Shown in pieces: positions 1 to 64,000 of a stretch of DNA of 64,000 bases. Origin of the DNA: Hahella sp. KA22 (lineage in GTDB: Bacteria > Pseudomonadota > Gammaproteobacteria > Pseudomonadales > Oleiphilaceae); the NCBI RefSeq assembly GCF_004135205.1, contig NZ_CP035490.1:248001-312000 (forward strand), in the 5' to 3' direction. The translations under genes were made by a program, and so were the position numbers. The notes under the pieces are model-generated. The model ran no database searches, was not told where the DNA came from, and saw nothing but the letters and a program-made list of their open reading frames with translations. Each line of letters starts with the position of its first letter. Position 1 is the first letter of the stretch.

Positions 1-154
1 TATGCGAAATAGACACCCTGCTATCCACAGCGTTGACGCTTTTCACATAGCCGCTACCTTCAGCGAAATGCGCCTTATCTGCTGAGAACACTGCTCCAGA
101 TAATGCAAAAAACATAGCACCTATGGCAGTTTTAACAGTTCGCGTTGTTGACAT
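1..154 (-). CDS. CusF-like periplasmic copper-binding protein (N-terminal part)
   Basis: The first 51 codons of a leftward gene that runs off the window. The ATG at 154 has a strong GGAGG ribosome site 8 bases upstream. The product opens with a short basic stretch and a hydrophobic segment ending AVFSA, which reads as a Sec signal peptide. The mature part, GSGYVKSVNAVDSRVSISH, matches the first strands of the CusF copper/silver chaperone family (typically G-V-V-K-x-(I/V)-(D/N) then ISH-(D/G)-PI). The copper ligands would lie beyond the edge, so the call rests on this pattern alone. A copper-efflux operon 6 kb away makes a copper role plausible. Confidence 0.5.
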   Translation of the reverse strand, partial: MSTTRTVKTAIGAMFFALSGAVFSADKAHFAEGSGYVKSVNAVDSRVSISH

Positions 155-594
155 CTTTAATACCCTCCGGGAAGTGTATTCCGGCTTTCCCATATCATGT
201 AGCTGTGAATATATACCTTCTCAACATCCAACTCTAGTTGAATTCCTGGAAGAAATCGCGACCTGATGCGCATATGCAACAAACTCTACAAAAGTCCCAC
301 AGTCGGTTGCAATCGGGCATAAGTCCGAGCCGACAGAGAAGCCTCCAATCAGATAGCTCTTTCATAATTCCTTTATCAATCTCCCCTGCCCCACAATATA
401 TCCCAAACCCCGTCAGATATAGGCTTTATTAGGGATACTCCCCTCCCTCTTCCACATGCACAATTTCCTGACGGTTTTAACCAGTTTTTCATATTGCTGT
501 GAATAATTAAGGCCGCGTTCACACCCCGTTTACTGAACAGGATGAAATGGGGACGCCTCATTGAACAATAATTAAAAAAGGACTCTTTAAAATC
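155..594. other. intergenic region, no gene seen
   Basis: This 440-base stretch separates the CusF-like gene (leftward) from the LNS2-like gene (rightward), so it should hold both promoters. It is AT-richer than its flanks. An imperfect palindrome CAACT-CT-AGTTG lies at 229-240. The rightward gene has an AAAAAAGGA ribosome site close to its ATG. Short open frames here have no ribosome site or recognisable composition. Confidence 0.5.
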
Positions 595-1578
595 ATGCAT
601 AAACTCTCTTTTCTGGCTGGCGGGTTGCTCGCCGCCTCACTCAGTCTGACCGCTAACGCTGAATATTGCCCTGACTACGACAGCGTGCTGCATGCTCCAG
701 GACTGCAGAAGCCGGCGCAGAAGTCGTTTCACCATTGGGGTAACCGTCTGCTCGCTTCTTTGAATAAGCCGTTCCATATGGTCCACGACCAGATCGTCAA
801 AGCCGGCGATTCCGCCACCATGGTGGGGAAATTCGACTACTCCGCCCTGTTCCATAAAGACCTTGAGGACGAGGACATACATGTCTACGTCTACGGAACC
901 GGTATGTCCGGTTGGGAGTATCTGGGAGAACATCGCACCAATAGCGATGGCAAGATTTACGTCAACCTCAACAAGCCTGAGGGCGACTATGTCGTACGTA
1001 TGGTGGTGGAAGGCGATCATACTGAAGCATCCGGTTACCTGACCGTGGTGCAACCCGGCCGTAAAACCGTACTCTTCGATATCGACGGCACGCTGACCCT
1101 GAACGACTTCGAAGCCATCGACGACTACCTGGGCACGGATACCGCGGAAATGCACAACTACGCGGCGGAGGTAGTATGGGACTATGTGGAGAAAGGCTAT
1201 CAGGTAGTGTATCTCACCGGTCGCCAGTACTGGATGGCCAAAACCACCCGCAACTGGTTCAACACCAAAGGCCTGTTCCAATGGCATCTGCGCACGGACA
1301 GCAACGCGGAAAACCCGGCCAGCCCGCAGACTCAGGCTTATAAAACCGCCTACATTCGTCACCTGCTGAACGACGTGCAATTGGATATCGTACGCGCCTA
1401 CGGCAACGCCGCCTCCGATATCGCAGCCTACGCCGACGCCGGCCTGTCCAAGTCCGAGACTTACATCATCGGGCCGGAAGCTGGTCAAGAAGGGACGCAG
1501 GCGGTTGATGGCGATTACACCTATCACTACTCCACCGTTGTGACGGAAACTCCCGCCGCCGGCTGCGAGTGGCGATAA
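595..1578 (+). CDS. secreted lipin/LNS2-type HAD phosphatase-like protein
   Basis: A 327-residue protein with a clear Sec signal peptide (cleavage likely after NANA at 22). Residues about 60-150 form a beta-rich domain. A HAD-type domain follows, with the nucleophile motif FDIDGTLT (D162 and D164), then YLTGR (motif II region) and a late GNAASDIAAYADAG acidic motif. This arrangement is that of LNS2 (lipin/Ned1/Smp2) domains, which in eukaryotes dephosphorylate phosphatidic acid; bacterial secreted versions are mostly uncharacterised. The substrate is unknown, and a phospholipid or phosphorylated nutrient in the periplasm is an inference. The gene stands alone with a hairpin terminator behind it. 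Confidence 0.72.
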   Translation: MHKLSFLAGGLLAASLSLTANAEYCPDYDSVLHAPGLQKPAQKSFHHWGNRLLASLNKPFHMVHDQIVKAGDSATMVGKFDYSALFHKDLEDEDIHVYVYGTGMSGWEYLGEHRTNSDGKIYVNLNKPEGDYVVRMVVEGDHTEASGYLTVVQPGRKTVLFDIDGTLTLNDFEAIDDYLGTDTAEMHNYAAEVVWDYVEKGYQVVYLTGRQYWMAKTTRNWFNTKGLFQWHLRTDSNAENPASPQTQAYKTAYIRHLLNDVQLDIVRAYGNAASDIAAYADAGLSKSETYIIGPEAGQEGTQAVDGDYTYHYSTVVTETPAAGCEWR

Positions 1579-1600
1579 TCAACACTGCTAAAGCGGCAAT

Positions 1601-1628
1601 AAACAGGGAAGCCTTTGTTTCCCTGTTT
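1601..1628. terminator. bidirectional rho-independent terminator
   Basis: A ten-base stem (AAACAGGGAA pairing TTCCCTGTTT) with an eight-base loop, T-rich on both strands. It lies between the convergent ends of the LNS2-like gene and the PfpI-like gene and can serve both. Confidence 0.75.
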
Positions 1629-1680
1629 TCATCTGATCAGGGTGGAAACGGAAATTCTTCTCCCTCTACCACAGGCAACG

Positions 1681-2382
1681 TCAGGACTTGTCCAGCTCCC
1701 GCAAAAACGTTTCCATAAAAGCGTCCACCACCGCCGGATGCTTGCCGGTAATCAGATTGCCGTCCACGAAGGTGTCCACCGCCTGGTTATTCTCTACCTG
1801 CAATATCCCGCCAGCGTTACGGACATCGGCGACAATATTATGCGCAGCGGTGACCTTGCGTCCCTGCAGTAAAGTCGGGTCCGCCGTGAACAGCCATAGC
1901 GAATGACAAATAGCGCCAATTTTTATGCGATTGGTGGCAATGACTTGACGCAAAAACGCCACCGCCGGGGCGCGGGAAACGCCATCGTCGCTCAACTCGG
2001 TTTCGTAGCGCAGGCGATCCATGGCATAACCGCCAATGAGGATAACGCCCGCATATTGCGACAGATCCACCTGAGTGATATCGGTCTTCACTACTACCTG
2101 ACGTTGATGATCATTGCCATTGAAGGTCAGCTCAGGCTGTCCCCACAGGTAGGACATGAACACCACTTCATAGCCATGAGCGGGGAAATACTGCTGAAAC
2201 GCCACCAACTCGGTTTCATCGAAATGTTCTTCCACCAGCACCCCGATTTTGCCCTTGTACTCCCCCGTCACCGGCGGCGTCTGTACCGTGACTTGCGGGA
2301 TTTTCACAGAAGAAGCGGAAGAAAAAAGCGAGGCGAGCAGCGTCAGCGCCGCCAGTAGTAGGGTCATCGATCTTAAATACAT
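1681..2382 (-). CDS. secreted DJ-1/PfpI family protein
   Basis: A 233-residue protein with a Sec signal peptide (hydrophobic run LLLAALTLLASLFSSASS). The mature part has the DJ-1/PfpI flavodoxin-like fold: GKIGVLVEEHFDETE near the start of the domain, LIGGYA mid-domain, and the nucleophile elbow GAICHS with Cys159-His160. Family members include glyoxalase III, deglycase-like and amidotransferase-like proteins, mostly cytoplasmic; export is less common. It lies 65 bases downstream of the AGE-fold gene on the same strand with a strong hairpin between them, so it may be the second gene of that transcript. Substrate unknown. Confidence 0.75.
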   Translation of the reverse strand: MYLRSMTLLLAALTLLASLFSSASSVKIPQVTVQTPPVTGEYKGKIGVLVEEHFDETELVAFQQYFPAHGYEVVFMSYLWGQPELTFNGNDHQRQVVVKTDITQVDLSQYAGVILIGGYAMDRLRYETELSDDGVSRAPAVAFLRQVIATNRIKIGAICHSLWLFTADPTLLQGRKVTAAHNIVADVRNAGGILQVENNQAVDTFVDGNLITGKHPAVVDAFMETFLRELDKS

Positions 2383-2411
2383 GGGTTAATTCCTTTACAT
2401 CCAATCTGGTA

Positions 2412-2439
2412 GCGGACGCCCTCTCATCAGGGCGTCCGC
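2412..2439 (-). other. strong intercistronic hairpin
   Basis: A perfect 11-base-pair stem (GCGGACGCCCT with its complement) and a six-base loop sit between the AGE-fold gene and the PfpI gene. No T-run follows on either strand, so it is more likely an mRNA stability or processing element than an intrinsic terminator. Confidence 0.5.
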
Positions 2440-2447
2440 ATAGACAA

Positions 2448-4391
2448 TCAGGCAGGGGTCAGTCTGACTTTGACTTTCAGCTCCTGACGTTCGCGGGGCA
2501 GCGTCACCGTCAGGTTCTCCGGATCGAAGTCCTGATAAAGCTCGCCATTCACCCATACTTTGTCGATCTTCACACTGCCTTTGGGCAGAATGTCCGGCTC
2601 CACTCGCAACAAGTTACCGGAAAAACCGTTCGCCTGCGGCTTGAAGTAAAGATCCATGGGTTGCTTTAGGATCAGCAGCTTGTTGTAAACCGCCGACAGA
2701 TAGGCCAATTCAAAGGCGTGATATCCCGCCATGGAGTGGCTGCCTTTGCTGCGCTCCATGCCTTCCACATAGGGCTGGCCGCCAGCCAGCACGTTGAAGT
2801 AAACCCCGCCGTCCGCGCGATCCAGAAACCAGGCGTTGTAGAAAGCGGAGGATTCCCGCGCCAGTTGCAGATAGTCAGGATTGCCGGTCACGCCCGCCAG
2901 AATCTGATAGGCCAGGATGCCCTGTTCCTGCTGCCACCACGCCTTGCGATCATGGAAAGCGAAGCGGTGCTGACTCTGACCATCGCTGAGCTTGCGCTCC
3001 ACCACGTCGTACCAGCCTCCGCGCTGTAAATCCGCGCCGTATTTCGGCATGGCGTCGCCCAGAGTTTGCGCCAGCTCGGAATAGGCCACCTTCGGACGCA
3101 GATTGTTCATGCGCATCAGGTTCCAGGCGATTTTCAGGTCATGCCCAATAACCGCCCGGTCCTGCTGCCATTTGTAACCGGCGTCCACGGACCAGTCCGC
3201 GAAGAATCGCTCGTTGACGAAGGGACTCTCTGTATCGCTGGGGAACCGAGCAGCGATAGTGTCGAAGGTATCTTCCAGAAAGTCCGCATATTCCGTCTTA
3301 CCCGTGGCCAGCCACAGATTAATCAGATAGGCCGGCGCGTGGTCGCCCACAGAGTTCCAATTCTTCTTACTGCGGTTATCGCCCAATGACTCCGCATTAG
3401 GACTCAAAGTAGAGGCGTCGATGTGGGAGAAATACCCGCCTTGGGCGCTCTGGTCGCGATAGCGGTTTTCAAATAACGCCAGGGTTTTCTCTACATCCTG
3501 CAGAATGGCGCTGTCGCCAGTAATACGATAGGTCTGCACCAGTCCGGCCAGATCATAGATCTGCTCGTAACAGGGAATGGCGTTGTAATCGTCGGAAAAA
3601 CGCGAGCCCGCAAAGGTTTCAACGCCGCTTTTGCCATTAACGTCCAACGCATGCAGCCAATAGAACTGCTCGCCCTTGTTCACCTGAAAGTTGGCGCGCA
3701 GGTACGCTGTTCCCTTCTGCGCCGCCTCCCAGTAGCGGTCCTCCCCCGTCATCATGTACGCGGTGGCGAAACCGTATATCAGGCGCGATAAGGTAGCGGC
3801 TTCCTGAATGCCGTCACCCAGTTTATCCCCTTCAAGAGACAGGTTGGTGCGATAGCGTGTGTAATCGATCGGACCGTCGCCGAACTCCGCCTGCAGGTAG
3901 AAGTCCGCCAACTCACTGATTTGACGGCTCCACCAGTCGCTTTGTTCAAAGACGTACTGGTTATCCTGAGTTGTGGGGAAAACCAGATGGATCGTCTCCA
4001 GGCCGTATTGGCCGTCCTGAGGGTAGAACACGCCATAAGCGTACACATAGCGCCCCTGGGTCAGCATGACGTCCAGCTTATCCGTGGCGTTCCTGAATTC
4101 TTCGCCCAGATTATGCACAAACTCCGCATAAGCGTTATCGCCGATTTTCACAGACAGCTCATGACCATTGCGGGTTTTTAGAGTGAAGGTCCTGTGAGCG
4201 CGGTCATATCCGGTCACATAACCGGCGACCAGATCGGAAAAGGTGAATCCAGTACGTTCCGCCATAGACGCCGTCGGGGCTGCTGCGTTTGCAGCCTGCG
4301 GCTCATTCGCCGCCGCGACGGAACCGGAGATGGAGACTAATGTAGAGAGTGAAGCAGTAACAACGCAGGCCAGTATCTTCTTCTTAAACAT
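2448..4391 (-). CDS. exported N-acylglucosamine 2-epimerase (AGE)-fold protein
   Basis: A 647-residue protein with a signal peptide (KKKILACVVTASLSTLVSISGSVAAA). Residues about 50-135 form a small beta domain. From about 150 on it shows the repeated helical hairpins of an (alpha/alpha)6 barrel of the AGE/cellobiose-epimerase superfamily, with the typical W, Y and H-rich spacing (WLHALD, NSVGDHAPAYLINLWLATGKTEY, KIAWNLMR, WWQQEQGILAYQILAGVTG, KGSHSMAGYHAFELAYLSAVYNKL). It ends in a beta domain of about 60 residues. It probably acts on a sugar or oligosaccharide in the periplasm or outside the cell. Whether it epimerises or hydrolyses cannot be read from sequence. Confidence 0.68.
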   Translation of the reverse strand: MFKKKILACVVTASLSTLVSISGSVAAANEPQAANAAAPTASMAERTGFTFSDLVAGYVTGYDRAHRTFTLKTRNGHELSVKIGDNAYAEFVHNLGEEFRNATDKLDVMLTQGRYVYAYGVFYPQDGQYGLETIHLVFPTTQDNQYVFEQSDWWSRQISELADFYLQAEFGDGPIDYTRYRTNLSLEGDKLGDGIQEAATLSRLIYGFATAYMMTGEDRYWEAAQKGTAYLRANFQVNKGEQFYWLHALDVNGKSGVETFAGSRFSDDYNAIPCYEQIYDLAGLVQTYRITGDSAILQDVEKTLALFENRYRDQSAQGGYFSHIDASTLSPNAESLGDNRSKKNWNSVGDHAPAYLINLWLATGKTEYADFLEDTFDTIAARFPSDTESPFVNERFFADWSVDAGYKWQQDRAVIGHDLKIAWNLMRMNNLRPKVAYSELAQTLGDAMPKYGADLQRGGWYDVVERKLSDGQSQHRFAFHDRKAWWQQEQGILAYQILAGVTGNPDYLQLARESSAFYNAWFLDRADGGVYFNVLAGGQPYVEGMERSKGSHSMAGYHAFELAYLSAVYNKLLILKQPMDLYFKPQANGFSGNLLRVEPDILPKGSVKIDKVWVNGELYQDFDPENLTVTLPRERQELKVKVRLTPA

Positions 4392-4678
4392 ATTATTCTT
4401 TCGTTTTCTTTTCGTTTAACGTCAACAACTACCAATGTGTTATAAACAAAAATCCCTATCGCTCCATCTCCCTGGAAGCGCCTGAAAACTGCCTGTTTTC
4501 GCCGGCTTAACCGGCTTTATCCCCCTGTCTGCGCACCCACGCAGGCGCTTGTCTGAAGATATGAATTGCTTACAACGCAGAAATAAGTCTGTGAGGACAA
4601 CGCGCTTCGCCACCGACCGGCGCAACGCGTCGCTATTGTTCTTCCGGGCTTACACCCGGGCGTCAGAGCCGTGGCCCG

Positions 4679-5194
4679 TTACGCGGATTTATTCTGATAG
4701 GCTCCCGCGCTGTAGTGCAGCTCGTAGGAGTGCGAATAAATTTCCACGATGTTGCCGAACGGGTCTTCCATGTAGACCATCCGGTAAGGCTTTTCACCCG
4801 GAAAATATTCCCGGATTGGCATTCTTTGCTTGCCGCCCAATTCGACGATGCGTTGCGCCAGCCCTTCTACATCCGGGTCCTGCACGCAGAAGTGGAATAC
4901 GCCAGTCTGGTAGGGATTGAACTCGTGTCGGGTCGTCTTGTTCTGCGGGAATTCGAACAGCTCGACGCCAATGCTGTCGCTGGTGGACAGGTGGGCGATT
5001 TTGAAGGAGCCCCAGCCTTCGCCAAATACATCAATGCACATGGCGCCAATAGCGGTGTCCTTCTCTTCCTTTACTTCCGTGACGTCCATGATGACGTACC
5101 AGCCCAGCGCTTTTTGATAGAAGTCCAGGGCTTTGGCAATGTCGGGAACGGATATTCCGATGTGGGAAAAGGCTCTTGGATATCTTTTTTCCAT
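4679..5194 (-). CDS. VOC (glyoxalase/dioxygenase-fold) protein
   Basis: A 171-residue cytoplasmic protein with two beta-alpha-beta-beta-beta units of the vicinal oxygen chelate fold. Metal-ligand positions are recognisable: His in FSHIGISVPD, His in GVFHFCVQD, and Glu in MEDPFGNIVEIYSH. Family members act on methylglyoxal adducts, catechols or antibiotics, and this one cannot be assigned further. It is followed on the same strand by nothing close. Upstream on the same strand lies an HxlR regulator, a common pairing in which the regulator senses a reactive aldehyde, quinone or similar stress. Confidence 0.75.
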   Translation of the reverse strand: MEKRYPRAFSHIGISVPDIAKALDFYQKALGWYVIMDVTEVKEEKDTAIGAMCIDVFGEGWGSFKIAHLSTSDSIGVELFEFPQNKTTRHEFNPYQTGVFHFCVQDPDVEGLAQRIVELGGKQRMPIREYFPGEKPYRMVYMEDPFGNIVEIYSHSYELHYSAGAYQNKSA

Positions 5195-5462
5195 CTGTTG
5201 ACCTCAATGTTTTGTTGCTCGCGCCAGCAGGCGCATTTCACATAGAAATGAGAAGCAGAAAAACAAGTCGGCCGAACTTTTTCTCTTTGCATTATCACAG
5301 AGCGACTGTGATCTGAAAGCATCATAGGGAGGGGTAAGTGGCTGATCAAGTAGGCACTTTTTGGTAAGCACCCCCGCTTTCGCATGCTTTTTCACTGCAC
5401 AGAACGGGCAGTATCGCCGTTAAGCCCAGGTCCCTGCTGGCTTATGCGCAAACGGGAGAGAA

Positions 5463-5807
5463 CTATTCCTCTTCCGCAGATTTTTTCAGGTCAAACTGCG
5501 CAATGGCCCATTCATGCATCTGCTCCAGAATGGGAAAGATGCTGTGACCACGCTCCGTCAGCTCATACTCCACCTTGGGGGGAATTTCCGGGAACACCGT
5601 CTTCACAATGAGGCCGTCGCGCTCCATTTCCTTGAGTTGTTGCGTCAACATTTTCTGACTGACTCCGGGCACAATCCGCTCCAGTTCCTTGAACCGCATT
5701 TTGCCCAAATGCAGATGCCACAGTATCAGGCACTTCCATTTACCGCCCACCGCCGCAAAGGCGATCTCCACCGGGCATCGATAGGGTTTGTCATTCCAGG
5801 TATACAT
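5463..5807 (-). CDS. HxlR-family transcriptional regulator
   Basis: A 114-residue winged-helix protein carrying the family signature near its N-terminus: YRCPVEIAFAAVGGKWKCLIL, then LGKMRFKELERIVPGVSQKMLTQQLKEME and the wing DGLIVK with the PPKVEYELTERG tail. Cys12 in the CPVE motif is the residue used for thiol-based sensing in several HxlR/YodB proteins. It is divergent from the copper operon's MerR gene and upstream of the VOC gene on the same strand, which it probably regulates. Confidence 0.85.
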   Translation of the reverse strand: MYTWNDKPYRCPVEIAFAAVGGKWKCLILWHLHLGKMRFKELERIVPGVSQKMLTQQLKEMERDGLIVKTVFPEIPPKVEYELTERGHSIFPILEQMHEWAIAQFDLKKSAEEE

Positions 5808-5915
5808 GCGCCCCTCGGCGAACTCTGTCGGTAACCAAAAGCTGAATGGTAATACAGGGTTAGCGCGATCACATCCTCCCAGAGCAGGCGCTTTTCATTC
5901 ATTTTCTCCTCCCCC

Positions 5916-5947
5916 TTGACCTATGTGTTACTCCCAGGTTTTACACT
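5916..5947 (+). promoter_or_regulatory. MerR-type promoter/operator of the copper operon
   Basis: A consensus -35 (TTGACC, 5916-5921) is separated from a TTACAC/TACACT -10 by 19-20 bases, the over-long spacer typical of MerR-activated promoters. Inside the spacer, ACCT at 5919-5922 and AGGT at 5936-5939 form the ends of a 21-base dyad, the size of CueR/ZntR operators. It lies about 40 bases before the MerR-family gene, implying autoregulation and control of the copA operon from one site. Confidence 0.75.
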
Positions 5948-5988
5948 AAGCTTAAATTCATCGACGCAGACAAGAGGAGATGCCGGAC

Positions 5989-6420
5989 ATGACGGGTTTA
6001 CAACTGAAAGTCAGCGAGATGGCGAAACGCAGCGGCGTAACCGCAGACACCGTGCGCTTCTACACCAAGCAGGGCCTGTTAAAGCCCAAGCGCGATCCGG
6101 ACAATGGTTACCAGCTCTATGACCGGGACGACCTGCAAAAGCTGATCTTCGCCAAAAAGGCGCGGCAATTGGGTTTCAGCGTGAAAGAGATCAATCAGAT
6201 CATGGCGCAGGCGGAGGACCATCATTCTCCCTGTCCCATGGTGCGACGCTTATTTGAGGAAAAGTTCGCTGAAGTGGAACGCCAGATCGCCGAACTCTCT
6301 CAGCTCAAAGTCCGCATGCAGGAGGCGATGAGCGCCTGGGAGCACATGCCTGACGGCGATCCCAACGGCCATACCATCTGCCGACTGATCGAATATTGGG
6401 AACAAGAATCCAACTTATAA
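5989..6420 (+). CDS. MerR-family heavy-metal regulator of the copper operon
   Basis: A 143-residue protein starting at the second ATG. The AGAGGAG ribosome site directly abuts the first ATG (5980) but is correctly spaced for 5989. Residues 7-30 form the winged helix-turn-helix (KVSEMAKRSGVTADTVRFYTKQGLLKP), followed by a coiled-coil dimerisation helix. Two cysteines, C82 and C131, are candidate metal ligands. C82 matches the dimer-helix cysteine of MerR/ZntR rather than the two-cysteine loop of CueR, so the inducing metal is uncertain, though the downstream genes point to copper. It lies 27 bases before copA. Confidence 0.85.
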   Translation: MTGLQLKVSEMAKRSGVTADTVRFYTKQGLLKPKRDPDNGYQLYDRDDLQKLIFAKKARQLGFSVKEINQIMAQAEDHHSPCPMVRRLFEEKFAEVERQIAELSQLKVRMQEAMSAWEHMPDGDPNGHTICRLIEYWEQESNL

Positions 6421-6447
6421 CACGAGACTCTGATAACGGAGGCTGAC

Positions 6448-9048
6448 ATGAACCAGGCACTATCGGAACAAGGCGCTCTTATCGCGATCCAAGGCGCCGG
6501 TTGCCAAAGCTGCGTGAAAAAAATCAAGCACGCGCTGGCTCCTCTGACCGATGCCGACAAGGTGTCGGTGGATCTGCAACAACAAACGGTTTCTATCGAC
6601 GCCGCCGTGGATATCCCCGCTGCGTTGGAGGCGATTCGCCAATTGGGCTATCCGGCGGAACTCAAAGAAGACAAACAGAACGAAGAGAACGCCGCTGGCG
6701 GCCATTGCGAACTCAGCGCAGCGGAACCAGACACCGTGTCTGAACAGGACGCCGCGCCTCAAGACGCTTCACAGCCATCGAAAAGTCAGACTGGCGCCAT
6801 CCAATTAAATATCACCGGCGCCAAGTGCGCCGCCTGCGTCAGTAAAATCGAACAGGCGTTGCAGAACGTCCCCGGCGTCGCCAGCGCCGCCATGAACTTC
6901 GCCGACCGCACCGCCGCCGTGGAAGGCGATGCGGACACGGACGCGTTGATCCAGGCGGTAGAGCAGGCCGGATACGGCGCCACCCTGGCGACGGATGACG
7001 CCGCCGATCAGGAAGCCAAGGAGAAGGCGGAACAGGTCTACTACAAACAGTTGCTGCAAAATATGTGGCTGGCTCTGGGCCTGGGCGTCCCCTTGATGGC
7101 CTGGGGACTGTTAGGTGGGGAAATGATGGTGCAGACGGGACTCAGCCAGTTCGCCTGGCTGGCGGTCGGCCTGATCACCTTGGCAGTGATGGCGAAATCC
7201 GGCGGCCACTTCTACACCGGCGCCTGGAAAGCCTTCAAGAATCATTCGGCCAACATGGACACCCTGATCGCCACCGGCACTGGCGCCGCCTGGCTATACT
7301 CCATGGCGGTGGCGGCTTTGCCCCAGGCTGTGCCGGAAATGGCGCGGCATGTCTACTTTGAGGCGTCCGCCATGATCATCGGGTTGATCAACCTGGGTCT
7401 GGCGCTGGAAGTTCGCGCACGCGGCAAAACCTCCCAGGCCATCAAACGCCTGCTGGATTTACAGCCAAAAACCGCCCGCGTCATTCGCGACGGCGACGAG
7501 AAAGACATTCCCATTGAGAACGTCCGTAAAGGCGACCTCCTGCGCGTGCGCCCCGGCGAAAAAATCGCGGTGGACGGCGAAGTGCGCGACGGTAAAAGTC
7601 TGGTGGATGAATCCATGCTGACCGGCGAACCCATTCCCGTAGAGAAAAAACAGGGGGACAAGGTATCCGCCGGCGCGCTCAACAAAACCGGCTCGATGAC
7701 CTATGTCGCGGTGAAAGTCGGCAAGGACACAGCGCTGGCGCAGATCATCGCCATGGTGAAGAAAGCTCAGAACGCCAAACCGCCGCTGGGGCGACTGGCG
7801 GACAAAATTTCCGCCGTATTCGTACCGGTGGTGCTGATCATCGCCGTCATCGCCGCCCTTGCCTGGTTTAACTTTGGTCCCGATCCACGAATCGCGCATA
7901 TGCTGGTGGCGGCGACCACCGTGTTGATCATCGCCTGTCCCTGCGCACTGGGACTGGCGACGCCCATGTCGGTGATGGTCGGCGTCGGCAAGGCGGCGGA
8001 GGCTGGCGTGTTGATCCGCAACGGCGGGGCGCTGCAACAGGCGGGTGAGCTGGCCACTCTGGTGCTGGATAAAACCGGCACCATTACTGAAGGCAAACCC
8101 TCCGTATTGGAGATTCAGGCGGTCGACGGACGCGATCAAACTGAACTGTTGCGCCTGGCCGCCAGTCTGGAGAAAGCCTCCGAGCACCCCCTGGGTATGG
8201 CCATTGTGGAATCTGCTCGCGAACAGTCCCTGACCTTGAGCGACCCCGTCGACTTCCAAAGCGAGTCCGGTCAGGGTGTGACCGGCGTTATTGATGGCGT
8301 CACCGTGCTGCTCGGCAATCGCCGCTGGATGGAGACCAATCACATTGACGCCGGTCCTCTCACAGAGGCGGCGGACAAACTGGCGGAACAGGCGGCCACG
8401 CCGCTGTTTATGGCGACAGATGGCGCACTGGCGGGGGTCATCGCCGTGGCGGACAAGATCAAGTCCGATTCCCGTGAGGCCATCGCCCGGCTGCGCGAAC
8501 GCGGCCTGCGCGTCATCATGCTGACCGGCGACGTAAAACGCTCCGCCGAGGCTATCGCCAAACAGGTGGGCGTCGATGAAGTTATCGCCGAAGTGTTGCC
8601 GGAAGATAAAGCGCGAGTGATTCGCGACCTGCGCCAGAAAGCCGCGCAGGGCGAACTGGTGGGCATGGTGGGCGACGGCGTCAACGACGCTCCGGCGCTG
8701 GCCGAGGCGGACGTGGGCTTCGCTATCGGCACCGGTACGGACGTGGCCATAGAGAGCGCTGACATCACCCTGATGCGCGGCTCCCTGCATGGTCTCGCCG
8801 ACGCCATTGAGGTTTCCCGCGCCACCGTGCGCAATATCAAACAGAACCTGTTCGGCGCATTTGTCTATAACGCGCTGGGCATTCCTGTCGCAGCCGGGTT
8901 GCTTTACCCCGTACTGGGCGTGCTGATGAGCCCGGTGCTGGCCGGCGCCGCCATGTCCATGTCATCCGTCACTGTCGTCAGCAACGCCAATCGCCTGCGC
9001 CTGTTCAAAAGCAGCGCACAGCATAAACAAGAGGAGAAAGCGGCATGA
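6448..9048 (+). CDS. copA: Cu(+)-exporting P1B-type ATPase CopA
   Basis: An 866-residue inner-membrane copper pump. It has two N-terminal HMA metal-binding domains (GAGCQSC with C19/C22, and GAKCAAC with C127/C130) joined by a long acidic, Ala/Gln-rich linker. Eight transmembrane segments follow, with the actuator TGEP motif, the intramembrane CPC site (C497-P-C499), the phosphorylation site DKTGT (D541), the nucleotide-binding SEHPLG motif and the hinge GDGVNDAP. The MSSVTVVSN sequence in the last membrane helix is typical of the Cu(I)-specific subgroup. It is cotranscribed with the MerR gene, and its stop overlaps the next start by four bases. Confidence 0.95.
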
Positions 9049-9404
9049 GTATTCTAGTCAATCTGCTCGGCCTGGGGGCCATTGCTTTCGTGATCTACTG
9101 GTTCTGGCTGTGGCGGCCGCAAAACGCGGCGCGCAGCGCCGGCGGCGCCATTGAAATCACGGTCGCGGACGGCGTCTACAGCCCCAATCATATAGAGATA
9201 CCCGCCGGGGAAAGCGTCACGCTGCGCTTCCTGCGCAAAGACCCCAGCCCCTGCGCCGCCATGGTGATTTTCGACGGCCTGAATATCAGCGAGGAGCTGC
9301 CGGTCGGGCACGCCAAGGACATCCGCATCCAAACGCAGGAAAAAGGCGTCTATAAATTTAATTGTCAGATGAATATGTACCAGGGATCGCTGAAAGTTGT
9401 CTGA
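9045..9404 (+). CDS. membrane-anchored cupredoxin-like protein
   Basis: A 119-residue protein with one N-terminal transmembrane helix (residues 4-23) that probably places a single cupredoxin domain (about 35-119) in the periplasm. Candidate copper ligands are H49, C70, C107 and M109/M111 (FNCQMNM near the end), resembling the EfeO/CopC-like Cupredoxin_1 family rather than classical plastocyanin. The start overlaps the copA stop by ATGA, so translation is probably coupled. A role in receiving or oxidising copper exported by CopA is an inference. Confidence 0.75.
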
Positions 9405-9443
9405 TCGCCAGCGATAAATAGCATGAGCCACAAGGAGCCAATC

Positions 9444-9914
9444 ATGATCTCAAACATAGCCGCCTTGCCGCGCCGCCTGAGCGGCGTCCTGCTGGCGCTG
9501 AGCGCTGGATTCGCCGGCGCGCAACAGGCCACAGCGGAAGAAATGACGGTATACAAGTCGCCGACCTGCGGGTGTTGCAAGGTATGGGTCGATCACGTCA
9601 AAGCCGCTGGCTTCGATGTCACTGTGCATGAAACCCGTGATGTGTCGCCAGTGAAACAACAGGCGGGGCTGGCGCCGCAGCTCGCCTCCTGTCATACCGC
9701 GTTCGTCAACGGCTATCTGATCGAGGGCCATGTGCCGGCGGCGGACATTCAGCGCTTATTGCAGGAAAAGCCCGACGCCTTAGGCCTCAGCGTTCCAGGG
9801 ATGCCAGCCGGGGAAAACGTACCCGGCATGGAGGTTCCCGGCGTTAAAGCCAAGTTTGACGTATTGCTGGTGAGCAAAGACGGCGGCGCCGTCCCTTACA
9901 GTCACTACGAATAA
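9444..9914 (+). CDS. DUF411 periplasmic metal-binding protein
   Basis: A 156-residue protein. The start at 9444 has an ideal AAGGAG site; an in-frame ATG 21 bases upstream lacks one. A signal peptide (about residues 1-31) precedes the DUF411 domain: MTVYKSPTCGCCKVWVDHVKAAGF near its start, SCHTAFVNGYLIEGHVPAADI in the middle, and LLVSKDGGAVPYSHY at the end. The CGCC and CHT motifs are conserved in this family, which is repeatedly found in copper and silver resistance loci. As the last gene of the MerR-CopA operon it probably binds copper in the periplasm. Confidence 0.8.
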   Translation: MISNIAALPRRLSGVLLALSAGFAGAQQATAEEMTVYKSPTCGCCKVWVDHVKAAGFDVTVHETRDVSPVKQQAGLAPQLASCHTAFVNGYLIEGHVPAADIQRLLQEKPDALGLSVPGMPAGENVPGMEVPGVKAKFDVLLVSKDGGAVPYSHYE

Positions 9915-9920
9915 ACCGCG

Positions 9921-10856
9921 TCACTCGCCGACGGGATGATAATACAGCCGCACGGTGTCGCTGCGGCTGGCGATGATGCGCCCGCCGTCGAAAGGCTGCG
10001 CGGGCGTGGAAATACGTTCGCGCAACAGCGACAAATCAAACTCGCAGGACTGCAGCTCGCCGTTGCGCATGTCCACTTCGGGGGAGCCAAACGTCAGCGC
10101 ATCCACCACCGCGCCGACCAGACGCGCGCTCATATCGGCGAGGAAGCCGCTTTCGGCGCCGTCCTGTGAAGCGATGATGTCCCCTACTTTGATTTCCGCA
10201 TAGCCTTCCGCCGCGCCAGCGCCGTCTTCGCGTCCCAGTACTTCCGAGCGGGTGTAATACTGCCGACGGCCGTTGCTATAGTCGCAGCGGCCGCGCACGG
10301 TGTAACGGATCTGATCGTCTTCGCCCAGCGGCGCCCACTGCAACGCAATACGGTCGCTGCGCGAGGCGTAATCCATCTGCGCGGCGGGAGAAGCCAAATG
10401 AATCGCGGGAGGAAATTCGATCGAAGTGGTCAGGCCCACTAACTCACCGGGGCGAGCGCTGACATCAGGCAGACCGGAGGTGAACCAGCTCTTGTCCTGC
10501 GCCGCAGCTACATCATATTCCACGCTGAAATAAACGGTGTCGAACTCAGACGCCACATCCAGGAGCCCCTGGTAGTCGCCGCTGAGGTTTTCCAGCGCAT
10601 TCAGGCGCACCTTGTCGATGGCGCTCTCGGCGACAATCACATCGCCGCCCACCAAGGGCTGCCGTACGCTATCCTTGAAAATTACCGCCCCCACCTGCGC
10701 CTGCGCGCCGGAAGCCGGTAAGTTCGCCTGCACCAGCGCCGCAATTCCTTTTTCCGGAATCTTCGGCGGCTGCGCGGTTGATTCATCGCCTCCGCAACCA
10801 TACATCATAGATATGGCCGCGACGATGACAGCTCCGCGTAGTATCCCTGAACTCAT
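9921..10856 (-). CDS. lipoprotein of unknown function
   Basis: A predicted 311-residue lipoprotein. The start at 10856 is chosen because a CAAGG site precedes it; an ATG 30 bases further upstream has none. The N-terminus shows a short hydrophobic segment followed by a lipobox-like MMYGCGG. The rest is soluble and acidic, with no motif I recognise. It mentions no repeats and has two cysteines late in the chain (GRCDYS, QSCEFD) that could form a disulphide. It converges on the copper operon with only six bases between stops, and there is no evidence of functional linkage. Confidence 0.6.
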   Translation of the reverse strand: MSSGILRGAVIVAAISMMYGCGGDESTAQPPKIPEKGIAALVQANLPASGAQAQVGAVIFKDSVRQPLVGGDVIVAESAIDKVRLNALENLSGDYQGLLDVASEFDTVYFSVEYDVAAAQDKSWFTSGLPDVSARPGELVGLTTSIEFPPAIHLASPAAQMDYASRSDRIALQWAPLGEDDQIRYTVRGRCDYSNGRRQYYTRSEVLGREDGAGAAEGYAEIKVGDIIASQDGAESGFLADMSARLVGAVVDALTFGSPEVDMRNGELQSCEFDLSLLRERISTPAQPFDGGRIIASRSDTVRLYYHPVGE

Positions 10857-10972
10857 AGCCTTGCCTGTTGTTAGCGGAGAATCCATCAGTTAATGATGGT
10901 ATGAATTCCGTCAGGAGCAAGTCGAGAGACGCCCGACGGCTGAAAACGTCACATCATATCATGGGAGTATTC

Positions 10973-11422
10973 ATGCTGAAAAAGTTACAGGCGATCTTTC
11001 AGGAACTGGCCGCTGATGCGCGCACGCCAATCAAGCAGCCCGCGTTGGAGCGGGTCACCGCCGCCCTGTTGATTCAGCTGGCCAGAGTCGATCAGCAAGT
11101 GGATAACGCGGAGCTGCAGGTGGTGGAGAAATACGTGCGCCAGACCTTCAACGTGGACGGCGCCGAGTTAACGGAGTTGATGGAAGCCGCCGCCAAAGAG
11201 GCGGAGAGCGCCACCTCCCTGTATGAGTTCACCTCGCACATCAACGAAATCTGCTCGCCTCAGGATAAATACAGCATCATTCTTAACCTGTGGCGCGTCG
11301 CCTTCGCCGATGGACAGCTGGACAAGTACGAGGAGCATTTCGTCCGGCGGGCGTCGGAGTTGATCTACGTACCTCATGCGGAGTTCATTCGCGCTAAAAT
11401 GGAGGCGCAAGAGCAAGCCTGA
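10973..11422 (+). CDS. TerB-like helical protein
   Basis: A 149-residue cytoplasmic all-helical protein. The ATG at 10973 follows a GGGAG site. The sequence has the TerB/DjlA-type pattern of two related helical hairpins with acidic metal-binding stretches: LLIQLARVDQQVDNAELQVVEKYV early and LNLWRVAFADGQLDKYEEHFVRR late. TerB domains bind divalent cations and occur in tellurite-resistance and stress clusters, but single-domain proteins like this have no settled function. The next gene (DCC family) follows after 18 bases in the same direction, so the two are probably cotranscribed. Confidence 0.72.
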   Translation: MLKKLQAIFQELAADARTPIKQPALERVTAALLIQLARVDQQVDNAELQVVEKYVRQTFNVDGAELTELMEAAAKEAESATSLYEFTSHINEICSPQDKYSIILNLWRVAFADGQLDKYEEHFVRRASELIYVPHAEFIRAKMEAQEQA

Positions 11423-11440
11423 GCCGCACGGGAGGGAAAT

Positions 11441-11806
11441 ATGACCCAACCTAAATTGACGGTTTACTACGACGGAGCCTGCCCCCGCTGCGTTCGCGAC
11501 CGTCGCAATTACGAGAAGCTGGCGGGAGGTCGCGCCGCCGAGGTGTGCTGGCTCGATATCACCGGCCGCGATGACGATCTGCGCCAGGAAGGCATCGACC
11601 CTCACGCCGCCCTGACGGAACTACACGTGCGTGATGAGAACGGTGACGTGCATCGGGAATTGGACGCCTATATCCTGCTCATGCGCCGCACCCTGCTGCT
11701 GCGCCCTCTGGCCTGGCTGTTGAGCCTGCCCGGCTTGAAAGGCTGGCTGTCCCGCTGGTATCGCCGCAGCGTTATGCAACGCCTGCAGAAAAGCGGACGT
11801 GCTTAA
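11441..11806 (+). CDS. DCC-family (DUF393) thiol-disulphide oxidoreductase-like protein
   Basis: A 121-residue protein with the family hallmark close to the N-terminus, YYDGACPRCVRDRRNY, in which the CPRC pair sits where thioredoxin-fold proteins carry their CxxC. The mid-region (VCWLDITGRDD, LTELHVRDENGDVHRELDAYILLMRRT) follows the DUF393 pattern, and the C-terminus is hydrophobic then basic. The reaction is unproven in the family. It is second in a two-gene unit after the TerB-like gene and convergent with the retron reverse transcriptase. Confidence 0.8.
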   Translation: MTQPKLTVYYDGACPRCVRDRRNYEKLAGGRAAEVCWLDITGRDDDLRQEGIDPHAALTELHVRDENGDVHRELDAYILLMRRTLLLRPLAWLLSLPGLKGWLSRWYRRSVMQRLQKSGRA

Positions 11807-11828
11807 ACTTTGGCGCTAGAGACAACGC

Positions 11829-13163
11829 TCAGACGGATTCCTGCGGCCAGACAATACGTTGATACAGCGCCAGCAACTTACGCCCTTTTTCTGGATTGAT
11901 CCCTGCCATATAGGCGATTTTCCCTCTCAGATGCGCCGCCCAATCCCCATGTCCCTGGCGGTTTTGCCCGTCGGGGCCGAAGCGCAGGCAATTGTGCAGC
12001 ACCGCTTTCAGCTCATCGTAGTCCTTGCGCGGGATATTGGCCTTGGCGTTCACCACCAAGCCTCCTACCTGCTGACGCGCACCCTGCCCGATCACCGCGC
12101 TTTTGCGCGTGTTCAAAACGAAGCCTTCTTCCAATGCGATAGCGCCGACCAAGGCTTGTAAGCGCGCTATCGCGCCGGGACTCATCCTCGGTCCCGATAA
12201 AACGACATCATCGGCGTATCGACTGTAACGCCGCCCCATACTGTCAGCCAGCGCACTCAGGCGCCGATCCAGGTGAGCGGCGGCGAGGTTGGCCAACGCT
12301 GGTGACGTAGGCGCGCCCTGAGGCAAATGGGCGCGACGGAATAACTCATTGCCGCGCTCCAGATAGCCGGCCAAGGGCTGCCGCAATATCTCATCAGGCG
12401 TGACATGTGAGCACAGCTTACTGAGCAGACGCGCAACCTGATGACCGTATCCCAGCCGCCGGAACGCGCGATAAATCTGCGCATAACTCACCGACGGAAA
12501 GAAGTCCTTGAGATCAAACTTGAGCAACAATGTCTGACCGATATGGATGCGAGCGTGAGTCAGGCTGGAGCGTTGCGCGCGAAAGCCGTGAACGGCCTCG
12601 TGCAGGGGTAACGGAGCGAGAATCTCCTGATGAATACGACGCTGTATGGTCTTCAACCAAGGCTTGGGCGCTTCCAGCAATCTGGCTCCGCCACGGGGTT
12701 TATCCAGCCAGCGATAGATGTAATGCCCTAACGCGGAAGACGCCCCGCTTGGAGCGCCGCGAGCTTGCGTCAGCCAGTCCAGATCCTCTGGAGTCAGCCG
12801 CAGCCAGTGCATGAGGTCGCCAGCGCAACGCAGCGCTGGTAAACGATATCGCGCCGCCAGACTGTCCGGCGCAAGCTCCTGAGGCGGAGGCAAAAATATG
12901 CGTCGCACTTGAATCGGGCGGGAAGACAATGCAAGGCCTCGTTGAAAGCCCCGGTCAGCCAGAATAGCTTCAGTCAGAGTATGGGCGGAGGTAGTTTCCC
13001 AGACTTGCTGAAATCGCCTCCACATACGACGCGTCAACGGCGCCAACCAGGCCGGCTGCTCTCCCAGCGCCATAGCAGCGCGCTGTTGCATCTCCCGCGC
13101 TATCGGCGCGCCGGATTGGTAGGCGTCGGCGAGACGGGCGGCCAGCCAGCGGTCATATCTCAT
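11829..13163 (-). CDS. retron-type reverse transcriptase
   Basis: A 444-residue RNA-directed DNA polymerase. ATG 13163 is preceded by AGGGA; a TTG two codons upstream is the alternative. About 105 residues of unassigned helical N-terminal extension precede the RT core: GGARLLEAPKPWLKTIQRRI (152-177), VHGFRAQRS (191-199), the retron region X equivalent THARIHIG (202-209; NAxxH in most retrons), FDLKDFFP (216-223), LPQGAPTSP (280-288), and the catalytic YADD (316-319). Region Y reads VGGLVVN from 366, where retrons usually have VTG. It lies 45 bases downstream of an msr-msd RNA and should prime on it to make msDNA. No effector gene is adjacent. An N-terminal extension also occurs in myxobacterial retron RTs (family recollection). 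Confidence 0.92.
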   Translation of the reverse strand: MRYDRWLAARLADAYQSGAPIAREMQQRAAMALGEQPAWLAPLTRRMWRRFQQVWETTSAHTLTEAILADRGFQRGLALSSRPIQVRRIFLPPPQELAPDSLAARYRLPALRCAGDLMHWLRLTPEDLDWLTQARGAPSGASSALGHYIYRWLDKPRGGARLLEAPKPWLKTIQRRIHQEILAPLPLHEAVHGFRAQRSSLTHARIHIGQTLLLKFDLKDFFPSVSYAQIYRAFRRLGYGHQVARLLSKLCSHVTPDEILRQPLAGYLERGNELFRRAHLPQGAPTSPALANLAAAHLDRRLSALADSMGRRYSRYADDVVLSGPRMSPGAIARLQALVGAIALEEGFVLNTRKSAVIGQGARQQVGGLVVNAKANIPRKDYDELKAVLHNCLRFGPDGQNRQGHGDWAAHLRGKIAYMAGINPEKGRKLLALYQRIVWPQESV

Positions 13164-13208
13164 CGCCAATATCCCTGGAGAATGTCAGAGGCAGAAAAAT
13201 AGAAAGGG

Positions 13209-13374
13209 GACGACGCTCCAACCCTCCTCCCGTGGTCGATACCGTTCTACGCCTTGGCGTAGGGCGGTATGGACGGCGATATGCGTAGTCAACATGTAAC
13301 CCCGGGGTAGCCCCGGAGCAACGGATCAGGCCCGGTCGCGCCGGTTCCGGATCACGCTCGCTTGAAGCGTCGTC
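13209..13374 (-). ncRNA. retron msr-msd RNA
   Basis: About 166 nt, transcribed leftward. The a1 repeat (GACGACGCTTCA, 13374-13363) pairs over 12 bases with a2 (TGGAGCGTCGTC, 13220-13209), with one G-U pair. Directly after a1 comes AGCGAG, the same context as the branching guanosine of retron Ec86 (TTAGCGAG), so G13361 is the candidate priming base. Two msr stem-loops follow (13353-13324 and 13316-13302, the latter CCGGGG-CTA-CCCCGG). A long msd hairpin comes next (13274-13235), with two uninterrupted stems of six bases each around a CAAG loop. The order a1-msr-msd-a2-RT is canonical. The predicted msDNA is about 65-80 nt. Confidence 0.88.
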
Positions 13375-13381
13375 GCAGTGC

Positions 13382-13411
13382 AAGGTAGAGGACAACAAAC
13401 GCCCTTGTCAA
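13382..13411 (-). promoter_or_regulatory. putative retron promoter
   Basis: A perfect TTGACA -35 (13411-13406) lies 18 bases before a weak TACCTT -10 (13387-13382). Transcription would begin near 13375, which is exactly the first base of the a1 repeat. The -10 matches the consensus at only three positions. Confidence 0.5.
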
Positions 13412-13434
13412 CGCCGGAAGCGCGAGGCCAGGAG

Positions 13435-14310
13435 TCAGCGCACCCGTGGCGAGTCCTCGTAGCCCTGATACCAGAGTCCTTCGCGATGCAGAGGGGTTCG
13501 TTCAGGCAGAATAGGGTTGGTCAGCATATATACTTGGCGGTGCGCCAGCTTGGCTTTGTTAAGCAGCTCGCCGTGATAGTAGAAAAACATATCATCGAAG
13601 GAGCCGTCCGCCAGGGCGCGCAACAGACCTTCTTCGATCAGCGCCTCCAGTTCTTTGTTATCCGGGGCGACAAAGTAGTAAAAGGCGGTGGGATAGCGCA
13701 GTAACTTGGTTTGCTCGATGGCGAGCCCTATATCCCGATGATTCTCCAGTTCCGCCCAGATTTCCACGATGGAGCGGGGAAACAGGTCCACACGGCGGCG
13801 CGCCAGCATATCGAAGATGGTTTCGTAGTTGGGTGTGCCCAGCACTTTGTAGCCGTTCATCTGCAGGATTTTCGCATCCGGCCAGTCGTGGCCCTGCACC
13901 ATCAGAAACTGTTTCATATCCTGGGCCGTCATAGGACGGCTGAGGCGCTCCACGTCGCTTTCGTTGATCAGAAAGATACGCCAGCCGATCAGGCCTTTGT
14001 AGATAGGAATGCGCACTGGCAGCAATTCCTTCTCGCGTTCCTCCGAAGTCATACTCCAGACCACGTCCAGGTTGGAGCCGGAGCGCAGCAATTGCAGAGC
14101 GCGCCCCTGATTCATCAACTGATCGGTGGGAACCAGGCTGTAGTCGACTTTCATTTTCTGAAACGCGAGCTCAAGCAGCTTCAGCGGATACTCAGTCCGC
14201 TTATCCACATCCGCCTCTGGCCGCGGATATCGCACCACTAAGGTCTCCGCCGCCGCCGCGAGCGTCATCAACAGTAACGCGGACGCCACCGCCCAACGTA
14301 ATGTACGCAC
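13435..14310 (-). CDS. periplasmic solute-binding-like protein
   Basis: A 291-residue protein with a signal peptide (ASALLLMTLAAAAET). The mature chain follows a type II periplasmic binding fold of the SBP_bac_3 kind: LVVRYPRPEADVDKRTEYPLKLLELAF at the start, DVVWSMTSEEREKELLPVRIPIYKGLIGWRIFLI in the middle, and LLRALADGSFDDMFFYYHGELL near the end. No permease or ATPase gene is adjacent, so it may be a sensor-like or orphan binding protein. It ends 24 bases before the retron -35 on the same strand, without an obvious terminator between them. Confidence 0.65.
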   Translation of the reverse strand: MRTLRWAVASALLLMTLAAAAETLVVRYPRPEADVDKRTEYPLKLLELAFQKMKVDYSLVPTDQLMNQGRALQLLRSGSNLDVVWSMTSEEREKELLPVRIPIYKGLIGWRIFLINESDVERLSRPMTAQDMKQFLMVQGHDWPDAKILQMNGYKVLGTPNYETIFDMLARRRVDLFPRSIVEIWAELENHRDIGLAIEQTKLLRYPTAFYYFVAPDNKELEALIEEGLLRALADGSFDDMFFYYHGELLNKAKLAHRQVYMLTNPILPERTPLHREGLWYQGYEDSPRVR

Positions 14311-14375
14311 AAACTTTTCCCCGTCCGGCTAGACTAAAAATCCCCATAGTTAAGCATAGACAAAAGAGGAAGGCA

Positions 14376-15581
14376 TCACACGCAGACGTCAGGTTCTCCA
14401 ACTGGTTCGCATTCCCGACGATATAACCAGATGGCGGCGCCCAATACGCCGGTCAGCACCAGCATGGACCCCAGCACCACGCCGTCCCAGCCCATGGCGC
14501 TCCAGAATGGATGCAGGTAAAAACCGCCGCTGCTGGCGCCGAGGTAATAAAACACCAGATACAGAGAAGAGGCGCTGGCTTTGGCGCCGCGGGCGCTACG
14601 ATTAACCAGACTGCTGGCGGAGGAATGCGCCAGGAAAAAACCGAAGCTGTTAATCAACAGCCCCACAATGATCGTCGGCAGCGTTTGCGCCAACGTCAGC
14701 AGGGTTCCGCTCATCAAAATAGCCACACCCAGAGCAATGCACAGGGGCTGCGGGATTTTTAACGCGATCTTGCCAGATAGAGACGATCCCACCGTACCGG
14801 CCAGATAAGTCAGAAACAACAGCCCCAGATACTGGGCGGACAGGTTAAATGGGGCGTCTTCCAGCACGAAAATAATGTAGCTGTACTGGTTGATGAAAAT
14901 GAAGAAGTTCAGACCGCCGATCAGGTAACAGGTGAGCAATATGGGATTGCGCAGATGTCCGCCCAGATCCGCCAGCATCTGCCGCGGCCGCAGCGGTTTA
15001 CGGTTGAAGCCGCGTGAGTTGGGCAGCATCAGAGCGAATACGATCAGACACAGAACGCTGACAATGGTCATCGCCACAAAGGCGGACCGCCAGGAAAACG
15101 CTTCACCGACAAAACCGCCTATCAAACGTCCCCCGATGCCGCCCAGGCTGTTGCCGCCGATATACAAACCCACGGCGAACAGCAACGCCTTGGGAGAAAA
15201 CTCATCGCCCATGTAAGCGATGGCCACCGCCGGTAAGCCACCGAGGAAAAACCCCTGCGCGGCGCGTAGCGCGACCAGGGCGGAATAGGATTCAACCTGC
15301 GTCAGCAGCAAGGTGCACGCTGTAGCGCCGACTAAAGAAATGAGCATGATGGGCTTGCGGCCAACAGCGTCAGAAAGCGGCCCGTATATGAGTAGTGACA
15401 ACCCCAACATCAGCGTGGTGATAGTGAAGCTGCCGTTGGCTTCCAACACGGTCAGATCGAAAGCGTCGGCGATCATCGGCAGCAGTGGCTGGGTAATGTA
15501 GACGTTGGCGAACGTCATGAAGGAACCGATACACAGCGCCAATGTCGCCAACCAGAATTGTCTGCCGCCCGATTCGATCAT
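14376..15581 (-). CDS. MFS transporter, YnfM-like
   Basis: A 401-residue inner-membrane protein with twelve predicted helices. The start at 15581 has a GAGGAG site seven bases upstream. The loop 2-3 signature of the major facilitator superfamily is present as GPLSDAVGRKPIML, and the N-terminal ANVYITQPLLPMIADAF is typical of the YnfM/arabinose-efflux-like branch of drug-proton antiporters. Substrate unknown. It is divergent from a LysR regulator with a shared 113-base intergenic region, the usual arrangement for a regulator-controlled exporter. Confidence 0.85.
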   Translation of the reverse strand: MIESGGRQFWLATLALCIGSFMTFANVYITQPLLPMIADAFDLTVLEANGSFTITTLMLGLSLLIYGPLSDAVGRKPIMLISLVGATACTLLLTQVESYSALVALRAAQGFFLGGLPAVAIAYMGDEFSPKALLFAVGLYIGGNSLGGIGGRLIGGFVGEAFSWRSAFVAMTIVSVLCLIVFALMLPNSRGFNRKPLRPRQMLADLGGHLRNPILLTCYLIGGLNFFIFINQYSYIIFVLEDAPFNLSAQYLGLLFLTYLAGTVGSSLSGKIALKIPQPLCIALGVAILMSGTLLTLAQTLPTIIVGLLINSFGFFLAHSSASSLVNRSARGAKASASSLYLVFYYLGASSGGFYLHPFWSAMGWDGVVLGSMLVLTGVLGAAIWLYRRECEPVGEPDVCV

Positions 15582-15640
15582 ACTACTGCTCCTCAACCGC
15601 CTTTCCTGAAATGAAGCTGGATGCAGGATCACTATAGAGC

Positions 15641-15682
15641 TACAGTTATCATCAATAAAATATATGCTGCTTATACAGTTAA
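15641..15682. promoter_or_regulatory. paired TACAGTTA repeats between MFS and LysR genes
   Basis: TACAGTTA occurs at 15641 and again at 15674, 33 bases apart (about three helical turns), in the AT-rich divergent region. They are candidate LysR binding sites controlling both genes. Assignment is by position only. Confidence 0.4.
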
Positions 15683-15694
15683 TAACGATCCCTT

Positions 15695-16570
15695 ATGGAT
15701 ATTAAAAGCCTGCGCTACTTTTACGAAGTCGCCCGCCTCGGCAGTTTCACCCGCGCCGCCGAATCCCTTGGAGTCGCGCAACCGGCGGTCAGTATGGCGC
15801 TGCGTAAACTGGAGACGGAGCTGACGCTAACGCTACTGCACCGTAACGACCGCCGCATATCCCTCACTGACGAGGGCGCGATTCTGTATCGCCATGCGGA
15901 AAAGATACTAAGAGCCGCGGACGACGCCGCGCTGGAGATGAGCGAGTTGAAAGGCCTGACCCGCGGCGAGGTGCGCGTGGGAGTGCCCAGCATGTTGGGG
16001 TCTTTTTACTTCCCACCGATACTGATGGCTTTTCGCCATCGTTATCCCACGCTGAATCTATCGGTGATCGAAGGCGGCACTTGGCGCTTGCAGCAAATGC
16101 TGGAGCAAGGGGAACTGGATTTGGGCGTCATCGTGGCGGAATTTGTGCCGGAGGAGTTGGAAGCGCGCCCTTTTCTAAGAGAGCAAATGCTGGTGACCGT
16201 GTCCCAGGAACACCCGTTCGCTAAACAGGAAAGCGTTACGCCGGAACAGTTTTTCCAGGAGGAGCTGGTGATGTTCAAGGAAGGCTATTTTCACCGCAAA
16301 GTAGTCGACAGACTCGCCAAAGCCGCCGGCGTCACCCCCAACATCGGTTTCGAAACCAACCTGCTGCCATTGATCAAATCCATCATCAAACAAGGCTTCG
16401 GCATCTCCACCCTGCTGGGAATGGTAGTGGAGGAAAACGAAAGCCTCGTCACCATCCCCTTCGATACCCCCATCTGGCTCGACCTCAGCATCGCCTGGCG
16501 CCGCAACGGCTACCTCTCCCGAGCCAACCAGGCCTTTGTGGAGTTTTTATTGGAGCATAGTGGGCGTTGA
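15695..16570 (+). CDS. LysR-family transcriptional regulator
   Basis: A 291-residue regulator. Residues 1-60 are the winged helix-turn-helix (MDIKSLRYFYEVARLGSFTRAAESLGVAQPAVSMALRKLE), and the rest is a two-lobed effector-binding domain of the periplasmic-binding-protein type. It is divergent from the MFS exporter and probably activates or represses it, depending on a small ligand that cannot be predicted. Confidence 0.9.
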   Translation: MDIKSLRYFYEVARLGSFTRAAESLGVAQPAVSMALRKLETELTLTLLHRNDRRISLTDEGAILYRHAEKILRAADDAALEMSELKGLTRGEVRVGVPSMLGSFYFPPILMAFRHRYPTLNLSVIEGGTWRLQQMLEQGELDLGVIVAEFVPEELEARPFLREQMLVTVSQEHPFAKQESVTPEQFFQEELVMFKEGYFHRKVVDRLAKAAGVTPNIGFETNLLPLIKSIIKQGFGISTLLGMVVEENESLVTIPFDTPIWLDLSIAWRRNGYLSRANQAFVEFLLEHSGR

Positions 16571-16628
16571 GTAGAGATGGTCTATGCAGTCATTAACTTC
16601 TCAAAAGAGAAGCAAATCAATAATAAAG

Positions 16629-16657
16629 CCCCGCACACCTTCTGATTGGATGTGGGG
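16629..16657 (-). terminator. terminator after gene A1
   Basis: Read leftward: CCCC-ACA, a loop, then TGT-G-GGGG, followed by CTTTATTATT. It closes the five-gene leftward unit. A near-identical element follows gene A2. Confidence 0.7.
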
Positions 16658-16669
16658 TCGGTACTGTTG

Positions 16670-17437
16670 TTACTCTTTATGTAGCTCCACCATGGACATG
16701 ATTTGCTTAGCGTCTTCGAGCATTCGCTGATATCTCTGTTCATTGCGGCCCAACTCAGTCGTCGTCCGAAAGCTAAATGTAAGGTAATAGCCATCGGTCA
16801 ATGGATAGGCCCAGTAATATGTAATGCTGGCGCCAGCAATACCCTCTCCATCAATGCAGTAGTGTAACCACTCAATACCATTGATCCGTTCCTTAACGTA
16901 GATTTCTGGTAAAAGGACTAACACCAATCTCCTGACAGGGATGTAACCCTTAGCTCTTACCTCGTCAGGGTTATCGAAATCATATCGCTTCTGCCAGTTG
17001 CTTCCTGGTACTCCATCGATATTTTTTTCTGCTTCATAGTAATCCCAATAGTCCTCTCTCAGATAAGTCTCCAGACTTTCGAGATCACTTCCACGAAGTG
17101 GTGAATGATGATTTATTCGGTTAACGTCGACATGCAAGCTCATCTTGCTTAGCAGCCCAGAATCTCCCTGGAAAAATAGCCCTCTGTAAGCCCACCACTC
17201 GAACTCCATTTGAACGAAAGTACGGTTATATAGCTTCTTGGGGTCATACGAATCAAATAGATCTGCGTTTAAATTAACCCTAGATGGAACTGGAGCGTCA
17301 GGCATACCAATATCAATAGTATTCCCCGGCAGCTTATACCGTAATTGGTAGTCACCAACTCCGCACTCCTTTGCGCTCAGCTCTGAAAAGTTCGGCCCTT
17401 TACCAGTAAAAAGCGGCCTCGCCATTTGTTTAATCAT
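16670..17437 (-). CDS. putative immunity protein, subtype A (A1)
   Basis: A 255-residue soluble protein without signal peptide or membrane helix. It shares a family pattern with three neighbours: GKGPNFSELSAKECGVGDY then YKLPGN at the start, WWAYRGLFFQGDSGLLSKMSL mid-chain, YYWAYPLTDGYYLT late, and EDAKQIMSMVELHK at the end. I do not recognise the family. Tandem paralogues downstream of a lipase-like gene on an AT-rich island fit immunity proteins, but this is inference from context. It is closest to A2 and is the last gene of the leftward run. Confidence 0.6.
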   Translation of the reverse strand: MIKQMARPLFTGKGPNFSELSAKECGVGDYQLRYKLPGNTIDIGMPDAPVPSRVNLNADLFDSYDPKKLYNRTFVQMEFEWWAYRGLFFQGDSGLLSKMSLHVDVNRINHHSPLRGSDLESLETYLREDYWDYYEAEKNIDGVPGSNWQKRYDFDNPDEVRAKGYIPVRRLVLVLLPEIYVKERINGIEWLHYCIDGEGIAGASITYYWAYPLTDGYYLTFSFRTTTELGRNEQRYQRMLEDAKQIMSMVELHKE

Positions 17438-17563
17438 AATAAGGCGGGTTCATTTATCGGAAATACGTCTCTAAGTAGAGTGTAAACAGATAGGATCACC
17501 TGATAGCACAAGAGCAATCTCTCCAGCACCAATCAGGCATTTGCGACATATTCGGAGTGGGCA

Positions 17564-18310
17564 TCATCGCCCTTTACTCAGCTCCACCATGGACATGATG
17601 CGGCAGGCGTCTTCAGCCATACGCTCCCGCCTTAGTTCTTTCGGATCTCCAACTTCAAAGCTCATTTTAAAGCCAATGGTTAAGTAATATGAGTCATTTA
17701 AAGGATATGCCCAATAATAACTGTAGCGATGGCCTGCACGACCTTCAGGACCGAGATGGTATGCTAGCCAATCAACGCCATTAATAGTTTCCCTGTCATA
17801 CTTCTCTGGTAGATGAACAAGGTATTGGGGCGGAACTTCACCCTTTGTAAACGCGTCCCCCTTAAACCTCTGTCGCGCTTTCCAATTAATCCCCGCCCGT
17901 TCCTCTGACTCGTAGAAATCCCAGAAGTCTTTTATTAGATAGGATTCCAAGCTATCAAGATCGCTGGCCCTAATTACAGTATGATTTTCAGCCTTATTGA
18001 CTTCCACACGCATGCTTAATTGGCAAAGCTTTCCAAAAGCCCCCTGTAAAATAAAGCCTTTATAGCACCACCATCCAAACCCTACAGTAACATACGTTCT
18101 GTTAAACGTTTGCTTGCTGTGGGGATCAAACATATCCGCTCTTAAATTTAGTTGAGCCGGAAATGGGGAGTCTTGTTTTCCCGGCATATACATATTTCCA
18201 GGCAACTTGAAACTCAGCCAGTAGTTGCCTACGCCACACTCCTTTTTAGTCAAGCTTGCATAGTCTGGCCCCTTCCCTGTCAGTGCGGGGGCTAACAAAT
18301 TTTTTAGCAT
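17564..18310 (-). CDS. putative immunity protein, subtype B (B1)
   Basis: A 248-residue soluble protein of the same unknown family: GKGPDYASLTKKECGVGNY near the start, YKGFILQGAFGKLCQLSMRVEVNKAENHT mid-chain, YYWAYPLNDSYYLT late, and EDACRIMSMVELSK at the end. It is clearly closer to B2 than to A1 or A2. Its ATG overlaps the stop of a 24-codon copy of the toxin's tail, exactly as the ATG of B2 overlaps the stop of the intact toxin gene. No exported signal is visible, so any immunity function would act in the cytoplasm. Confidence 0.6.
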   Translation of the reverse strand: MLKNLLAPALTGKGPDYASLTKKECGVGNYWLSFKLPGNMYMPGKQDSPFPAQLNLRADMFDPHSKQTFNRTYVTVGFGWWCYKGFILQGAFGKLCQLSMRVEVNKAENHTVIRASDLDSLESYLIKDFWDFYESEERAGINWKARQRFKGDAFTKGEVPPQYLVHLPEKYDRETINGVDWLAYHLGPEGRAGHRYSYYWAYPLNDSYYLTIGFKMSFEVGDPKELRRERMAEDACRIMSMVELSKGR

Positions 18311-18375
18311 CCACTTAACCTGCTCTGTTCTTTAATAACTCGAGCCGCCGCTCTATCGCGACCGCACAACTGTAA
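18304..18375 (-). pseudogene. orphan copy of the toxin gene's 3' end
   Basis: Twenty-three codons and a stop that encode exactly the same C-terminal residues as the intact lipase-like gene (from LQLCGR to RLSGC). There is a single synonymous base difference (GGT for GGC). No start codon or further toxin sequence precedes it. It marks the breakpoint of the tandem duplication and keeps the stop-start overlap with gene B1. Confidence 0.85.
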
Positions 18376-18435
18376 TTATGGCGATCGCCTATGCAGTCAT
18401 TAACTTTCCAGAAGAAGAGCAAATCAATAATAAAG

Positions 18436-18464
18436 CCCCGCACACCTTCTGATTGGGTGTGGGG
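18436..18464 (-). terminator. terminator after gene A2
   Basis: Read leftward: CCCC-ACACC, a loop, then GGTGTG-C-GGGG, followed by CTTTATTATT. It would end transcription before the second B-A pair, unless read-through or an internal promoter serves the latter. Confidence 0.7.
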
Positions 18465-18476
18465 TCGGTACTGTTG

Positions 18477-19244
18477 TTACTCTTTATGTAGCTCAACCAT
18501 TGACATAATACGTTTAGCATCTTCGTACATACGCTGATATCTCAGTTCTTTGTTGCCAATCTCTGAAGAAACCCGAAAGTTGAGTGTTAAGTAATAGTTA
18601 TCGCTCAGTGGATAAGCCCAATAATAACTTTGTCCCCGCCCGACGCCTTCACCTCTAATGCAATAGTGAAGCCATTCAAGTCCATTAATAGCCTCTCTGT
18701 GGTATATTTCTGGCAAGTGCGTCACTAACTCTAACCTCCCAAGGGGTATATATCCCTTAGCTCTAACTTCGTCAGGATTTTCAAAATTATAACGCTGCTG
18801 CCAATTAGCCCCAGGCTCTCCATCCTTATTTTCTTCTGTTTCGTAATATTCCCAGTAGTCCTTTTTAAGATACGACTCCAAACTATCAAGTTTCTCTTTA
18901 AAAAGTGGCGTGTGAGATTCTGCTTGATTGACGTCAAGATGCAAACTCATCTTACTAATCAGCCCTGAATCGCCCTGCAAGAAAATTCCTCTATAAGCCC
19001 ACCACTCGAAATCCATTCGCACAAAGGTACGGTTAAAAAGCTTCTTTGGGCTATATGACTCAAATAGATCAGCTTGCAAGTTAACTCTTGATGGAGTCTG
19101 AGTATCGGCAGTTCCAATTTTTATGATGTTGCCGGGAAGCTTATATCGCAATCTGTAGTCACCAATGCCACACTCCTTAGTAGTTAGCTTTGAAAAGTTC
19201 GGCCCTTTTCCTGTTAATAGGGGCCTCACCAATTGCCTGATCAT
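18477..19244 (-). CDS. putative immunity protein, subtype A (A2)
   Basis: A 255-residue protein, the same length as A1 and closely related to it. The start at 19244 is set by alignment with A1 (MIRQLVRPLLTGKGPNF against MIKQMARPLFTGKGPNF); the frame stays open 27 codons further upstream but without similarity. Family motifs include TKECGIGDYRLRYKLPGN, WWAYRGIFLQGDSGLISKMSL and EDAKRIMSMVELHK. It has no signal peptide. Function is unknown and inferred as immunity from position behind the lipase-like toxin. Confidence 0.6.
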   Translation of the reverse strand: MIRQLVRPLLTGKGPNFSKLTTKECGIGDYRLRYKLPGNIIKIGTADTQTPSRVNLQADLFESYSPKKLFNRTFVRMDFEWWAYRGIFLQGDSGLISKMSLHLDVNQAESHTPLFKEKLDSLESYLKKDYWEYYETEENKDGEPGANWQQRYNFENPDEVRAKGYIPLGRLELVTHLPEIYHREAINGLEWLHYCIRGEGVGRGQSYYWAYPLSDNYYLTLNFRVSSEIGNKELRYQRMYEDAKRIMSMVELHKE

Positions 19245-19368
19245 AATATGGCGGGTTCCTGTATAGGAGATACGTACTTGAGTAGAGTGCAAACATTGAT
19301 TACAGATAGGATCACCTGACAGCACAAGAGCAATCTCTTCAGCGATAATCAGGCATTTGGAGTGGGCA

Positions 19369-20112
19369 TCATCGCCCTTTACTCAGCTTCACCATGGACA
19401 TGATACGGCCTGCATCTTCAACCATACGTTCTCGTCTTAATTCCTTGATATCACCATGTTCAAAGAGCATCCAGAAAGACACAGTAAGGTAAAAATTTTC
19501 ACTTACTGGATACGCCCAATAATATGTGTAACGGTATCCCGCACGACCTTCTGGACCTATCTGATAAGACAGCCATGAAGCGTCATTAATATTTTCGATA
19601 TCATAGCTTTCAGGCAGGGTTACTAGATAGTGATCCGGCACTTCCCCTTTCGTGAAGGCATCGTCTTTAAACTTTTGCCTAGCTTTCCAGTTTATTCCGC
19701 CCTCTGATTCATAGTAGCGAGAAAAGTCATTTTCTAAGTAGCTTTTCAGGCTTTCTAAATTTCCTGTCTTTATTGTCGTATGAGGTTCAGCACGATTAAC
19801 GTCTATGTTTAACGCCAAACTACATAAACGTCCAAAATTTCCTTGAAGAATAAACCCACGGTACTCCCATGACTCGCATTGAACCTGGATATATGATCTA
19901 TTGAATGTCTGTTTATATGACGATTGATCAAAAAGCTCTGGCTGAAGATTTACCATTAAAGGAAAATTTGGTCTTCTTACGCCTTTTAACCCAAGGTTTC
20001 CTGGCAACTTATAGCCTAATACATAGTCGCCTATTCGACACTCCTTTTCGGAGAGGCGAGAGTAATCAGGGCCCTTCCCTGTAAGCGCAGGGGCTAACAA
20101 ATTTTTTAGCAT
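19369..20112 (-). CDS. putative immunity protein, subtype B (B2)
   Basis: A 247-residue protein of the same family (GKGPDYSRLSEKECRIGDY, YRGFILQGNFGRLCSLALNIDVNRAEPHT, YYWAYPVSENFYLT, EDAGRIMSMVKLSK). Its ATG lies inside the last codons of the lipase-like gene (seven-base overlap), so the two are translationally coupled. That is what one expects for a toxin and its cognate immunity protein. It has diverged strongly from B1, which suggests recognition of different toxin variants. Confidence 0.65.
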   Translation of the reverse strand: MLKNLLAPALTGKGPDYSRLSEKECRIGDYVLGYKLPGNLGLKGVRRPNFPLMVNLQPELFDQSSYKQTFNRSYIQVQCESWEYRGFILQGNFGRLCSLALNIDVNRAEPHTTIKTGNLESLKSYLENDFSRYYESEGGINWKARQKFKDDAFTKGEVPDHYLVTLPESYDIENINDASWLSYQIGPEGRAGYRYTYYWAYPVSENFYLTVSFWMLFEHGDIKELRRERMVEDAGRIMSMVKLSKGR

Positions 20113-21269
20113 CCACTTAACCTGCTCTGTTCTTTAATAACTCGAGCCGCCGCTCTATCGCGGCCGCACAACTGTAAATGTCTAATACTGCATTCCTGAC
20201 TTAAATATGGCAACGTGTGGGGACTGGTCTGCATTGGCCGGTCGCCAATACCAAACACATATAAACTAAATCTCAAGCAGCGCTTAGTCGTAGACCATGA
20301 CCAATCATTATTTCCCGCCAGGTTTGGGACCAAGTCAAATGGGCTGTCTCGGTCCATATCAACAACGTTAATCCCAGCTTGTGCAAAAGCTTCTTTCGCC
20401 CGGTCCTTATTGTTTCCGCCAGAATGAACAGCTACTTGCTGTCCATCCAAGCGAATCCCCATGTTATTTATCTTTTCAACTGCACGAGTAAAAATTATTC
20501 CGCCTTGGCTATGGCAGACCCACTTGATTTTCCGGCCTTTTCTCTGACAGTCCAACAACACTGCCACCAATTGATCACAGACTTTAGATGAGCCTATTTT
20601 ATCTTTCATGCACTCAAACAAATCCAGAACCACTCCTTGCGATGGGTTATGGAATAGAGTGTAGTCTTGAAACTGGTCATCCCAGTATGCCGTATCAAGA
20701 TGCACCCCCATTAACCAAGTGGCCTTTTCCAAGTCATTAAGCATCCCGTTCACAGCAGCATGGTCAGTTTTGACCTCCACTACAGGAGTTGGACCTCCCC
20801 ACGACCTTGGTAATGCCAGTATATCGGCACTATCCGAATGTTCATGATATCGAGTATTAGATACCCTTGGAATTTCGTACAACCCAGGCTTTTCCTGCCA
20901 CCTAAAACGCCTGCTACCGACTACCTTTTCGTTGATCCCGATAGAGCTAATTATGATCTTGTCTGAGTTGACGCTGTAAACCAGATTAAGGTTGCCCGCC
21001 GCCGCAATGCCGTCGGTTTTTGAGCGCATGAACATTGGCTTTAACTTAAATCCACTGCTGGCCTGCCCATATCCACCGTCTGAAACAAGCTTTGATATGG
21101 CCCGGTAAACTTCCGTTTGTTGGTAGGTGTTAAGGTTTCTTAGAAAGATATTGGCCTCTTTAGTAATGAAGAGTCTTTTTCCCGTAGTATTTTGGCGGGG
21201 CCCCCAGCCATTGGTAGGGTTTTCCAATGGAATTAGCTGGTGGTGTTCGGGGATGTTGCTTTCTTGCAT
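20106..21269 (-). CDS. lipase-like alpha/beta-hydrolase, putative antibacterial effector
   Basis: A 387-residue protein whose ATG follows an AGGAA site. The N-terminal 130 residues are unassigned. The C-terminal half looks like an alpha/beta-hydrolase: the nucleophile elbow KWVCHSQGG has Ser254 in the pattern C-H-S-Q-G (Gly replaced by Cys at the first position). D312 in FDLVPNLAGN and H351 in SPHTLPY are placed like catalytic Asp and His of phospholipase effectors. There is no signal peptide or secretion marker domain (PAAR, VgrG, MIX, RHS). Coupling to gene B2 and the immunity array point to an interbacterial lipase toxin, possibly type VI-delivered; substrate and delivery are inference. 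Confidence 0.62.
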   Translation of the reverse strand: MQESNIPEHHQLIPLENPTNGWGPRQNTTGKRLFITKEANIFLRNLNTYQQTEVYRAISKLVSDGGYGQASSGFKLKPMFMRSKTDGIAAAGNLNLVYSVNSDKIIISSIGINEKVVGSRRFRWQEKPGLYEIPRVSNTRYHEHSDSADILALPRSWGGPTPVVEVKTDHAAVNGMLNDLEKATWLMGVHLDTAYWDDQFQDYTLFHNPSQGVVLDLFECMKDKIGSSKVCDQLVAVLLDCQRKGRKIKWVCHSQGGIIFTRAVEKINNMGIRLDGQQVAVHSGGNNKDRAKEAFAQAGINVVDMDRDSPFDLVPNLAGNNDWSWSTTKRCLRFSLYVFGIGDRPMQTSPHTLPYLSQECSIRHLQLCGRDRAAARVIKEQSRLSGC

Positions 21270-21619
21270 GGCGCTTTCCTGAGCTGGCTATAAAAGCAAC
21301 AATCCTAGCAATATTCCCCCGCCAAACCATTATCCACTTGGCCGAGGCCAATAAGCTGACAGAGTAATACCCAGCACAGTCATACAACAAAAAGCGAATT
21401 ATCTCCCACAATTAGCTGTTCGCGAATATCCACTGAAACACTATCGCCATCCCCAAATCCCAATCCGTAAAATTTCGTTACCGCCCCTACGCGCCGGGGG
21501 GCGGTGGACTATACTGAGAGTGAAGGCGTAGGCCCGCCGGGGAGTAGTAATACGGCGCAGATCTATGACAGTCCTTGTCGTCGTCACAATCAGCAACAGC
21601 ACTTGCGTTCGGTTCAAAG
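21270..21619. other. intergenic region at the island edge
   Basis: 350 bases between the divergent lipase-like gene and the PBP gene. The left part is AT-rich like the island; composition returns to the genome average after about 21480. A GC-rich inverted repeat (CCGCCCC at 21481-21487, GGGGCGG at 21498-21504) lies here. No gene is supported, although the PBP frame stays open back to a TTG at 21575. Confidence 0.5.
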
Positions 21620-24600
21620 ATGGGCGTGTTTTCGCATATTCATCTCCCTGATTCCGAGTCCCAGCCGGATTCTCTGCCCTCTTTTGACGAAAATGAGCAA
21701 GGGGCGGGGTTGAAGAGGGTGTTGCTGCGCATTACCGCGCTTATTCTGGTCGTGGGAACCCTCCTTTTTTACTTTGAAAGTCACACTTCCCGGTTTCAGG
21801 CGCGCTTGTTTTCGCGTTACGCCGGTCAACTGAACTACAGCCTCACTGCGGGGCCTGCGGAGGCGGTGCGCTATCCGGACCAGGGACCGTTTGATAAGCG
21901 TTTGGGGTATGTAGCTCTGCCGGACTTTCTGCAGCAACTGAATCAGCAAAGCTGGGAGGTAAAATCCCAGGCCAGTTTCTCTCCCGCCTTGATGGAGTAC
22001 ACCTCACACGGGCTGTTCCCACCCTATCGGGAGAAATCACAGGCGGGACTGGATATTCTCGACTGTCGCGGGGACGTGATGTACCGCAACCGTTACCCGC
22101 AACGCATTTATGACGACTTCGAATCCGTGCCGCCGCTGGTGGCGAGCACGTTGTTGTTTATTGAGAATCGCAACCTGCTGGATACGGAGCACCCGCTGAT
22201 CAATCCCGCAGTGGACTGGGGGCGCTTCAGCAAGGCCGCCGTTGTGCGTATTGGCAACACATTGGGCGGGGATTTCGCTTCCATGGGGGGTAGTACTCTG
22301 GCCACGCAGATGGAAAAGTATCGCCATTCCGCCGAAGGACTGACCTCCTCCCCTCGCGACAAGCTGCTGCAGATGCTGTCCGCCAGCGTGCGCGCTTATC
22401 AGGCCGGGCCGGAGACGCTGTCCGCGCGCAAGAATCTGGTGCTGTCCTACCTTAATACTGTTCCGCTGGCCGCCGCGCCCGGACAGGGTGAAGTACACGG
22501 CGTCGGCGACGGTTTGTGGGTCTGGTTCGGAGCGGATTTTGTAGAGGTCAACCATCTGCTCAACATGAACGGCGCGGAAGGCGAGCTGCTGGAAAAGCAG
22601 GCGCAGACGCTGCGCCGCATATTGTCGCTGATGATCGCACACCGACGCCCTTCTTATTATCTGATGCAGGGCCGCGCTGACCTGGAGAATCTCACTGACA
22701 GCTATCTGCGCCTGATGACCAATGGCGGCGAGATCGGCGCGCCGTTGCGGGACGCAGCCCTGGGACAGCGCACGCGCTACCGCGACTTCACGGAAGCCCG
22801 AGTGGTGACGCCTGTGGATGCGGACAAAGGCGTCAATGTGGCGCGCCTGCGTCTGGCGCGCATGTTCAATCTATCCCTGTACGACCTGGATCGCACCGAT
22901 CTCACCGCCTCCTCGACCTTGCAGGGCAGTCTGCAGCATCAGGTGTCCGCCTACCTGCGCGGTCTTAGCGATCCTGAGTTCGCCAAGGCTACCGGGCTGG
23001 TTGGACCGCGTTTGCTGTCTGAGGGTCAAGCGCGAGAGGTGTACTACAGTTTCACCCTGTTCGAGCGCTCCGCCACCGGTAACCGGGTGCGGGTGCAAAC
23101 CGACAACACCGGACAGCCCTTCGACATTAACGAAGGCAGCAAGCTGGAGCTGGGCTCCACCGCCAAGCTGAGAGTGCTGGCCAGCTATCTGGAATTGGTC
23201 GCCACTTTGCACCTGACTTACGCCGCCGAGGACGAAGAAGTCCTGCGCCGGACCGCCAAGGCATCCCACGATCCCATTACCGCCTGGGCGCTGGAGTATC
23301 TGATCCAGGCGGAAGACAAATCTCTGCCGCCCATGCTGCAGGCGGCGCTGGACAGACGTTACTCCGCCAATCCGGAAGAGATCTTCTTTACTGGCGGCGG
23401 AGTTCATACCTTTCGCAACTTCAGCCGCCAGGATAATCACCGCTTTCCCACCGTGCGAGAGTCCCTGCGAGAGTCCATCAACCTGCCCTTCGTGCGTCTG
23501 TTGCAGGATCTGGTGCGCCATGAAGTCAACGCCAACCAGCAGGACAGCCGGCAATTACTGGGAGACCCCAACGATCCCCGTCGCCATGAATATCTGGCGC
23601 GCTTCGCCGACCGCGAGGGACTGATCTTTCTGCAACGTTTCTGGAGCGCTTATCAGGGCAAAAGCAGCGAGGAACAACTGGATATATTTCTGGATCGTCT
23701 GCGCTTGAATCCAGTGCGGCTGGCGGCCGCGCATCGCTATATCTTCCCTTATTCGGACCTGCGTACTTTCGAGAGTTTTCTGGCGCAGCGACTACCTCAG
23801 GACAGAATCAGCGATGAACGCATGGAAACGCTGTTCGAACGCTATGCCCCCGGCGCCTTCAGCCTTCCGGATCAGGCCTATATCGCCGAAGCGCATCCGT
23901 TGGAATTGTGGTTGCTGGCGTATTTACAAAAACATCCGCAGGCGGAGTTCGCCGAACTCTCCGCCGCCAGTCGCGAACGTCGCCAGGAAGTGTATGGCTG
24001 GCTATTCCGCACCCGCGCCAAGAATGCGCAGGACTCGCGCATCCGCACCATGCTCGAAGTGGAAGCTTTCGCCAACCTGCATCAGCGCTGGCGTCGTCTG
24101 GGGTATCCTTTCGACCATCTTGTGCCCTCGCTGGCCTCCGCGCTGGGCAGTTCCGGCGACCGTCCCGCCGCCCTGTCGGAATTGATGGGCATCATCCTCA
24201 ACGATGGCCTGCGCCTGCCCACCTTCCGTCTGGATCAGTTGCATTTCGCTGCGGACACGCCTTATGAGGTGAAATTGCGGCACTATCGCACCACCGCTGA
24301 TCGAGTTATGGACCCGTATGTCGCGGCGGCATTGCGAGATGCGTTGTCAGACGTGGTTGAGGCTGGCACGGCGCGGCGCCTGCAAGGCGGTTTCGTGCTG
24401 CCCGATGGTCGCATGCTGGCGTTGGGCGGCAAGACCGGCACCGGCGACAACCGCATCTTCACTATCTCTGATAACGGACGTCGCAGCGGCGGCACAGCGC
24501 TCAATCGCACCGCCACCTTTGTGTTCTATCTGGGAAGTAATCATTTCGGCACGCTTACCGCCTATGTGCCGGGCAAGGCTTCCAGCGACTTTCATTTCAC

Positions 24601-24748
24601 CTCCGCGCTGCCGGTGCAGGTACTGCGCGGCATGGCGCCGATTCTGGAGCCCTATCTCACCCCTGGCGACGTGACCCTGTGCATCGACACCGTCAAGCCG
24701 CATCAGGAACTGGCGCAGGCGGAAGTGGATATGCTTCCGCCGTTATAG
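21620..24748 (+). CDS. divergent class A penicillin-binding protein (GT51 + transpeptidase)
   Basis: About 1042 residues from ATG 21620; the start is uncertain because no clear ribosome site precedes it. An N-terminal cytoplasmic tail is followed by one membrane helix (ITALILVVGTLLFYF). The GT51 glycosyltransferase domain comes next (FIENRNLL with E182; GGSTLATQMEKY). The transpeptidase domain follows, with STAK (S513/K516), SIN (S619-N621) and KTG (938-940). The second catalytic glutamate of GT51 (K-x-x-E) appears to be Gln251 (KLLQM), so glycosyltransferase activity may be altered. The chain is longer than PBP1a/1b because of a 250-residue insertion within the transpeptidase part. It is probably a peptidoglycan synthase used under special conditions. 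Confidence 0.75.
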   Translation: MGVFSHIHLPDSESQPDSLPSFDENEQGAGLKRVLLRITALILVVGTLLFYFESHTSRFQARLFSRYAGQLNYSLTAGPAEAVRYPDQGPFDKRLGYVALPDFLQQLNQQSWEVKSQASFSPALMEYTSHGLFPPYREKSQAGLDILDCRGDVMYRNRYPQRIYDDFESVPPLVASTLLFIENRNLLDTEHPLINPAVDWGRFSKAAVVRIGNTLGGDFASMGGSTLATQMEKYRHSAEGLTSSPRDKLLQMLSASVRAYQAGPETLSARKNLVLSYLNTVPLAAAPGQGEVHGVGDGLWVWFGADFVEVNHLLNMNGAEGELLEKQAQTLRRILSLMIAHRRPSYYLMQGRADLENLTDSYLRLMTNGGEIGAPLRDAALGQRTRYRDFTEARVVTPVDADKGVNVARLRLARMFNLSLYDLDRTDLTASSTLQGSLQHQVSAYLRGLSDPEFAKATGLVGPRLLSEGQAREVYYSFTLFERSATGNRVRVQTDNTGQPFDINEGSKLELGSTAKLRVLASYLELVATLHLTYAAEDEEVLRRTAKASHDPITAWALEYLIQAEDKSLPPMLQAALDRRYSANPEEIFFTGGGVHTFRNFSRQDNHRFPTVRESLRESINLPFVRLLQDLVRHEVNANQQDSRQLLGDPNDPRRHEYLARFADREGLIFLQRFWSAYQGKSSEEQLDIFLDRLRLNPVRLAAAHRYIFPYSDLRTFESFLAQRLPQDRISDERMETLFERYAPGAFSLPDQAYIAEAHPLELWLLAYLQKHPQAEFAELSAASRERRQEVYGWLFRTRAKNAQDSRIRTMLEVEAFANLHQRWRRLGYPFDHLVPSLASALGSSGDRPAALSELMGIILNDGLRLPTFRLDQLHFAADTPYEVKLRHYRTTADRVMDPYVAAALRDALSDVVEAGTARRLQGGFVLPDGRMLALGGKTGTGDNRIFTISDNGRRSGGTALNRTATFVFYLGSNHFGTLTAYVPGKASSDFHFTSALPVQVLRGMAPILEPYLTPGDVTLCIDTVKPHQELAQAEVDMLPPL

Positions 24749-24763
24749 CCTTCAGGCGGTCGA

Positions 24764-26437
24764 TCAACGATTGGCGCAGAAACCAAACGCCGTGCTTTCC
24801 TGTGGCCCCAACTCCCGGTTCCAATGCACGCCGGACGCGTTCAGCGCATCGCCCTGCTGGCTCCAGTTCGCGCTCCACACGGTGTAGGCCTGACCTTCGA
24901 TAGGAACGGACACGGACCAGATCAAGTCGCTGTCGCTGGTATTAAAGACGCGTACATCTGCGCAGTAGCCGTCGCCCCAATCATCGGTTTTACGCAAGGT
25001 GGTTTGCGCAGGGTTGTCCTGATCGCCGCCATCGTCGCTTCCATCATCCCCACCATCGTCTCCGCCATTATCGCCATCATCCCCGTCATCGCCTCCATCG
25101 TCGCCACCGTCATCTCCGCCGCCTTCTACTGGCGACCACCAGTTACCGGAGATAAACAGCATGGACAGCAGATTGATGGAGTCGGAGTAATAGTCGGAGC
25201 GATTGCCGCTGATCAGATCCCAGCCCTGATTGAGGAAGCTCTGATGCCCGGTAACGGAAGCCGCCGCCACCATCGGCGCAGTGAAGGCCATAGCGGAATA
25301 TCCCACTAAAGGCTCGCCATTGAGCTTGTAACCGGCCATGACGCTCCCCGGGTTACCGCCAGTGGCGTTGATCGCCCATTGCATTAGTTTGTTCATGGCG
25401 GCGCTGGCGCGGCTGTCGCCAAAGTGCGCTGCGTCAATGGCGATGCGCAAGGGATAGCGACAGGCGTTCCAGGAGAAGTCGTCGTCCGTATCCGCTTCCA
25501 GAAAGTTGGGCGGCGCCGGCCGGGGATTGCTGTCGATAACAAAGTCCGACATCAGCCCGGTGGCGCTGGCGTAGTTCTTGGTCATCTTGTCGATAATCCC
25601 ATAGACGGTGTCCGCCGCTTCCCCCCAGAAGGCGTCGCCAGTGGCCTGCTGATAGGCGTGCATGTGGTCCGTCATCCAGTCCGACGAACGGGTGGTCCAC
25701 TGATTGTCATCCCAGTCCCCCAGCATGGTGCGCTTGGAGGAGCTATGCACGTCATCCCCTTTCAAACCGTTATTAATGATGCGCTTGGCCTGTTGCAGAT
25801 AATTAATGGCGCCGTCAGAGCCCCATTGATAATGCGCCAGCAATAGCGCATAGGCGATGTCCATATCTCCATCGGAGGCGGAGTCAGAATCCTTGCTCGT
25901 GTTCTCGCTGGCGTCGATGACCCATGACATTAAATGGTTGTTGAGCGTGGAGCGATGCTTGTCGTACATGTTGTACATGCCGTCGAAATACTGCTTCGCC
26001 TCGCTGTCATGTCCAGCCATGAGAGCAAACAGCATCATGCCGTAGCCATGCGCCTCCGAGGTGGTGATCTCGTTGCCGTCTCCGCCGGTGCCTTTCATAT
26101 TGACGTAATAGCCGCCGCCAGGCGTATTGCCGTTGGACGGCTTCACATAGGCGCTTTTCCAGTAGTCATAAAACTGGGCGACCTTCGCATTCATCTGCGT
26201 CTGAGAGACATGATCGGGTTTGATTTTGCCGGCGAACTCAAGCGCCTGAGGAAATGGCCGCGCCGCCTGCGCCTGCTGCGCCAGAGATTCCTGACAAACC
26301 GCATCCGCCGCAGCGATGGTTGTTTTCGCCGTCGAGTCCGCGCAACTGGCGAGCGCCGTCTGCGCGCTCAAGGCTAATCCAGAGAGAAGAATCACCCGCG
26401 CCGCCAAAGGCGCGATTCGAAATGTATCAGGCATCAT
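24764..26437 (-). CDS. secreted GH8 endoglucanase/chitosanase with CBM2
   Basis: A 557-residue enzyme with a signal peptide ending ALAS. Residues about 70-430 are a GH8 (alpha/alpha)6 barrel with TTSEAHGYGM carrying the acid catalyst (E128) and the conserved ASDGDMDIAYALLLAHYQWG. A linker made almost only of Gly and Asp follows. A C-terminal CBM2-type module of about 85 residues has Trp residues spaced for crystalline polysaccharide binding and a bounding Cys pair (GYCADVRVFN, FGFCANR). Family GH8 contains cellulases, lichenases and chitosanases, and the TSEAHGYGM form occurs in chitosanase-like members, so the substrate is open. An AAGGAAG site supports the start. Confidence 0.85.
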   Translation of the reverse strand: MMPDTFRIAPLAARVILLSGLALSAQTALASCADSTAKTTIAAADAVCQESLAQQAQAARPFPQALEFAGKIKPDHVSQTQMNAKVAQFYDYWKSAYVKPSNGNTPGGGYYVNMKGTGGDGNEITTSEAHGYGMMLFALMAGHDSEAKQYFDGMYNMYDKHRSTLNNHLMSWVIDASENTSKDSDSASDGDMDIAYALLLAHYQWGSDGAINYLQQAKRIINNGLKGDDVHSSSKRTMLGDWDDNQWTTRSSDWMTDHMHAYQQATGDAFWGEAADTVYGIIDKMTKNYASATGLMSDFVIDSNPRPAPPNFLEADTDDDFSWNACRYPLRIAIDAAHFGDSRASAAMNKLMQWAINATGGNPGSVMAGYKLNGEPLVGYSAMAFTAPMVAAASVTGHQSFLNQGWDLISGNRSDYYSDSINLLSMLFISGNWWSPVEGGGDDGGDDGGDDGDDGDNGGDDGGDDGSDDGGDQDNPAQTTLRKTDDWGDGYCADVRVFNTSDSDLIWSVSVPIEGQAYTVWSANWSQQGDALNASGVHWNRELGPQESTAFGFCANR

Positions 26438-26556
26438 GGTCCGCTTCCTTTACTCGTTTTTTCAGGTTATCGCCCGAGTCTAGGATGGGAATCGTTCCCA
26501 AACGATCACCCGAATGGAGTAAATACCGGCGTATTCCGACAGGGGATTCGGAGTAG

Positions 26557-26580
26557 GCGCTCTTGCATTAAAGAGCGCCA
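26557..26580 (-). other. terminator-like hairpin after the DUF4349 gene
   Basis: A nine-base perfect stem (GGCGCTCTT) with a six-base loop, between the DUF4349 lipoprotein's stop and the GH8 start. No clear T-run follows leftward. Confidence 0.5.
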
Positions 26581-26611
26581 AAATTGAACTGAACGCTATT
26601 TCTCAGCCCGG

Positions 26612-27406
26612 CTAACGCCGACGCAACTTGCGCCAGATAAACCGCAGAGGGAAGAACAGAAGGCTCAGCATCACCAGCCATGGCAGCAGGTAGGCGCAGG
26701 CGGTGATAACTTCGGAGATGGCTTCCGACAGGTCTTCCGAGAAGGAGGACAACGAGCGACTGATGGGATTCCAGAACGACTCATTATGTTCCGCATCGAA
26801 AGAGATGTTGAGGATATCCATGTTCACCCGCTGCAGCAGGTAGGCGTTATCGCCCATGGCCTGCTCCAGTTCCGCCTGGGTCTGCGCCAGTTGCGAGGCG
26901 ATTTTGATCAGTGAATCGATGTTGTCGGCGGAACGCTTCTCCAGTTCCAGCAGACGATCGCGATAGCTGGTCAGCATCTCAACCTGCTTTTCCGCATCGA
27001 CAATGGCCGCCGCCAGATCCTCCACATGGGTATTCACCTGCGTCACATCACCCGCCTGCGCCAGTTGTTGCAGAATCGGCTTCACGCCGGCGGGTTTGAT
27101 GCGTAAACGCAGACTGGCGCGAGCGTATTCCCGGTTCAGATCGGCGTCGAGCAGCGTGCAGTGGTTTTCCCGGTCCGCCGCGCAGGCGTCCATGATTTGT
27201 TGATGCGTAGCGGCGATCTTGTCTTCTTGCAGACGCGCGCGAACAGAGTGTTCATAAGCCAGGTAGGGGTTGGATTCACGCTGGGCGGACTCCGCCCGCA
27301 AAGACGCATCGCCTTGCATCCGCCCCGGGTAATCAGTGGGGCTACAGGCGGCCAGGGTCAGCATGAGTATCGCCCACATAAAGCGGCGCAAAATTGGTTT
27401 CTGCAT
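26612..27406 (-). CDS. DUF4349 lipoprotein
   Basis: A 264-residue lipoprotein. ATG 27406 is chosen because an AAGGAA site is correctly spaced for it and too close to an ATG nine bases upstream. The signal has the lipobox LAAC. The mature part has the DUF4349 layout: an extracytoplasmic domain (ASLRLRIKPAGVKPILQQLAQAGDVTQVNTHVEDL), a long coiled coil (AAIVDAEKQVEMLTSYRDRLLELEK to AELEQAMGD), a beta segment, and a C-terminal membrane helix (LLPWLVMLSLLFFPL) with a basic tail. The function of the family is unknown; an envelope role is likely from topology. Confidence 0.75.
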   Translation of the reverse strand: MQKPILRRFMWAILMLTLAACSPTDYPGRMQGDASLRAESAQRESNPYLAYEHSVRARLQEDKIAATHQQIMDACAADRENHCTLLDADLNREYARASLRLRIKPAGVKPILQQLAQAGDVTQVNTHVEDLAAAIVDAEKQVEMLTSYRDRLLELEKRSADNIDSLIKIASQLAQTQAELEQAMGDNAYLLQRVNMDILNISFDAEHNESFWNPISRSLSSFSEDLSEAISEVITACAYLLPWLVMLSLLFFPLRFIWRKLRRR

Positions 27407-27810
27407 GGAAATCATTTCCTTCTGGAACAGGGAGGACGGACGAAAACAAAGGCCGCTCGGCGGATAGCGCTAATTTCTGCGCATGCCTGATCAGCAGGGA
27501 GGGCGTGGCGTTCCACGATAACCGAATCCTCCCTGATGTTTGAATCTTAACGGCCGCGGTTATCTTAAGGACAATTGCTCAAGAAGTGTTAGTAAATCCA
27601 CAGGCGGACGCTTAAAATTGCGCCCCCGATTTGTCCGTCACCCTGGCGGCCCGCTCCAGTGGGGCGGGTGTTTTCACCGCCGCCGCATTCCTGCGCGCCG
27701 GGTTTGACGCATCGCAAGTTTTAAGCGGCAGTTTTAAATTTCTTAACCAAATGGTCGAGTTTTCTATTACACTCCCGCTAACAATAACAGTTAAACAGAA
27801 GGGTTTTTTT
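27407..27810. other. intergenic region with a structured hairpin
   Basis: 404 bases between divergent genes. A two-part hairpin lies at 27495-27535: outer stem CAGGGAGG/CCTCCCTG and inner stem CGTGG/CCACG with a CGTT loop. The rightward gene's open frame extends back to 27631 but has no ribosome site there. No other gene is supported. Confidence 0.5.
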
Positions 27811-28737
27811 ATGATACCAGTTCTCGATATTTCCCGGTTTGACTCAGACCGGCAGGCGTTTTTGGCCGATCTAGGGGCCGCATATAAAGAATGGGGCTTT
27901 GCGGGAATTACCGGACACGGCGTACCTAAAGAAACTATCTTCAACGCCCTGCGCGCCGCGGAGAAATTCTTCGCATTGCCGGAAGAGGTGAAGAAAAAAT
28001 ACTTCCTGGATAACTACGGCGCACGCGGTTACACCCCGTTCGGCACAGAAATCGCCAAAGACGCCGCCGTTGTCGACCTGAAAGAGTTCTGGCATGTGGG
28101 CCGGGAAGTGCAAGGCGAGCCGCCTTATGAGCAATTGATCCCCAACGTATGGCCGGAAGAACTGCCGGACTTCAAGTCCGCTATGCTGGAGCTGTATCAA
28201 GCCCTGGATAACCTGTCCAACCGCATGTTGTCCGCCTTCGCGTTATTCCTGGGCGAAGACGAAAGCTTCTTCCGTGAGAAAATCAACTTCGGCAACAGCA
28301 TTCTGCGTCCCCTGCACTATCCGCCGATCAATGATGATTCCCTGCCTAACGTGCGCGCCGCCGCTCACGAAGACATCAACCTGATCACCCTGCTGGTCGG
28401 TTCCGAGCAGGAAGGTCTGGAAGTGTTGAGCAAAAAGGGCGAATGGACGCCGATCTCCATGATCGAAGGCACTATCATCTGTAACGTCGGCGACATGCTG
28501 CAGCGCATGACCAACCACGTACTGCCTTCCACCACTCACCGTGTGGTGAATCCCAAAGGCGAAGCCTCCAGACACAGCCGTTACTCGATTCCATTCTTCG
28601 TGCATCCCAACCCGGATGTGTGGCTGACCGCTCTGCCGCAGTGCGTCACCGAAGAGAATCCGGTGCGCGACGAACCTATTCTGTCTCACGACTATCTGGT
28701 TGAGCGTCTGCGCCAGATCGGTCTGCTGAAGAAGTAA
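27811..28737 (+). CDS. 2-oxoglutarate/Fe(II)-dependent oxygenase, isopenicillin-N-synthase-like
   Basis: A 308-residue enzyme; the ATG at 27811 follows GAAGGG. The N-terminal DIOX_N-type segment (IPVLDISRFDSDRQAFLADLGAAYKEWGFAGITGHGV) is followed by the double-stranded beta-helix core. Iron ligands are H186 and D188 (AAHEDINLITLL) and H243 (TTHRVVNP). R257 and S259 (SRYS) bind the 2-oxoglutarate carboxylate. Such single-gene bacterial enzymes hydroxylate or desaturate small molecules, and the substrate is unknown. It is convergent with the DUF1348 gene, with three bases between stops. Confidence 0.85.
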   Translation: MIPVLDISRFDSDRQAFLADLGAAYKEWGFAGITGHGVPKETIFNALRAAEKFFALPEEVKKKYFLDNYGARGYTPFGTEIAKDAAVVDLKEFWHVGREVQGEPPYEQLIPNVWPEELPDFKSAMLELYQALDNLSNRMLSAFALFLGEDESFFREKINFGNSILRPLHYPPINDDSLPNVRAAAHEDINLITLLVGSEQEGLEVLSKKGEWTPISMIEGTIICNVGDMLQRMTNHVLPSTTHRVVNPKGEASRHSRYSIPFFVHPNPDVWLTALPQCVTEENPVRDEPILSHDYLVERLRQIGLLKK

Positions 28738-28740
28738 CTC

Positions 28741-29181
28741 TCAGCCAGCCACTGCGTAACGCAGCTCTGAAGGATTGATGACGTAATCATTGGCGCTCAT
28801 ATCGCGCCGCGCCATCAGTCCTTCTTCGTTGAACTCCCAATGCTCATTCCCATGGGTGCGCATCCATTGCTCCGCGTCCGCGTCATACCATTCATACTCA
28901 AACCGCACGGAAATGCGGTTGTCCTGATAGCACCATAACTCCTTCATCAGTTTGTAACGGGTTTCCCGCTCCCATTTATGGGTCAAGAACTCCCGTATGC
29001 GCTCGCGCCCCTGGAAAAATTCTGCGCGATTACGCCACTGCGAATCCTCCGTATATCCCAATGCAACAACCTCTGGACTACAGGTATTCCAAGCGTCTTC
29101 CGCCATTTTGACCTTGGCGCGAGCGGACGCTTCGGTAAAAGGTGGAACTGGAATCTGCTTGCCGTCTCTTTCAATAAACAT
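28741..29181 (-). CDS. DUF1348 NTF2-like (SnoaL-fold) protein
   Basis: A 146-residue protein almost entirely covered by DUF1348: PPFTEASARAKVKMAEDAWNTCSPEVVALGYTEDSQWRNRAEFFQGRERIREFL, then KLMKELWCYQDNRISVRFEYEWYDADAEQWMRTHGNEHWEF and MARRDMSANDYVI. The cone-shaped NTF2 fold binds small hydrophobic ligands or acts as an isomerase or hydrolase; this family has no known reaction. It is divergent from a TetR regulator with three palindromic operators between them, so it is almost certainly that regulator's target. Confidence 0.85.
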   Translation of the reverse strand: MFIERDGKQIPVPPFTEASARAKVKMAEDAWNTCSPEVVALGYTEDSQWRNRAEFFQGRERIREFLTHKWERETRYKLMKELWCYQDNRISVRFEYEWYDADAEQWMRTHGNEHWEFNEEGLMARRDMSANDYVINPSELRYAVAG

Positions 29182-29208
29182 GAATTGCCTCTCTATTTTC
29201 GTCCAAAA

Positions 29209-29291
29209 GTAGACTATATTGTCTACTTACGCAGAAGAGAGTAGACAAACCAGTCTACCTTTGCAATCAGAAAGTAGACAGTATCGTCTAC
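29209..29291. promoter_or_regulatory. three evenly spaced TetR operators
   Basis: Three perfect palindromes GTAGAC-N6-GTCTAC lie at 29209-29226, 29241-29258 and 29274-29291. Their centres are 32 and 33 bases apart, about three helical turns. An extra half-site GTCTA follows at 29297. They fill the divergent promoter region of the DUF1348 and TetR genes. Confidence 0.9.
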
Positions 29292-29312
29292 CTATTGTCT
29301 AAGTGATTGATT

Positions 29313-29864
29313 ATGAAAGTTTCAGCACGAGAAAAAATTATCGAAAGCGCCTACCGCCTGTTTTATCGGCAAGGGCTTCGCGCCACTCAGGTGGATCAGG
29401 TGATTCAGGAATCCGAGGTGGCCAAACGCACCTTCTACAAGCATTTCCCTAGCAAGCAGGATGTGGTGATGGATGCATTGCAGGAGCGTCACCAACGCTG
29501 GATGCAATGGTTCACCAACAGAGTGGAAGCGCTCAACGCTCCAGGTAAAGAGCGGGTGCTGGGCATCTTCGATGCCTTACGGGAATGGTTCGACGATCCT
29601 GAGTTTCGCGGCTGCGCGTTTTTAAATGTGACGGCGGAAATCTATGACGCTCAGGAACCGGAACGGGAGCTGGCGCGGCGACATAAGCAGGATATGGATG
29701 AGAAAGTCGCCCAGTGGCTGAAAGAGGCAGGCGTGGAGGATGAAAGTCTGGCGCGGCAGATTGGTGTGCTGATCGACGGCGCTATTATTCGCGCCCAGTG
29801 CTTTGGCGACGCGGATTACGCCCAGACGGCGCGGGCTTTGTGCGCGGCAATATTGCGCGCCTGA
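29313..29864 (+). CDS. TetR-family transcriptional repressor
   Basis: A 183-residue regulator starting at the ATG (a TTG two codons upstream is less likely). Residues 5-50 contain the TetR helix-turn-helix (REKIIESAYRLFYRQGLRATQVDQVIQESEVAKRTFYKHFPSKQDVV). The rest is a helical ligand-binding domain of the type seen in AcrR/QacR relatives, with FRGCAFLNVTAEI typical of a common gammaproteobacterial subfamily. It is divergent from the DUF1348 gene; the three palindromes between them predict cooperative repression of both genes. Confidence 0.9.
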   Translation: MKVSAREKIIESAYRLFYRQGLRATQVDQVIQESEVAKRTFYKHFPSKQDVVMDALQERHQRWMQWFTNRVEALNAPGKERVLGIFDALREWFDDPEFRGCAFLNVTAEIYDAQEPERELARRHKQDMDEKVAQWLKEAGVEDESLARQIGVLIDGAIIRAQCFGDADYAQTARALCAAILRA

Positions 29865-29883
29865 GTCGAGAAGTCCGACTGCG

Positions 29884-31500
29884 TCAGTTGGCCACCGGGC
29901 CGCTATTCTTGCGCTCCTTGAAGCTGGCCGCGACGGCTTGCAGCACCTCGCTTTTGCTGTCGTAGCGGGACGCCAGCGTCCAGCCCAGCACTTGGTAAAA
30001 GTGCGCGTCGCCCATCACAGTGGTGATCAGGTAGGTCACTTTGACGCCTCCGGTCGAGCCGGTCAGCGCCACTTGGCGCGCAGGCAGGCCATTGATTTCA
30101 ACCGGGCTCCACTCTCCCAGCGTGCGGGGATTTTCCAGAGATTCCTGCATCAGGGACACAATGAGTTCGGAATAGTCCGTCAATGTATAGCCGTCTTCAA
30201 AATCAACGCGGGACTCTTCCAGAATCAGCGCATAGGCGTCATCAAACAAATTGCCGACTCCCAGAGACGCTTCTTCATTCAGGTCATCCATTTTCTTCCA
30301 GCGTCCGGGCACGCTGAGGGACACACGTCCGTCAGCGCTGCGCAGCACAGTGTCCAATGCCTCCGACGCGGCGGAGACGCGCCGGTCTCCGCTGCTGGTG
30401 TGGCTTCCGCCCCGACATATAGTCGGGCGGTATTGATCCGGCATGGAGCCTTCCATACAGGACCATTCAATCTGACCGTTTCTTTCTGCGGGAATCCAGT
30501 CGATGGTGTTGTTTTCACGCAGGCTCTTGATGTCGTAGGTCACTACCATGCGGGCGTTTTGTTGCAGCTGAATACTGGCGACTTTATCGCGCAGATCCTC
30601 AGGCAACCCCGCATCCAGGTTCTGGTTGGGATAAAAGCCCGTACGCTGGATAAAAGCGCTGACTTTGTCCTGGTTTTCCTTCACAAACGGCATAGAGGTC
30701 TGGACTTGAGACCGCGCTATGTAGTCTTGATAAGCGGGGATCGCTACCGCCGCCAGGATGCCGATAAAGGCCACCATTACAAATAACCCGACAACCGCCG
30801 CGACAATCATAGCCGCACCGCCGCCGCGAACCTGACCGTATTTTTCCTGCCATCTGTCTTCCGACGACGTAAAAAAGACGATCGCCTCAATCAACGACAC
30901 TATGCTGGGAATCCAGGTAAACCAGAACAACATATAGAAGATGCCCCACCATTGACCCAGATAGAACCGGTGCACGCCCAGTCCACCCAGGAAAAACGCC
31001 AGCAGCCCCGCCGTCACCTTGCTCTTGGCGCTGGTGGACGCCTGTTTGGCGTGACAATGAGGACACTCCGTCAAGGAAGCGGCTATATGCGCGCCGCACT
31101 GACGACAATAAACGATTTGATCTTTCACTACCGGCGCAACAGGCGCACGGTAGGCGTTGGCCACCGCATCATTGGCCGTCGCTCTTATCGGTTCAACGGA
31201 CTTGGCGGCGGCAGGCTTCGGCGCAGGCGCTGCGCGCACGGACGGCTCTTTCTGCACCGGCGCCGCAGCGCTTTTGACCAGTTCACACACGCCGCCGGCT
31301 TGCTCTATCGCCGTTTTATATTTTTTGGCGGTTGCGCCATCAACGCCTTTCTTGATCACATGACGGCTCTTCACCATCATTTTTTCCACCTTGTCCACAT
31401 CCGTCCTGAACAAGGCGGCCAGTTTGTTTATTACATCATCTGGGTTCATGCCCTGTTGGCACTGCCCCAATAAAACAACATCGAATTTTAATTCAGACAC
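29884..31500 (-). CDS. zinc-ribbon / TM2 / pilin-like multidomain membrane protein
   Basis: A 538-residue fusion. Residues 1-76 form a small alpha/beta domain (FDVVLLGQCQQGMNPDDVINKLAALF). A Pro/Ala-rich linker follows. A zinc ribbon has C132, C135, C146 and C149. A TM2 membrane hairpin (about 163-215) contains GGLGVHRFYLGQWWGIFYMLFWF. A further membrane helix (about 230-255) then runs into AAVAIPAYQDYIARSQV, which is the hallmark of type IV pilin N-termini. A soluble domain resembles pilin bodies, and a last domain of about 160 residues (FDDAYALILEESRVDFEDG) looks DcrB/PsbP-like. There is no prepilin peptidase site of the usual form. Function unknown. Confidence 0.72.
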   Translation of the reverse strand: MSELKFDVVLLGQCQQGMNPDDVINKLAALFRTDVDKVEKMMVKSRHVIKKGVDGATAKKYKTAIEQAGGVCELVKSAAAPVQKEPSVRAAPAPKPAAAKSVEPIRATANDAVANAYRAPVAPVVKDQIVYCRQCGAHIAASLTECPHCHAKQASTSAKSKVTAGLLAFFLGGLGVHRFYLGQWWGIFYMLFWFTWIPSIVSLIEAIVFFTSSEDRWQEKYGQVRGGGAAMIVAAVVGLFVMVAFIGILAAVAIPAYQDYIARSQVQTSMPFVKENQDKVSAFIQRTGFYPNQNLDAGLPEDLRDKVASIQLQQNARMVVTYDIKSLRENNTIDWIPAERNGQIEWSCMEGSMPDQYRPTICRGGSHTSSGDRRVSAASEALDTVLRSADGRVSLSVPGRWKKMDDLNEEASLGVGNLFDDAYALILEESRVDFEDGYTLTDYSELIVSLMQESLENPRTLGEWSPVEINGLPARQVALTGSTGGVKVTYLITTVMGDAHFYQVLGWTLASRYDSKSEVLQAVAASFKERKNSGPVAN

Positions 31501-31600
31501 GACTATTCCTGTCAGCCTTACAGCCGCTAAGTGATTGATACTACGCTATTATACGACCATCCTGAGTTCGTTCTACGACGTGGTGGTCAAAACTGAGATG

Positions 31601-31620
31601 GGAGAAGCGTCCGCTTCTCC
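31601..31620 (-). other. hairpin after the ggt gene
   Basis: An eight- to nine-base perfect stem (GGAGAAGC with its complement) with a short GTCC loop, 59 bases beyond the gamma-glutamyltranspeptidase stop. A T-run is lacking, so intrinsic termination is uncertain. Confidence 0.45.
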
Positions 31621-31678
31621 GTTAAGAAAAAGCGGCGCATAGTACTAGGATGTAAGGATAGTTTAAAAGCCCGAAGGG

Positions 31679-33451
31679 TCAAAAACCCATGGCGGATGAG
31701 GTGCTGCGACGAGGGTCGGCGGCGCCGAAAAACACGCCGTTTTCGTCAATGAGAATGCTCTGGCTGGCGCCCATCGCCGCCTTCTGATTCACCGCATGCC
31801 CCATTCCTTCCAGCAGCTTCACGGTATCGGGGCTGAGGCCTTCCTCCACGCGAATCTCATCCGGCGACCACTGGTGGTGAATACGGGGCGCATTCACCGC
31901 CGCCTGAATATTCAGGTGGTGGTCGATGACATTCATGATCACCTGCAAGGTCGTGGTGATGATGCGGGAGCCGCCGGGGCTGCCGGTAATCAGGAAGTTC
32001 TTGCCTTTGTTTTTCACGATTGTGGGCGACATAGAGCTGAGCATGCGCTTCTTGCCTTCGATCTTGTTAGCCTCGCCGCCCAGCAGACCATACGCGTTGG
32101 GCACGCCCGGTTTGGCGCTGAAGTCGTCCATTTCGTTGTTCAACAGGAAGCCCGCGCCATCGACCACGATATGCGATCCGTAGCTGAAGTTGATGGTGTA
32201 GGTGGTGGACACCGCATTGCCCTTGTTGTCGGCGACGGAGAAATGGGTGGTCTCATTGCTTTCATAAGGCAAGGGGTTGTCCGGCGCCAGCGTAGCGCTG
32301 GGCGTGGCGCGGTTCATGGGAATGTCCTTGCGCTGTTTCGCCGCGTAGTCTTTGGACATCAGCCCTTTCTGCGGCACTTCCACAAAATCGGGGTCGCCCA
32401 GGTACTTGGAGCGGTCTGCATAGGCGCGCTTCATGGCTTCCGCCATCAGGTGAATCGTTTGTGCGGAATTGTGTCCGAGATAGCCGATTGGGTAGCCTTC
32501 CAGAATGTTCAGAATCTGAATCACATGAATGCCGCCGGAGCTGGGCGGGCTCATGGAATAAATATCAAAGCCCCGGTAGGTCCCGTGAACGGGCTCGCGC
32601 ATGACCGGCTGATAGCTCTTCAGGTCTTCCAGCGTAATCAGTCCGCCGCCGCGCTTCATTTCTTCCACAATCAGTTTGGCGGTTTCGCCCTCATAGAAAC
32701 CTTTAACGCCTTTCTCGGAAATGCGCTTCAGGGTCGCCGCCAGATCTTTCTGAATAAAGCGGTCGCCGGGTTCATAAAAAGAACCGTCCTGTTTGAAAAA
32801 CACTTTACGGGAGGAGTCCCATTTACGCAGTCTTTCCGCGCTGTCTTTCACGCCATGACTGAAGCGGGGCGTGACGATAAAACCTTCTTCCGCCAGTCGG
32901 ATTGCTGGAGCCAACGCATCCTGCAGCGAGATCGTACCGTATTTTTCCAGGGCCAACGCCAATCCCGCCACCGTGCCGGGCACGCCCGCGGCTTTGTGTG
33001 AGAAGCGACTCAGATTGCTGTCCGCCTCACCGTTCTTGTCCAGGTACATATCTCTGGAGGCGGCCGCTGGCGCTTTCTCCCGGTAATCGATGGCGATTAC
33101 TTCATTGCGGCTTTCCGAGGAGATCAGCATGAAGCCGCCGCCGCCAATATTGCCGGAACGGGGTTGCGTCACCGCCAGAGCGAAGGCGGCGGTCACTGCT
33201 GCGTCGATGGCGTTGCCGCCGTTTTTCAGCACCTTCAATGCTTCTTCCGTCGCCAGAGTATGGCTGGTGGCCACCATGCCGTGATGCGCTTCTGTGGGAA
33301 CGCTACGGTCTCCCTCCAGAATGAATTCGGCGTTGGTGGGCGCCGCGACCGCCAGGGTCAGGGTGAGTAGGAAAGGTTTCGAAAGAATGGATACGAGAGA
33401 CTTGAAGCAAAAAGGTCGAGCGTCAGTTATTTTTTTTGTTTCGCTTAGCAT
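31679..33451 (-). CDS. ggt: gamma-glutamyltranspeptidase precursor
   Basis: A 590-residue periplasmic Ntn-hydrolase that cleaves the gamma-glutamyl bond of glutathione and transfers or hydrolyses the glutamyl group. The start at 33451 has an AAGGAA site seven bases upstream. A long signal peptide (SLVSILSKPFLLTLTLAVAAPTNA) precedes the large subunit, which has GMVATSHTLATEEALKVL, GGNAIDAAVTAAFAL and GNIGGGGFML. The autoprocessing and catalytic Thr401 opens the small subunit (TTHFSVAD), which also carries the oxyanion/substrate motif GSPGGSRI. Full length for the family. An AraC-type regulator lies 72 bases upstream on the same strand. Confidence 0.95.
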   Translation of the reverse strand: MLSETKKITDARPFCFKSLVSILSKPFLLTLTLAVAAPTNAEFILEGDRSVPTEAHHGMVATSHTLATEEALKVLKNGGNAIDAAVTAAFALAVTQPRSGNIGGGGFMLISSESRNEVIAIDYREKAPAAASRDMYLDKNGEADSNLSRFSHKAAGVPGTVAGLALALEKYGTISLQDALAPAIRLAEEGFIVTPRFSHGVKDSAERLRKWDSSRKVFFKQDGSFYEPGDRFIQKDLAATLKRISEKGVKGFYEGETAKLIVEEMKRGGGLITLEDLKSYQPVMREPVHGTYRGFDIYSMSPPSSGGIHVIQILNILEGYPIGYLGHNSAQTIHLMAEAMKRAYADRSKYLGDPDFVEVPQKGLMSKDYAAKQRKDIPMNRATPSATLAPDNPLPYESNETTHFSVADNKGNAVSTTYTINFSYGSHIVVDGAGFLLNNEMDDFSAKPGVPNAYGLLGGEANKIEGKKRMLSSMSPTIVKNKGKNFLITGSPGGSRIITTTLQVIMNVIDHHLNIQAAVNAPRIHHQWSPDEIRVEEGLSPDTVKLLEGMGHAVNQKAAMGASQSILIDENGVFFGAADPRRSTSSAMGF

Positions 33452-33523
33452 AACAACATTCCTTATTGGTGAATGGACAATGCCGTTCTTGTACGCCAAT
33501 AACATGCCAGTAATAACAAGCGC

Positions 33524-34507
33524 CTACAAGCATCGTTTGCGAAATTCACTGGGCGTCTCGCCGGTCCAGCCGACGAAGGCGCGGCGGAAATTGGAAGCGT
33601 CGCTGAAGCCCAGTAACTGCGCGATTTCATCCACCGTCAGACGGCTGTCCCGCAGGTGCTGCAGCGCCAGTTCTTTTTTCACCTCCGCCAACAGCGCTTT
33701 GTAGGTTGCGCCCTGCTCAGCCAATTTACGGTGCAAGGTGCTCACGCTCATGTGCAATCGCGAGGCGAGCTCGGTCTGGCTAGGAAATTCTCCTGCGCCG
33801 GCGTACAGCATTTCCTTCACCCGTCGCGGCAGTTGTTCATCCCGCTCGTCATGCTGGATGGACTCACAGCGTTTGGTGAACAGGCTCGCCGCCATGGGGT
33901 CCGCCGAGGGCAGCGGCTGCCGCGCCACGCTGAACGGAATGAGGATACCGGTAAACGCCTGCTGAAAACGCACCGGCGCCTGAAAGATCTCACGATACAA
34001 CGCCACGTGAGGCGGCTCTGCGTAACTGAGGTGAATTTCCACACCCTGCATGCGTCCGCTCAGGAGAAATTCCGTGGAAGTGTAGATGCTGCTGATCAGA
34101 AATTCCGTAGTCACCCAGGGCCGCTCCGGCAGCGTAAAACTGGACTCGCAGGCCAGCTCGTAACAGCCGTCGCAAGTCCGCAATTCAAAATACGCTTTGG
34201 GCGCCTGCACGCTGTAGAACTTCACCAGTAGCTGCAACGCCTGTTCATAGCTGGCGCTGGCCATGGCGGCGTAACCGAGCGCGCCATGGGTGTTGATATT
34301 CAGACGTCGCCCCACCAGCAGACCAATGCCGGTCTCCTGCACCCGCTCCGCCGCCAGGCGGGTCACCCGCTCCAGGCGCCGTTGGTCGATCAGGGTGTCC
34401 GCATTGAGTTCGTCTTCCTGTAACTGGCAATCCTGCAAAAACTCCGCGCGATCGACGCCTCGCTCCACTAACAAGTCGATCAACGCTGCAACGTAATGAC
34501 CTCTCAT
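33524..34507 (-). CDS. AraC-family transcriptional regulator
   Basis: A 327-residue regulator. The N-terminal 200 residues form an Arabinose_bd-type ligand domain (DTLIDQRRLERVTRLAAERVQETGIGLLVGRRLNINTHGALGYAAMASASY). The C-terminal 90 residues hold two helix-turn-helix motifs (SQTELASRLHMSVSTLHRKLAEQGATYKALL and LTVDEIAQLLGFSDASNFRRAFVGWTGETPSEFR). This layout is that of the OruR/FinR-like subgroup. It is divergent from the ferritin-like hydrolase-family gene, the most probable target; it also precedes ggt on the same strand. Confidence 0.88.
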   Translation of the reverse strand: MRGHYVAALIDLLVERGVDRAEFLQDCQLQEDELNADTLIDQRRLERVTRLAAERVQETGIGLLVGRRLNINTHGALGYAAMASASYEQALQLLVKFYSVQAPKAYFELRTCDGCYELACESSFTLPERPWVTTEFLISSIYTSTEFLLSGRMQGVEIHLSYAEPPHVALYREIFQAPVRFQQAFTGILIPFSVARQPLPSADPMAASLFTKRCESIQHDERDEQLPRRVKEMLYAGAGEFPSQTELASRLHMSVSTLHRKLAEQGATYKALLAEVKKELALQHLRDSRLTVDEIAQLLGFSDASNFRRAFVGWTGETPSEFRKRCL

Positions 34508-34670
34508 GACAGCTTTATCCGCTCAGGTTTATTGTTGTTGGCGGCGTCCGGCGCCGAGTCTGTCGTTGTGACAAAGAATGACCCGCTATTCGATGGGCCG
34601 CAACCTGTTTGCGAGCCGCGCCTAGTTATAGATTGTAATCAGATCACTTGGGTCAACGGGAGACGCCGTC

Positions 34671-35549
34671 ATGACAATGGAACACAGCACCGCAGAACGC
34701 CACCCCGCCGCAGGAGAGGGCGACAGCCGCACGCCGCCGGAGATTAACGTAGAGCCGCGCAATCTGAGCTTCGACGTGGACGCCGAACTCAGCACGCTCT
34801 GGCATGGCGGCGACGCATTTAAAACCGCTTTTTTCAATGCGCTCTCCCTGCAATTTCCCGAGGGCGAGCATTTGTTTATCAAGGCCGTGCGCGACTACCG
34901 CAAAAATGTGAAAGATCCCCAGCTACAGCAGCACATTCGGGGGTTTATCGGTCAGGAAGGCATGCATAGCCGGGAACACGCCCGCTACAACGACGCGCTG
35001 GCGCAACGCGGCTATAACCTGGACAAAATGAACGCCCGCTTTCACAAACACATGGAGTTTGTCGGCGGATTCAAACGCAGTCGCCGTCTGGCGGGAACCT
35101 GCGCCGCCGAACATTACACCGCCGTATTAGCTCACGGCGTATTGAAGAATCCTGATTGGATGGCGGGCGCCAGCCCCACCATGCAGGCGTTATGGCGCTG
35201 GCATGCGGTGGAGGAAATCGAGCATAAATCCGTGGCTTTCGATGTGTATCAAAGTCAGGTCGGCCTCTATCGCATGCGCTTCGTGGCGTTCTGGATCGTC
35301 ACCTTCCAGTTCTTCCGCTTCACCTTTCTCAACACCTGCTCCATGCTGAAAACAGAGGGTAAATTCTGGGATCTGAAAACCTGGCTGCACGGACTGAATT
35401 TTCTGTGGGGCAAACCCGGCGTGCTACGCCAGTCATTGCCTCAGTTTCTGCGCTATTTACGTCGCGATTTCCATCCCTGGGAAGTGGATGACAGAGAGGA
35501 AGTGGCGCGCTGGCTCAACAATAATGAGCGCCCGACGGAGGCGGCCTGA
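34671..35549 (+). CDS. metal-dependent hydrolase-family protein (PF10118-like)
   Basis: A 292-residue helical protein of the YbiX/PF10118 metal-dependent hydrolase family. Family signatures include FFNALSLQFPEGEHLFIKAVRDY, FIGQEGMHSREHARYN (Glu and His ligands) and LWRWHAVEEIEHKSVAFDVYQ (second ligand set), a spacing like ferritin-like di-iron carboxylate proteins. Two hydrophobic helices near the C-terminus (RFVAFWIVTFQFFRFTFLN) suggest membrane association. The substrate is unknown. It is divergent from the AraC regulator, with 163 bases between them. Confidence 0.78.
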   Translation: MTMEHSTAERHPAAGEGDSRTPPEINVEPRNLSFDVDAELSTLWHGGDAFKTAFFNALSLQFPEGEHLFIKAVRDYRKNVKDPQLQQHIRGFIGQEGMHSREHARYNDALAQRGYNLDKMNARFHKHMEFVGGFKRSRRLAGTCAAEHYTAVLAHGVLKNPDWMAGASPTMQALWRWHAVEEIEHKSVAFDVYQSQVGLYRMRFVAFWIVTFQFFRFTFLNTCSMLKTEGKFWDLKTWLHGLNFLWGKPGVLRQSLPQFLRYLRRDFHPWEVDDREEVARWLNNNERPTEAA

Positions 35550-35593
35550 GCTCTCTGCAAGGCTCTATTTAAACTTCTACTTGCAGAGATACT

Positions 35594-35607
35594 GTTAGCG
35601 CACTAAC
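35594..35607. promoter_or_regulatory. MarR operator 1
   Basis: The 14-base palindrome GTTAGCGCACTAAC lies 10 bases before the MarR gene's ATG. An identical copy precedes the next gene. Confidence 0.85.
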
Positions 35608-35617
35608 ATACTGCGCT

Positions 35618-36037
35618 ATGAAATTAGATGACAGCCTGGGTTTTCTGCTCAACAAGGCCGCCGGGGAGATGAAATTCGCTCTGGAGACGGCGTTGCGTCC
35701 CTATGATCTGACACCGGGCCAGTGGTCAGTGCTGGCCCGATTGCGACAAAACGACGGGCAGAAAATCAGCGAGCTGGGAAAATCGCTGTTTTTCGATCGC
35801 CCCACCATGTCGGGCATCATCCGTCGGCTGGACGCCAAGGGGCTGATTCTGAAAGTCCCTGACGCAAGCGATCAACGCGCTTATCGGATACATATCAGCG
35901 CCAAGGGCGTTGAGTTAATGGGCGAGTTGCCGATTCTGGCCCAGGACATCAATGCGCGAGCGTTGCATACGTTCACCCCCGAAGAAGCTTCCCAATTCAA
36001 AGACTACTTGCGGCGCGTTTTGAAAAACATGTCGTAG
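35618..36037 (+). CDS. MarR-family transcriptional regulator
   Basis: A 139-residue winged-helix regulator: LNKAAGEMKFALETALRPYDLTPGQWSVLARL (dimer helix), QKISELGKSLFFDRPTMSGIIRRLDAKGLI (recognition helix) and the wing DASDQRAYRIHISAKG. An identical palindrome precedes this gene and the following membrane-protein gene, so it should repress itself and that gene. The inducer is unknown. Confidence 0.9.
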   Translation: MKLDDSLGFLLNKAAGEMKFALETALRPYDLTPGQWSVLARLRQNDGQKISELGKSLFFDRPTMSGIIRRLDAKGLILKVPDASDQRAYRIHISAKGVELMGELPILAQDINARALHTFTPEEASQFKDYLRRVLKNMS

Positions 36038-36057
36038 GGCGTTTTTTTATCCATATA

Positions 36058-36071
36058 GTTAGCGCACTAAC
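36058..36071. promoter_or_regulatory. MarR operator 2
   Basis: The second exact copy of GTTAGCGCACTAAC, 17 bases before the GTG start of the membrane-protein gene. Confidence 0.85.
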
Positions 36072-36088
36072 AAAAAAGAAGTCTGTTT

Positions 36089-36538
36089 GTGAGAACTTTA
36101 CTAAAAACCGTTCATCTACTGTCGATCGCCGTGTTCTTTGGCAGCATCGCCGCCTATATCTTCTTCGGGGCAGTCCTGCCGGAAAATGACTTACACGCTC
36201 TGACGCTGAACCGTGAGTGGGTCGCCGCCGGCACGGCCTGGCTGACTCTGCCGGCGATGTGGCTCGCTGGCCTCAGCGGCATTCTGTTATCAGGAAAGCC
36301 CAAAGCGACCTGGTTGTGGATCAAAGTCGGCGGCTTCGTTCTGATTGCGCTGAACGCTCAGCTGATGGTGTACCCGGCCATTCTGCTATCACTTGAGACC
36401 GTCAACGGCGCCAATCAGGTCTTCGACCACGCCATGCTGCGGGAAGCGGTGTTCGGCGCGTTCAACGTGCTGCTGATACTGGCCCTGGTAGTGGTGGCCG
36501 TTAAGAAACCGTTCCGCCGCAGCCGACCCGCCGCCTGA
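36089..36538 (+). CDS. four-helix inner-membrane protein
   Basis: A 149-residue protein with a GTG start and about four transmembrane segments (LLSIAVFFGSIAAYIFFGAVL, AGTAWLTLPAMWLAGLSGILL, IKVGGFVLIALNAQLMVYPAI, VFGAFNVLLILALVVVAV) and a short basic C-terminus. It resembles small DUF2269/CopD-like membrane proteins in layout, but I cannot name the family. The shared palindrome with the MarR gene makes it that regulator's target. The stop is directly adjacent to that of the convergent photolyase gene. Confidence 0.7.
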   Translation: MRTLLKTVHLLSIAVFFGSIAAYIFFGAVLPENDLHALTLNREWVAAGTAWLTLPAMWLAGLSGILLSGKPKATWLWIKVGGFVLIALNAQLMVYPAILLSLETVNGANQVFDHAMLREAVFGAFNVLLILALVVVAVKKPFRRSRPAA

Positions 36539-38095
36539 TCAGAGGGATTCGATCCGCTCCAGATAATCCTCCGCCTGCGCCAGGATCTCATGTCTCTGCT
36601 CCTGCGTGAAACGCTCCCAGGTCCGGTAGATCATGGCGAGCCGGGGGTTGTGCTGAAGCCGTTCCCGATGTCGCTCAATAAAGCGCCAATACAGGCTGTT
36701 GAACGGACAGGGGTTAGCGCCGGTCTTGGCTTTGACGTCGTAGCGGCAACCCTTGCAGTAATCGCTCATGCGCTGAATATAGGCGCCGCCGCTGACGTAG
36801 GGCTTGGTGGCGATCAGACCGCCGTCGTCGAACTGGCTCATGCCTCGGGTGTTGGGGGCTTCCACCCATTCGATGGCGTCCACGTAGACGCCCAGATACC
36901 ACTGATCCACCTGGTCCGGATCGATCCCGGTCAACAGACAGAAGTTGCCTGTCACCATCAGACGTTGAATATGATGGGCGTAGGCGTATTGCAGCGACTG
37001 TCCCACCACCTTGCTGACGCAGCGCATCTGGGTGTCGCCGTCCCAGAAGTAACCGGGAAGGCGTCTTCCTGCGCCAAGCGCGTTGCTCTGCATGTATTCC
37101 GGCATATTCGCCCAGTACACGCCGCGCACATATTCACGCCAACCGAGAATCTGCCGCACAAAGCCTTCAATCTGCGGCAATGTAATGGCCCCGTCGGACT
37201 GTTCATAGCGCTCCAGCGCCGCGCGGATCACCTGCATGGGATGCAGCATTTTGGTATTCAAGGCAAATGACAGCCGGGAGTGATACAAACTCCATTGCGT
37301 CTCCACGGCGTCAGTCATGGCGTCCTGAAAGCGACCAAACTGGGGCAGACATCGTTCGCAAAAGTGTTGCAGCAATTGCAGCGCCTGGCGTCGCGTCACC
37401 GGCCACAGCAAGCGCTCATGGGCGACGCCGAAGGCCTTCACCCCATGTCGCCGCAGACGTTCGAGAATAACGCTGACATCGTTGTCGAAGCACAGGGGAT
37501 CGGGAATTTCCGCCAACTGCTCTGCTTTGATTTTGTTGCGATTTTCGCTGTCGAAATTCCACTTTCCACCTAAGGGCGCCCCGTCCAGCATCAGAATGTC
37601 GAAGCGCTTGCGCATACGCCGATAGAAGTTCTCCATGGTGAGGTGCTCGCCGCGCACAAAGTGGTCGGATATCTCCGCAAAAGGCAGCAGAAAATGCTCC
37701 GTATCGACCTGCGCGATGTCAATTCTCTCCCCTAACTTAAGCTGTTCCATCTGCTGCAACAGGCGGTATTCATCTGGACGCTGGTATTCGAAGCGGCGTA
37801 CTTGATGGCGTTCGCACAGATGATTTAACAACGCTGGCAGGTCGGCGAACTCCTGCGTGTCATCCAGGGTCAGATGTAACACTTCATGACCGGCTTTCCG
37901 TAACGCGTCGGCGAACGATTTCATGGCGGCGAAGAAGGCGCAGACTTTCTGCACATGATGCACGACATAACCGACTTCCTGAGGCAGCTCCGCGATCACG
38001 TAAAGTACGCCCGGATCTGTTTCCCGGAACCAACGGTGGGCGGCGTTGAGCTGATCGCCGAGCAACAACCTCAGCGTATGAACATGGGCGGGCAT
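36539..38095 (-). CDS. deoxyribodipyrimidine photolyase-related protein (FeS-BCP/DPRP family)
   Basis: A 518-residue cryptochrome/photolyase-superfamily protein of the PhrB-like (6-4) photolyase branch with an iron-sulphur cluster. The N-terminal Rossmann-like DPRP domain starts TLRLLLGDQLN; an upstream in-frame TTG would add 14 unrelated residues. The FAD-binding helical part has GWREYVRGVYW, YAYAHHIQRLMVTGNFCLL and NTRGMSQFDDGG. The cysteines of CLLTG, YCKGCRYD and NPCPFNSLYW are placed like the 4Fe-4S ligands. It repairs UV lesions with light, or acts as a photoreceptor. Confidence 0.88.
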   Translation of the reverse strand: MPAHVHTLRLLLGDQLNAAHRWFRETDPGVLYVIAELPQEVGYVVHHVQKVCAFFAAMKSFADALRKAGHEVLHLTLDDTQEFADLPALLNHLCERHQVRRFEYQRPDEYRLLQQMEQLKLGERIDIAQVDTEHFLLPFAEISDHFVRGEHLTMENFYRRMRKRFDILMLDGAPLGGKWNFDSENRNKIKAEQLAEIPDPLCFDNDVSVILERLRRHGVKAFGVAHERLLWPVTRRQALQLLQHFCERCLPQFGRFQDAMTDAVETQWSLYHSRLSFALNTKMLHPMQVIRAALERYEQSDGAITLPQIEGFVRQILGWREYVRGVYWANMPEYMQSNALGAGRRLPGYFWDGDTQMRCVSKVVGQSLQYAYAHHIQRLMVTGNFCLLTGIDPDQVDQWYLGVYVDAIEWVEAPNTRGMSQFDDGGLIATKPYVSGGAYIQRMSDYCKGCRYDVKAKTGANPCPFNSLYWRFIERHRERLQHNPRLAMIYRTWERFTQEQRHEILAQAEDYLERIESL

Positions 38096-38238
38096 GATGC
38101 ACTCTACTTGTCTTGGACGATAATTCCCCTTCGCCAATGTGTTGCGAACGGGTTGTCATGATTACGCCCTGGCGCTTGCTTCGGATCTCTGCTGACCTAG
38201 AATCTCAAAACCTATTTACGAAAAGATCACGCCAGTAT

Positions 38239-39003
38239 ATGAAATGTCCCAAATGCGGTTTTGAACAGAGGGATAGCAACGTCGACTGCGAAAGCTGCGG
38301 CATTGTTTTCGCAAAATATTTGAAATATCACCCGCCGCAACAGGCCCATGACAGCCCACATCCAGCGCAGGAACCCGAGCAGGAAACAGAAGAAGTTGAA
38401 GAGAAAGTTTCCTGGCGGGAAATTTTGCTATATCCCGGCGACGCCTCTCCCGATCCCATTTCCGTCGGCGGACGCGCGTTGCTGCTGGCGGCGCTGGCGC
38501 TCTGGGGACTGTGGTTGATGACTTCCTCCATCGCATCCAATGCAGCGGGCGAATCCTTTCTTCACCTGATTAATCTGCCTTTTCACGAAGCCGGGCATGT
38601 GATTTTTCGCCCCTTGGGACAGTTCATCGCTTCCCTGGGAGGCAGTCTGGGCCAGTTGATCATGCCCGCCATCTGTTTTGGCGTCCTGCTGTTCAAACAT
38701 CACAACACCTTTGGAGCCGCCGTGTGCGCCTGGTGGTTCGGAGAAAACTTTCTCGACCTGGCGCCCTACATCAACGACGCGCGGGCGGGCCAACTGCCAT
38801 TGCTGGGCGGCAACTTCGGCCATTCTTCCCCTTACGGTTTCCATGACTGGGAATACCTGCTCACGGAAACCGGACTGCTGCGCTTCGATCATGGCATCGC
38901 CCAAGGCGCCCACTTATTGGGTTCATTGATCATGATTGCGGCGATCATCTGGGGCGGCGTGGTGCTGTACAGCCAGTTTCTTCTGATGCGCGAACAGGAA
39001 TAA
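38239..39003 (+). CDS. zinc-ribbon membrane protein with HExxH motif (M50-like)
   Basis: A 254-residue protein read from the ATG directly before the conserved MKCPKCG. A zinc ribbon (C3, C6, C17, C20) is followed by an acidic linker and about four membrane helices. The second hydrophobic region ends in NLPFHEAGHVIF, an HExxH zinc-protease motif (H116, E117, H120) like that of intramembrane M50 metalloproteases. A later FHDWEYLL might supply the third ligand, which is a guess. Similar short proteins are annotated as M50-like or zinc-ribbon proteins. Protease activity is inferred only. Confidence 0.68.
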   Translation: MKCPKCGFEQRDSNVDCESCGIVFAKYLKYHPPQQAHDSPHPAQEPEQETEEVEEKVSWREILLYPGDASPDPISVGGRALLLAALALWGLWLMTSSIASNAAGESFLHLINLPFHEAGHVIFRPLGQFIASLGGSLGQLIMPAICFGVLLFKHHNTFGAAVCAWWFGENFLDLAPYINDARAGQLPLLGGNFGHSSPYGFHDWEYLLTETGLLRFDHGIAQGAHLLGSLIMIAAIIWGGVVLYSQFLLMREQE

Positions 39004-39011
39004 CGCCGCAG

Positions 39012-39467
39012 CTACGCCAATTCATAAAGTACGTCTGGACAGCGTTCTTCATTGCCGGAGCCGTCAGTAAAGCGCACCGGGACAAACCCATGGCGTTCGT
39101 AGAAGCGCCGGGCGTCCTGATTTTGCTGAAAACAATGCAGTCTGACCGGCTTCGACGCCAGCGACAACGCATGGGTCAACAGCTGGGAGCCGATGCCGCG
39201 TCCGACATAGTCAGGGGCGAGATAAAACTGAGTCAGCCAGGTCAGGCGGTCGCTTTTGTCCAACGAGAGAAATCCAGCGATGCGCTCATCCGCCACGGCG
39301 AGCGTCACCGACTCGCGGGGAAGCAGGAGATATCGCACCCAACCACGAACTTCCCGTTCCGAGTGGGCCATAGGAGCATAAGCCAGAAACTTCTTTCGCG
39401 ACGCCAGCATGATATCAGTCACGGTATCGGCGTCAGCCGCCGTGGCCGGTCGCAATACTACATTCAT
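39012..39467 (-). CDS. GNAT-family N-acetyltransferase
   Basis: A 151-residue acetyltransferase. The acetyl-CoA binding motif A is visible as LAPDYVGRGIGSQLLTHAL (Q/R-x-x-G-x-G/A type), preceded by the beta-4 strand FLSLDKSDRLTWLTQFY and followed by LHCFQQNQDARRFYERHGFVPVRF. The substrate is unknown. It is convergent with the zinc-ribbon membrane protein with eight bases between stops. Confidence 0.88.
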   Translation of the reverse strand: MNVVLRPATAADADTVTDIMLASRKKFLAYAPMAHSEREVRGWVRYLLLPRESVTLAVADERIAGFLSLDKSDRLTWLTQFYLAPDYVGRGIGSQLLTHALSLASKPVRLHCFQQNQDARRFYERHGFVPVRFTDGSGNEERCPDVLYELA

Positions 39468-39634
39468 CGTTTACTACCTCTCAAACAAGCATAGCCGATC
39501 GGATGGCCGCTGCTCGCCGTCCGGTCTTCTCACACCGACGCAGACGACGGGAAACGCTGATTTTGGCCAAATACGGCGGACTCACCTAAGCTTTAACACG
39601 CACCCGTAAATCAAAACACCATGACGGATATCCG

Positions 39635-40513
39635 ATGATACGGCGTTTTCACTGGATACGGCTCCCTTTGCAATCAGGATCAGCGCGCCGCGCGATCGCC
39701 GTGCTGACGCTGTCCCTCCTGCTGTTCCCTTCCCCTTCCGCCATGACGGCGCAGCGACCGACGACTATATTGGCCACACTCAACTGGGAGCCCTATGTCG
39801 GCGAGGAGATGCGTAATTTTGGATTCGTCTACGAACTGGTGACGGAAGCGTTCAAACGCGGCGGCTACACGCCCAGCGTCAAATTTCTGCCCTGGGCGCG
39901 GGCGCTGGATATGACCGAACGAGGGGAAATGGACGCGCTGTTCCCGGAATATTATTCCTCCTCCCGTCTGGAGGATTTCGTTTATTCCGATCCCTTTCTC
40001 GGCGGCCCGGTAGGCTTTTATGTGCGCAACGATAGCGACATTCAGTTCAGCGTAGACCCCAGAAGAAATCAGCTTGAGGCGCTACAGGCGCTGTCTCAGT
40101 ATAAATTCGGCGTGGTGCGCGGCTATATCAATACTGACGCCTTTGACAGCGCGTCCTTTCTGTACAAGGAAGACGTCGTCGACGACCTCACTAATTTGCA
40201 GCGCCTCTACTACAATCGGGTGCAGCTTATCTTCATCGACAAATTCGTCGCCCGCTACCTGCTGGAAAAAAACTACCCGCAATACCTGCGCGACCTCCGT
40301 TTTCTGGAGCCGCCCCTGGAGGTCAAATTCCTGTATGTGGTGTTTTCCAAAAAAGCGCGCGACTATGAAGACCAACAGGCCGCCTTTAACGCTGGTTTGA
40401 AGCAGCTCAAAAAAGACGGAACCCTACAGGATATTTATACCCGTCACGGCTTCCGGGAAGTCCTGGAGTACGAAGGGGAACTGGAAAGCCGCCGACTGAT
40501 TCCCGCTCATTGA
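39635..40513 (+). CDS. periplasmic amino-acid-binding-like protein (SBP_bac_3)
   Basis: A 292-residue protein. A signal segment (AVLTLSLLLFPSPSAMTA) is followed by a type II solute-binding fold: ATLNWEPYVGEEMRNFGFVYELVTEAFKRGGYTPSVKFLPWARALDMTERGEMDALFPEYYS, then GGPVGFYV, and a C-terminal half with FGVVRGYINTDAFD and AAFNAGLKQLKKDGTLQDIYTRHGF. No transport partner genes are adjacent. Such orphan binding proteins are common in this kind of genome. The start is assumed to be the first ATG. Confidence 0.78.
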   Translation: MIRRFHWIRLPLQSGSARRAIAVLTLSLLLFPSPSAMTAQRPTTILATLNWEPYVGEEMRNFGFVYELVTEAFKRGGYTPSVKFLPWARALDMTERGEMDALFPEYYSSSRLEDFVYSDPFLGGPVGFYVRNDSDIQFSVDPRRNQLEALQALSQYKFGVVRGYINTDAFDSASFLYKEDVVDDLTNLQRLYYNRVQLIFIDKFVARYLLEKNYPQYLRDLRFLEPPLEVKFLYVVFSKKARDYEDQQAAFNAGLKQLKKDGTLQDIYTRHGFREVLEYEGELESRRLIPAH

Positions 40514-40983
40514 GAAGGGGTCGCCGGATTCCCCTGTGAAGATAGACGCACGCCTTGCCTGTATACCTTATACAGCAAATACCATGAGAACAGTGCGGGT
40601 CCGCCGCCCACGACCCAGAACCCTACCAGCACGTCAAAGTCACCCATCATGAGCCGACCAACCGGGGAGTGTTGATAAGACCGCCCGCCAGTGTCGCCAA
40701 GCATATAAATAACAACACCATTTCCAGCAATCAAACCCAGCCATATCCATATCGGAACACTTCTCAGAACATAACCTGGGCGCCGTATCCATAACCATGC
40801 TAATGACAGTAACGCGAGACCGGTCGCTGCGAAAAAGATCATAATGCCGAAATCCAGCCCCTGTTCACCCCGTGCCGAATGCCAGAACACTAATGAAACC
40901 CCAAAGATATACATCATCGTCGTAGGGAGAATACACAGTAAGCCCAGCAACACCTTAAATACTTTTAGCGCTATGTTTTTCAT
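40507..40983 (-). CDS. four-helix membrane protein of unknown function
   Basis: A 158-residue protein with four hydrophobic helices (VLLGLLCILPTTMMYIFGVSLVFW, GIMIFFAATGLALLSLAWLWI, VPIWIWLGLIAGNGVVIYML, FDVLVGFWVVGGGPALFSWYLL). The ATG at 40983 has an AAGGA site and overlaps the LysR stop (TGATG), so translation is coupled to that regulator gene. No family recognised. Its stop overlaps the convergent binding-protein gene by seven bases. Confidence 0.65.
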   Translation of the reverse strand: MKNIALKVFKVLLGLLCILPTTMMYIFGVSLVFWHSARGEQGLDFGIMIFFAATGLALLSLAWLWIRRPGYVLRSVPIWIWLGLIAGNGVVIYMLGDTGGRSYQHSPVGRLMMGDFDVLVGFWVVGGGPALFSWYLLYKVYRQGVRLSSQGNPATPSQ

Positions 40984-41939
40984 CAATTATCCTTTTCCAC
41001 ATCGGCAGGCTTGCCCTTTAAGACGGGGGTTTCTCTCACGCCTTCCGTCCGCATCAACCAGTCCCGGAACGCGCGGATTTTATTTTCTTCACTGCGCGCC
41101 GGGTGATGCAATAAATAGTAATTTTCCGCTTGCGGCAAGTCCCTTTCATTCAACGCCAACAGTGCGCCGGAGCACAGTTCCTGCGCCACCAGCACTTCCG
41201 GCAGCAAAGCGACGCCCAGTCCATGCACAGCCGCCTCGATCACCATGTAGTAATGTTCAAAGCGGGCGCGCCAAGTCGGCGTAGTGAAATCAAATCCCTG
41301 CGCCTCGAACCAGTGCGCCCACACATGAGGCCGAGTGGAGTGCAACAGCAGGCGACCAGGATCAGCTTCGCCCCGCCCCAAGGCCTCCAGCTCCTCCCTT
41401 AGCGATGGCGCCGCCACCGGCAGCAACCGCTCCTGGAACAGTTTATGCCGCCGCACGCCGGACCAGTCGCCCTGACCGATATACAGCGCCACATCCAGCC
41501 CATGCTCATTCAGGTCCAGTTCGGTGAACGCCTTGGAGAAATCAGAGGGCGTCGTCTTCACTTCGACGGAGATATTGGGATAACGCTGCTGAAAGTCCTG
41601 CAGCTTGGGAATCAACCAGCGGGAGCCTAACGTCGGCAACGCGCCGATCGTCAGCAAACCGCCCTCGCCCCGATGTTGCAGCAACTCATCCGTACCCAGA
41701 GACAGGCGGTCCAGCGCTTGTGTGACATGAAACAGATAGGCGCGTCCGGCGGCGGTGAGTTGCAGACGGCGTTTGTGCTGACTGAACAACGGCGTCTGCA
41801 GACGCTCCTCCAACCCGGCGATAGCGCGGCTCACGGCGCCGGGCGTCACACAGAGTTCTTCTGCGGCCTTGGTGAAACTGAGGTGCCGGGCGGCGCATTC
41901 AAACGTGCGCACCGCGTTTAGGGGAGGCAGCATTCGCAT
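40983..41939 (-). CDS. LysR-family regulator, GcvA-like
   Basis: A 318-residue regulator. The opening MRMLPPLNAVRTFECAARHLSFTKAAEELCVTPGAVSRAIAGLEERLQTPLF is the classical GcvA/AmpR-type winged helix, and the remainder is the co-inducer domain. It is divergent from a VOC gene. The intergenic region holds a CTCAA-N5-TTGAG palindrome (41951-41965) and a long inverted repeat (41996-42026), which fit LysR binding and predict control of the VOC and reductase genes. Confidence 0.88.
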   Translation of the reverse strand: MRMLPPLNAVRTFECAARHLSFTKAAEELCVTPGAVSRAIAGLEERLQTPLFSQHKRRLQLTAAGRAYLFHVTQALDRLSLGTDELLQHRGEGGLLTIGALPTLGSRWLIPKLQDFQQRYPNISVEVKTTPSDFSKAFTELDLNEHGLDVALYIGQGDWSGVRRHKLFQERLLPVAAPSLREELEALGRGEADPGRLLLHSTRPHVWAHWFEAQGFDFTTPTWRARFEHYYMVIEAAVHGLGVALLPEVLVAQELCSGALLALNERDLPQAENYYLLHHPARSEENKIRAFRDWLMRTEGVRETPVLKGKPADVEKDN

Positions 41940-41995
41940 AATGAGAAAATCTCAACCAAATTGAGTTAATATCGCTTTTTAATCGTTAATTTCAC

Positions 41996-42026
41996 AGTGA
42001 TAATTGCACACAGCTCAATTATCACT
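41996..42026. promoter_or_regulatory. 11-base inverted repeat between LysR and VOC genes
   Basis: AGTGATAATTG and its exact complement are separated by nine bases, 18 bases before the VOC ATG and immediately before its AGGAGG site. It is either a regulator site or an mRNA leader hairpin. A second small palindrome CTCAA-N5-TTGAG lies at 41951-41965. Confidence 0.6.
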
Positions 42027-42043
42027 TATTTCAGGAGGTATGT

Positions 42044-42457
42044 ATGCGGCCGTTTCATCTGGCCTTTCCCGTGACGAATCTGGACGCCGCCCGCGCCTTT
42101 TATGTGGATCGTTTCGGCTGCGCTATCGGTCGCACTGCGGAACGCTGGATCGATTTTGACTTCTTCGGCCATCAGATTACCGCCCATCTCGTGGAAAGCC
42201 CCCAGGAAGACGCCGGCCGCAACGCGGTGGACGGAGACAGCATTCGCGTACCGCATTTCGGCGTTATTCTGGATAAAAGCGAATGGGAAAAAGTGCGCGA
42301 TCGCATCACCGAACGCTGCGACACCTTTCTGCTGCCGCCCAAGGTCCGCTTCGTCGGCGAACCGGGTGAACAAGGCACGTTTTTCGTTAGCGACCCGTCC
42401 GGCAATGTGCTGGAGTTTAAATACTTCAACAGCGACGCAGATATTTTCAGAACCTGA
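42044..42457 (+). CDS. VOC (glyoxalase-fold) protein
   Basis: A 137-residue single VOC-domain protein with an AGGAGG site. It begins RPFHLAFPVTNLDAARAFYVDRFGCAIGR, continues FDFFGHQITAHLV, and ends FFVSDPSGNVLEFKYF. The His, His and Glu positions fit a metal site. Close relatives are annotated as dioxygenase- or glyoxalase-like. It is followed after 30 bases by a GhrA-like reductase in the same direction, so the pair may handle a 2-oxo or aldehyde substrate. Confidence 0.8.
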   Translation: MRPFHLAFPVTNLDAARAFYVDRFGCAIGRTAERWIDFDFFGHQITAHLVESPQEDAGRNAVDGDSIRVPHFGVILDKSEWEKVRDRITERCDTFLLPPKVRFVGEPGEQGTFFVSDPSGNVLEFKYFNSDADIFRT

Positions 42458-42487
42458 TCCCGTTTCCAAACGACCCCGGAGACTCTC

Positions 42488-43378
42488 ATGAACATCGTGT
42501 TTCACAGCGGCGCGTTCGACCTGCAGGAGTGGCGGCGAGCCGCGCAAACCATCAGCCCGGAATTCCGGCTGCTGGCGCCGGAAGACGTCGCTATAGAAGA
42601 AATCGATGTTCTGCTTATCTGGCGTCCTGCCCTGACGGACTGGACACAGGCAAGTAACCTGAAACTGGTCATCGGTCTGGGGGCGGGCATTGACGGCCTG
42701 GCTCGACAATTACGCCTGCCAGCGGGAACCCCCGTAGAGCGTATGCGGGACGCCGGCATGCGTCAGGCGATGTCAGAGTACGCCACCTACGCCGTCCTGC
42801 ACTTTCAACGTAATTTCGACCAGTTTCGTCAGGCGCAACAGGAAAAAAACTGGCTGACGCACAGCTCTTACCGCTCAAACCAGGACACGCGAATAGGCGT
42901 ACTGGGACAGGGCAGCCTAGGCGGCGCAGTCGCGCAATATCTGCATAGTCTGGGTTATCCGACGTCAGGCTGGTCGCGCAGCCGCAAAACCCTGTCCGGT
43001 GTGAACGCCTATGCCGGCGAAGACGCGTTGAATGAGTTTCTGGGGCAATGCGACATTCTGATCAACATGCTGCCTCATAATGCAGCGACGGAGGGCTTCC
43101 TGAACATGGATCGTCTCTCCCGCCTGCCGCAAGGGGCCGCCGTAGTTTGCCTGTCCCGCGGCGCGGTGACGGATGAAAGCGCGCTTCTGGAGCACCTGGA
43201 CAGCGGCCATTTACGCGGGGCCATGATGGATGTATTCCAACAGGAACCTCTGCCCGCCGCTCACCCATTATGGAGCCATCCGAAAGTCTGGGTGACGCCC
43301 CATCAAAGCGCGCCCACCCAAATCGAACCGGCGTTGCGGGAAGTTATGGATATTCTGCGGGAGCGAGAACTTGCCTGA
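42488..43378 (+). CDS. ghrA: glyoxylate/hydroxypyruvate reductase A-like dehydrogenase
   Basis: A 296-residue D-isomer-specific 2-hydroxyacid dehydrogenase. The NAD(P)-binding domain contains IGVLGQGSLGGAVAQYLHSLGY (GxGxxG variant), then GWSRSRK, consistent with NADPH preference. Catalytic positions are Arg in VCLSRGAVTDE, Glu in DVFQQEPLPAAHPLW, and His in VTPHQSA. Length and the SEYATYAVLHFQR motif match the GhrA subfamily, which reduces glyoxylate and hydroxypyruvate. It probably shares a transcript with the VOC gene. Confidence 0.82.
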   Translation: MNIVFHSGAFDLQEWRRAAQTISPEFRLLAPEDVAIEEIDVLLIWRPALTDWTQASNLKLVIGLGAGIDGLARQLRLPAGTPVERMRDAGMRQAMSEYATYAVLHFQRNFDQFRQAQQEKNWLTHSSYRSNQDTRIGVLGQGSLGGAVAQYLHSLGYPTSGWSRSRKTLSGVNAYAGEDALNEFLGQCDILINMLPHNAATEGFLNMDRLSRLPQGAAVVCLSRGAVTDESALLEHLDSGHLRGAMMDVFQQEPLPAAHPLWSHPKVWVTPHQSAPTQIEPALREVMDILRERELA

Positions 43379-43654
43379 GCTTCGTATTGGCGCTCTCGCA
43401 GTCATTCTTCCTGCCGCCTCTTCACTGCTTTCACTTCGCGCTTCATAACGAAGCGCCGCTTGGTTAGTCCGCTTCATTTCAGGGCTATTTTTCACCATCA
43501 AAACACGACTTTTTGTCTTGTTAAAACAACAAAAAGCGTGCGCTCACTCACTTGCCAGACAGCGCCTGTTGGTACGCGGTATGCAGGGTAAAAGTTTTTT
43601 GTTATCTTCCGGGACTTTACACTTTTACCGCCACCAATGGATAAGGGTTAGACC

Positions 43655-44755
43655 ATGGCGAACCAAGCCAAAACCAACATCGACTGGATTGATACGGCGA
43701 AGGGCGTTTGTATTTTGCTGGTGGTGCTTCACCACGTCATTATTACTTCCTATGCTTTGCCCGGAGTTGAGTTAAGCTCCGCCGCCGTCAAGTTTGAACA
43801 TTTTCACCATTTGGTGAGCATCTATCTGGCGCCGTTGCGCATGCCGCTGTTTTTTATGATCTCCGGCTTTCTGGTGCATCGCGCTGTCACCCAGTATCGT
43901 TGGAGCGATGTGGCGCAGAAGCGTATCTATAATCTAGCCTACCTTTTTGTGCTTTGGGGCGCGCTGCAATGGCTGGGCGTCACTCTGGTCAACTGGGCCG
44001 GGGGATCTGAAAAACAACTGACGGAAGTCACCAACGCACTGTACTCCTCCAATCCGGCGGAGTTCATCTCCCTGACCCTGACCGGCTCCAGCAGCCTTTG
44101 GTATCTCTACGCCCTGCCCTGGTATTTCGCCATCTGCAAACTGTTGTCCAGTCGCTGGCCGCTGGCGATGCTGGTTTTGCTGATGGGGCATTTTATCGGG
44201 CAAACCTTTGTCCATGACTGGCCCACCAAAAGCATCATCGCCAATGGCGTATTTTACGGGCTGGGCTGTTTCTACGGACGCCATCTGTTTTCCCTGCTCA
44301 GCCGCATCAGTCTGCGCAGCATCGGCCTTCTGGCGGTGTTTGGACTGGCTGCCTTGAGTTTGAAACTGCTGCATTGGGAGCACTTCCTGTTCACCAGCTT
44401 GCTGCTAGTGAGCATCAGCGTCATGGGGTTCGCGTTCACACAGTCCATTGCGGATTTCAAAATGTTGCGCTGGATGGGCAAGAACACGCTGCAGATTTAT
44501 GTGCTGCATCGGATATTTATTGAAATGGCGGGGGTCTGGCTGGCGCCGGCGCTGATCAAAGCCGGCGTATTCGACAGCAGTGCAGCAGTCACCGGCTGGT
44601 ACGCGCTGTACCCCACCCTGGCGACCCTGGGCGTCACCGCGCTGTCTCTGTTCGTCTGGCGTCTCACCAATCGCGGCCCAGGCGTCTTCCTTTATACCGC
44701 ACCGGATTTCCATGTGCGGGCGGCGCGCCTCTCCACTCTGGTGTTGAAGCGTTAA
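43655..44755 (+). CDS. acyltransferase-3 family membrane protein
   Basis: A 366-residue integral membrane protein with about ten helices. The N-terminus, IDWIDTAKGVCILLVVLHHVI, holds the conserved basic and His residues of the Acyl_transf_3 family, followed by APLRMPLFFMISGFLVHRAV with the usual FF-x-SGF. It resembles E. coli YcfT. Such proteins O-acylate surface polysaccharides or related molecules at the membrane; the acceptor is unknown. A hairpin follows the stop. Confidence 0.85.
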   Translation: MANQAKTNIDWIDTAKGVCILLVVLHHVIITSYALPGVELSSAAVKFEHFHHLVSIYLAPLRMPLFFMISGFLVHRAVTQYRWSDVAQKRIYNLAYLFVLWGALQWLGVTLVNWAGGSEKQLTEVTNALYSSNPAEFISLTLTGSSSLWYLYALPWYFAICKLLSSRWPLAMLVLLMGHFIGQTFVHDWPTKSIIANGVFYGLGCFYGRHLFSLLSRISLRSIGLLAVFGLAALSLKLLHWEHFLFTSLLLVSISVMGFAFTQSIADFKMLRWMGKNTLQIYVLHRIFIEMAGVWLAPALIKAGVFDSSAAVTGWYALYPTLATLGVTALSLFVWRLTNRGPGVFLYTAPDFHVRAARLSTLVLKR

Positions 44756-44764
44756 AAACGAATA

Positions 44765-44791
44765 GGCCCGGTGCGGCGAACGCATCGGGCC
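44765..44791. terminator. hairpin between convergent genes, probable terminator
   Basis: GGCCCG-G-TGCG pairs with CGCA-T-CGGGCC around a five-base loop. Read leftward it is followed by CGTTTTT after a few bases. It lies between the acyltransferase stop and the stop of a binding-protein gene. Confidence 0.55.
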
Positions 44792-44794
44792 GAC

Positions 44795-45568
44795 TTACAA
44801 CGCCCCTTCCACATATTGGTTCACAATGGCCTGATGACGTCCGTTGTTTTTCAGCTGATCCAGCGCCTGCTGAAAACGCTGCACCACGTCATCCGGCGTC
44901 TGCAGGCTGAACGCGAAATACTGATCTGAATCTTTCAGGGTAAAGATCTCTTCGTAGTCAGTCGGTTTCAGTTTCATCTGCTTGATATACCAGGCTGCGC
45001 CAAGCCTGCCGTATGCCCAGGCGTCCACCTGTCCAAGGCTCAGCATGGCCAAGGCCACCTGAGGGCTGGAAGTGCGCCGTAACGCGCTGTCAGGCACGCC
45101 GTTATTGAGTAACAACTGCTCGCCGATATCATCGCGCACAGTGGCAATGCGCAGCGTCTTCAAATCCTGCAGGGAGGAGACGCGCAGGGATTTGTCGCGA
45201 CGAGCGGTAATCACGATATGAGAAGGGATAATCGGACCAACCCACTTGAACAGACCATCGCGATGCTCTGTACGGGTCATGGCGAACAGCACCGCATTGC
45301 GGCTTTGCTGCACGTGGGTGTAGGCCCGCGCCCAGGGCATCAACAATATGTCGGCGCGGGTTTGCGAATAGCCGGCGATCTGCAGCATTTCTTCCATCAG
45401 ATCCACAGATACGCCTTGCAGACGCCCGTTCTCAGCAAAGTTCAGCGGAGCGTAGTCCTCCGTCATCATATTTAAGTCGTCCGCGGCGCGGCAGGCGCCC
45501 GCCAAAGCGAAACACAGCAAAGCGAGGCGAACGGAAAGTCTGATCAGAGCAGAAATTTTCGTCATCAT
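44795..45568 (-). CDS. periplasmic solute-binding protein (SBP_bac_3)
   Basis: A 257-residue protein with a signal peptide (LALLCFALAGACRA). The mature part is a polar-amino-acid-type binding fold: LNMMTEDYAPLNFAENGRLQGVSVDLMEEMLQIAGY, PWARAYTHVQQSRNAVLFAMTRTEHRDGLFKWVGPI, then TVRDDIGEQLLLNNG and VVQRFQQALDQLKNNGRHQAIVNQYV. No ABC partner genes are nearby. It is the third orphan of this kind in the window. Confidence 0.85.
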   Translation of the reverse strand: MMTKISALIRLSVRLALLCFALAGACRAADDLNMMTEDYAPLNFAENGRLQGVSVDLMEEMLQIAGYSQTRADILLMPWARAYTHVQQSRNAVLFAMTRTEHRDGLFKWVGPIIPSHIVITARRDKSLRVSSLQDLKTLRIATVRDDIGEQLLLNNGVPDSALRRTSSPQVALAMLSLGQVDAWAYGRLGAAWYIKQMKLKPTDYEEIFTLKDSDQYFAFSLQTPDDVVQRFQQALDQLKNNGRHQAIVNQYVEGAL

Positions 45569-45922
45569 CAGCGGTATCCCTTGTAGCTGAAAGCGCTGCC
45601 CCGGCGTGGGATTGTCTTGTTTGAAGCGGTATCCGGACCGGGAGTGTTAGACCTGAACCTGACCCATTCTATGCCCCTGCGCGCCGCTTTTTAACCCCTT
45701 ATGGATTAAGGTTCCGCAGCCTTCACGGCTTGCCAGACCAGAAGCGAACAAACGTCGACGCCCTATCCCCAGGACGCCGTTTACAGGCAAAGATATGGCT
45801 AAAACAACCTATTTTATGTCATATACGCCAGTGTTATTCCTCAACGCCATGTGCGACGCTGAAAAATCCAAAAGGCTATCTGAAACACAGTAGACGCAAT
45901 CAACAATAAAGGTAATACATCC
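45569..45922. other. intergenic region, no gene seen
   Basis: 354 bases between divergent genes, presumably carrying both promoters. A GCGGTATCC sequence occurs twice near the left end. No convincing open frame or structure was found. Confidence 0.45.
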
Positions 45923-46936
45923 ATGAGCGAACTGCTTAATAAGCAATATCGTCTGGCCAAGCGACCAGTGGGCGAACCCGGCGACGATACCTGGGAATTC
46001 TGCGAGAAACCTGTCGCGCAGCCAGGCGCTGATGAAGTACTGGTGAAAATTCAATACGTGTCTCTTGATCCCGCCATGCGCGGCTGGCTCAACGAAGGCA
46101 AGTCCTACATCGCGCCGGTGCAAATTGGCGACGTTATGCGCGCCGGCGCCGTCGGCGAAGTTATCGCCTCCAACCACGATGGCTTCAGTCCGGGAGACAT
46201 GGTGGTGGGAACACTGGGCGTCCAGCAATACGCTATTTGCAACGGCAAAGAACTGCACAAAGTCGATACGCGCATCGCTCCGGCTCCACGCTATCTGGGC
46301 GTGCTCGGCATGCCCGGCATGACCGCCTATTTCGGCCTGTTGGACACCGGCAAGCCGCAAGAGGGCGAGACCGTAGTAGTGTCCGGCGCCGCAGGCGCGG
46401 TGGGCGGCGTCGTCGGTCAGATAGCCAAGATCAAAGGCTGTCGAGTGGTGGGCATCGCCGGCGGTGCTGAAAAGTGCCGCTATCTGACCGAGGAACTCGG
46501 TTTTGACGGCGTGGTGGATTACAAAAACGAAGACGTCATGGCCGGCCTGAAGCGGGAATGTCCCAACGGCGTCGACGTTTTCTTCGATAATGTCGGCGGC
46601 GATATCCTGGATGCCGTGCTCGCCCGCATCAATCTGCATGCGCGCATTGTCATTTGCGGCGCCATTTCCCAATACAACAACACCAAACCGGTGAAAGGTC
46701 CATCCAACTATCTGTCCTTACTGGTCAACCGCGCCCGCATGGAAGGCATTGTGGTGTTCGACAACAGCAAACATTACGGCAAGGCGGCGATGGAAATGGC
46801 TGGATGGATGTCCGCCGGCAAACTAAAAGCCAAAGAGCATGTGGTGGAAGGCATTGAGAACTTCCCCAACACGCTGATGATGCTGTTCAGCGGCGACAAC
46901 TTCGGCAAGCTGGTGCTGAAGGTAGCGGATAACTAA
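45923..46936 (+). CDS. NADP-dependent medium-chain oxidoreductase, YncB/CurA-like
   Basis: A 337-residue zinc-independent medium-chain dehydrogenase/reductase of the leukotriene-B4-dehydrogenase/CurA group. Motifs include YVSLDPAMRGWLNEGKSYI, MPGMTAYFGLLDTGKPQEGETVVVSGAAGAVGGVVGQIAK (cofactor domain) and FDNVGGDILDAVL. The family reduces the double bond of alpha,beta-unsaturated ketones and aldehydes. An SDR gene follows after 11 bases, so the two form an operon. Confidence 0.9.
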   Translation: MSELLNKQYRLAKRPVGEPGDDTWEFCEKPVAQPGADEVLVKIQYVSLDPAMRGWLNEGKSYIAPVQIGDVMRAGAVGEVIASNHDGFSPGDMVVGTLGVQQYAICNGKELHKVDTRIAPAPRYLGVLGMPGMTAYFGLLDTGKPQEGETVVVSGAAGAVGGVVGQIAKIKGCRVVGIAGGAEKCRYLTEELGFDGVVDYKNEDVMAGLKRECPNGVDVFFDNVGGDILDAVLARINLHARIVICGAISQYNNTKPVKGPSNYLSLLVNRARMEGIVVFDNSKHYGKAAMEMAGWMSAGKLKAKEHVVEGIENFPNTLMMLFSGDNFGKLVLKVADN

Positions 46937-46947
46937 GGAGCGCGGAT

Positions 46948-47709
46948 ATGGCTTACGATCTGCAGGACAAGGTGATTCTGATCACCGGCGCCGCTTCCGG
47001 TATTGGTAAGGAGACCGCTCTCCTGCTGGCGCAGTTGGGGGCGGAAGTGGTTTTGTCCGACATCAATGCGGAACAAGGCGACGCCGTCGCCGCGTTGATT
47101 CGCGACCAGGGCGGTCGGGCGCATTTCTGTCCCGCCGATGTGACTCAGGCGGAGCAGGTCGCCCATTTACACGCTTTCGTGATCGAAGTCTGCGGCAGGC
47201 TCGATTGCGCCGTCAACAGCGCTGGCGTGGAGCACGTCAACGCTAGGTTGGCGGATATCGACGAGGCTACCTGGGATCAGGTGATCGACATCAACCTGAA
47301 GGGCGTGTTCCTGTGTATGCGTGAGCAGATCAAATGCATGCTGCCCCGCCGCGACGGGCGCATCATCAACCTCGCCTCTATCGCCGGTCTGCGCAGCGCG
47401 CCGTCGCTCGCGCCGTACTCCGCCAGCAAGTTCGGCGTGGTGGGGTTGAGCAAGTCCGCCGCGGTCGAATACGCCAGCTCCGGCATTCGCATCAACGCGG
47501 TCTGTCCCAGCTTTATCAACACGCCGATGGTGCAACGCGCGCTGCAGGCGATGGATGAGAAGAAGGCGCTTAAGGTTGTGCGCGCCAATCCGATGCAACG
47601 GTTGGGCGAGCCAGCGGAAATAGGACGTATGATCGCCTGGCTATGTTCAGATGAATCCAGTTTCATGACTGGACAGGCGGTGGCGCTGGATGGCGGATTG
47701 ACCGCCTGA
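46948..47709 (+). CDS. short-chain dehydrogenase/reductase
   Basis: A 253-residue classical SDR. Cofactor motif ITGAASGIGKETALLL, then DINAE, NSAGVEHV (N-x-A-G), the Ser of NLASIAG, the catalytic Y-x-x-x-K in YSASKFGVVGLSKSAAVEY, and the C-terminal FMTGQAVALDGGLTA. Acidic Asp after the second strand (VVLSDINAEQG) suggests NAD(H) preference. It is second in an operon with the MDR reductase. Substrate unknown. Confidence 0.9.
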   Translation: MAYDLQDKVILITGAASGIGKETALLLAQLGAEVVLSDINAEQGDAVAALIRDQGGRAHFCPADVTQAEQVAHLHAFVIEVCGRLDCAVNSAGVEHVNARLADIDEATWDQVIDINLKGVFLCMREQIKCMLPRRDGRIINLASIAGLRSAPSLAPYSASKFGVVGLSKSAAVEYASSGIRINAVCPSFINTPMVQRALQAMDEKKALKVVRANPMQRLGEPAEIGRMIAWLCSDESSFMTGQAVALDGGLTA

Positions 47710-47733
47710 AGCTTCATGCTCCTCCACGATTAT

Positions 47734-47770
47734 TCCGGCGTCGTTCGTCAGCGTGACGAGCGACGCCGGA
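47734..47770. repeat. long perfect-stem hairpin between convergent genes
   Basis: A 17-base-pair stem with one G-U pair and a three-base GCG loop: TCCGGCGTCG then TCGTCA on one arm, with exact complements on the other. It lies between the SDR stop and a small gene's stop. Neither strand has a T-run after it, so it is not a standard intrinsic terminator. Confidence 0.7.
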
Positions 47771-47795
47771 GGTTGACAGATATTGACGAAGGCGG

Positions 47796-48083
47796 TTACG
47801 CCAATCGGCGCGCCGCCTCGAATAGGGGCTCAGAGGGCGTGGCGAACACCAGCCGCGGACCGACATTATGGGTCACCGCCGCTTTAATGATGACCGGGGT
47901 GACAGCGTCCTGATAGCGCAGATCAAACTCGATGTCCTCTTCTTCCCCATCGCCCAGTTGCGCCAGGGCCGCTAACGCCAGCGCGATCTTATCCTGCGCC
48001 AGCGGTTCATCCAGTTGCCCGCCCAAAGCGTCGAGAAAATCGCTCAGTCCATCGACCCCGCACGCCAGTTCAAATTCATGCAT
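47796..48083 (-). CDS. small acidic protein of unknown function
   Basis: A 95-residue soluble acidic protein. The start at 48083 follows GGAG at the right spacing; the frame is open ten codons further. The sequence (HEFELACGVDGLSDFLDALGGQLDEPLAQDKIALALAALAQLGDGEEEDIEFDLRY) suggests a small alpha/beta domain. No family recognised. Confidence 0.55.
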   Translation of the reverse strand: MHEFELACGVDGLSDFLDALGGQLDEPLAQDKIALALAALAQLGDGEEEDIEFDLRYQDAVTPVIIKAAVTHNVGPRLVFATPSEPLFEAARRLA

Positions 48084-48270
48084 CGCTCCGCTCCTCCGAA
48101 GGTTATTCCACATGCGGAAATACTATACTCTTTGGTATCACAGGGAGTTTGATCCAAGGCAGAAAAACGATGTCGTCCATGCACTTGACTTGGGTCAGCA
48201 AGATAGCGTTAGCTAGAGCTATCCTAGTAATATTCCGAAACTCCGCTAACAATAATTAAGGATATTGCCT

Positions 48271-49254
48271 ATGACATTTGATGTTGTCACCATCGGCAGC
48301 GCCACCGTAGATCACTTCGCCGACACGGATTCCGAGCTGATCCGCATCGACACGCGCACCACACATTCCGAACTCATCGCTTTTCCGTTAGGTAGTAAAC
48401 TTTTAATCAAAGAGCTCAGAACCACTACTGGCGGCGGCGGCACCAATACCGCGGTGGCGTTCTCCAGACTGGGACTGAATACCGGCTTCCTGGGCAAAAT
48501 CGGCGATGACGCCAATGGCGATTTCGTACTGAATAAACTGCACGAGGAACATATCAGTTTCTTAGGCGCCCGGGGCGGACAGACCGGCTTTTCCGTCATC
48601 CTTAACAGCATCAAGGATGATCGCTCCATTCTCGCTTACAAAGGCGCTAACGATCATCTTGAGGCGGCGGATATTCAGCCTTTTCAGACCCGCTGGGTAT
48701 ATCTTTCAAGCATGCTGGAGCAAAGTTTCCAGACCGTCTGCGATCTGGTCGCCGGCAACGGCTTCAAACTGGCCTTCAATCCCAGTAACTATCAGGCGGA
48801 GCTGGGTTACGCCAAGTTGTCGAAGTTGATCGATCGGGTGGAAATTCTGGTCATGAATAAAGAAGAGGCCTGTAAATTCCTCGGTCTCAACTTCTTCAAG
48901 TCGCCATCGGTTCCCGACCTGATTCCAGAACTGGCGAAGCTGCCGCCGGCCATTTTCGCCATCACTGACGGCGCAGAAGGGGCATATGTCTATGATCGCG
49001 AGCATTTGTATTATGCGCGCCCCCTGCCCGACCTGCAGGTAGTGGAGACCACCGGCGCCGGCGACGCCTTCGCCGCAACCTTTACCGCAGCTATTATTCT
49101 CGGCGAGAATACCGCCACAGCTCTCCACTACGCCATGACCAATTCGGAATCTGTCCTGCAACATAAAGGCGCCAAGGAAAAGCTGTTACCATTAGCGGAG
49201 CTACGGGATATTGCAGCCAGAACCCGTAGAGATATTGAAACACTGAATTTATAA
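48271..49254 (+). CDS. PfkB-family carbohydrate/nucleoside kinase
   Basis: A 327-residue ribokinase-superfamily enzyme; ATG 48271 follows AAGGA. N-terminal substrate-site features are TIGSATVDHFADTDSE and TTTGGGGTNTAVAFSRLGLNTGFLGKIGDDANGDFVL (the di-glycine region). The C-terminal signature is VVETTGAGDAFAATFTAAI with catalytic Asp. Adenosine kinase and sugar kinases share this pattern, and the substrate cannot be fixed. The next gene follows after 62 bases. Confidence 0.87.
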   Translation: MTFDVVTIGSATVDHFADTDSELIRIDTRTTHSELIAFPLGSKLLIKELRTTTGGGGTNTAVAFSRLGLNTGFLGKIGDDANGDFVLNKLHEEHISFLGARGGQTGFSVILNSIKDDRSILAYKGANDHLEAADIQPFQTRWVYLSSMLEQSFQTVCDLVAGNGFKLAFNPSNYQAELGYAKLSKLIDRVEILVMNKEEACKFLGLNFFKSPSVPDLIPELAKLPPAIFAITDGAEGAYVYDREHLYYARPLPDLQVVETTGAGDAFAATFTAAIILGENTATALHYAMTNSESVLQHKGAKEKLLPLAELRDIAARTRRDIETLNL

Positions 49255-49316
49255 CTCGCCGGCGGCGTCCGAATGACGCGCCCGACAGCGCACAGCACGA
49301 CAGTGGAGCCTCTTTA

Positions 49317-50333
49317 ATGCAAAGCACAGAAACGATTCAATTGGAAGTCAAAAACGCGGTTCCCAGCGGCGGCGAACAAGAGACGGCGTTGTGCATCGAC
49401 TTATGGCGTCAGATTGACGGTTTCTTCAAGGATCGTCCTTTCAAAGTGGAAGACCCCTATCGCGGCAAGCTCGGCGAATACGATATTTCTCTGGATGCGT
49501 CAGACATGGTTCGCGCCCTGCAACAAGCCAAGGACAGCTCCGGCAGTTTCAATCACTATCGCCGCAAGCACGCCGAAGACAGCAGCGTCAGCCTGAGCGC
49601 CACGCTGAGCCTGAAGGTGGCGGCCCGTAACGACCTGACCGCGCCCTACTCCATTTATCACACCGCCAGCGTATTCATTCAACAACTGATGCTGGGTATG
49701 AACATCGCCTTGCCGGGCTCTTGTCAGCTCCTGGCGACCCGATTCCTCGGCGAGCAGGCGCACCGTTTCGAGGCGCAGGACTTTGATTCCAAAGCGTTCT
49801 ATGACGCCAATCAAAGCGCCGTGGATCACGGCTGGCCGCGCATCGGCCAGTTAAATTTCGAGAAGGTCTGGGACTGGTTCGAAATGCTGGGAACCAGCCA
49901 CCGTAATACAGCGATTTCCACCGCCAACAAAGTACTGGTGGATATGCTGAAAATCGCCCAGCAACGCTATCGTTACGGCGCCCGCACCGCCATGCTGGTC
50001 GCAAACCAGCTGGAAATGCTGATAGGCGCCCGCAACGACGAGGACATGCAGCATCTGCGCGAACGGGTCAGTCTGGTGCTGGGTCGCCCGCCGGAGTCGG
50101 CGGATTGCTTCAAAGAACTGTATCGCCTGCGTCACGCCCTGTTTCTCGGCGAGCATCCGGTGCGTCGACCCACTCTGGGTTATCACGACGCCGACGAAGA
50201 GATCAAACAGCAGCTGTCCCAACACAATTCCGGCGTGGAAAAAGCCATCGCGGTGGTTCTGGCCCTGGTGCAGGATCTGATTGAAACCCAGTCCCGGGAA
50301 TACGCCTTTACTGAGCAAATGAGCCGCAGATAA
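49317..50333 (+). CDS. conserved hypothetical protein, mostly helical
   Basis: A 338-residue soluble protein with a GGAG ribosome site. No signal or membrane segment. The N-terminal half is mixed (LCIDLWRQIDGFFKDRPFKVEDPYRGKLGEYDISLDASDMVRALQQA), and the C-terminal half is helical (NAIS-type helices, VLVDMLKIAQQRYRYGARTAMLVANQLEMLIGA, then CFKELYRLRHALFLGEHPVRRP). The last motif faintly recalls HEPN-type domains, but not enough to assign. It lies between a PfkB kinase and a sugar-binding-protein gene and ends at a strong terminator. Confidence 0.65.
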   Translation: MQSTETIQLEVKNAVPSGGEQETALCIDLWRQIDGFFKDRPFKVEDPYRGKLGEYDISLDASDMVRALQQAKDSSGSFNHYRRKHAEDSSVSLSATLSLKVAARNDLTAPYSIYHTASVFIQQLMLGMNIALPGSCQLLATRFLGEQAHRFEAQDFDSKAFYDANQSAVDHGWPRIGQLNFEKVWDWFEMLGTSHRNTAISTANKVLVDMLKIAQQRYRYGARTAMLVANQLEMLIGARNDEDMQHLRERVSLVLGRPPESADCFKELYRLRHALFLGEHPVRRPTLGYHDADEEIKQQLSQHNSGVEKAIAVVLALVQDLIETQSREYAFTEQMSRR

Positions 50334-50351
50334 TTCCATTTGCCGACGGTT

Positions 50352-50375
50352 AAGGGCGGCGCTGCCGCCCTTTTT
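50352..50375 (+). terminator. rho-independent terminator
   Basis: AAGGGCGGC and its complement around a three-base loop, ending in TTTTT, 20 bases after the stop of the preceding gene. Confidence 0.85.
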
Positions 50376-50439
50376 CATTGGCTATTGCGAAAGCCCGTCT
50401 AAACTTAAAGTAAATAAATCCAGCAAACCGACCAGATTT

Positions 50440-51396
50440 ATGCCTTCCGTACTCCGTTCGCCCGGAGCTGTCCGATATTTCCGTGTTTGCGCCGCTCTGC
50501 TGGCGTTAGTGTGGCTCATCGCCTGTCCGTTATCCCAGGCTGACGTCCACCAACCCAAACTTTTGCTTGTGCTAAAAGGCGAGAGCAACGCCTACTGGCG
50601 ACAGGTTTACCAAGGCGCTCAAAAAGCCGCGGACGAGGCTGGGGTCACTCTGCTTCACCGTAGCACCAAGGATGATGGCGACATTGCAGGGCAAATACAG
50701 ATCCTGTCTTACCACCTCAGCCAAGCGCCGCCGGACGCCCTGATTCTGGCGCCCAACTCCGCCGAGGATCTGGGGTCCAGTGTGGCTCAGTACCGCGCCA
50801 AGAATATTCCCGTGCTGGTGGTGGACTCTGATCTCGCCGGCGACGCCCATCAAGGACTGGTGGCCACCGACAATTACGCCGCCGGCCAACTGGCCGCCCG
50901 CGCGCTGCTCAGCACCCTCGATTTGAGCGAAAAGCGCAATGTGGTCCTGCTCCGCCTGCGAGCGGGCAACTCCTCAACGGATCAGCGGGAACAGGGGTTT
51001 CTGGACGTACTCATGGAGTACGACATGATCCGCATCGCCGCCGCTCCGTATGTAGGCGATGATCGCGGCGCCTCACGCAGCGAAATGTTGCGGTTGCTGA
51101 AAGAATTGCCAACCATCGACGGCCTGTTTACGCCCAATGAATCCACCACTATTGGCGCCCTGGTGGCGATTCGGCAATCGGGCGCATCAAAGCGGTTTGG
51201 CTTCATCGGTTTCGATCAGACGGAAGAATTGGAAGCGGCCATGTATGCGGGAGAAATCAGTAATCTGGTGGTGCAGAATCCAGAATACATGGGCTATCTG
51301 GCGGTGCAGAGGGCATTGGATCTGATCAAAGGAAAGCCCATCCCAGCGTTCACCGACACTGGCGTCAAACTGCTGCAGCCGCTGCCCAAGCCCTGA
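50440..51396 (+). CDS. periplasmic sugar-binding protein (Peripla_BP_4, ribose-type)
   Basis: A 318-residue protein with a signal peptide (RVCAALLALVWLIACPLSQA). The mature chain is a type I binding fold: KLLLVLKGESNAYWRQVYQGAQKAADEAGVTLLHRSTKDDGDIAGQIQILSYHLSQAPPDALILAPNSAED, then NIPVLVVDSDL, VATDNYAAGQLAARALL, GFIGFDQTEELEAAMYAGEISNLVVQNPEYMGYLAVQRAL. No ABC components are adjacent. It could feed a two-component or chemotaxis sensor elsewhere, or be an orphan. Confidence 0.85.
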   Translation: MPSVLRSPGAVRYFRVCAALLALVWLIACPLSQADVHQPKLLLVLKGESNAYWRQVYQGAQKAADEAGVTLLHRSTKDDGDIAGQIQILSYHLSQAPPDALILAPNSAEDLGSSVAQYRAKNIPVLVVDSDLAGDAHQGLVATDNYAAGQLAARALLSTLDLSEKRNVVLLRLRAGNSSTDQREQGFLDVLMEYDMIRIAAAPYVGDDRGASRSEMLRLLKELPTIDGLFTPNESTTIGALVAIRQSGASKRFGFIGFDQTEELEAAMYAGEISNLVVQNPEYMGYLAVQRALDLIKGKPIPAFTDTGVKLLQPLPKP

Positions 51397-51397
51397 A

Positions 51398-51604
51398 TTA
51401 ATCACGGTCGCCCTGAAACCAGCGAAACAGATCCATGGCGAACACCATTGATATCGAGCAACCGAAAATATACAGCGCAATCAACCATCCTGGCGGCGAC
51501 TGAGTCGCCTCCTCAGGCAACGCAAGATTAAGTAGATACAATAAAAACAGCAACACGCCGCACAGCCTGAGCCGATAGGCGCGGCTGACCAGTCTGGAAA
51601 GCAT
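51398..51604 (-). CDS. small two-helix membrane protein
   Basis: A 68-residue protein; ATG 51604 has a CAGGAG site. Two hydrophobic helices (LCGVLLFLLYLLNLAL and GWLIALYIFGCSISMVFAMDLF) and a short charged tail. No family recognised. It lies between convergent and same-strand neighbours with its stop one base from that of the sugar-binding-protein gene. Confidence 0.6.
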   Translation of the reverse strand: MLSRLVSRAYRLRLCGVLLFLLYLLNLALPEEATQSPPGWLIALYIFGCSISMVFAMDLFRWFQGDRD

Positions 51605-51643
51605 GAACCACTCCTGATCACAACTCAAAGCTCTCATTAAATC

Positions 51644-52804
51644 CTATCTGGCGCCACCGAAACGATAACTCCACCACAGACTCAGCCCTAAGGTCTTGGC
51701 CTGCTTCCACTGCAGACGATCCATAGTCACGCCAAGATACAGGTCGTAGATCTGCAGGTTGAGATTGAGGGCGTCCGCGTTGCAATAATAGCGACCTCCC
51801 AGCGTCAGCCTATCATTGAAACGGTAGTCTGCCCCTACAAGCCCCAGGTCAGTCTTATCGTAACGCCGCCAGCCGGCGCCCAGACTGACTGCATCGTTCA
51901 GATGGTATTCACTCCATAAAAACCCTCGCAACGGCAACGCCTGCACATGATCGCGATAGCCTTCATTACCGCTCAACGCCGGTGACACGTCCAAAGCGCC
52001 GTCTTCATCATAATCAATCGTGTCGGAGGTGGCGCGGGCGACCGTCGCCGTCGCGCGATCCCAGTATATGCGATTGACAGCATCCTCCAGCGCCAGTCGC
52101 GCCTCCCATTGCGGATGAGGTCGCCAATGCAGATATAGATCTACCGCAAACCCATCGCCGCTGACGTTTTCCGGCGGTCGGTCCAGCAGGTGGTCTTCCG
52201 TATAGGCGTAATCCAGCTCCAATTCGCCTGTGGGCGAGGCGTCCGGCGTATCCAGATAGCCGCGCAAATAGCCCTCAGTCAGCTCATCTGCGCGCAAGTA
52301 GGAAAAGGCCAACTTGACGTTGAAGGCCTCCGTCAATGCAAACCGGTAACCCAGCTTAACGCCTTTCGCACGCATCTGGTTCGCCGCCAGGTAAAGGTCA
52401 TAGTGGGCGTCGCTTTCATGAGGCAGGTCATTGTTATAGAGGTATATCAGCTCCGCCGCGTCGGGACTGAATTCAAGGTGATAGTCGTAACGTTCGACAA
52501 TGGACAGGCTGAGGTTGCGATATTCGGCGCCAATCTCGATATGATCATGCGTGTACGCTACATCGCCCCGCGCTACGGGATCGCCTTTCAGGTCATGGGC
52601 GATCTGATAAATCGGCGCTGCATTGCTGTAGGAAAAGCTTTCCACCTCCGTATACAGCCGCCATCCGTCATCGCTCGCCGCAGCTATCTCCGCACAGACA
52701 ATCGAGCAGCCTAGCGCGCCAATCTGCGTAATACGCCTTACCTGTTTTCCATAATCAGACAAAAGCCAGATTCCGTTTTTAGTGATTCGTTTCGCAAGCG
52801 CCAT
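51644..52804 (-). CDS. outer-membrane beta-barrel protein
   Basis: A 386-residue protein. A signal-like segment (ITQIGALGCSIVCAEIAAAS, residues 26-44) follows an unusually long N-terminal region, so the true start may be internal. The mature chain alternates polar and aromatic residues in many short amphipathic strands (HIEIGAEYRNLSLSIVERYDYHLEFS, VKLGYRFALTEAFNVKLAFSYLRADELTEGYLRGYL, LGGRYYCNADALNLNLQIYDLYLGV), ending LWWSYRFG with an aromatic residue near the C-terminus, as in outer-membrane barrels. It is immediately downstream of the large lipoprotein gene on the same strand, with a terminator between. Confidence 0.6.
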   Translation of the reverse strand: MALAKRITKNGIWLLSDYGKQVRRITQIGALGCSIVCAEIAAASDDGWRLYTEVESFSYSNAAPIYQIAHDLKGDPVARGDVAYTHDHIEIGAEYRNLSLSIVERYDYHLEFSPDAAELIYLYNNDLPHESDAHYDLYLAANQMRAKGVKLGYRFALTEAFNVKLAFSYLRADELTEGYLRGYLDTPDASPTGELELDYAYTEDHLLDRPPENVSGDGFAVDLYLHWRPHPQWEARLALEDAVNRIYWDRATATVARATSDTIDYDEDGALDVSPALSGNEGYRDHVQALPLRGFLWSEYHLNDAVSLGAGWRRYDKTDLGLVGADYRFNDRLTLGGRYYCNADALNLNLQIYDLYLGVTMDRLQWKQAKTLGLSLWWSYRFGGAR

Positions 52805-52809
52805 GCGTT

Positions 52810-52834
52810 AAAAAGGGAGGACAAGCCTCCCTTT
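52810..52834 (-). terminator. rho-independent terminator of the large lipoprotein gene
   Basis: Read leftward: AAAGGGAGG, a five-base loop, CCTCCCTTT and then further T residues. It lies 29 bases beyond the lipoprotein stop and before the barrel gene. Confidence 0.85.
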
Positions 52835-52862
52835 AGGTTTCGCATACTGTATTCAGCTTAGT

Positions 52863-55088
52863 TTAAAACGATTCAAAGTCACCATCGCTGAAACGCACCA
52901 ACACCACGCCGCTGACTTCGGAAATGGTGGCGTATTGGGTTCCGTTGTTAGTGATGGATCCGATGGCCTTGCCATCGGAGTCTTCCGCCACGGACAGTGT
53001 GACGCCGTCCTGGTTGGTGACGGTAAGTGTCTGCGCGACGGAGTCGATAGCCGCATTCAACGTTACGCCGCCATACTTCAGTTCCAGTGTCGCCTGCCCG
53101 GATTCCAGGCCGGTGCGATCCACGATCAATTTCACGCTGATGGTGTCTGCAACGCCATTGACCGTCACGTTGAATATGAGGGTGGCGTCAGCGTCCACGT
53201 AGGCTGATCCGTTCTCATCCGTGCAGGTTTCTGAGGATGTTCCGCCTGACATAGAGCCCTCGCAGTTAAGAGTCACGCCCGTGGCGTTCGCATTCAGCGC
53301 CAGCGATGCGAAAAATGAGTCTGTGGCGTTACTGAACTGACCGCTCAACGTCATCGCGAACATTCCCGCTGTGTAACTTTCCATCCAGGTCTCTTCATAG
53401 GTGCTGCTGGTCTGGGTATCGGTCTCGTCGATATCCGCAGAGAACGCCGATAAGGTCGCACTCATCACCCCAGTGAAAGAAACCGGATTCCCTACTCCCT
53501 TCTCAGCCAAGGTTACATTCAGCCCCAATGACAGGTTGCTGAGATCGAAGTCCTCATCCTGCACGGTAGTAGATGTACCGCTATTAGTGGTTTCGTCTTC
53601 GTCACTGGTGTAGGACAAAGTGGCCATTACGTTACTGTCGTTGTTCACGCTAAGAGACACCGCGCTGGACTCCACAGCGCCCTGAATAGAGAAATTCACT
53701 TGCGCGCTGATTGCCTGGGTGGTGTTTGTGCCGCCGGAAATCGGCGTTTCCACTTCATCGCCCACATTGATGGTGGAGAGGTCCGTGGCGGTCAGCGACA
53801 CGGCGACGCCTTCAATCGTGGTGTTTACCGTAAATGACGCGCCGCCGCTCACAATATTGACGGTCACGATTGGAGAGCCATCGGTTGAGCCATCTTCCGC
53901 AAAGGCCATGTATGACGCCGCGATTTGCTCCAGTGCGATCGCCATGACGTCCAGCACTTCCGCCAGATTGTCATCCGTAGCGAAGGTAGCGGCGGCGATC
54001 TGGTCTGCGAACGCCTCCATTGACACCCGATCTTCACTGCTCAACAGCATGCCGGTTCCCAGTTTGCGAATCTCCTGCACCATGGCCTTGGCCTGCGCCA
54101 ATTCCGTCGCGTTAGCGGTATCGCTGGGCTCGCCTTCGGATTCATCAGTGGAGCCGTTGGTCTGTGCATCGCTCTCTTCGGCGGCGATGATAGTAATGAG
54201 ACCGCCCAGGTCCAATTGTCCAGATGTATCCGCCGCCACGGCGGCGTTCAGAATATCCAGGGTACTCGCCAGAATTTCCTGTAGCGTCGTATTTGTTCCA
54301 TCAGTGTCCGCTTTGTCCGCGATGCCGCCATCAGCGTAGTCTGACGCAAAGGCCGCTACCGCCTGCTCAATACTGAGTCCAGGAGAGTCTCCCTGCACCG
54401 CCTGCACGATGGCCGCGCTCAACGTGTTGTATTTGACCCCGCCCTGGCCGGCGGCGGCCACCGCCGTCGGATTGGTGATGTCCACCACATCGATTTGGGT
54501 CAGATCACCCGCCACGCCAAAACGATTCGCCACCTTCGAATTCGCCGCCGTCACCGCCGCCTGGATTTCAGACGCGCTGGTGGCGCCGCCCATGGTGATA
54601 TCTTTCAGCGCCACCTGGGTAGCGACATCAGTCAGCACCGTTATATTGACCGATATATTCGACGAACCCGAGGGAACGACTGCATTCAGCGCAAAGCCGC
54701 TGTCCGTCAGAGCATAATCCTGCCCAAAGGCCACGCCGCTTCCGCATCCTCCGCTGAGGTCACAACGCATCAGCGTGCCGGTCGTTGGCGTTATGCGCAC
54801 GACCACAGGCCCGCTGTAACCGGAACTCAATGTCAAATTGTAAGTTCCATCTGATCCTGTCGTGGTTTGACCCAAGACGTTGGAGGTGTCCACCGCGCCA
54901 TTGATCACCGGATAAGCGCGCACAAGGCCGCCGATGATAATGCCTTTGGAAGCCGCGCCGCTCAGTGTGACGCTTGGCGAGCCGCCGCCGTCGTCATCAC
55001 CGCCGCCTCCGCCGCCGCCACATGCAGTCAGAGCGATCGCCAGCATGAGAGGCGTCAGATTGTTTTTGAACCTATCGAATTTGGACAT
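52863..55088 (-). CDS. large lipoprotein with Gly/Asp-rich linker
   Basis: A 741-residue lipoprotein: signal LMLAIALTACGGG with the lipobox Cys, then a poly-Gly/Asp stretch. The first domain (VTLSGAASKGIIIGGLVRAYPVINGAVDTSNVLGQTTTGSDGTYNLTLSSGYSGPVVVRI) is like a carboxypeptidase-regulatory or bacterial Ig-type module. A helical central part (LAQAKAMVQEIRKLGTGMLLSSEDRVSMEAFADQIA) is followed by a long Ser/Thr-rich beta part reminiscent of a beta-helix or adhesin-like stalk. Similar proteins occur in marine gammaproteobacteria. Probably outer-membrane-anchored; function unknown. Confidence 0.7.
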   Translation of the reverse strand: MSKFDRFKNNLTPLMLAIALTACGGGGGGGDDDGGGSPSVTLSGAASKGIIIGGLVRAYPVINGAVDTSNVLGQTTTGSDGTYNLTLSSGYSGPVVVRITPTTGTLMRCDLSGGCGSGVAFGQDYALTDSGFALNAVVPSGSSNISVNITVLTDVATQVALKDITMGGATSASEIQAAVTAANSKVANRFGVAGDLTQIDVVDITNPTAVAAAGQGGVKYNTLSAAIVQAVQGDSPGLSIEQAVAAFASDYADGGIADKADTDGTNTTLQEILASTLDILNAAVAADTSGQLDLGGLITIIAAEESDAQTNGSTDESEGEPSDTANATELAQAKAMVQEIRKLGTGMLLSSEDRVSMEAFADQIAAATFATDDNLAEVLDVMAIALEQIAASYMAFAEDGSTDGSPIVTVNIVSGGASFTVNTTIEGVAVSLTATDLSTINVGDEVETPISGGTNTTQAISAQVNFSIQGAVESSAVSLSVNNDSNVMATLSYTSDEDETTNSGTSTTVQDEDFDLSNLSLGLNVTLAEKGVGNPVSFTGVMSATLSAFSADIDETDTQTSSTYEETWMESYTAGMFAMTLSGQFSNATDSFFASLALNANATGVTLNCEGSMSGGTSSETCTDENGSAYVDADATLIFNVTVNGVADTISVKLIVDRTGLESGQATLELKYGGVTLNAAIDSVAQTLTVTNQDGVTLSVAEDSDGKAIGSITNNGTQYATISEVSGVVLVRFSDGDFESF

Positions 55089-55645
55089 GCTTTCCTCCTA
55101 GCGATAGCCGTAGCCTGTGAATTTTTTCGTTTAACTTCCGCCTGCGCCAGCGCCGGAATCCCCCTTCCAATTGACCAGGTCGAATCTGTCTCCGAGCCAA
55201 ATTCGCATAGGGCGCAGTATTTAAGTAAAGCACAGCAGACCTGACGGAACGCCCGGCTGGCGGGATAATTCGTGACTATTTGTTACCAGTTTTTGAGACC
55301 CAGTTGTTACCAGTTTTTAAGCCCCTGCGTAAGTGTTTAGCGCTATTGGCATTTTTTGATCTCGGGTGTATATTGACCAGCCCTCTTCAACTCCAACCCC
55401 AATGGAGGCCTGGTGACCATGCAAACTGAAAACATTCCTCTCGTCGCCTGACGAAGAACGCTCCAGGCCGGCTGATATTGATCGCGCTCAGGCGCATTGC
55501 GTGTAACGCGCATCATCAGCGACGCCCTTACTGATATTTTTCTGACAGAAACAAATAGGTCTTCGAATATTCCCGTTTAGCACCGGGATTGCGCTCTTTA
55601 TGCGCCGCAGGCCAGTTGTAGGCTTATAGCCAGGGTATACAATCA
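55089..55645. other. 557-base intergenic region
   Basis: Between divergent genes. It contains a direct repeat at 55280-55321 and an AT-rich stretch with a possible promoter for the MATE gene. Several very short open frames (for example an ATG at 55419 with ten codons) lack supporting evidence. No gene is called. Confidence 0.5.
55280..55321. repeat. 24-base tandem direct repeat
   Basis: TTGTTACCAGTTTTTGAG at 55280-55297 and TTGTTACCAGTTTTTAAG at 55304-55321, separated by six bases. Only two copies and no associated gene. Confidence 0.7.
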
Positions 55646-57016
55646 ATGAACCACGAATTAAGGTCCCACAACCTGTGGGTGCTTTCATGGCCAATCTTTA
55701 TTGAAGAAATAACCGGCGGTCTGGTGTTTCTCGCCGACGCCTATTTCCTCAGTCGTATCTCAGATGAAGTCGCCGCCACGGTTGGCGTGCTATTGCCAGT
55801 GTTATTGCTGGGGTTCTTCATCATCCCGATGTTCACCACCGCAGGCACCAGCGTCGCTTCGCAATACATGGGCGCGAAGCAAACGCAGCATATCCTGCCG
55901 GCCTATATGGCGAATATCGGCATCAGCAGTCTGCTTGGGCTGCTGATGTTTATCGTCAGCTTCATTTACGCCGACCGCGTCGGCTTGTGGCTGGGCATGA
56001 CGCCGGAGTTGAACGCACATTCAGAGACTTATCTTCTGGCAGTGTCGTTCAGCTTCTTCTGCATCGCTGTGCGTTTCTCCTACGCCTCCATTCTGGCGTC
56101 CCGGGGCATGACACACTGGAACATGGCCACCGCGCTGGTCACCAACGCGCTCAATGTGGTTTTGAACGCAGCGTTCTTCCTGGGATGGTTCGGGCTGCCC
56201 AAGATGGGGTTATTGGGCATCGCCATGGCGACGTCGATTTCCTTCGCCGTGGGCGCGCTGCTGGTGATGTGGGTAGTGCATGGCCCGATGAAGATCCGTT
56301 TCCGCTTCAAAGGTATGTCCGGCCCGATTCGCCGCGTAATGCGTCCGATTCTGAAAATCGGCATTCCGTCGGCGATGGAGCCGTTCAGCTACACCGTGCA
56401 GCAGATAGTTGTATCCATGGCGGTAATCAGTCTGGGGCTGGAGGCCATGGGCGCCAACACCTATGTGTTGCGGGTGCTGGTGGTGGAAATCACCTTCGCC
56501 TTCGCCCTGGGCGCCGGCAGCCAGATTCTGATGGCGCACTTCATGGGCGCTGAAAACTTCAAAGAGGTGAACCGCATCTTCTGGAAATCAGTGGCCTACG
56601 CCTCCGGCTTCGCTTTCATCAACATGCTGATGTTTGTATGGATCTACGACAGCCTGTTGACCCTGTTCACAGATAACCAGCAGATTATCGAACTGAGCAA
56701 GTGGATGCTGGCGGCCTGCATCATCATGGAACCGGCCAGAGCGGTGAACATTATCGCCGGCATGGGCCTGAAAGGGGTGGGCGACGCCCGCTTCTCCGCC
56801 GTCAACAGCATGATCTTCATGTGGGCGGTGATCCCTTTCGTGTTCTGGGTCGGGCTCGATATGGGCTACGGCATGCTGGGCGTGTGGATGTGCTTTGTCG
56901 TGGATGAATCCCTGCGGGCGATCATCAATCTGTGGCGCTGGCGCACCGGCAAGTGGCGCAGCAAAGGCATCCGCCACGACGCTGACGAAGGCGGCCTGGC
57001 GGAAGCTCCAGCCTGA
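55646..57016 (+). CDS. MATE-family multidrug efflux transporter
   Basis: A 456-residue inner-membrane protein with twelve helices in two related halves. Characteristic MATE motifs: LSWPIFIEEITGGLVFLADAYFLSRIS in the first helix pair, PMFTTAGTSVASQYMGAKQTQHI, and in the second half KIGIPSAMEPFSYTVQQIVVSMAVISLGLEAMGANTYVLR and GAGSQILMAHFMGA. It exports drugs or metabolites with sodium or protons. A strong terminator follows directly. Confidence 0.9.
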   Translation: MNHELRSHNLWVLSWPIFIEEITGGLVFLADAYFLSRISDEVAATVGVLLPVLLLGFFIIPMFTTAGTSVASQYMGAKQTQHILPAYMANIGISSLLGLLMFIVSFIYADRVGLWLGMTPELNAHSETYLLAVSFSFFCIAVRFSYASILASRGMTHWNMATALVTNALNVVLNAAFFLGWFGLPKMGLLGIAMATSISFAVGALLVMWVVHGPMKIRFRFKGMSGPIRRVMRPILKIGIPSAMEPFSYTVQQIVVSMAVISLGLEAMGANTYVLRVLVVEITFAFALGAGSQILMAHFMGAENFKEVNRIFWKSVAYASGFAFINMLMFVWIYDSLLTLFTDNQQIIELSKWMLAACIIMEPARAVNIIAGMGLKGVGDARFSAVNSMIFMWAVIPFVFWVGLDMGYGMLGVWMCFVVDESLRAIINLWRWRTGKWRSKGIRHDADEGGLAEAPA

Positions 57017-57035
57017 TGCGCCTCTCTTGATAAAG

Positions 57036-57061
57036 AAAAGCCCGGGAAACCGGGCTTTTTT
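57036..57061. terminator. rho-independent terminator with GAAA tetraloop
   Basis: A ten-base stem AAAAGCCCGG/CCGGGCTTTT with a GAAA loop and a run of T, 20 bases after the MATE stop. It also works for leftward transcription from the GH3 gene. Confidence 0.9.
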
Positions 57062-57127
57062 CATGGCGCGCGCATCCCTGTCGCGTCTTGCTCAGACAGT
57101 CATATCAAGTAAATGACTGCGCAGGGC

Positions 57128-60100
57128 TTACTTCACCAGTCGTACGTTATCCACCTGGAAATGCACATTGCGCATTTCTGAGTCCCACACTGGCAGAATC
57201 TCCAGAACCGACGTCACTTCTGCGGTGTTAAGGCCATCATAGTCCGCAAAGTTGATCTCCACCGGATGCCAGACATTCAGCGCGGCGGAACTGTCCAGAA
57301 TCGCGATATCGCCCGTGCCGCAGTCGGCGCCGCAATTCACTTTCGCCATCAACCCGGTAGAAGCGGCGAAATCGATGACTTTGACATCAAAGGTGAGCTT
57401 GCTCAGGGCGGAAACGTTGAGTGGCTTGGCGGACTTGAACAGCACCACGCCTTTCGCCACATGCTCCGCCGCCGGAGCGCCGTATTGCGCGTCCACCACA
57501 GTTCCCGCGCCGTCAGCAAGCGCCGCGTCGAGAGTCACGAAGCTGGCGTCTTCCTGGTAGGGGTCCCAGGAGGAGACCGCCCACACGCCGGGTTGGGCGA
57601 ACAACTCCGTATCCGTCACGCCATCTGTATAAACGTCCGTGGTGTCCGTCAGCGCGACATTTTCCTGAGCGAAGCTGCTGCAATCCGGCGTGTCCGCGGC
57701 GGTGTTCGGCTCCCAGCGGATATTTTCCAAAGACAGATCCATCGCGCCGCCAGAGTAAAGCAGGAAGGGCGTATTAACGTTGCTGAAGTCGAGGCCGTCG
57801 TCCACAAAGCACTGGAATGGAATGCTTACTTCCGTCCACTCACCCACCGGCAGACCGCGCATGAAGTCGCCAACCGCGACTTCGCCCAGACAGGGGTAGA
57901 CGCAATGCAGCGAGAGATTGACGTCGCCAGCAGGCGCTTCATTCACTTTCACCCGGAACTTCACCGACGTTTTGGAATTGTAATAAGGCGTCAGATCCTT
58001 GCCTTTGTTGTCCTCCGACGCCTGCATGTAGATCTGGCCCACATCCGTCCATTTCACCCGCTTGGCGCTGAACTGAATAGCGCCGTCTTCGGTGGAGACG
58101 CTCACTTCATTTCCTTCCAGCGCCGTGGTCACCGCCGGGTCCATGCTGACAGGCGTTCCGCCCCAGTTGGAGGGACCGCCGATGCGCATAATCCAGTCGC
58201 CCTGATTCTGTCCGCTGGTGAACAGATCAAGATTCACGTTGGTGGTTCCACCGTCGCCGGGATCGCTCTGATCGCAGCCAAAGGCCTGGCTTGCCTCGCT
58301 CAGATCGTCGCCCAGACTGTCGGTATCCTGATAGCTCAGCCCATAACCATAGGCGAACAGCGCGTCACTGGCGTCGCCTTTATTCAGCGGCGCATGACAG
58401 GGTGAGTTTGGCCAGGAGTAAGACAGCTTACCAACGAAGTCGTTGTTGACGCCGCCATCCGCTTTGGCGAACAGCACATCCGCTACGCCCTCACCTTCGC
58501 TGCCCGGCAACCAGGCGGCGACAAAGGCGTTGGAGCGGTTCAGCTCTTTATTCACATACAACGGACGCCCGGACAGGAAGACCGTCACCACCGGCACACC
58601 CGCGTTACGGATGGTTTCCAACACCGCCAGATCCTGCGCATAATTGCGTGCGTGCTCCAGCGTCTTGGCGCCTTCAAGATCGCCGACGCCTTCCGCATAG
58701 GGCGTTTCTCCAATCACCACAATCGCCACGTCATGCAGGTTCGGGTTAGCGTCGCCGCCGTCAGCGTCATAAGTCACATTGGATGCGACGCCCTGGATAC
58801 CTTTCAGGATTGTCGTCGCGCCGGGAAAGTCCTCCGCTTCATTGAGACCGGTTCCCTGCCAGGAGATGGTCCAGCCGCCGCTTTGATTGGACAGGCTGTC
58901 CGCGGATTTGCCCGCCACCAGAATCCGGGCGTCCCGGCTCAGAGGCAGGATGCCGTTTTTATTCTTCAACAGCACCAGCGACTTACGCACTGCTTCCCGC
59001 GCCAGCTCCCTGTGCCCGTCGGAGCCCAGTACTTCCACTTTCCCCGCCAGAGCGCGCTGGGAAGGCTTGGGCTTATCAAACAGGCCTGCGCGCAGTTTAA
59101 CCCGCAGGATACGCACCACGGCGTCATCGATGCGCGACATCTCGATAGCGCCGGCGTTTACGGAATCGATGGTGTTTTGGTAGAACGCCTTCCAATCGGT
59201 TTTGTATGGAACCATGAACAAATCAATGCCCGCGTTGACCGCTTGCGGACAGTTGCTTTCCGTACAGCCGTCGACCTGTCCAATGCCGTTCCAGTCGGAC
59301 ACAATCAGGCCATCAAAACCCATCTTGCCTTTCAGCACATCGGTCAGCAGGTCCTTTCTGCCGTGCAGCTTTTCGCCCTGCCAGCTGTTGAAAGACGCCA
59401 TCACGGTCTGAGCGCCGGCGCGCAGCGCTGAATAGTAGCCCTGCCCATGCAGGTTGATCAGCGTGTTCTGGTCCGCCAGATTGTCGCCTTGATCATTCCC
59501 CTTGTCCGTGCCGCCATCGCCAATAAAGTGCTTGGCGGTGGCCACCACGTGCGACTGATCGAAATTACCCTGCAGGCCTTCCACCATAGCGGCGCCGTAA
59601 TTAAAGATAATCTCGCCGTCCTCGGAGTAACCTTCGTAGGTGCGTCCCCAGCGATCATCCCGCACCACCGCCAGAGTAGGAGCAAAAGTCCAGTCAATGC
59701 CGGTCACCGCCACTTCTTCCGCCGTCGCCGCGCCGATTCTGCGAATCAGATCTGAGTCTCGCGCCGCGCCCAGGCCAATGTTATGGGGAAACAGGGTCGC
59801 GCCCACCAGGTTGCTGTGACCGTGCACCGCGTCCGTCCCCCAGATAATGGGAATAGCGGCGTTGCCGTCGCTCTCATCCATGGAGGCTTCCCACAACGCA
59901 TCGGCGATATCCAGCCATTCCTGCACCGTCGCGTGTTTCTTCGTTCCCGGCCAGGAACCGCCGCCGTTCAGCACGGAGCCAATATGGTATTGCTTTACTT
60001 CTTCCGGGGTCAGATGCTGCAGCTCCGGCTGAATCATCTGTCCGACTTTTTCTTCCAGGGACATGGTCGCCATGATGTCGGCGATCCTGGCTTCTATTTG

Positions 60101-60298
60101 CGGGTCTTTGGCGATGGCGCTTTGGATAGCAGGCCAGTCGCTGAAGGTATTGATGTAATCAACGCCGGCTACCGGATCAGGCGTTCCCGGCCCATCTTTA
60201 CCGTCGTTATCGTTGGAATCACTGCTGCATGCCGTCAGCGCCGCGACAATCATCATGGTCGACAGCGCCTTCAACTTGAGGCGTCTGGATACGTACAT
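57128..60298 (-). CDS. lipoprotein GH3 exo-beta-glucosidase (ExoP-like)
   Basis: A 1056-residue lipoprotein (LTAC lipobox, Cys24) of glycoside hydrolase family 3. The TIM-barrel domain begins ARIADIMATMSLEEKVGQMIQPE and contains WGTDAVHGHSNLVGATLFPHNIGLGA, DDRWGRTYEGYSED, AKHFIGDGGT and the nucleophile D335 in LIVSDWNGIG. The alpha/beta sandwich follows (RKSLVLLKNKNGILPLS ... GETPYAEGVGDLEG, with the acid/base region). Two C-terminal beta-sandwich domains (about 690-860 and 880-1056) match the ExoP-type carbohydrate-binding region. It degrades beta-1,3/1,4-glucans or cello-oligosaccharides in the periplasm or at the surface. LacI operators precede it. Confidence 0.88.
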   Translation of the reverse strand: MYVSRRLKLKALSTMMIVAALTACSSDSNDNDGKDGPGTPDPVAGVDYINTFSDWPAIQSAIAKDPQIEARIADIMATMSLEEKVGQMIQPELQHLTPEEVKQYHIGSVLNGGGSWPGTKKHATVQEWLDIADALWEASMDESDGNAAIPIIWGTDAVHGHSNLVGATLFPHNIGLGAARDSDLIRRIGAATAEEVAVTGIDWTFAPTLAVVRDDRWGRTYEGYSEDGEIIFNYGAAMVEGLQGNFDQSHVVATAKHFIGDGGTDKGNDQGDNLADQNTLINLHGQGYYSALRAGAQTVMASFNSWQGEKLHGRKDLLTDVLKGKMGFDGLIVSDWNGIGQVDGCTESNCPQAVNAGIDLFMVPYKTDWKAFYQNTIDSVNAGAIEMSRIDDAVVRILRVKLRAGLFDKPKPSQRALAGKVEVLGSDGHRELAREAVRKSLVLLKNKNGILPLSRDARILVAGKSADSLSNQSGGWTISWQGTGLNEAEDFPGATTILKGIQGVASNVTYDADGGDANPNLHDVAIVVIGETPYAEGVGDLEGAKTLEHARNYAQDLAVLETIRNAGVPVVTVFLSGRPLYVNKELNRSNAFVAAWLPGSEGEGVADVLFAKADGGVNNDFVGKLSYSWPNSPCHAPLNKGDASDALFAYGYGLSYQDTDSLGDDLSEASQAFGCDQSDPGDGGTTNVNLDLFTSGQNQGDWIMRIGGPSNWGGTPVSMDPAVTTALEGNEVSVSTEDGAIQFSAKRVKWTDVGQIYMQASEDNKGKDLTPYYNSKTSVKFRVKVNEAPAGDVNLSLHCVYPCLGEVAVGDFMRGLPVGEWTEVSIPFQCFVDDGLDFSNVNTPFLLYSGGAMDLSLENIRWEPNTAADTPDCSSFAQENVALTDTTDVYTDGVTDTELFAQPGVWAVSSWDPYQEDASFVTLDAALADGAGTVVDAQYGAPAAEHVAKGVVLFKSAKPLNVSALSKLTFDVKVIDFAASTGLMAKVNCGADCGTGDIAILDSSAALNVWHPVEINFADYDGLNTAEVTSVLEILPVWDSEMRNVHFQVDNVRLVK

Positions 60299-60340
60299 GT
60301 GGTCACCTTTTTATATTTAGCGATAGTGGACCGAAACATT

Positions 60341-60356
60341 ATGAAAGCGCTTTCAT
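60341..60356. promoter_or_regulatory. LacI-type operator 1 (perfect palindrome)
   Basis: ATGAAAGCGCTTTCAT, a perfect 16-base palindrome 43 bases before the GH3 start, matches the GAAAGCG-CTTTC core of LacI/GalR-family operators. Confidence 0.8.
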
Positions 60357-60510
60357 TTTAAAACTAATAAACCCGACTAAATTTCCCGATACGTGATAGT
60401 TTGCTGAGTATCCCGACCTGAACAACGGACGATTACTAACGAAAACCAGGGTATTGGCCGGCTTTTTCGACGCTATGCGATAAATTCACCGCAAAACAGC
60501 TTGCGCCATG

Positions 60511-60526
60511 ATGAAAGCGATTTCAT
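60511..60526. promoter_or_regulatory. LacI-type operator 2
   Basis: ATGAAAGCGATTTCAT, one mismatch from operator 1, 170 bases apart and close to the end of the LacI gene. It is positioned for DNA looping with operator 1. Confidence 0.7.
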
Positions 60527-60584
60527 AAATTGCCCTAATTCGGGCGTTATTGTCAATAGAACGCAATAACGCCGAAGGGAGGTT

Positions 60585-61601
60585 TTAAGTTGCTGAGGTG
60601 TTTTTGGGAGGGGCGACGGAGTCGCGCAACACCAGTTCCGGCTCAAACATGGGAGCCGGCTGCGTCCGGCGTTCGCCCTGAATGGATTGAATCGCCAACG
60701 CCGCAGCGCGTTTACCCATGGCGTTCACCGGCTGACGCACCGTGGTCAGGGCCGGATACAGCAGCGATGCGTATTCCACGTCATCGAAGCCAACCAGGGA
60801 TATCTCTTCAGGAACGCTCAGCTTGGCTTCGCGCAACGCCTTCATAGCGCCAGCAGCCATCTGATCGTTGCAGGCGAATATGGCGGTGAAGTCACGGCTG
60901 CGCTTCAGCAGGCGTTGAGTCGCCACATAACCGCCTTCCACAGTGAAGTCGCCTTCCACCACCAGATCCTTGTCATAGCGCATCCCCAGGTTTTCCAGCG
61001 AACGACGATAGCCGGAAAGACGCGCGCGTCCTTCCTCATTTCCTAACGGTCCACTGATACAGGCAATGCGACGGTGTCCTATGGACGCCAGATACTCCAC
61101 CACCAGATGACTGCCCTGCTCGTTATCGACGATGACGCATTCACCCGCCAGTTCAGGTACATAGCGGTTCAGCAGCACCAACGGCGGCGACTTCTCTTTC
61201 AGAGCGATCAACTCTTCATCCGTCAGGCAGTACGGAAACAAAATGATGGCGTCGCAACGGCGGCCAGCCAGCATGTCGATGGTTTCCTTGATCTCGTCGG
61301 ACGAGTAATTCTCTACGGAAATGATGAGGTTATAGCCGGATTCGCGCAAAGCGCGCTCCAGACTTGAAATCAGCGGGCCGAAGAATACGCCAAGCAGATC
61401 CGTCACCACCAGACCGATATTATTGGAACGGTTGGTGACCAGTCCCTGAGCGAATGAATTGGGCCGATACCCCAGATCCTTCATGGCTTTAAATACCCGC
61501 TTACGGGTGCTTTCCTTAACGGGAGCCGTGTTGTTAATCACACGGGAGACTGTGGATATCGAGACCTTCGCACGGTCGGAGACTTCTTTTATTGTAATCA
61601 T
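60585..61601 (-). CDS. LacI-family transcriptional repressor
   Basis: A 338-residue regulator. The ATG at 61601 gives the standard start MITIKEVSDRAKVSISTVSRVINNTAPVKESTRKRVFKAMKDLGYRPN, containing the helix-turn-helix and hinge; a GTG five codons upstream is the alternative. The rest is a periplasmic-binding-like sugar domain (NNIGLVVTDLLGVFFGPLISSLERALRESGYNLIISVENYSSDEIKETIDMLAGRRCDAIILF, ISLVGFDDVEYASLLYPALTTVRQP). Three operators around it and the downstream GH3 gene imply control of glucoside hydrolysis, with autoregulation. Confidence 0.92.
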   Translation of the reverse strand: MITIKEVSDRAKVSISTVSRVINNTAPVKESTRKRVFKAMKDLGYRPNSFAQGLVTNRSNNIGLVVTDLLGVFFGPLISSLERALRESGYNLIISVENYSSDEIKETIDMLAGRRCDAIILFPYCLTDEELIALKEKSPPLVLLNRYVPELAGECVIVDNEQGSHLVVEYLASIGHRRIACISGPLGNEEGRARLSGYRRSLENLGMRYDKDLVVEGDFTVEGGYVATQRLLKRSRDFTAIFACNDQMAAGAMKALREAKLSVPEEISLVGFDDVEYASLLYPALTTVRQPVNAMGKRAAALAIQSIQGERRTQPAPMFEPELVLRDSVAPPKNTSAT

Positions 61602-61628
61602 TCGGAGGACGGGCACCTTGCTTAAGGG

Positions 61629-61640
61629 GAAACGCTTTCA
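61629..61640. promoter_or_regulatory. LacI-type operator 3 (autoregulatory candidate)
   Basis: GAAACGCTTTCA, an imperfect operator 28 bases before the LacI start codon. Its position suggests autorepression. Confidence 0.6.
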
Positions 61641-61777
61641 GAGCCGGCCATCATGGGAGAAGCGGGCAATGCATGTCAACTAGGCGATAAGCCTAACAAG
61701 CTCCCTTGCAGCCCGCGCCTGCAGGCATAGCCACAACGGGAGTCTGCAGGAAGTTATGCGACAGTATGGGAAATTTG

Positions 61778-62617
61778 TCAATTCAGACGAAACACCACCG
61801 GCACCACGATGGTCTCCCGATCGACGCCATCCGCCGCCGCCAGACGCCAGCCGGAGAGGGTTTTCAGCGCCTGCTTGTCGAGCACGGTGTAGCCGCTGGA
61901 GCGCTTGAGGGAGACTTTCACGGGATTGCCAAAGGCGTCCACCAACAGCTCCACCATGACGGTGCCCTGCCAGCCGCGGCGGGTGGCGAGGCCGGGGTAT
62001 TCGGGTTTGGGCGTATTGGCTTCGCCCAACTGATATCTGGATACCGATGGCGCACTGACCGCCACTGGCGCAGACACAGGCGCAACAGCCAGGACTGGCG
62101 CGGGCTCCAGCGACGCTGGCGTCGGCGGAGTCGCCTGAGCCGGCTTGTTCACAGCAGGCGTGACCTGCGGCTTCGCCGTTGTGGTTTGTGGGATAGATTG
62201 CGGAACAGTTTTGTGCGCCGCCTGCGTTGGTTTAGGCGTCTTCTCCTGTACGACAGGCTTGCTTGCCGGAACCGGTTTGGGCTTGGGGACCGGCGTCTCC
62301 ACCCGCTTGGCCGCCATTTTGGGCTGCGGAGAAACGGGTTCTGGAGTATCAACGGGTTGAGGTTGCGGCGCAGGTTGTAGAACCGGCTGCGGGGTCGGCT
62401 TCGATACCGCAGGTTGAGCCTGCGCCGGCGCCGTGGAAACTGGCGTTGGCGCCGCCGGAGCCTGGATGGCTACGGTCATTGTGGTCGATGTAAGTCGATT
62501 TTTAGTGGGTTGGGGCGAATTGAAATACAGCATCAACGCTACATGCGCCGCCAGGGAAGCGACCAAGGCCATCCATAATAATGGCGGGTATTTAGCGCTG
62601 GCGACGTCCGTGCTCAC
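61778..62617 (-). CDS. tonB: TonB energy transducer
   Basis: A 279-residue protein with an N-terminal membrane anchor (LLWMALVASLAAHVALMLYF) carrying the conserved His in a TonB-type helix. A long Pro/Lys/Gln-rich periplasm-spanning linker leads to a C-terminal TonB domain (ANTPKPEYPGLATRRGWQGTVMVELLVDAFGNPVKVSLKRSSGYTVLDKQALKTL). It transmits proton-motive force to outer-membrane receptors for iron, haem or cobalamin. Its start overlaps the stop of the ABC ATPase gene (ATGA), so it is in the importer operon, which is unusual enough to suggest a dedicated TonB. Confidence 0.92.
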   Translation of the reverse strand: MSTDVASAKYPPLLWMALVASLAAHVALMLYFNSPQPTKNRLTSTTMTVAIQAPAAPTPVSTAPAQAQPAVSKPTPQPVLQPAPQPQPVDTPEPVSPQPKMAAKRVETPVPKPKPVPASKPVVQEKTPKPTQAAHKTVPQSIPQTTTAKPQVTPAVNKPAQATPPTPASLEPAPVLAVAPVSAPVAVSAPSVSRYQLGEANTPKPEYPGLATRRGWQGTVMVELLVDAFGNPVKVSLKRSSGYTVLDKQALKTLSGWRLAAADGVDRETIVVPVVFRLN

Positions 62618-63396
62618 TTCAGACTCCAGGGCAACAGATAAGGCTGTTCCTCATGGCGCCCCCGCACCACCGAGACGCCGAACGCCTGCTGGATGCGCTC
62701 ATCGCTCAAGACCTCGTTTGTGTCGCCCGCCACCAGGGTTCCATCCGGCATCGCCAGCATCGCTTGTCCGCAAAACCGTAGCGCCAGGGTCAAATCGTGC
62801 AGCACTACAACGCCGATCCGGCCACTTCCAGCCCAATCCTGCAAATGGCTCATCACCTGAATCTGGTGCTGAGGGTCCAGACCCGCCACCGGCTCATCCG
62901 CCATCAATACGGGAGCGTCCACCGCCAGCGCCCGCGCCAGCATCACCCTGGCGCGCTCGCCGCCGGATAGACGGGTGACCGTGCGCTGCGCCAGATGCGT
63001 GACATCCGCTTGCCGCATGGCGTTCTGAATCAGAGCCTGATCTTGCGCGCTTAATTTGCTGCGATGGGTCTGCGCTGGAAAGCGACCCAGACCGACCAGG
63101 GTTTCCACGCTCAAAGGCCAATGACAATCGGTGTCCTGATCCAGATATGAAATATGCTGCGCCCGCTGCTTCGGCGCCATCTCGCACAGATCCTGATCCT
63201 GCAGCCGCATAGCGCCGGATAGCTTGGGAATCAGTCCAACAATGGTTTTCAACAGGGTGGACTTGCCGGCGCCGTTGCTGCCCAGTATCGCCGTCAGTTG
63301 TCCGGATGGCAGGTGAAAGCTGACATCAGATAGGACCGGAGCGCCGGGATAGCCTACCTGCAATCCGCTTAGCTCCAGGCTCAGCGCGGCGCTCAT
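62614..63396 (-). CDS. FecE/BtuD-like ABC transporter ATP-binding protein
   Basis: A 260-residue ATPase for an iron-siderophore, haem or cobalamin importer. Walker A GSNGAGKST, Q-loop area, the signature LSGGERARVMLARAL, Walker B VLMADEPVAGLD, and the H-loop VVLHDLTLALRFC. The permease gene overlaps by four bases upstream, and TonB overlaps by four downstream. The substrate cannot be decided between haem and cobalamin-type systems. Confidence 0.92.
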   Translation of the reverse strand: MSAALSLELSGLQVGYPGAPVLSDVSFHLPSGQLTAILGSNGAGKSTLLKTIVGLIPKLSGAMRLQDQDLCEMAPKQRAQHISYLDQDTDCHWPLSVETLVGLGRFPAQTHRSKLSAQDQALIQNAMRQADVTHLAQRTVTRLSGGERARVMLARALAVDAPVLMADEPVAGLDPQHQIQVMSHLQDWAGSGRIGVVVLHDLTLALRFCGQAMLAMPDGTLVAGDTNEVLSDERIQQAFGVSVVRGRHEEQPYLLPWSLK

Positions 63397-64000
63397 ACCA
63401 ACGCCTCCGCTTTACGCAGATGGCGCAGCAGCCACAGGAAAAACGGCCCGCCCAACAACGCCGTAATGACGCCGACTCGCAACTCCGGCCCTGGCGGCAG
63501 ACAGCGCACGGCAATATCAGTCAACAACATCAGGCTCCCGCCCGCCAAGGCGCTGGGAAGCAGTAATCGGCCGGGCCGCCACTCGGTAAACGGTCGCAGC
63601 ATGTGAGGCACCACCAGCCCCACGAAGCCAATTACGCCGCTCACCGCCACGCTGGCGCCCACCGCCAACGCCACCCCCAGGCCGGCCACCCATTGTACTT
63701 TCTGCAGACGTACGCCCATGGAGCGGGCGGTGTTTTCTCCCAGCGACAGAACATCCAGTGAGCGCGACACACTGAACAGCAACGCCATCCCCAACAACGC
63801 AGGCGGCGCCGCCAAGTAAAAGTGCTGCAGGGTGCGGTGTTCGAATGACCCCATCAGCCAGAATAGAATGTCCTGCACCGCGAAAGGATTCGGCGCCATA
63901 TTCAAAGCCAGCGCCGTCAGCGCTGAACTGAACGAATTAATGGCGGCGCCGGCGAGAATGATCATCACGATGCCCGCTTCCGATCCCACGATCATTACCA
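63393..64000 (-). CDS. FecCD-family ABC transporter permease (C-terminal part)
   Basis: The last 200 or so residues of a BtuC/FecD-type permease that continues past the window. Family motifs visible are ILAGAAINSFSSAL, GSFEHRTLQHF (coupling region), LSLGENTARSMGVRLQKV, and GVIGFVGLVVPHMLRPFTEWRPGRLLLPSALAGGSLMLLTDIAVR. At least six membrane helices are present. It is the inner-membrane channel of the importer whose ATPase and TonB follow in the same operon. Confidence 0.92.
   Translation of the reverse strand, partial: VMIVGSEAGIVMIILAGAAINSFSSALTALALNMAPNPFAVQDILFWLMGSFEHRTLQHFYLAAPPALLGMALLFSVSRSLDVLSLGENTARSMGVRLQKVQWVAGLGVALAVGASVAVSGVIGFVGLVVPHMLRPFTEWRPGRLLLPSALAGGSLMLLTDIAVRCLPPGPELRVGVITALLGGPFFLWLLRHLRKAEALV

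Follow-up and report, generated by a model that had tools for sequence, protein, structure and literature searches.

A probably active retron in Hahella sp. KA22 with no recognised effector gene beside it

Does the DNA upstream of a reverse transcriptase (RT) gene in Hahella sp. KA22 encode a complete retron RNA, and does a defence function follow from it? The window analysed here is a stretch of 64,000 nucleotides (contig NZ_CP035490.1, positions 248,001 to 312,000); coordinates are positions within it unless a locus is named. At a probability of about 0.9, the locus is a genuine and probably active retron: ncRNA and RT share a single transcript with a promoter of its own, and no further part is recognisably linked to them. 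Its RNA can be described base by base with the backing of covariation, and a covariance model finds members beyond its training set. The subfamily to which it belongs looks effector-less, and bears on the question of what retrons without a neighbouring toxin do. A literature search, whose scope did not extend to the Mestre 2020 classification, found no paper on this Hahella retron.

The retron msr-msd RNA occupies positions 13374–13209 of the minus strand, in the order a1, priming G, stem-loop 1, stem-loop 2, msd hairpin, a2. The arms a1 (13362–13374) and a2 (13221–13209) pair over 13 contiguous positions, one of them G-U; an earlier note on this DNA had seen the pairing correctly and had given its extent as 12 bases, nine of them clean. 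The same note placed an AGCGAG priming context immediately after a1. The motif is present, but its A is the last base of a1, and the remaining bases follow directly. The candidate priming (branch) guanosine, assigned from sequence, is 13361, within CAAGC. Ec86 (Retron-Eco1, type II-A) also has AGC after its a1. For myxobacterial retrons, PMC6868368 describes the priming G in CAGC (Mx162, Sa163) or GAGC (Mx65). Stem-loop 1 (13320–13358) is defined by the minimum-energy fold. Stem-loop 2 (13300–13318) has an 8-bp stem and a 3-nt loop, CUCCGGGG-CUA-CCCCGGGG, and is a signature of the subfamily, with a GGGG-NNA-CCCC core at 16/16 RNA-bearing loci. Because the C-terminal part of the Ec86 RT is described as binding an msr stem of eight pairs whose loop has three bases (PMC6868368), this hairpin is likely to be the RT handle. 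The msd hairpin (13235–13274) is the conserved part of the predicted reverse-transcribed region. The RT gene (11829–13163, minus strand, 444 aa, YADD catalytic core) begins with an ATG at 13163, 45 nt past a2 as previously stated; the ORF tool called an alternative TTG start 6 nt upstream of it.

Folding supports this arrangement. The minimum-energy structure of 13380–13205 contains the a1/a2 pairing, the two msr stem-loops and the msd hairpin, just as the earlier note had ordered them (-82.3 kcal/mol, z = -3.37; 0/200 shuffles equally stable). When about 95 nt of upstream DNA are included (275-nt stretches), the a1/a2 pairing appears in the folds of L008, L010 and L011 but in none of the three other Hahella sequences, of which the window's own is one. 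In the whole window Rfam gave no match at the gathering score; a search of 13000–13600 at E up to 10 returned no retron family, only a chance plus-strand snoRNA match (8.7). The lack of a family above the gathering score and the loss of pairing in some longer folds would fit inverted repeats lying by chance upstream of an RT gene, or an RNA that is not a retron's, such as a cis-regulator or a DRT-type template. This is very improbable: it is contradicted by covariation over 32 pairs, by matches of the covariance model outside its training set and by the retron fold of the RT.

The promoter region bears on the longer folds. TTGAC lies 34–40 nt before the 13-nt a1 arm at all 16 loci carrying the RNA. 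In the window the putative -35 box of the ncRNA promoter, TTGACA, occupies 13406–13411 of the minus strand; it begins at 13411, the end coordinate of the earlier note's feature. A probable -10 box, TACCTT, assigned by position, follows at 13382–13387 on the same strand after an 18-nt spacer, and TACCTT or TACTTT stands at the matching position in 6/6 Hahella loci. A generic promoter scan made no call in the region of the TTGACA box, probably owing to a weak -10. The probable -10 position would put the start of the RNA at about a1. The box before a1 suggests that transcription does start there, in which case the upstream 95 nt or so would be absent from the transcript.

Covariation was assessed at two levels. 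A plain MAFFT alignment of six Hahella upstream regions, made without use of pairing, shows a1 and a2 changing together (GACGACGC...GCGTCGTC versus AACAACAC...GTGTTGTT). For eight further loci, arms were placed by complementarity or by register with the common hairpin. In a first search, arms were clear for the six Hahella loci, L042 and L049–L051 but not for L052, L053, L054, L041, L043 or L005; those recovered later came to light by way of the common hairpin or the covariance model. The arm used for L052 ranked fourth by score, and the register of L005 was set by the CAAG/TTG motif rather than by the best score. Across the 14 sequences, 21 of 32 pairs show compensatory changes on both sides, among them nine of 13 in a1/a2 (95.1% of cells paired), four of four basal pairs of stem-loop 1 (82.1%) and seven of seven counted pairs of the msd hairpin (86.7%). 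The covariation that the earlier note expected of a1/a2 and the msd stem in homologous loci is therefore present. Overall, 92.2% of 448 cells are paired against a shuffled mean of 72.8%, a figure biased upward because the arms of eight of the 14 sequences were found by complementarity. None of 500 shuffles attains any of five covariation measures, and slid controls pair at 37–47%. The comparison within Hahella and the model matches outside training are free of the complementarity bias.

A covariance model built from the 14 sequences matches the window at 13209–13374 on the minus strand with 141.8 bits, the score of a training sequence (L048). The covariance search that had been proposed thus draws a blank with Rfam and succeeds with a model from homologous loci. 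Outside training the model finds L043 (5.1e-17) and L041 (3.4e-14), both upstream of their RTs, and recovers arms there that the manual search had not ranked first. A doubtful match at L053 (E = 0.07) is at noise level, since reverse-strand matches at the RNA loci themselves reach 0.015–0.04. Weak opposite-strand matches in the window (0.017) and at L041 (0.2) are as expected of an inverted-repeat RNA. At E up to 1 the model has no match at L054, L006, L007, L003 or L016–L018, nor at the seven loci with long RTs resembling type XIII (L044–L047, L055–L057). In the Hahella genome itself (G000, 6.96 Mb, one contig) a search at E up to 10, in which 150 of the 1054 first-look candidates were scored, gave a single RNA match. 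PADLOC's own msr-msd models are mentioned in PMC9252829.

The RT belongs with those of retrons. Its best PADLOC profiles are RT_other (7.9e-128, 425.6 bits), which covers residues 4–444 of the 446-aa frame, and RT_outgroup (1.9e-121, 404.1 bits). These are profile names and not a described mechanism; the names suggest retron RTs that fall under none of the numbered types. The third profile is type XIII (1.1e-91, 306.3 bits), whose RTs differ in their N- and C-terminal parts. RVT_1 is the only Pfam domain. The closest solved sequence is Ec86 (4.1e-33), which also comes first in a fold search with the structure model (pLDDT 85.7, pTM 0.62) at 4.2e-21 and 27% identity; the best 18 of 50 rows are all retrons, so that the modelled fold is that of a retron RT. 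YADD (residues 316–319) is invariant in 15 alignment rows. Region X reads HARIH instead of NAXXH, with A and H kept and N replaced by H, and region Y reads VGG instead of VTG; L037, L053 and L054 have VTG. NAXXH and VTG are each substituted in two of 16 validated retrons described in PMC6868368, that is, rarely. By the sequence tests available the Hahella element is a retron, save for these two degenerate motif positions. Among four close Hahella species the ncRNA is identical at 159–163 of 166 positions, RT third positions differ by 23–34%, and dN/dS in the RT domain is 0.09–0.11 (4/6 pairs), which points clearly to purifying selection on the RT.

Unlike Ec86, the Hahella RT is extended at its N-terminus. 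In a 105-residue model with a mean pLDDT of 91, residues 1–80 fold into a compact domain of five helices, and an extension is found in 15/15 aligned RTs, three loci with interrupted frames being left out. The retron could conceivably be a complete anti-phage system with its effector built in, this domain being or recruiting a toxic activity upon phage damage to the msDNA. Such a reading, in keeping with the compact extension shared by the aligned RTs and with the single-gene retrons with fused effectors in the PADLOC library, is nevertheless doubtful. Invariant residues are few (M1, L11, A12 and L33 in 11 rows), no catalytic signature is recognised in the domain, and its fold search returned no meaningful PDB match (best E 5.2). 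Selection on the N-terminal part is weaker than on the RT domain (dN/dS 0.16–0.29 in 4/6 pairs of the four close species), and the domain may merely aid RNA binding.

From these parts a general mechanism can be proposed. (i) The RT would bind the msr through the CCGGGG-CUA-CCCCGG triloop hairpin. (ii) The a1/a2 duplex would offer the 2'-OH of G13361 as primer. (iii) The RT would start copying beside a2 (about 13222), traverse the msd hairpin and terminate before msr stem-loop 2, at about 13280–13295; these limits are set by analogy with Ec86. (iv) Host RNase H would trim the template, leaving a branched, RT-bound msDNA of about 55–75 nt. The 65–80 nt estimated earlier are also plausible. The msd of Mx162 differs in being described as 162 nt long (PMC6868368). 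The most likely role is that of a bipartite RT–msDNA complex whose partner is either the helical N-terminal domain of the RT itself or a protein from another locus.

RNA and RT subfamily occur together. The RNA is present at 16 of 18 loci examined that carry the N-extended RT, drawn from Hahella, other Pseudomonadota, three Burkholderia replicons and one planctomycete MAG. RT homologues are found in six of seven Hahella genomes, in three further genomes among 369 of the class and in 3/200 of the order of genome G527; others in the phylum came from a profile search. Three records of a plasmid collection have at least 80% RT coverage, all of them Burkholderia, and one homologue lies in a Gemmataceae MAG. 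No relative was confirmed among viral contigs, and none of the 17 phage records with matches covers 80% of the RT. Of the 369 class genomes the RNA model matches four, two of them training loci, and a search with the RT protein at 1e-70 picks out exactly these; among 398 phylum genomes it matches the Hahella genome itself and G527, both training loci. These large RNA searches used stricter filters, with which weak matches are lost. At 1e-80 the RT_other profile finds seven of the 398: two bear the RNA, two have a divergent RT of the L053/L054 type, and three have long RTs which by eye resemble the type XIII-like RT of Hahella. CAAG at the end of a1 and the primer is found in 14/16 RNAs and is invariant in the 14 aligned, with CGAG in L041 and L043; the base after CAAG is C in 12/14, A in L059 and U in L005. 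At L052/L058 (G527) the RT has an internal TGA right after YADDLVFS, next to an ncRNA scoring 128.1 bits as a training locus. Either this copy broke recently or the sequence contains an error; as the RT is interrupted by a stop, the system may be dispensable there.

The earlier note had reasoned that retrons are anti-phage systems and that the locus is hence a functional defence element. The surroundings give no such indication. Upstream lie an MFS transporter gene and a gene without a Pfam match whose product looks like an extracellular solute-binding protein; downstream and convergent are genes for a DCC1-like oxidoreductase and TerB. PADLOC found nothing in 14 of the 15 neighbouring proteins tested, and the fifteenth, with a mad1 match (2e-13) over 50 residues, looks like a MerR-type regulator. 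This short regulator-like match apart, none of the 15 could be recognised as the product of an effector or defence gene. A linked or fused effector was thus found neither among the neighbours, nor by Pfam beyond RVT_1, nor by the N-terminal fold search, in contrast to Ec86, which has a separate effector (PDB title 7v9x). An effector of an unfamiliar kind is possible. Defence by retrons is described as needing the RT, the RT-DNA and an accessory protein (PMC8989520), some retrons without a proximal effector are reported (PMC8867640), and lone retron RTs are met elsewhere (PMC12548924). A functional defence element therefore does not follow from the presence of the retron and stands as a hypothesis for Hahella, anti-phage action itself being possible.

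Comparison of loci gives the same picture. In two divergent Hahella species the genes around the retron are quite unlike those of the window, and over about 8–10 kb the two Hahella sub-clades have no neighbour in common (13 window genes tested). No clean empty site could be defined from the flanking genes, whose positions in the other sub-clade are unrelated. At the one Burkholderia locus with annotation, the neighbours are SDR and carboxypeptidase genes. The remaining loci were surveyed by ORF listing alone, and two neighbours each of L042 and L053 were checked in part. In the four close Hahella species and at L053/L054, a gene for a DCC1-like thiol-disulfide oxidoreductase lies directly beside the RT. 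This gene was rejected as an effector: it is convergent in the window (11441–11806) and co-directional at L053 (10343–10762), the two are about 26% alike, and it was not found at the other loci compared. Since neighbours differ among the loci, the unit conserved across those compared consists of the ncRNA and the RT.

Two loci from genomes of different families stand beside candidate defence genes. At L041 the PADLOC candidate pair PDC-M05A/B (2609–3798) adjoins the RT. At L043 (6864–7845) the second gene of a pair is PDC-M05B by PADLOC and the first is related to that of L041 by BLAST only; PDC-M21B and a SoFic match lie nearby. Such pairs comprise a nucleotidyltransferase and a small protein, and their orientation to the RT is opposite at the two loci. 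The pair is possibly a recruited effector. Together with published effector exchange (PMC12548924), these neighbours lend something to the rather unlikely view that the effector is encoded at another site in the genome and works in trans, or that the retron borrows a different partner in each host. No partner is conserved, however, and the Hahella loci compared lack the PDC-M05 pair. Of the six species with the retron, four also have the second retron-type RT of Hahella, which is thus not an obligate partner.

A role outside defence may also be considered, if tentatively: a vertically kept msDNA with a cellular function, as may hold for myxobacterial retrons. Mx162, Mx65, Sa163 and Ne144, which share the extended RT N-terminus, are not known to have an effector. 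The myxobacterial retrons are described as N-extended and are thought to be vertically inherited (PMC6868368). In four Hahella species the retron occupies the same site with an RT identity of 82–90% and near-identical RNA, and no defence system is recognised around the window locus. Its distribution is nevertheless patchy: one of seven Hahella genomes lacks the RT and two have it at a different site, only four of 369 class genomes have the element, and L041 and L043 adjoin candidate defence genes.

More broadly, the loci may belong to a bipartite lineage in Pseudomonadota and at least one planctomycete MAG, a reading that is possible yet uncertain. Its traits would be TTGAC at -34 to -40, the CAAG primer, the GGGG-triloop-CCCC hairpin and a helical N-terminal RT domain of unrecognised fold. 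It would do without a separate effector, N-terminal domain and msDNA serving as sensor and response or in a non-defence role. With an almost invariant RNA in four close species and a unit of about 1.6 kb, the retron is testable, and it is a compact candidate producer of ssDNA.

Other observations concern the same genomes. On the minus strand of the window, at 16670–20112, four paralogues (247–282 aa) stand in a row next to a gene for a 387-aa protein with a hydrolase-like HSQGG motif (20106–21269). None of the five has a PADLOC match, and the three tested have no Pfam match. Their arrangement is one that an effector and duplicated immunity genes might have. Identical-score RT matches occur at several sites per genome in G001 (L018, L020, L023) and G006 (L019, L021, L024), and are probably group II introns. 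The second retron-type RT of the Hahella genome, of 587 aa, lies at L044 (10181–11941; G000:C1 about 3401180–3402940) and matches PADLOC type XIII with 650.6 bits. It has what looks like a C-terminal membrane helix, and close relatives in three other of the seven Hahella genomes.
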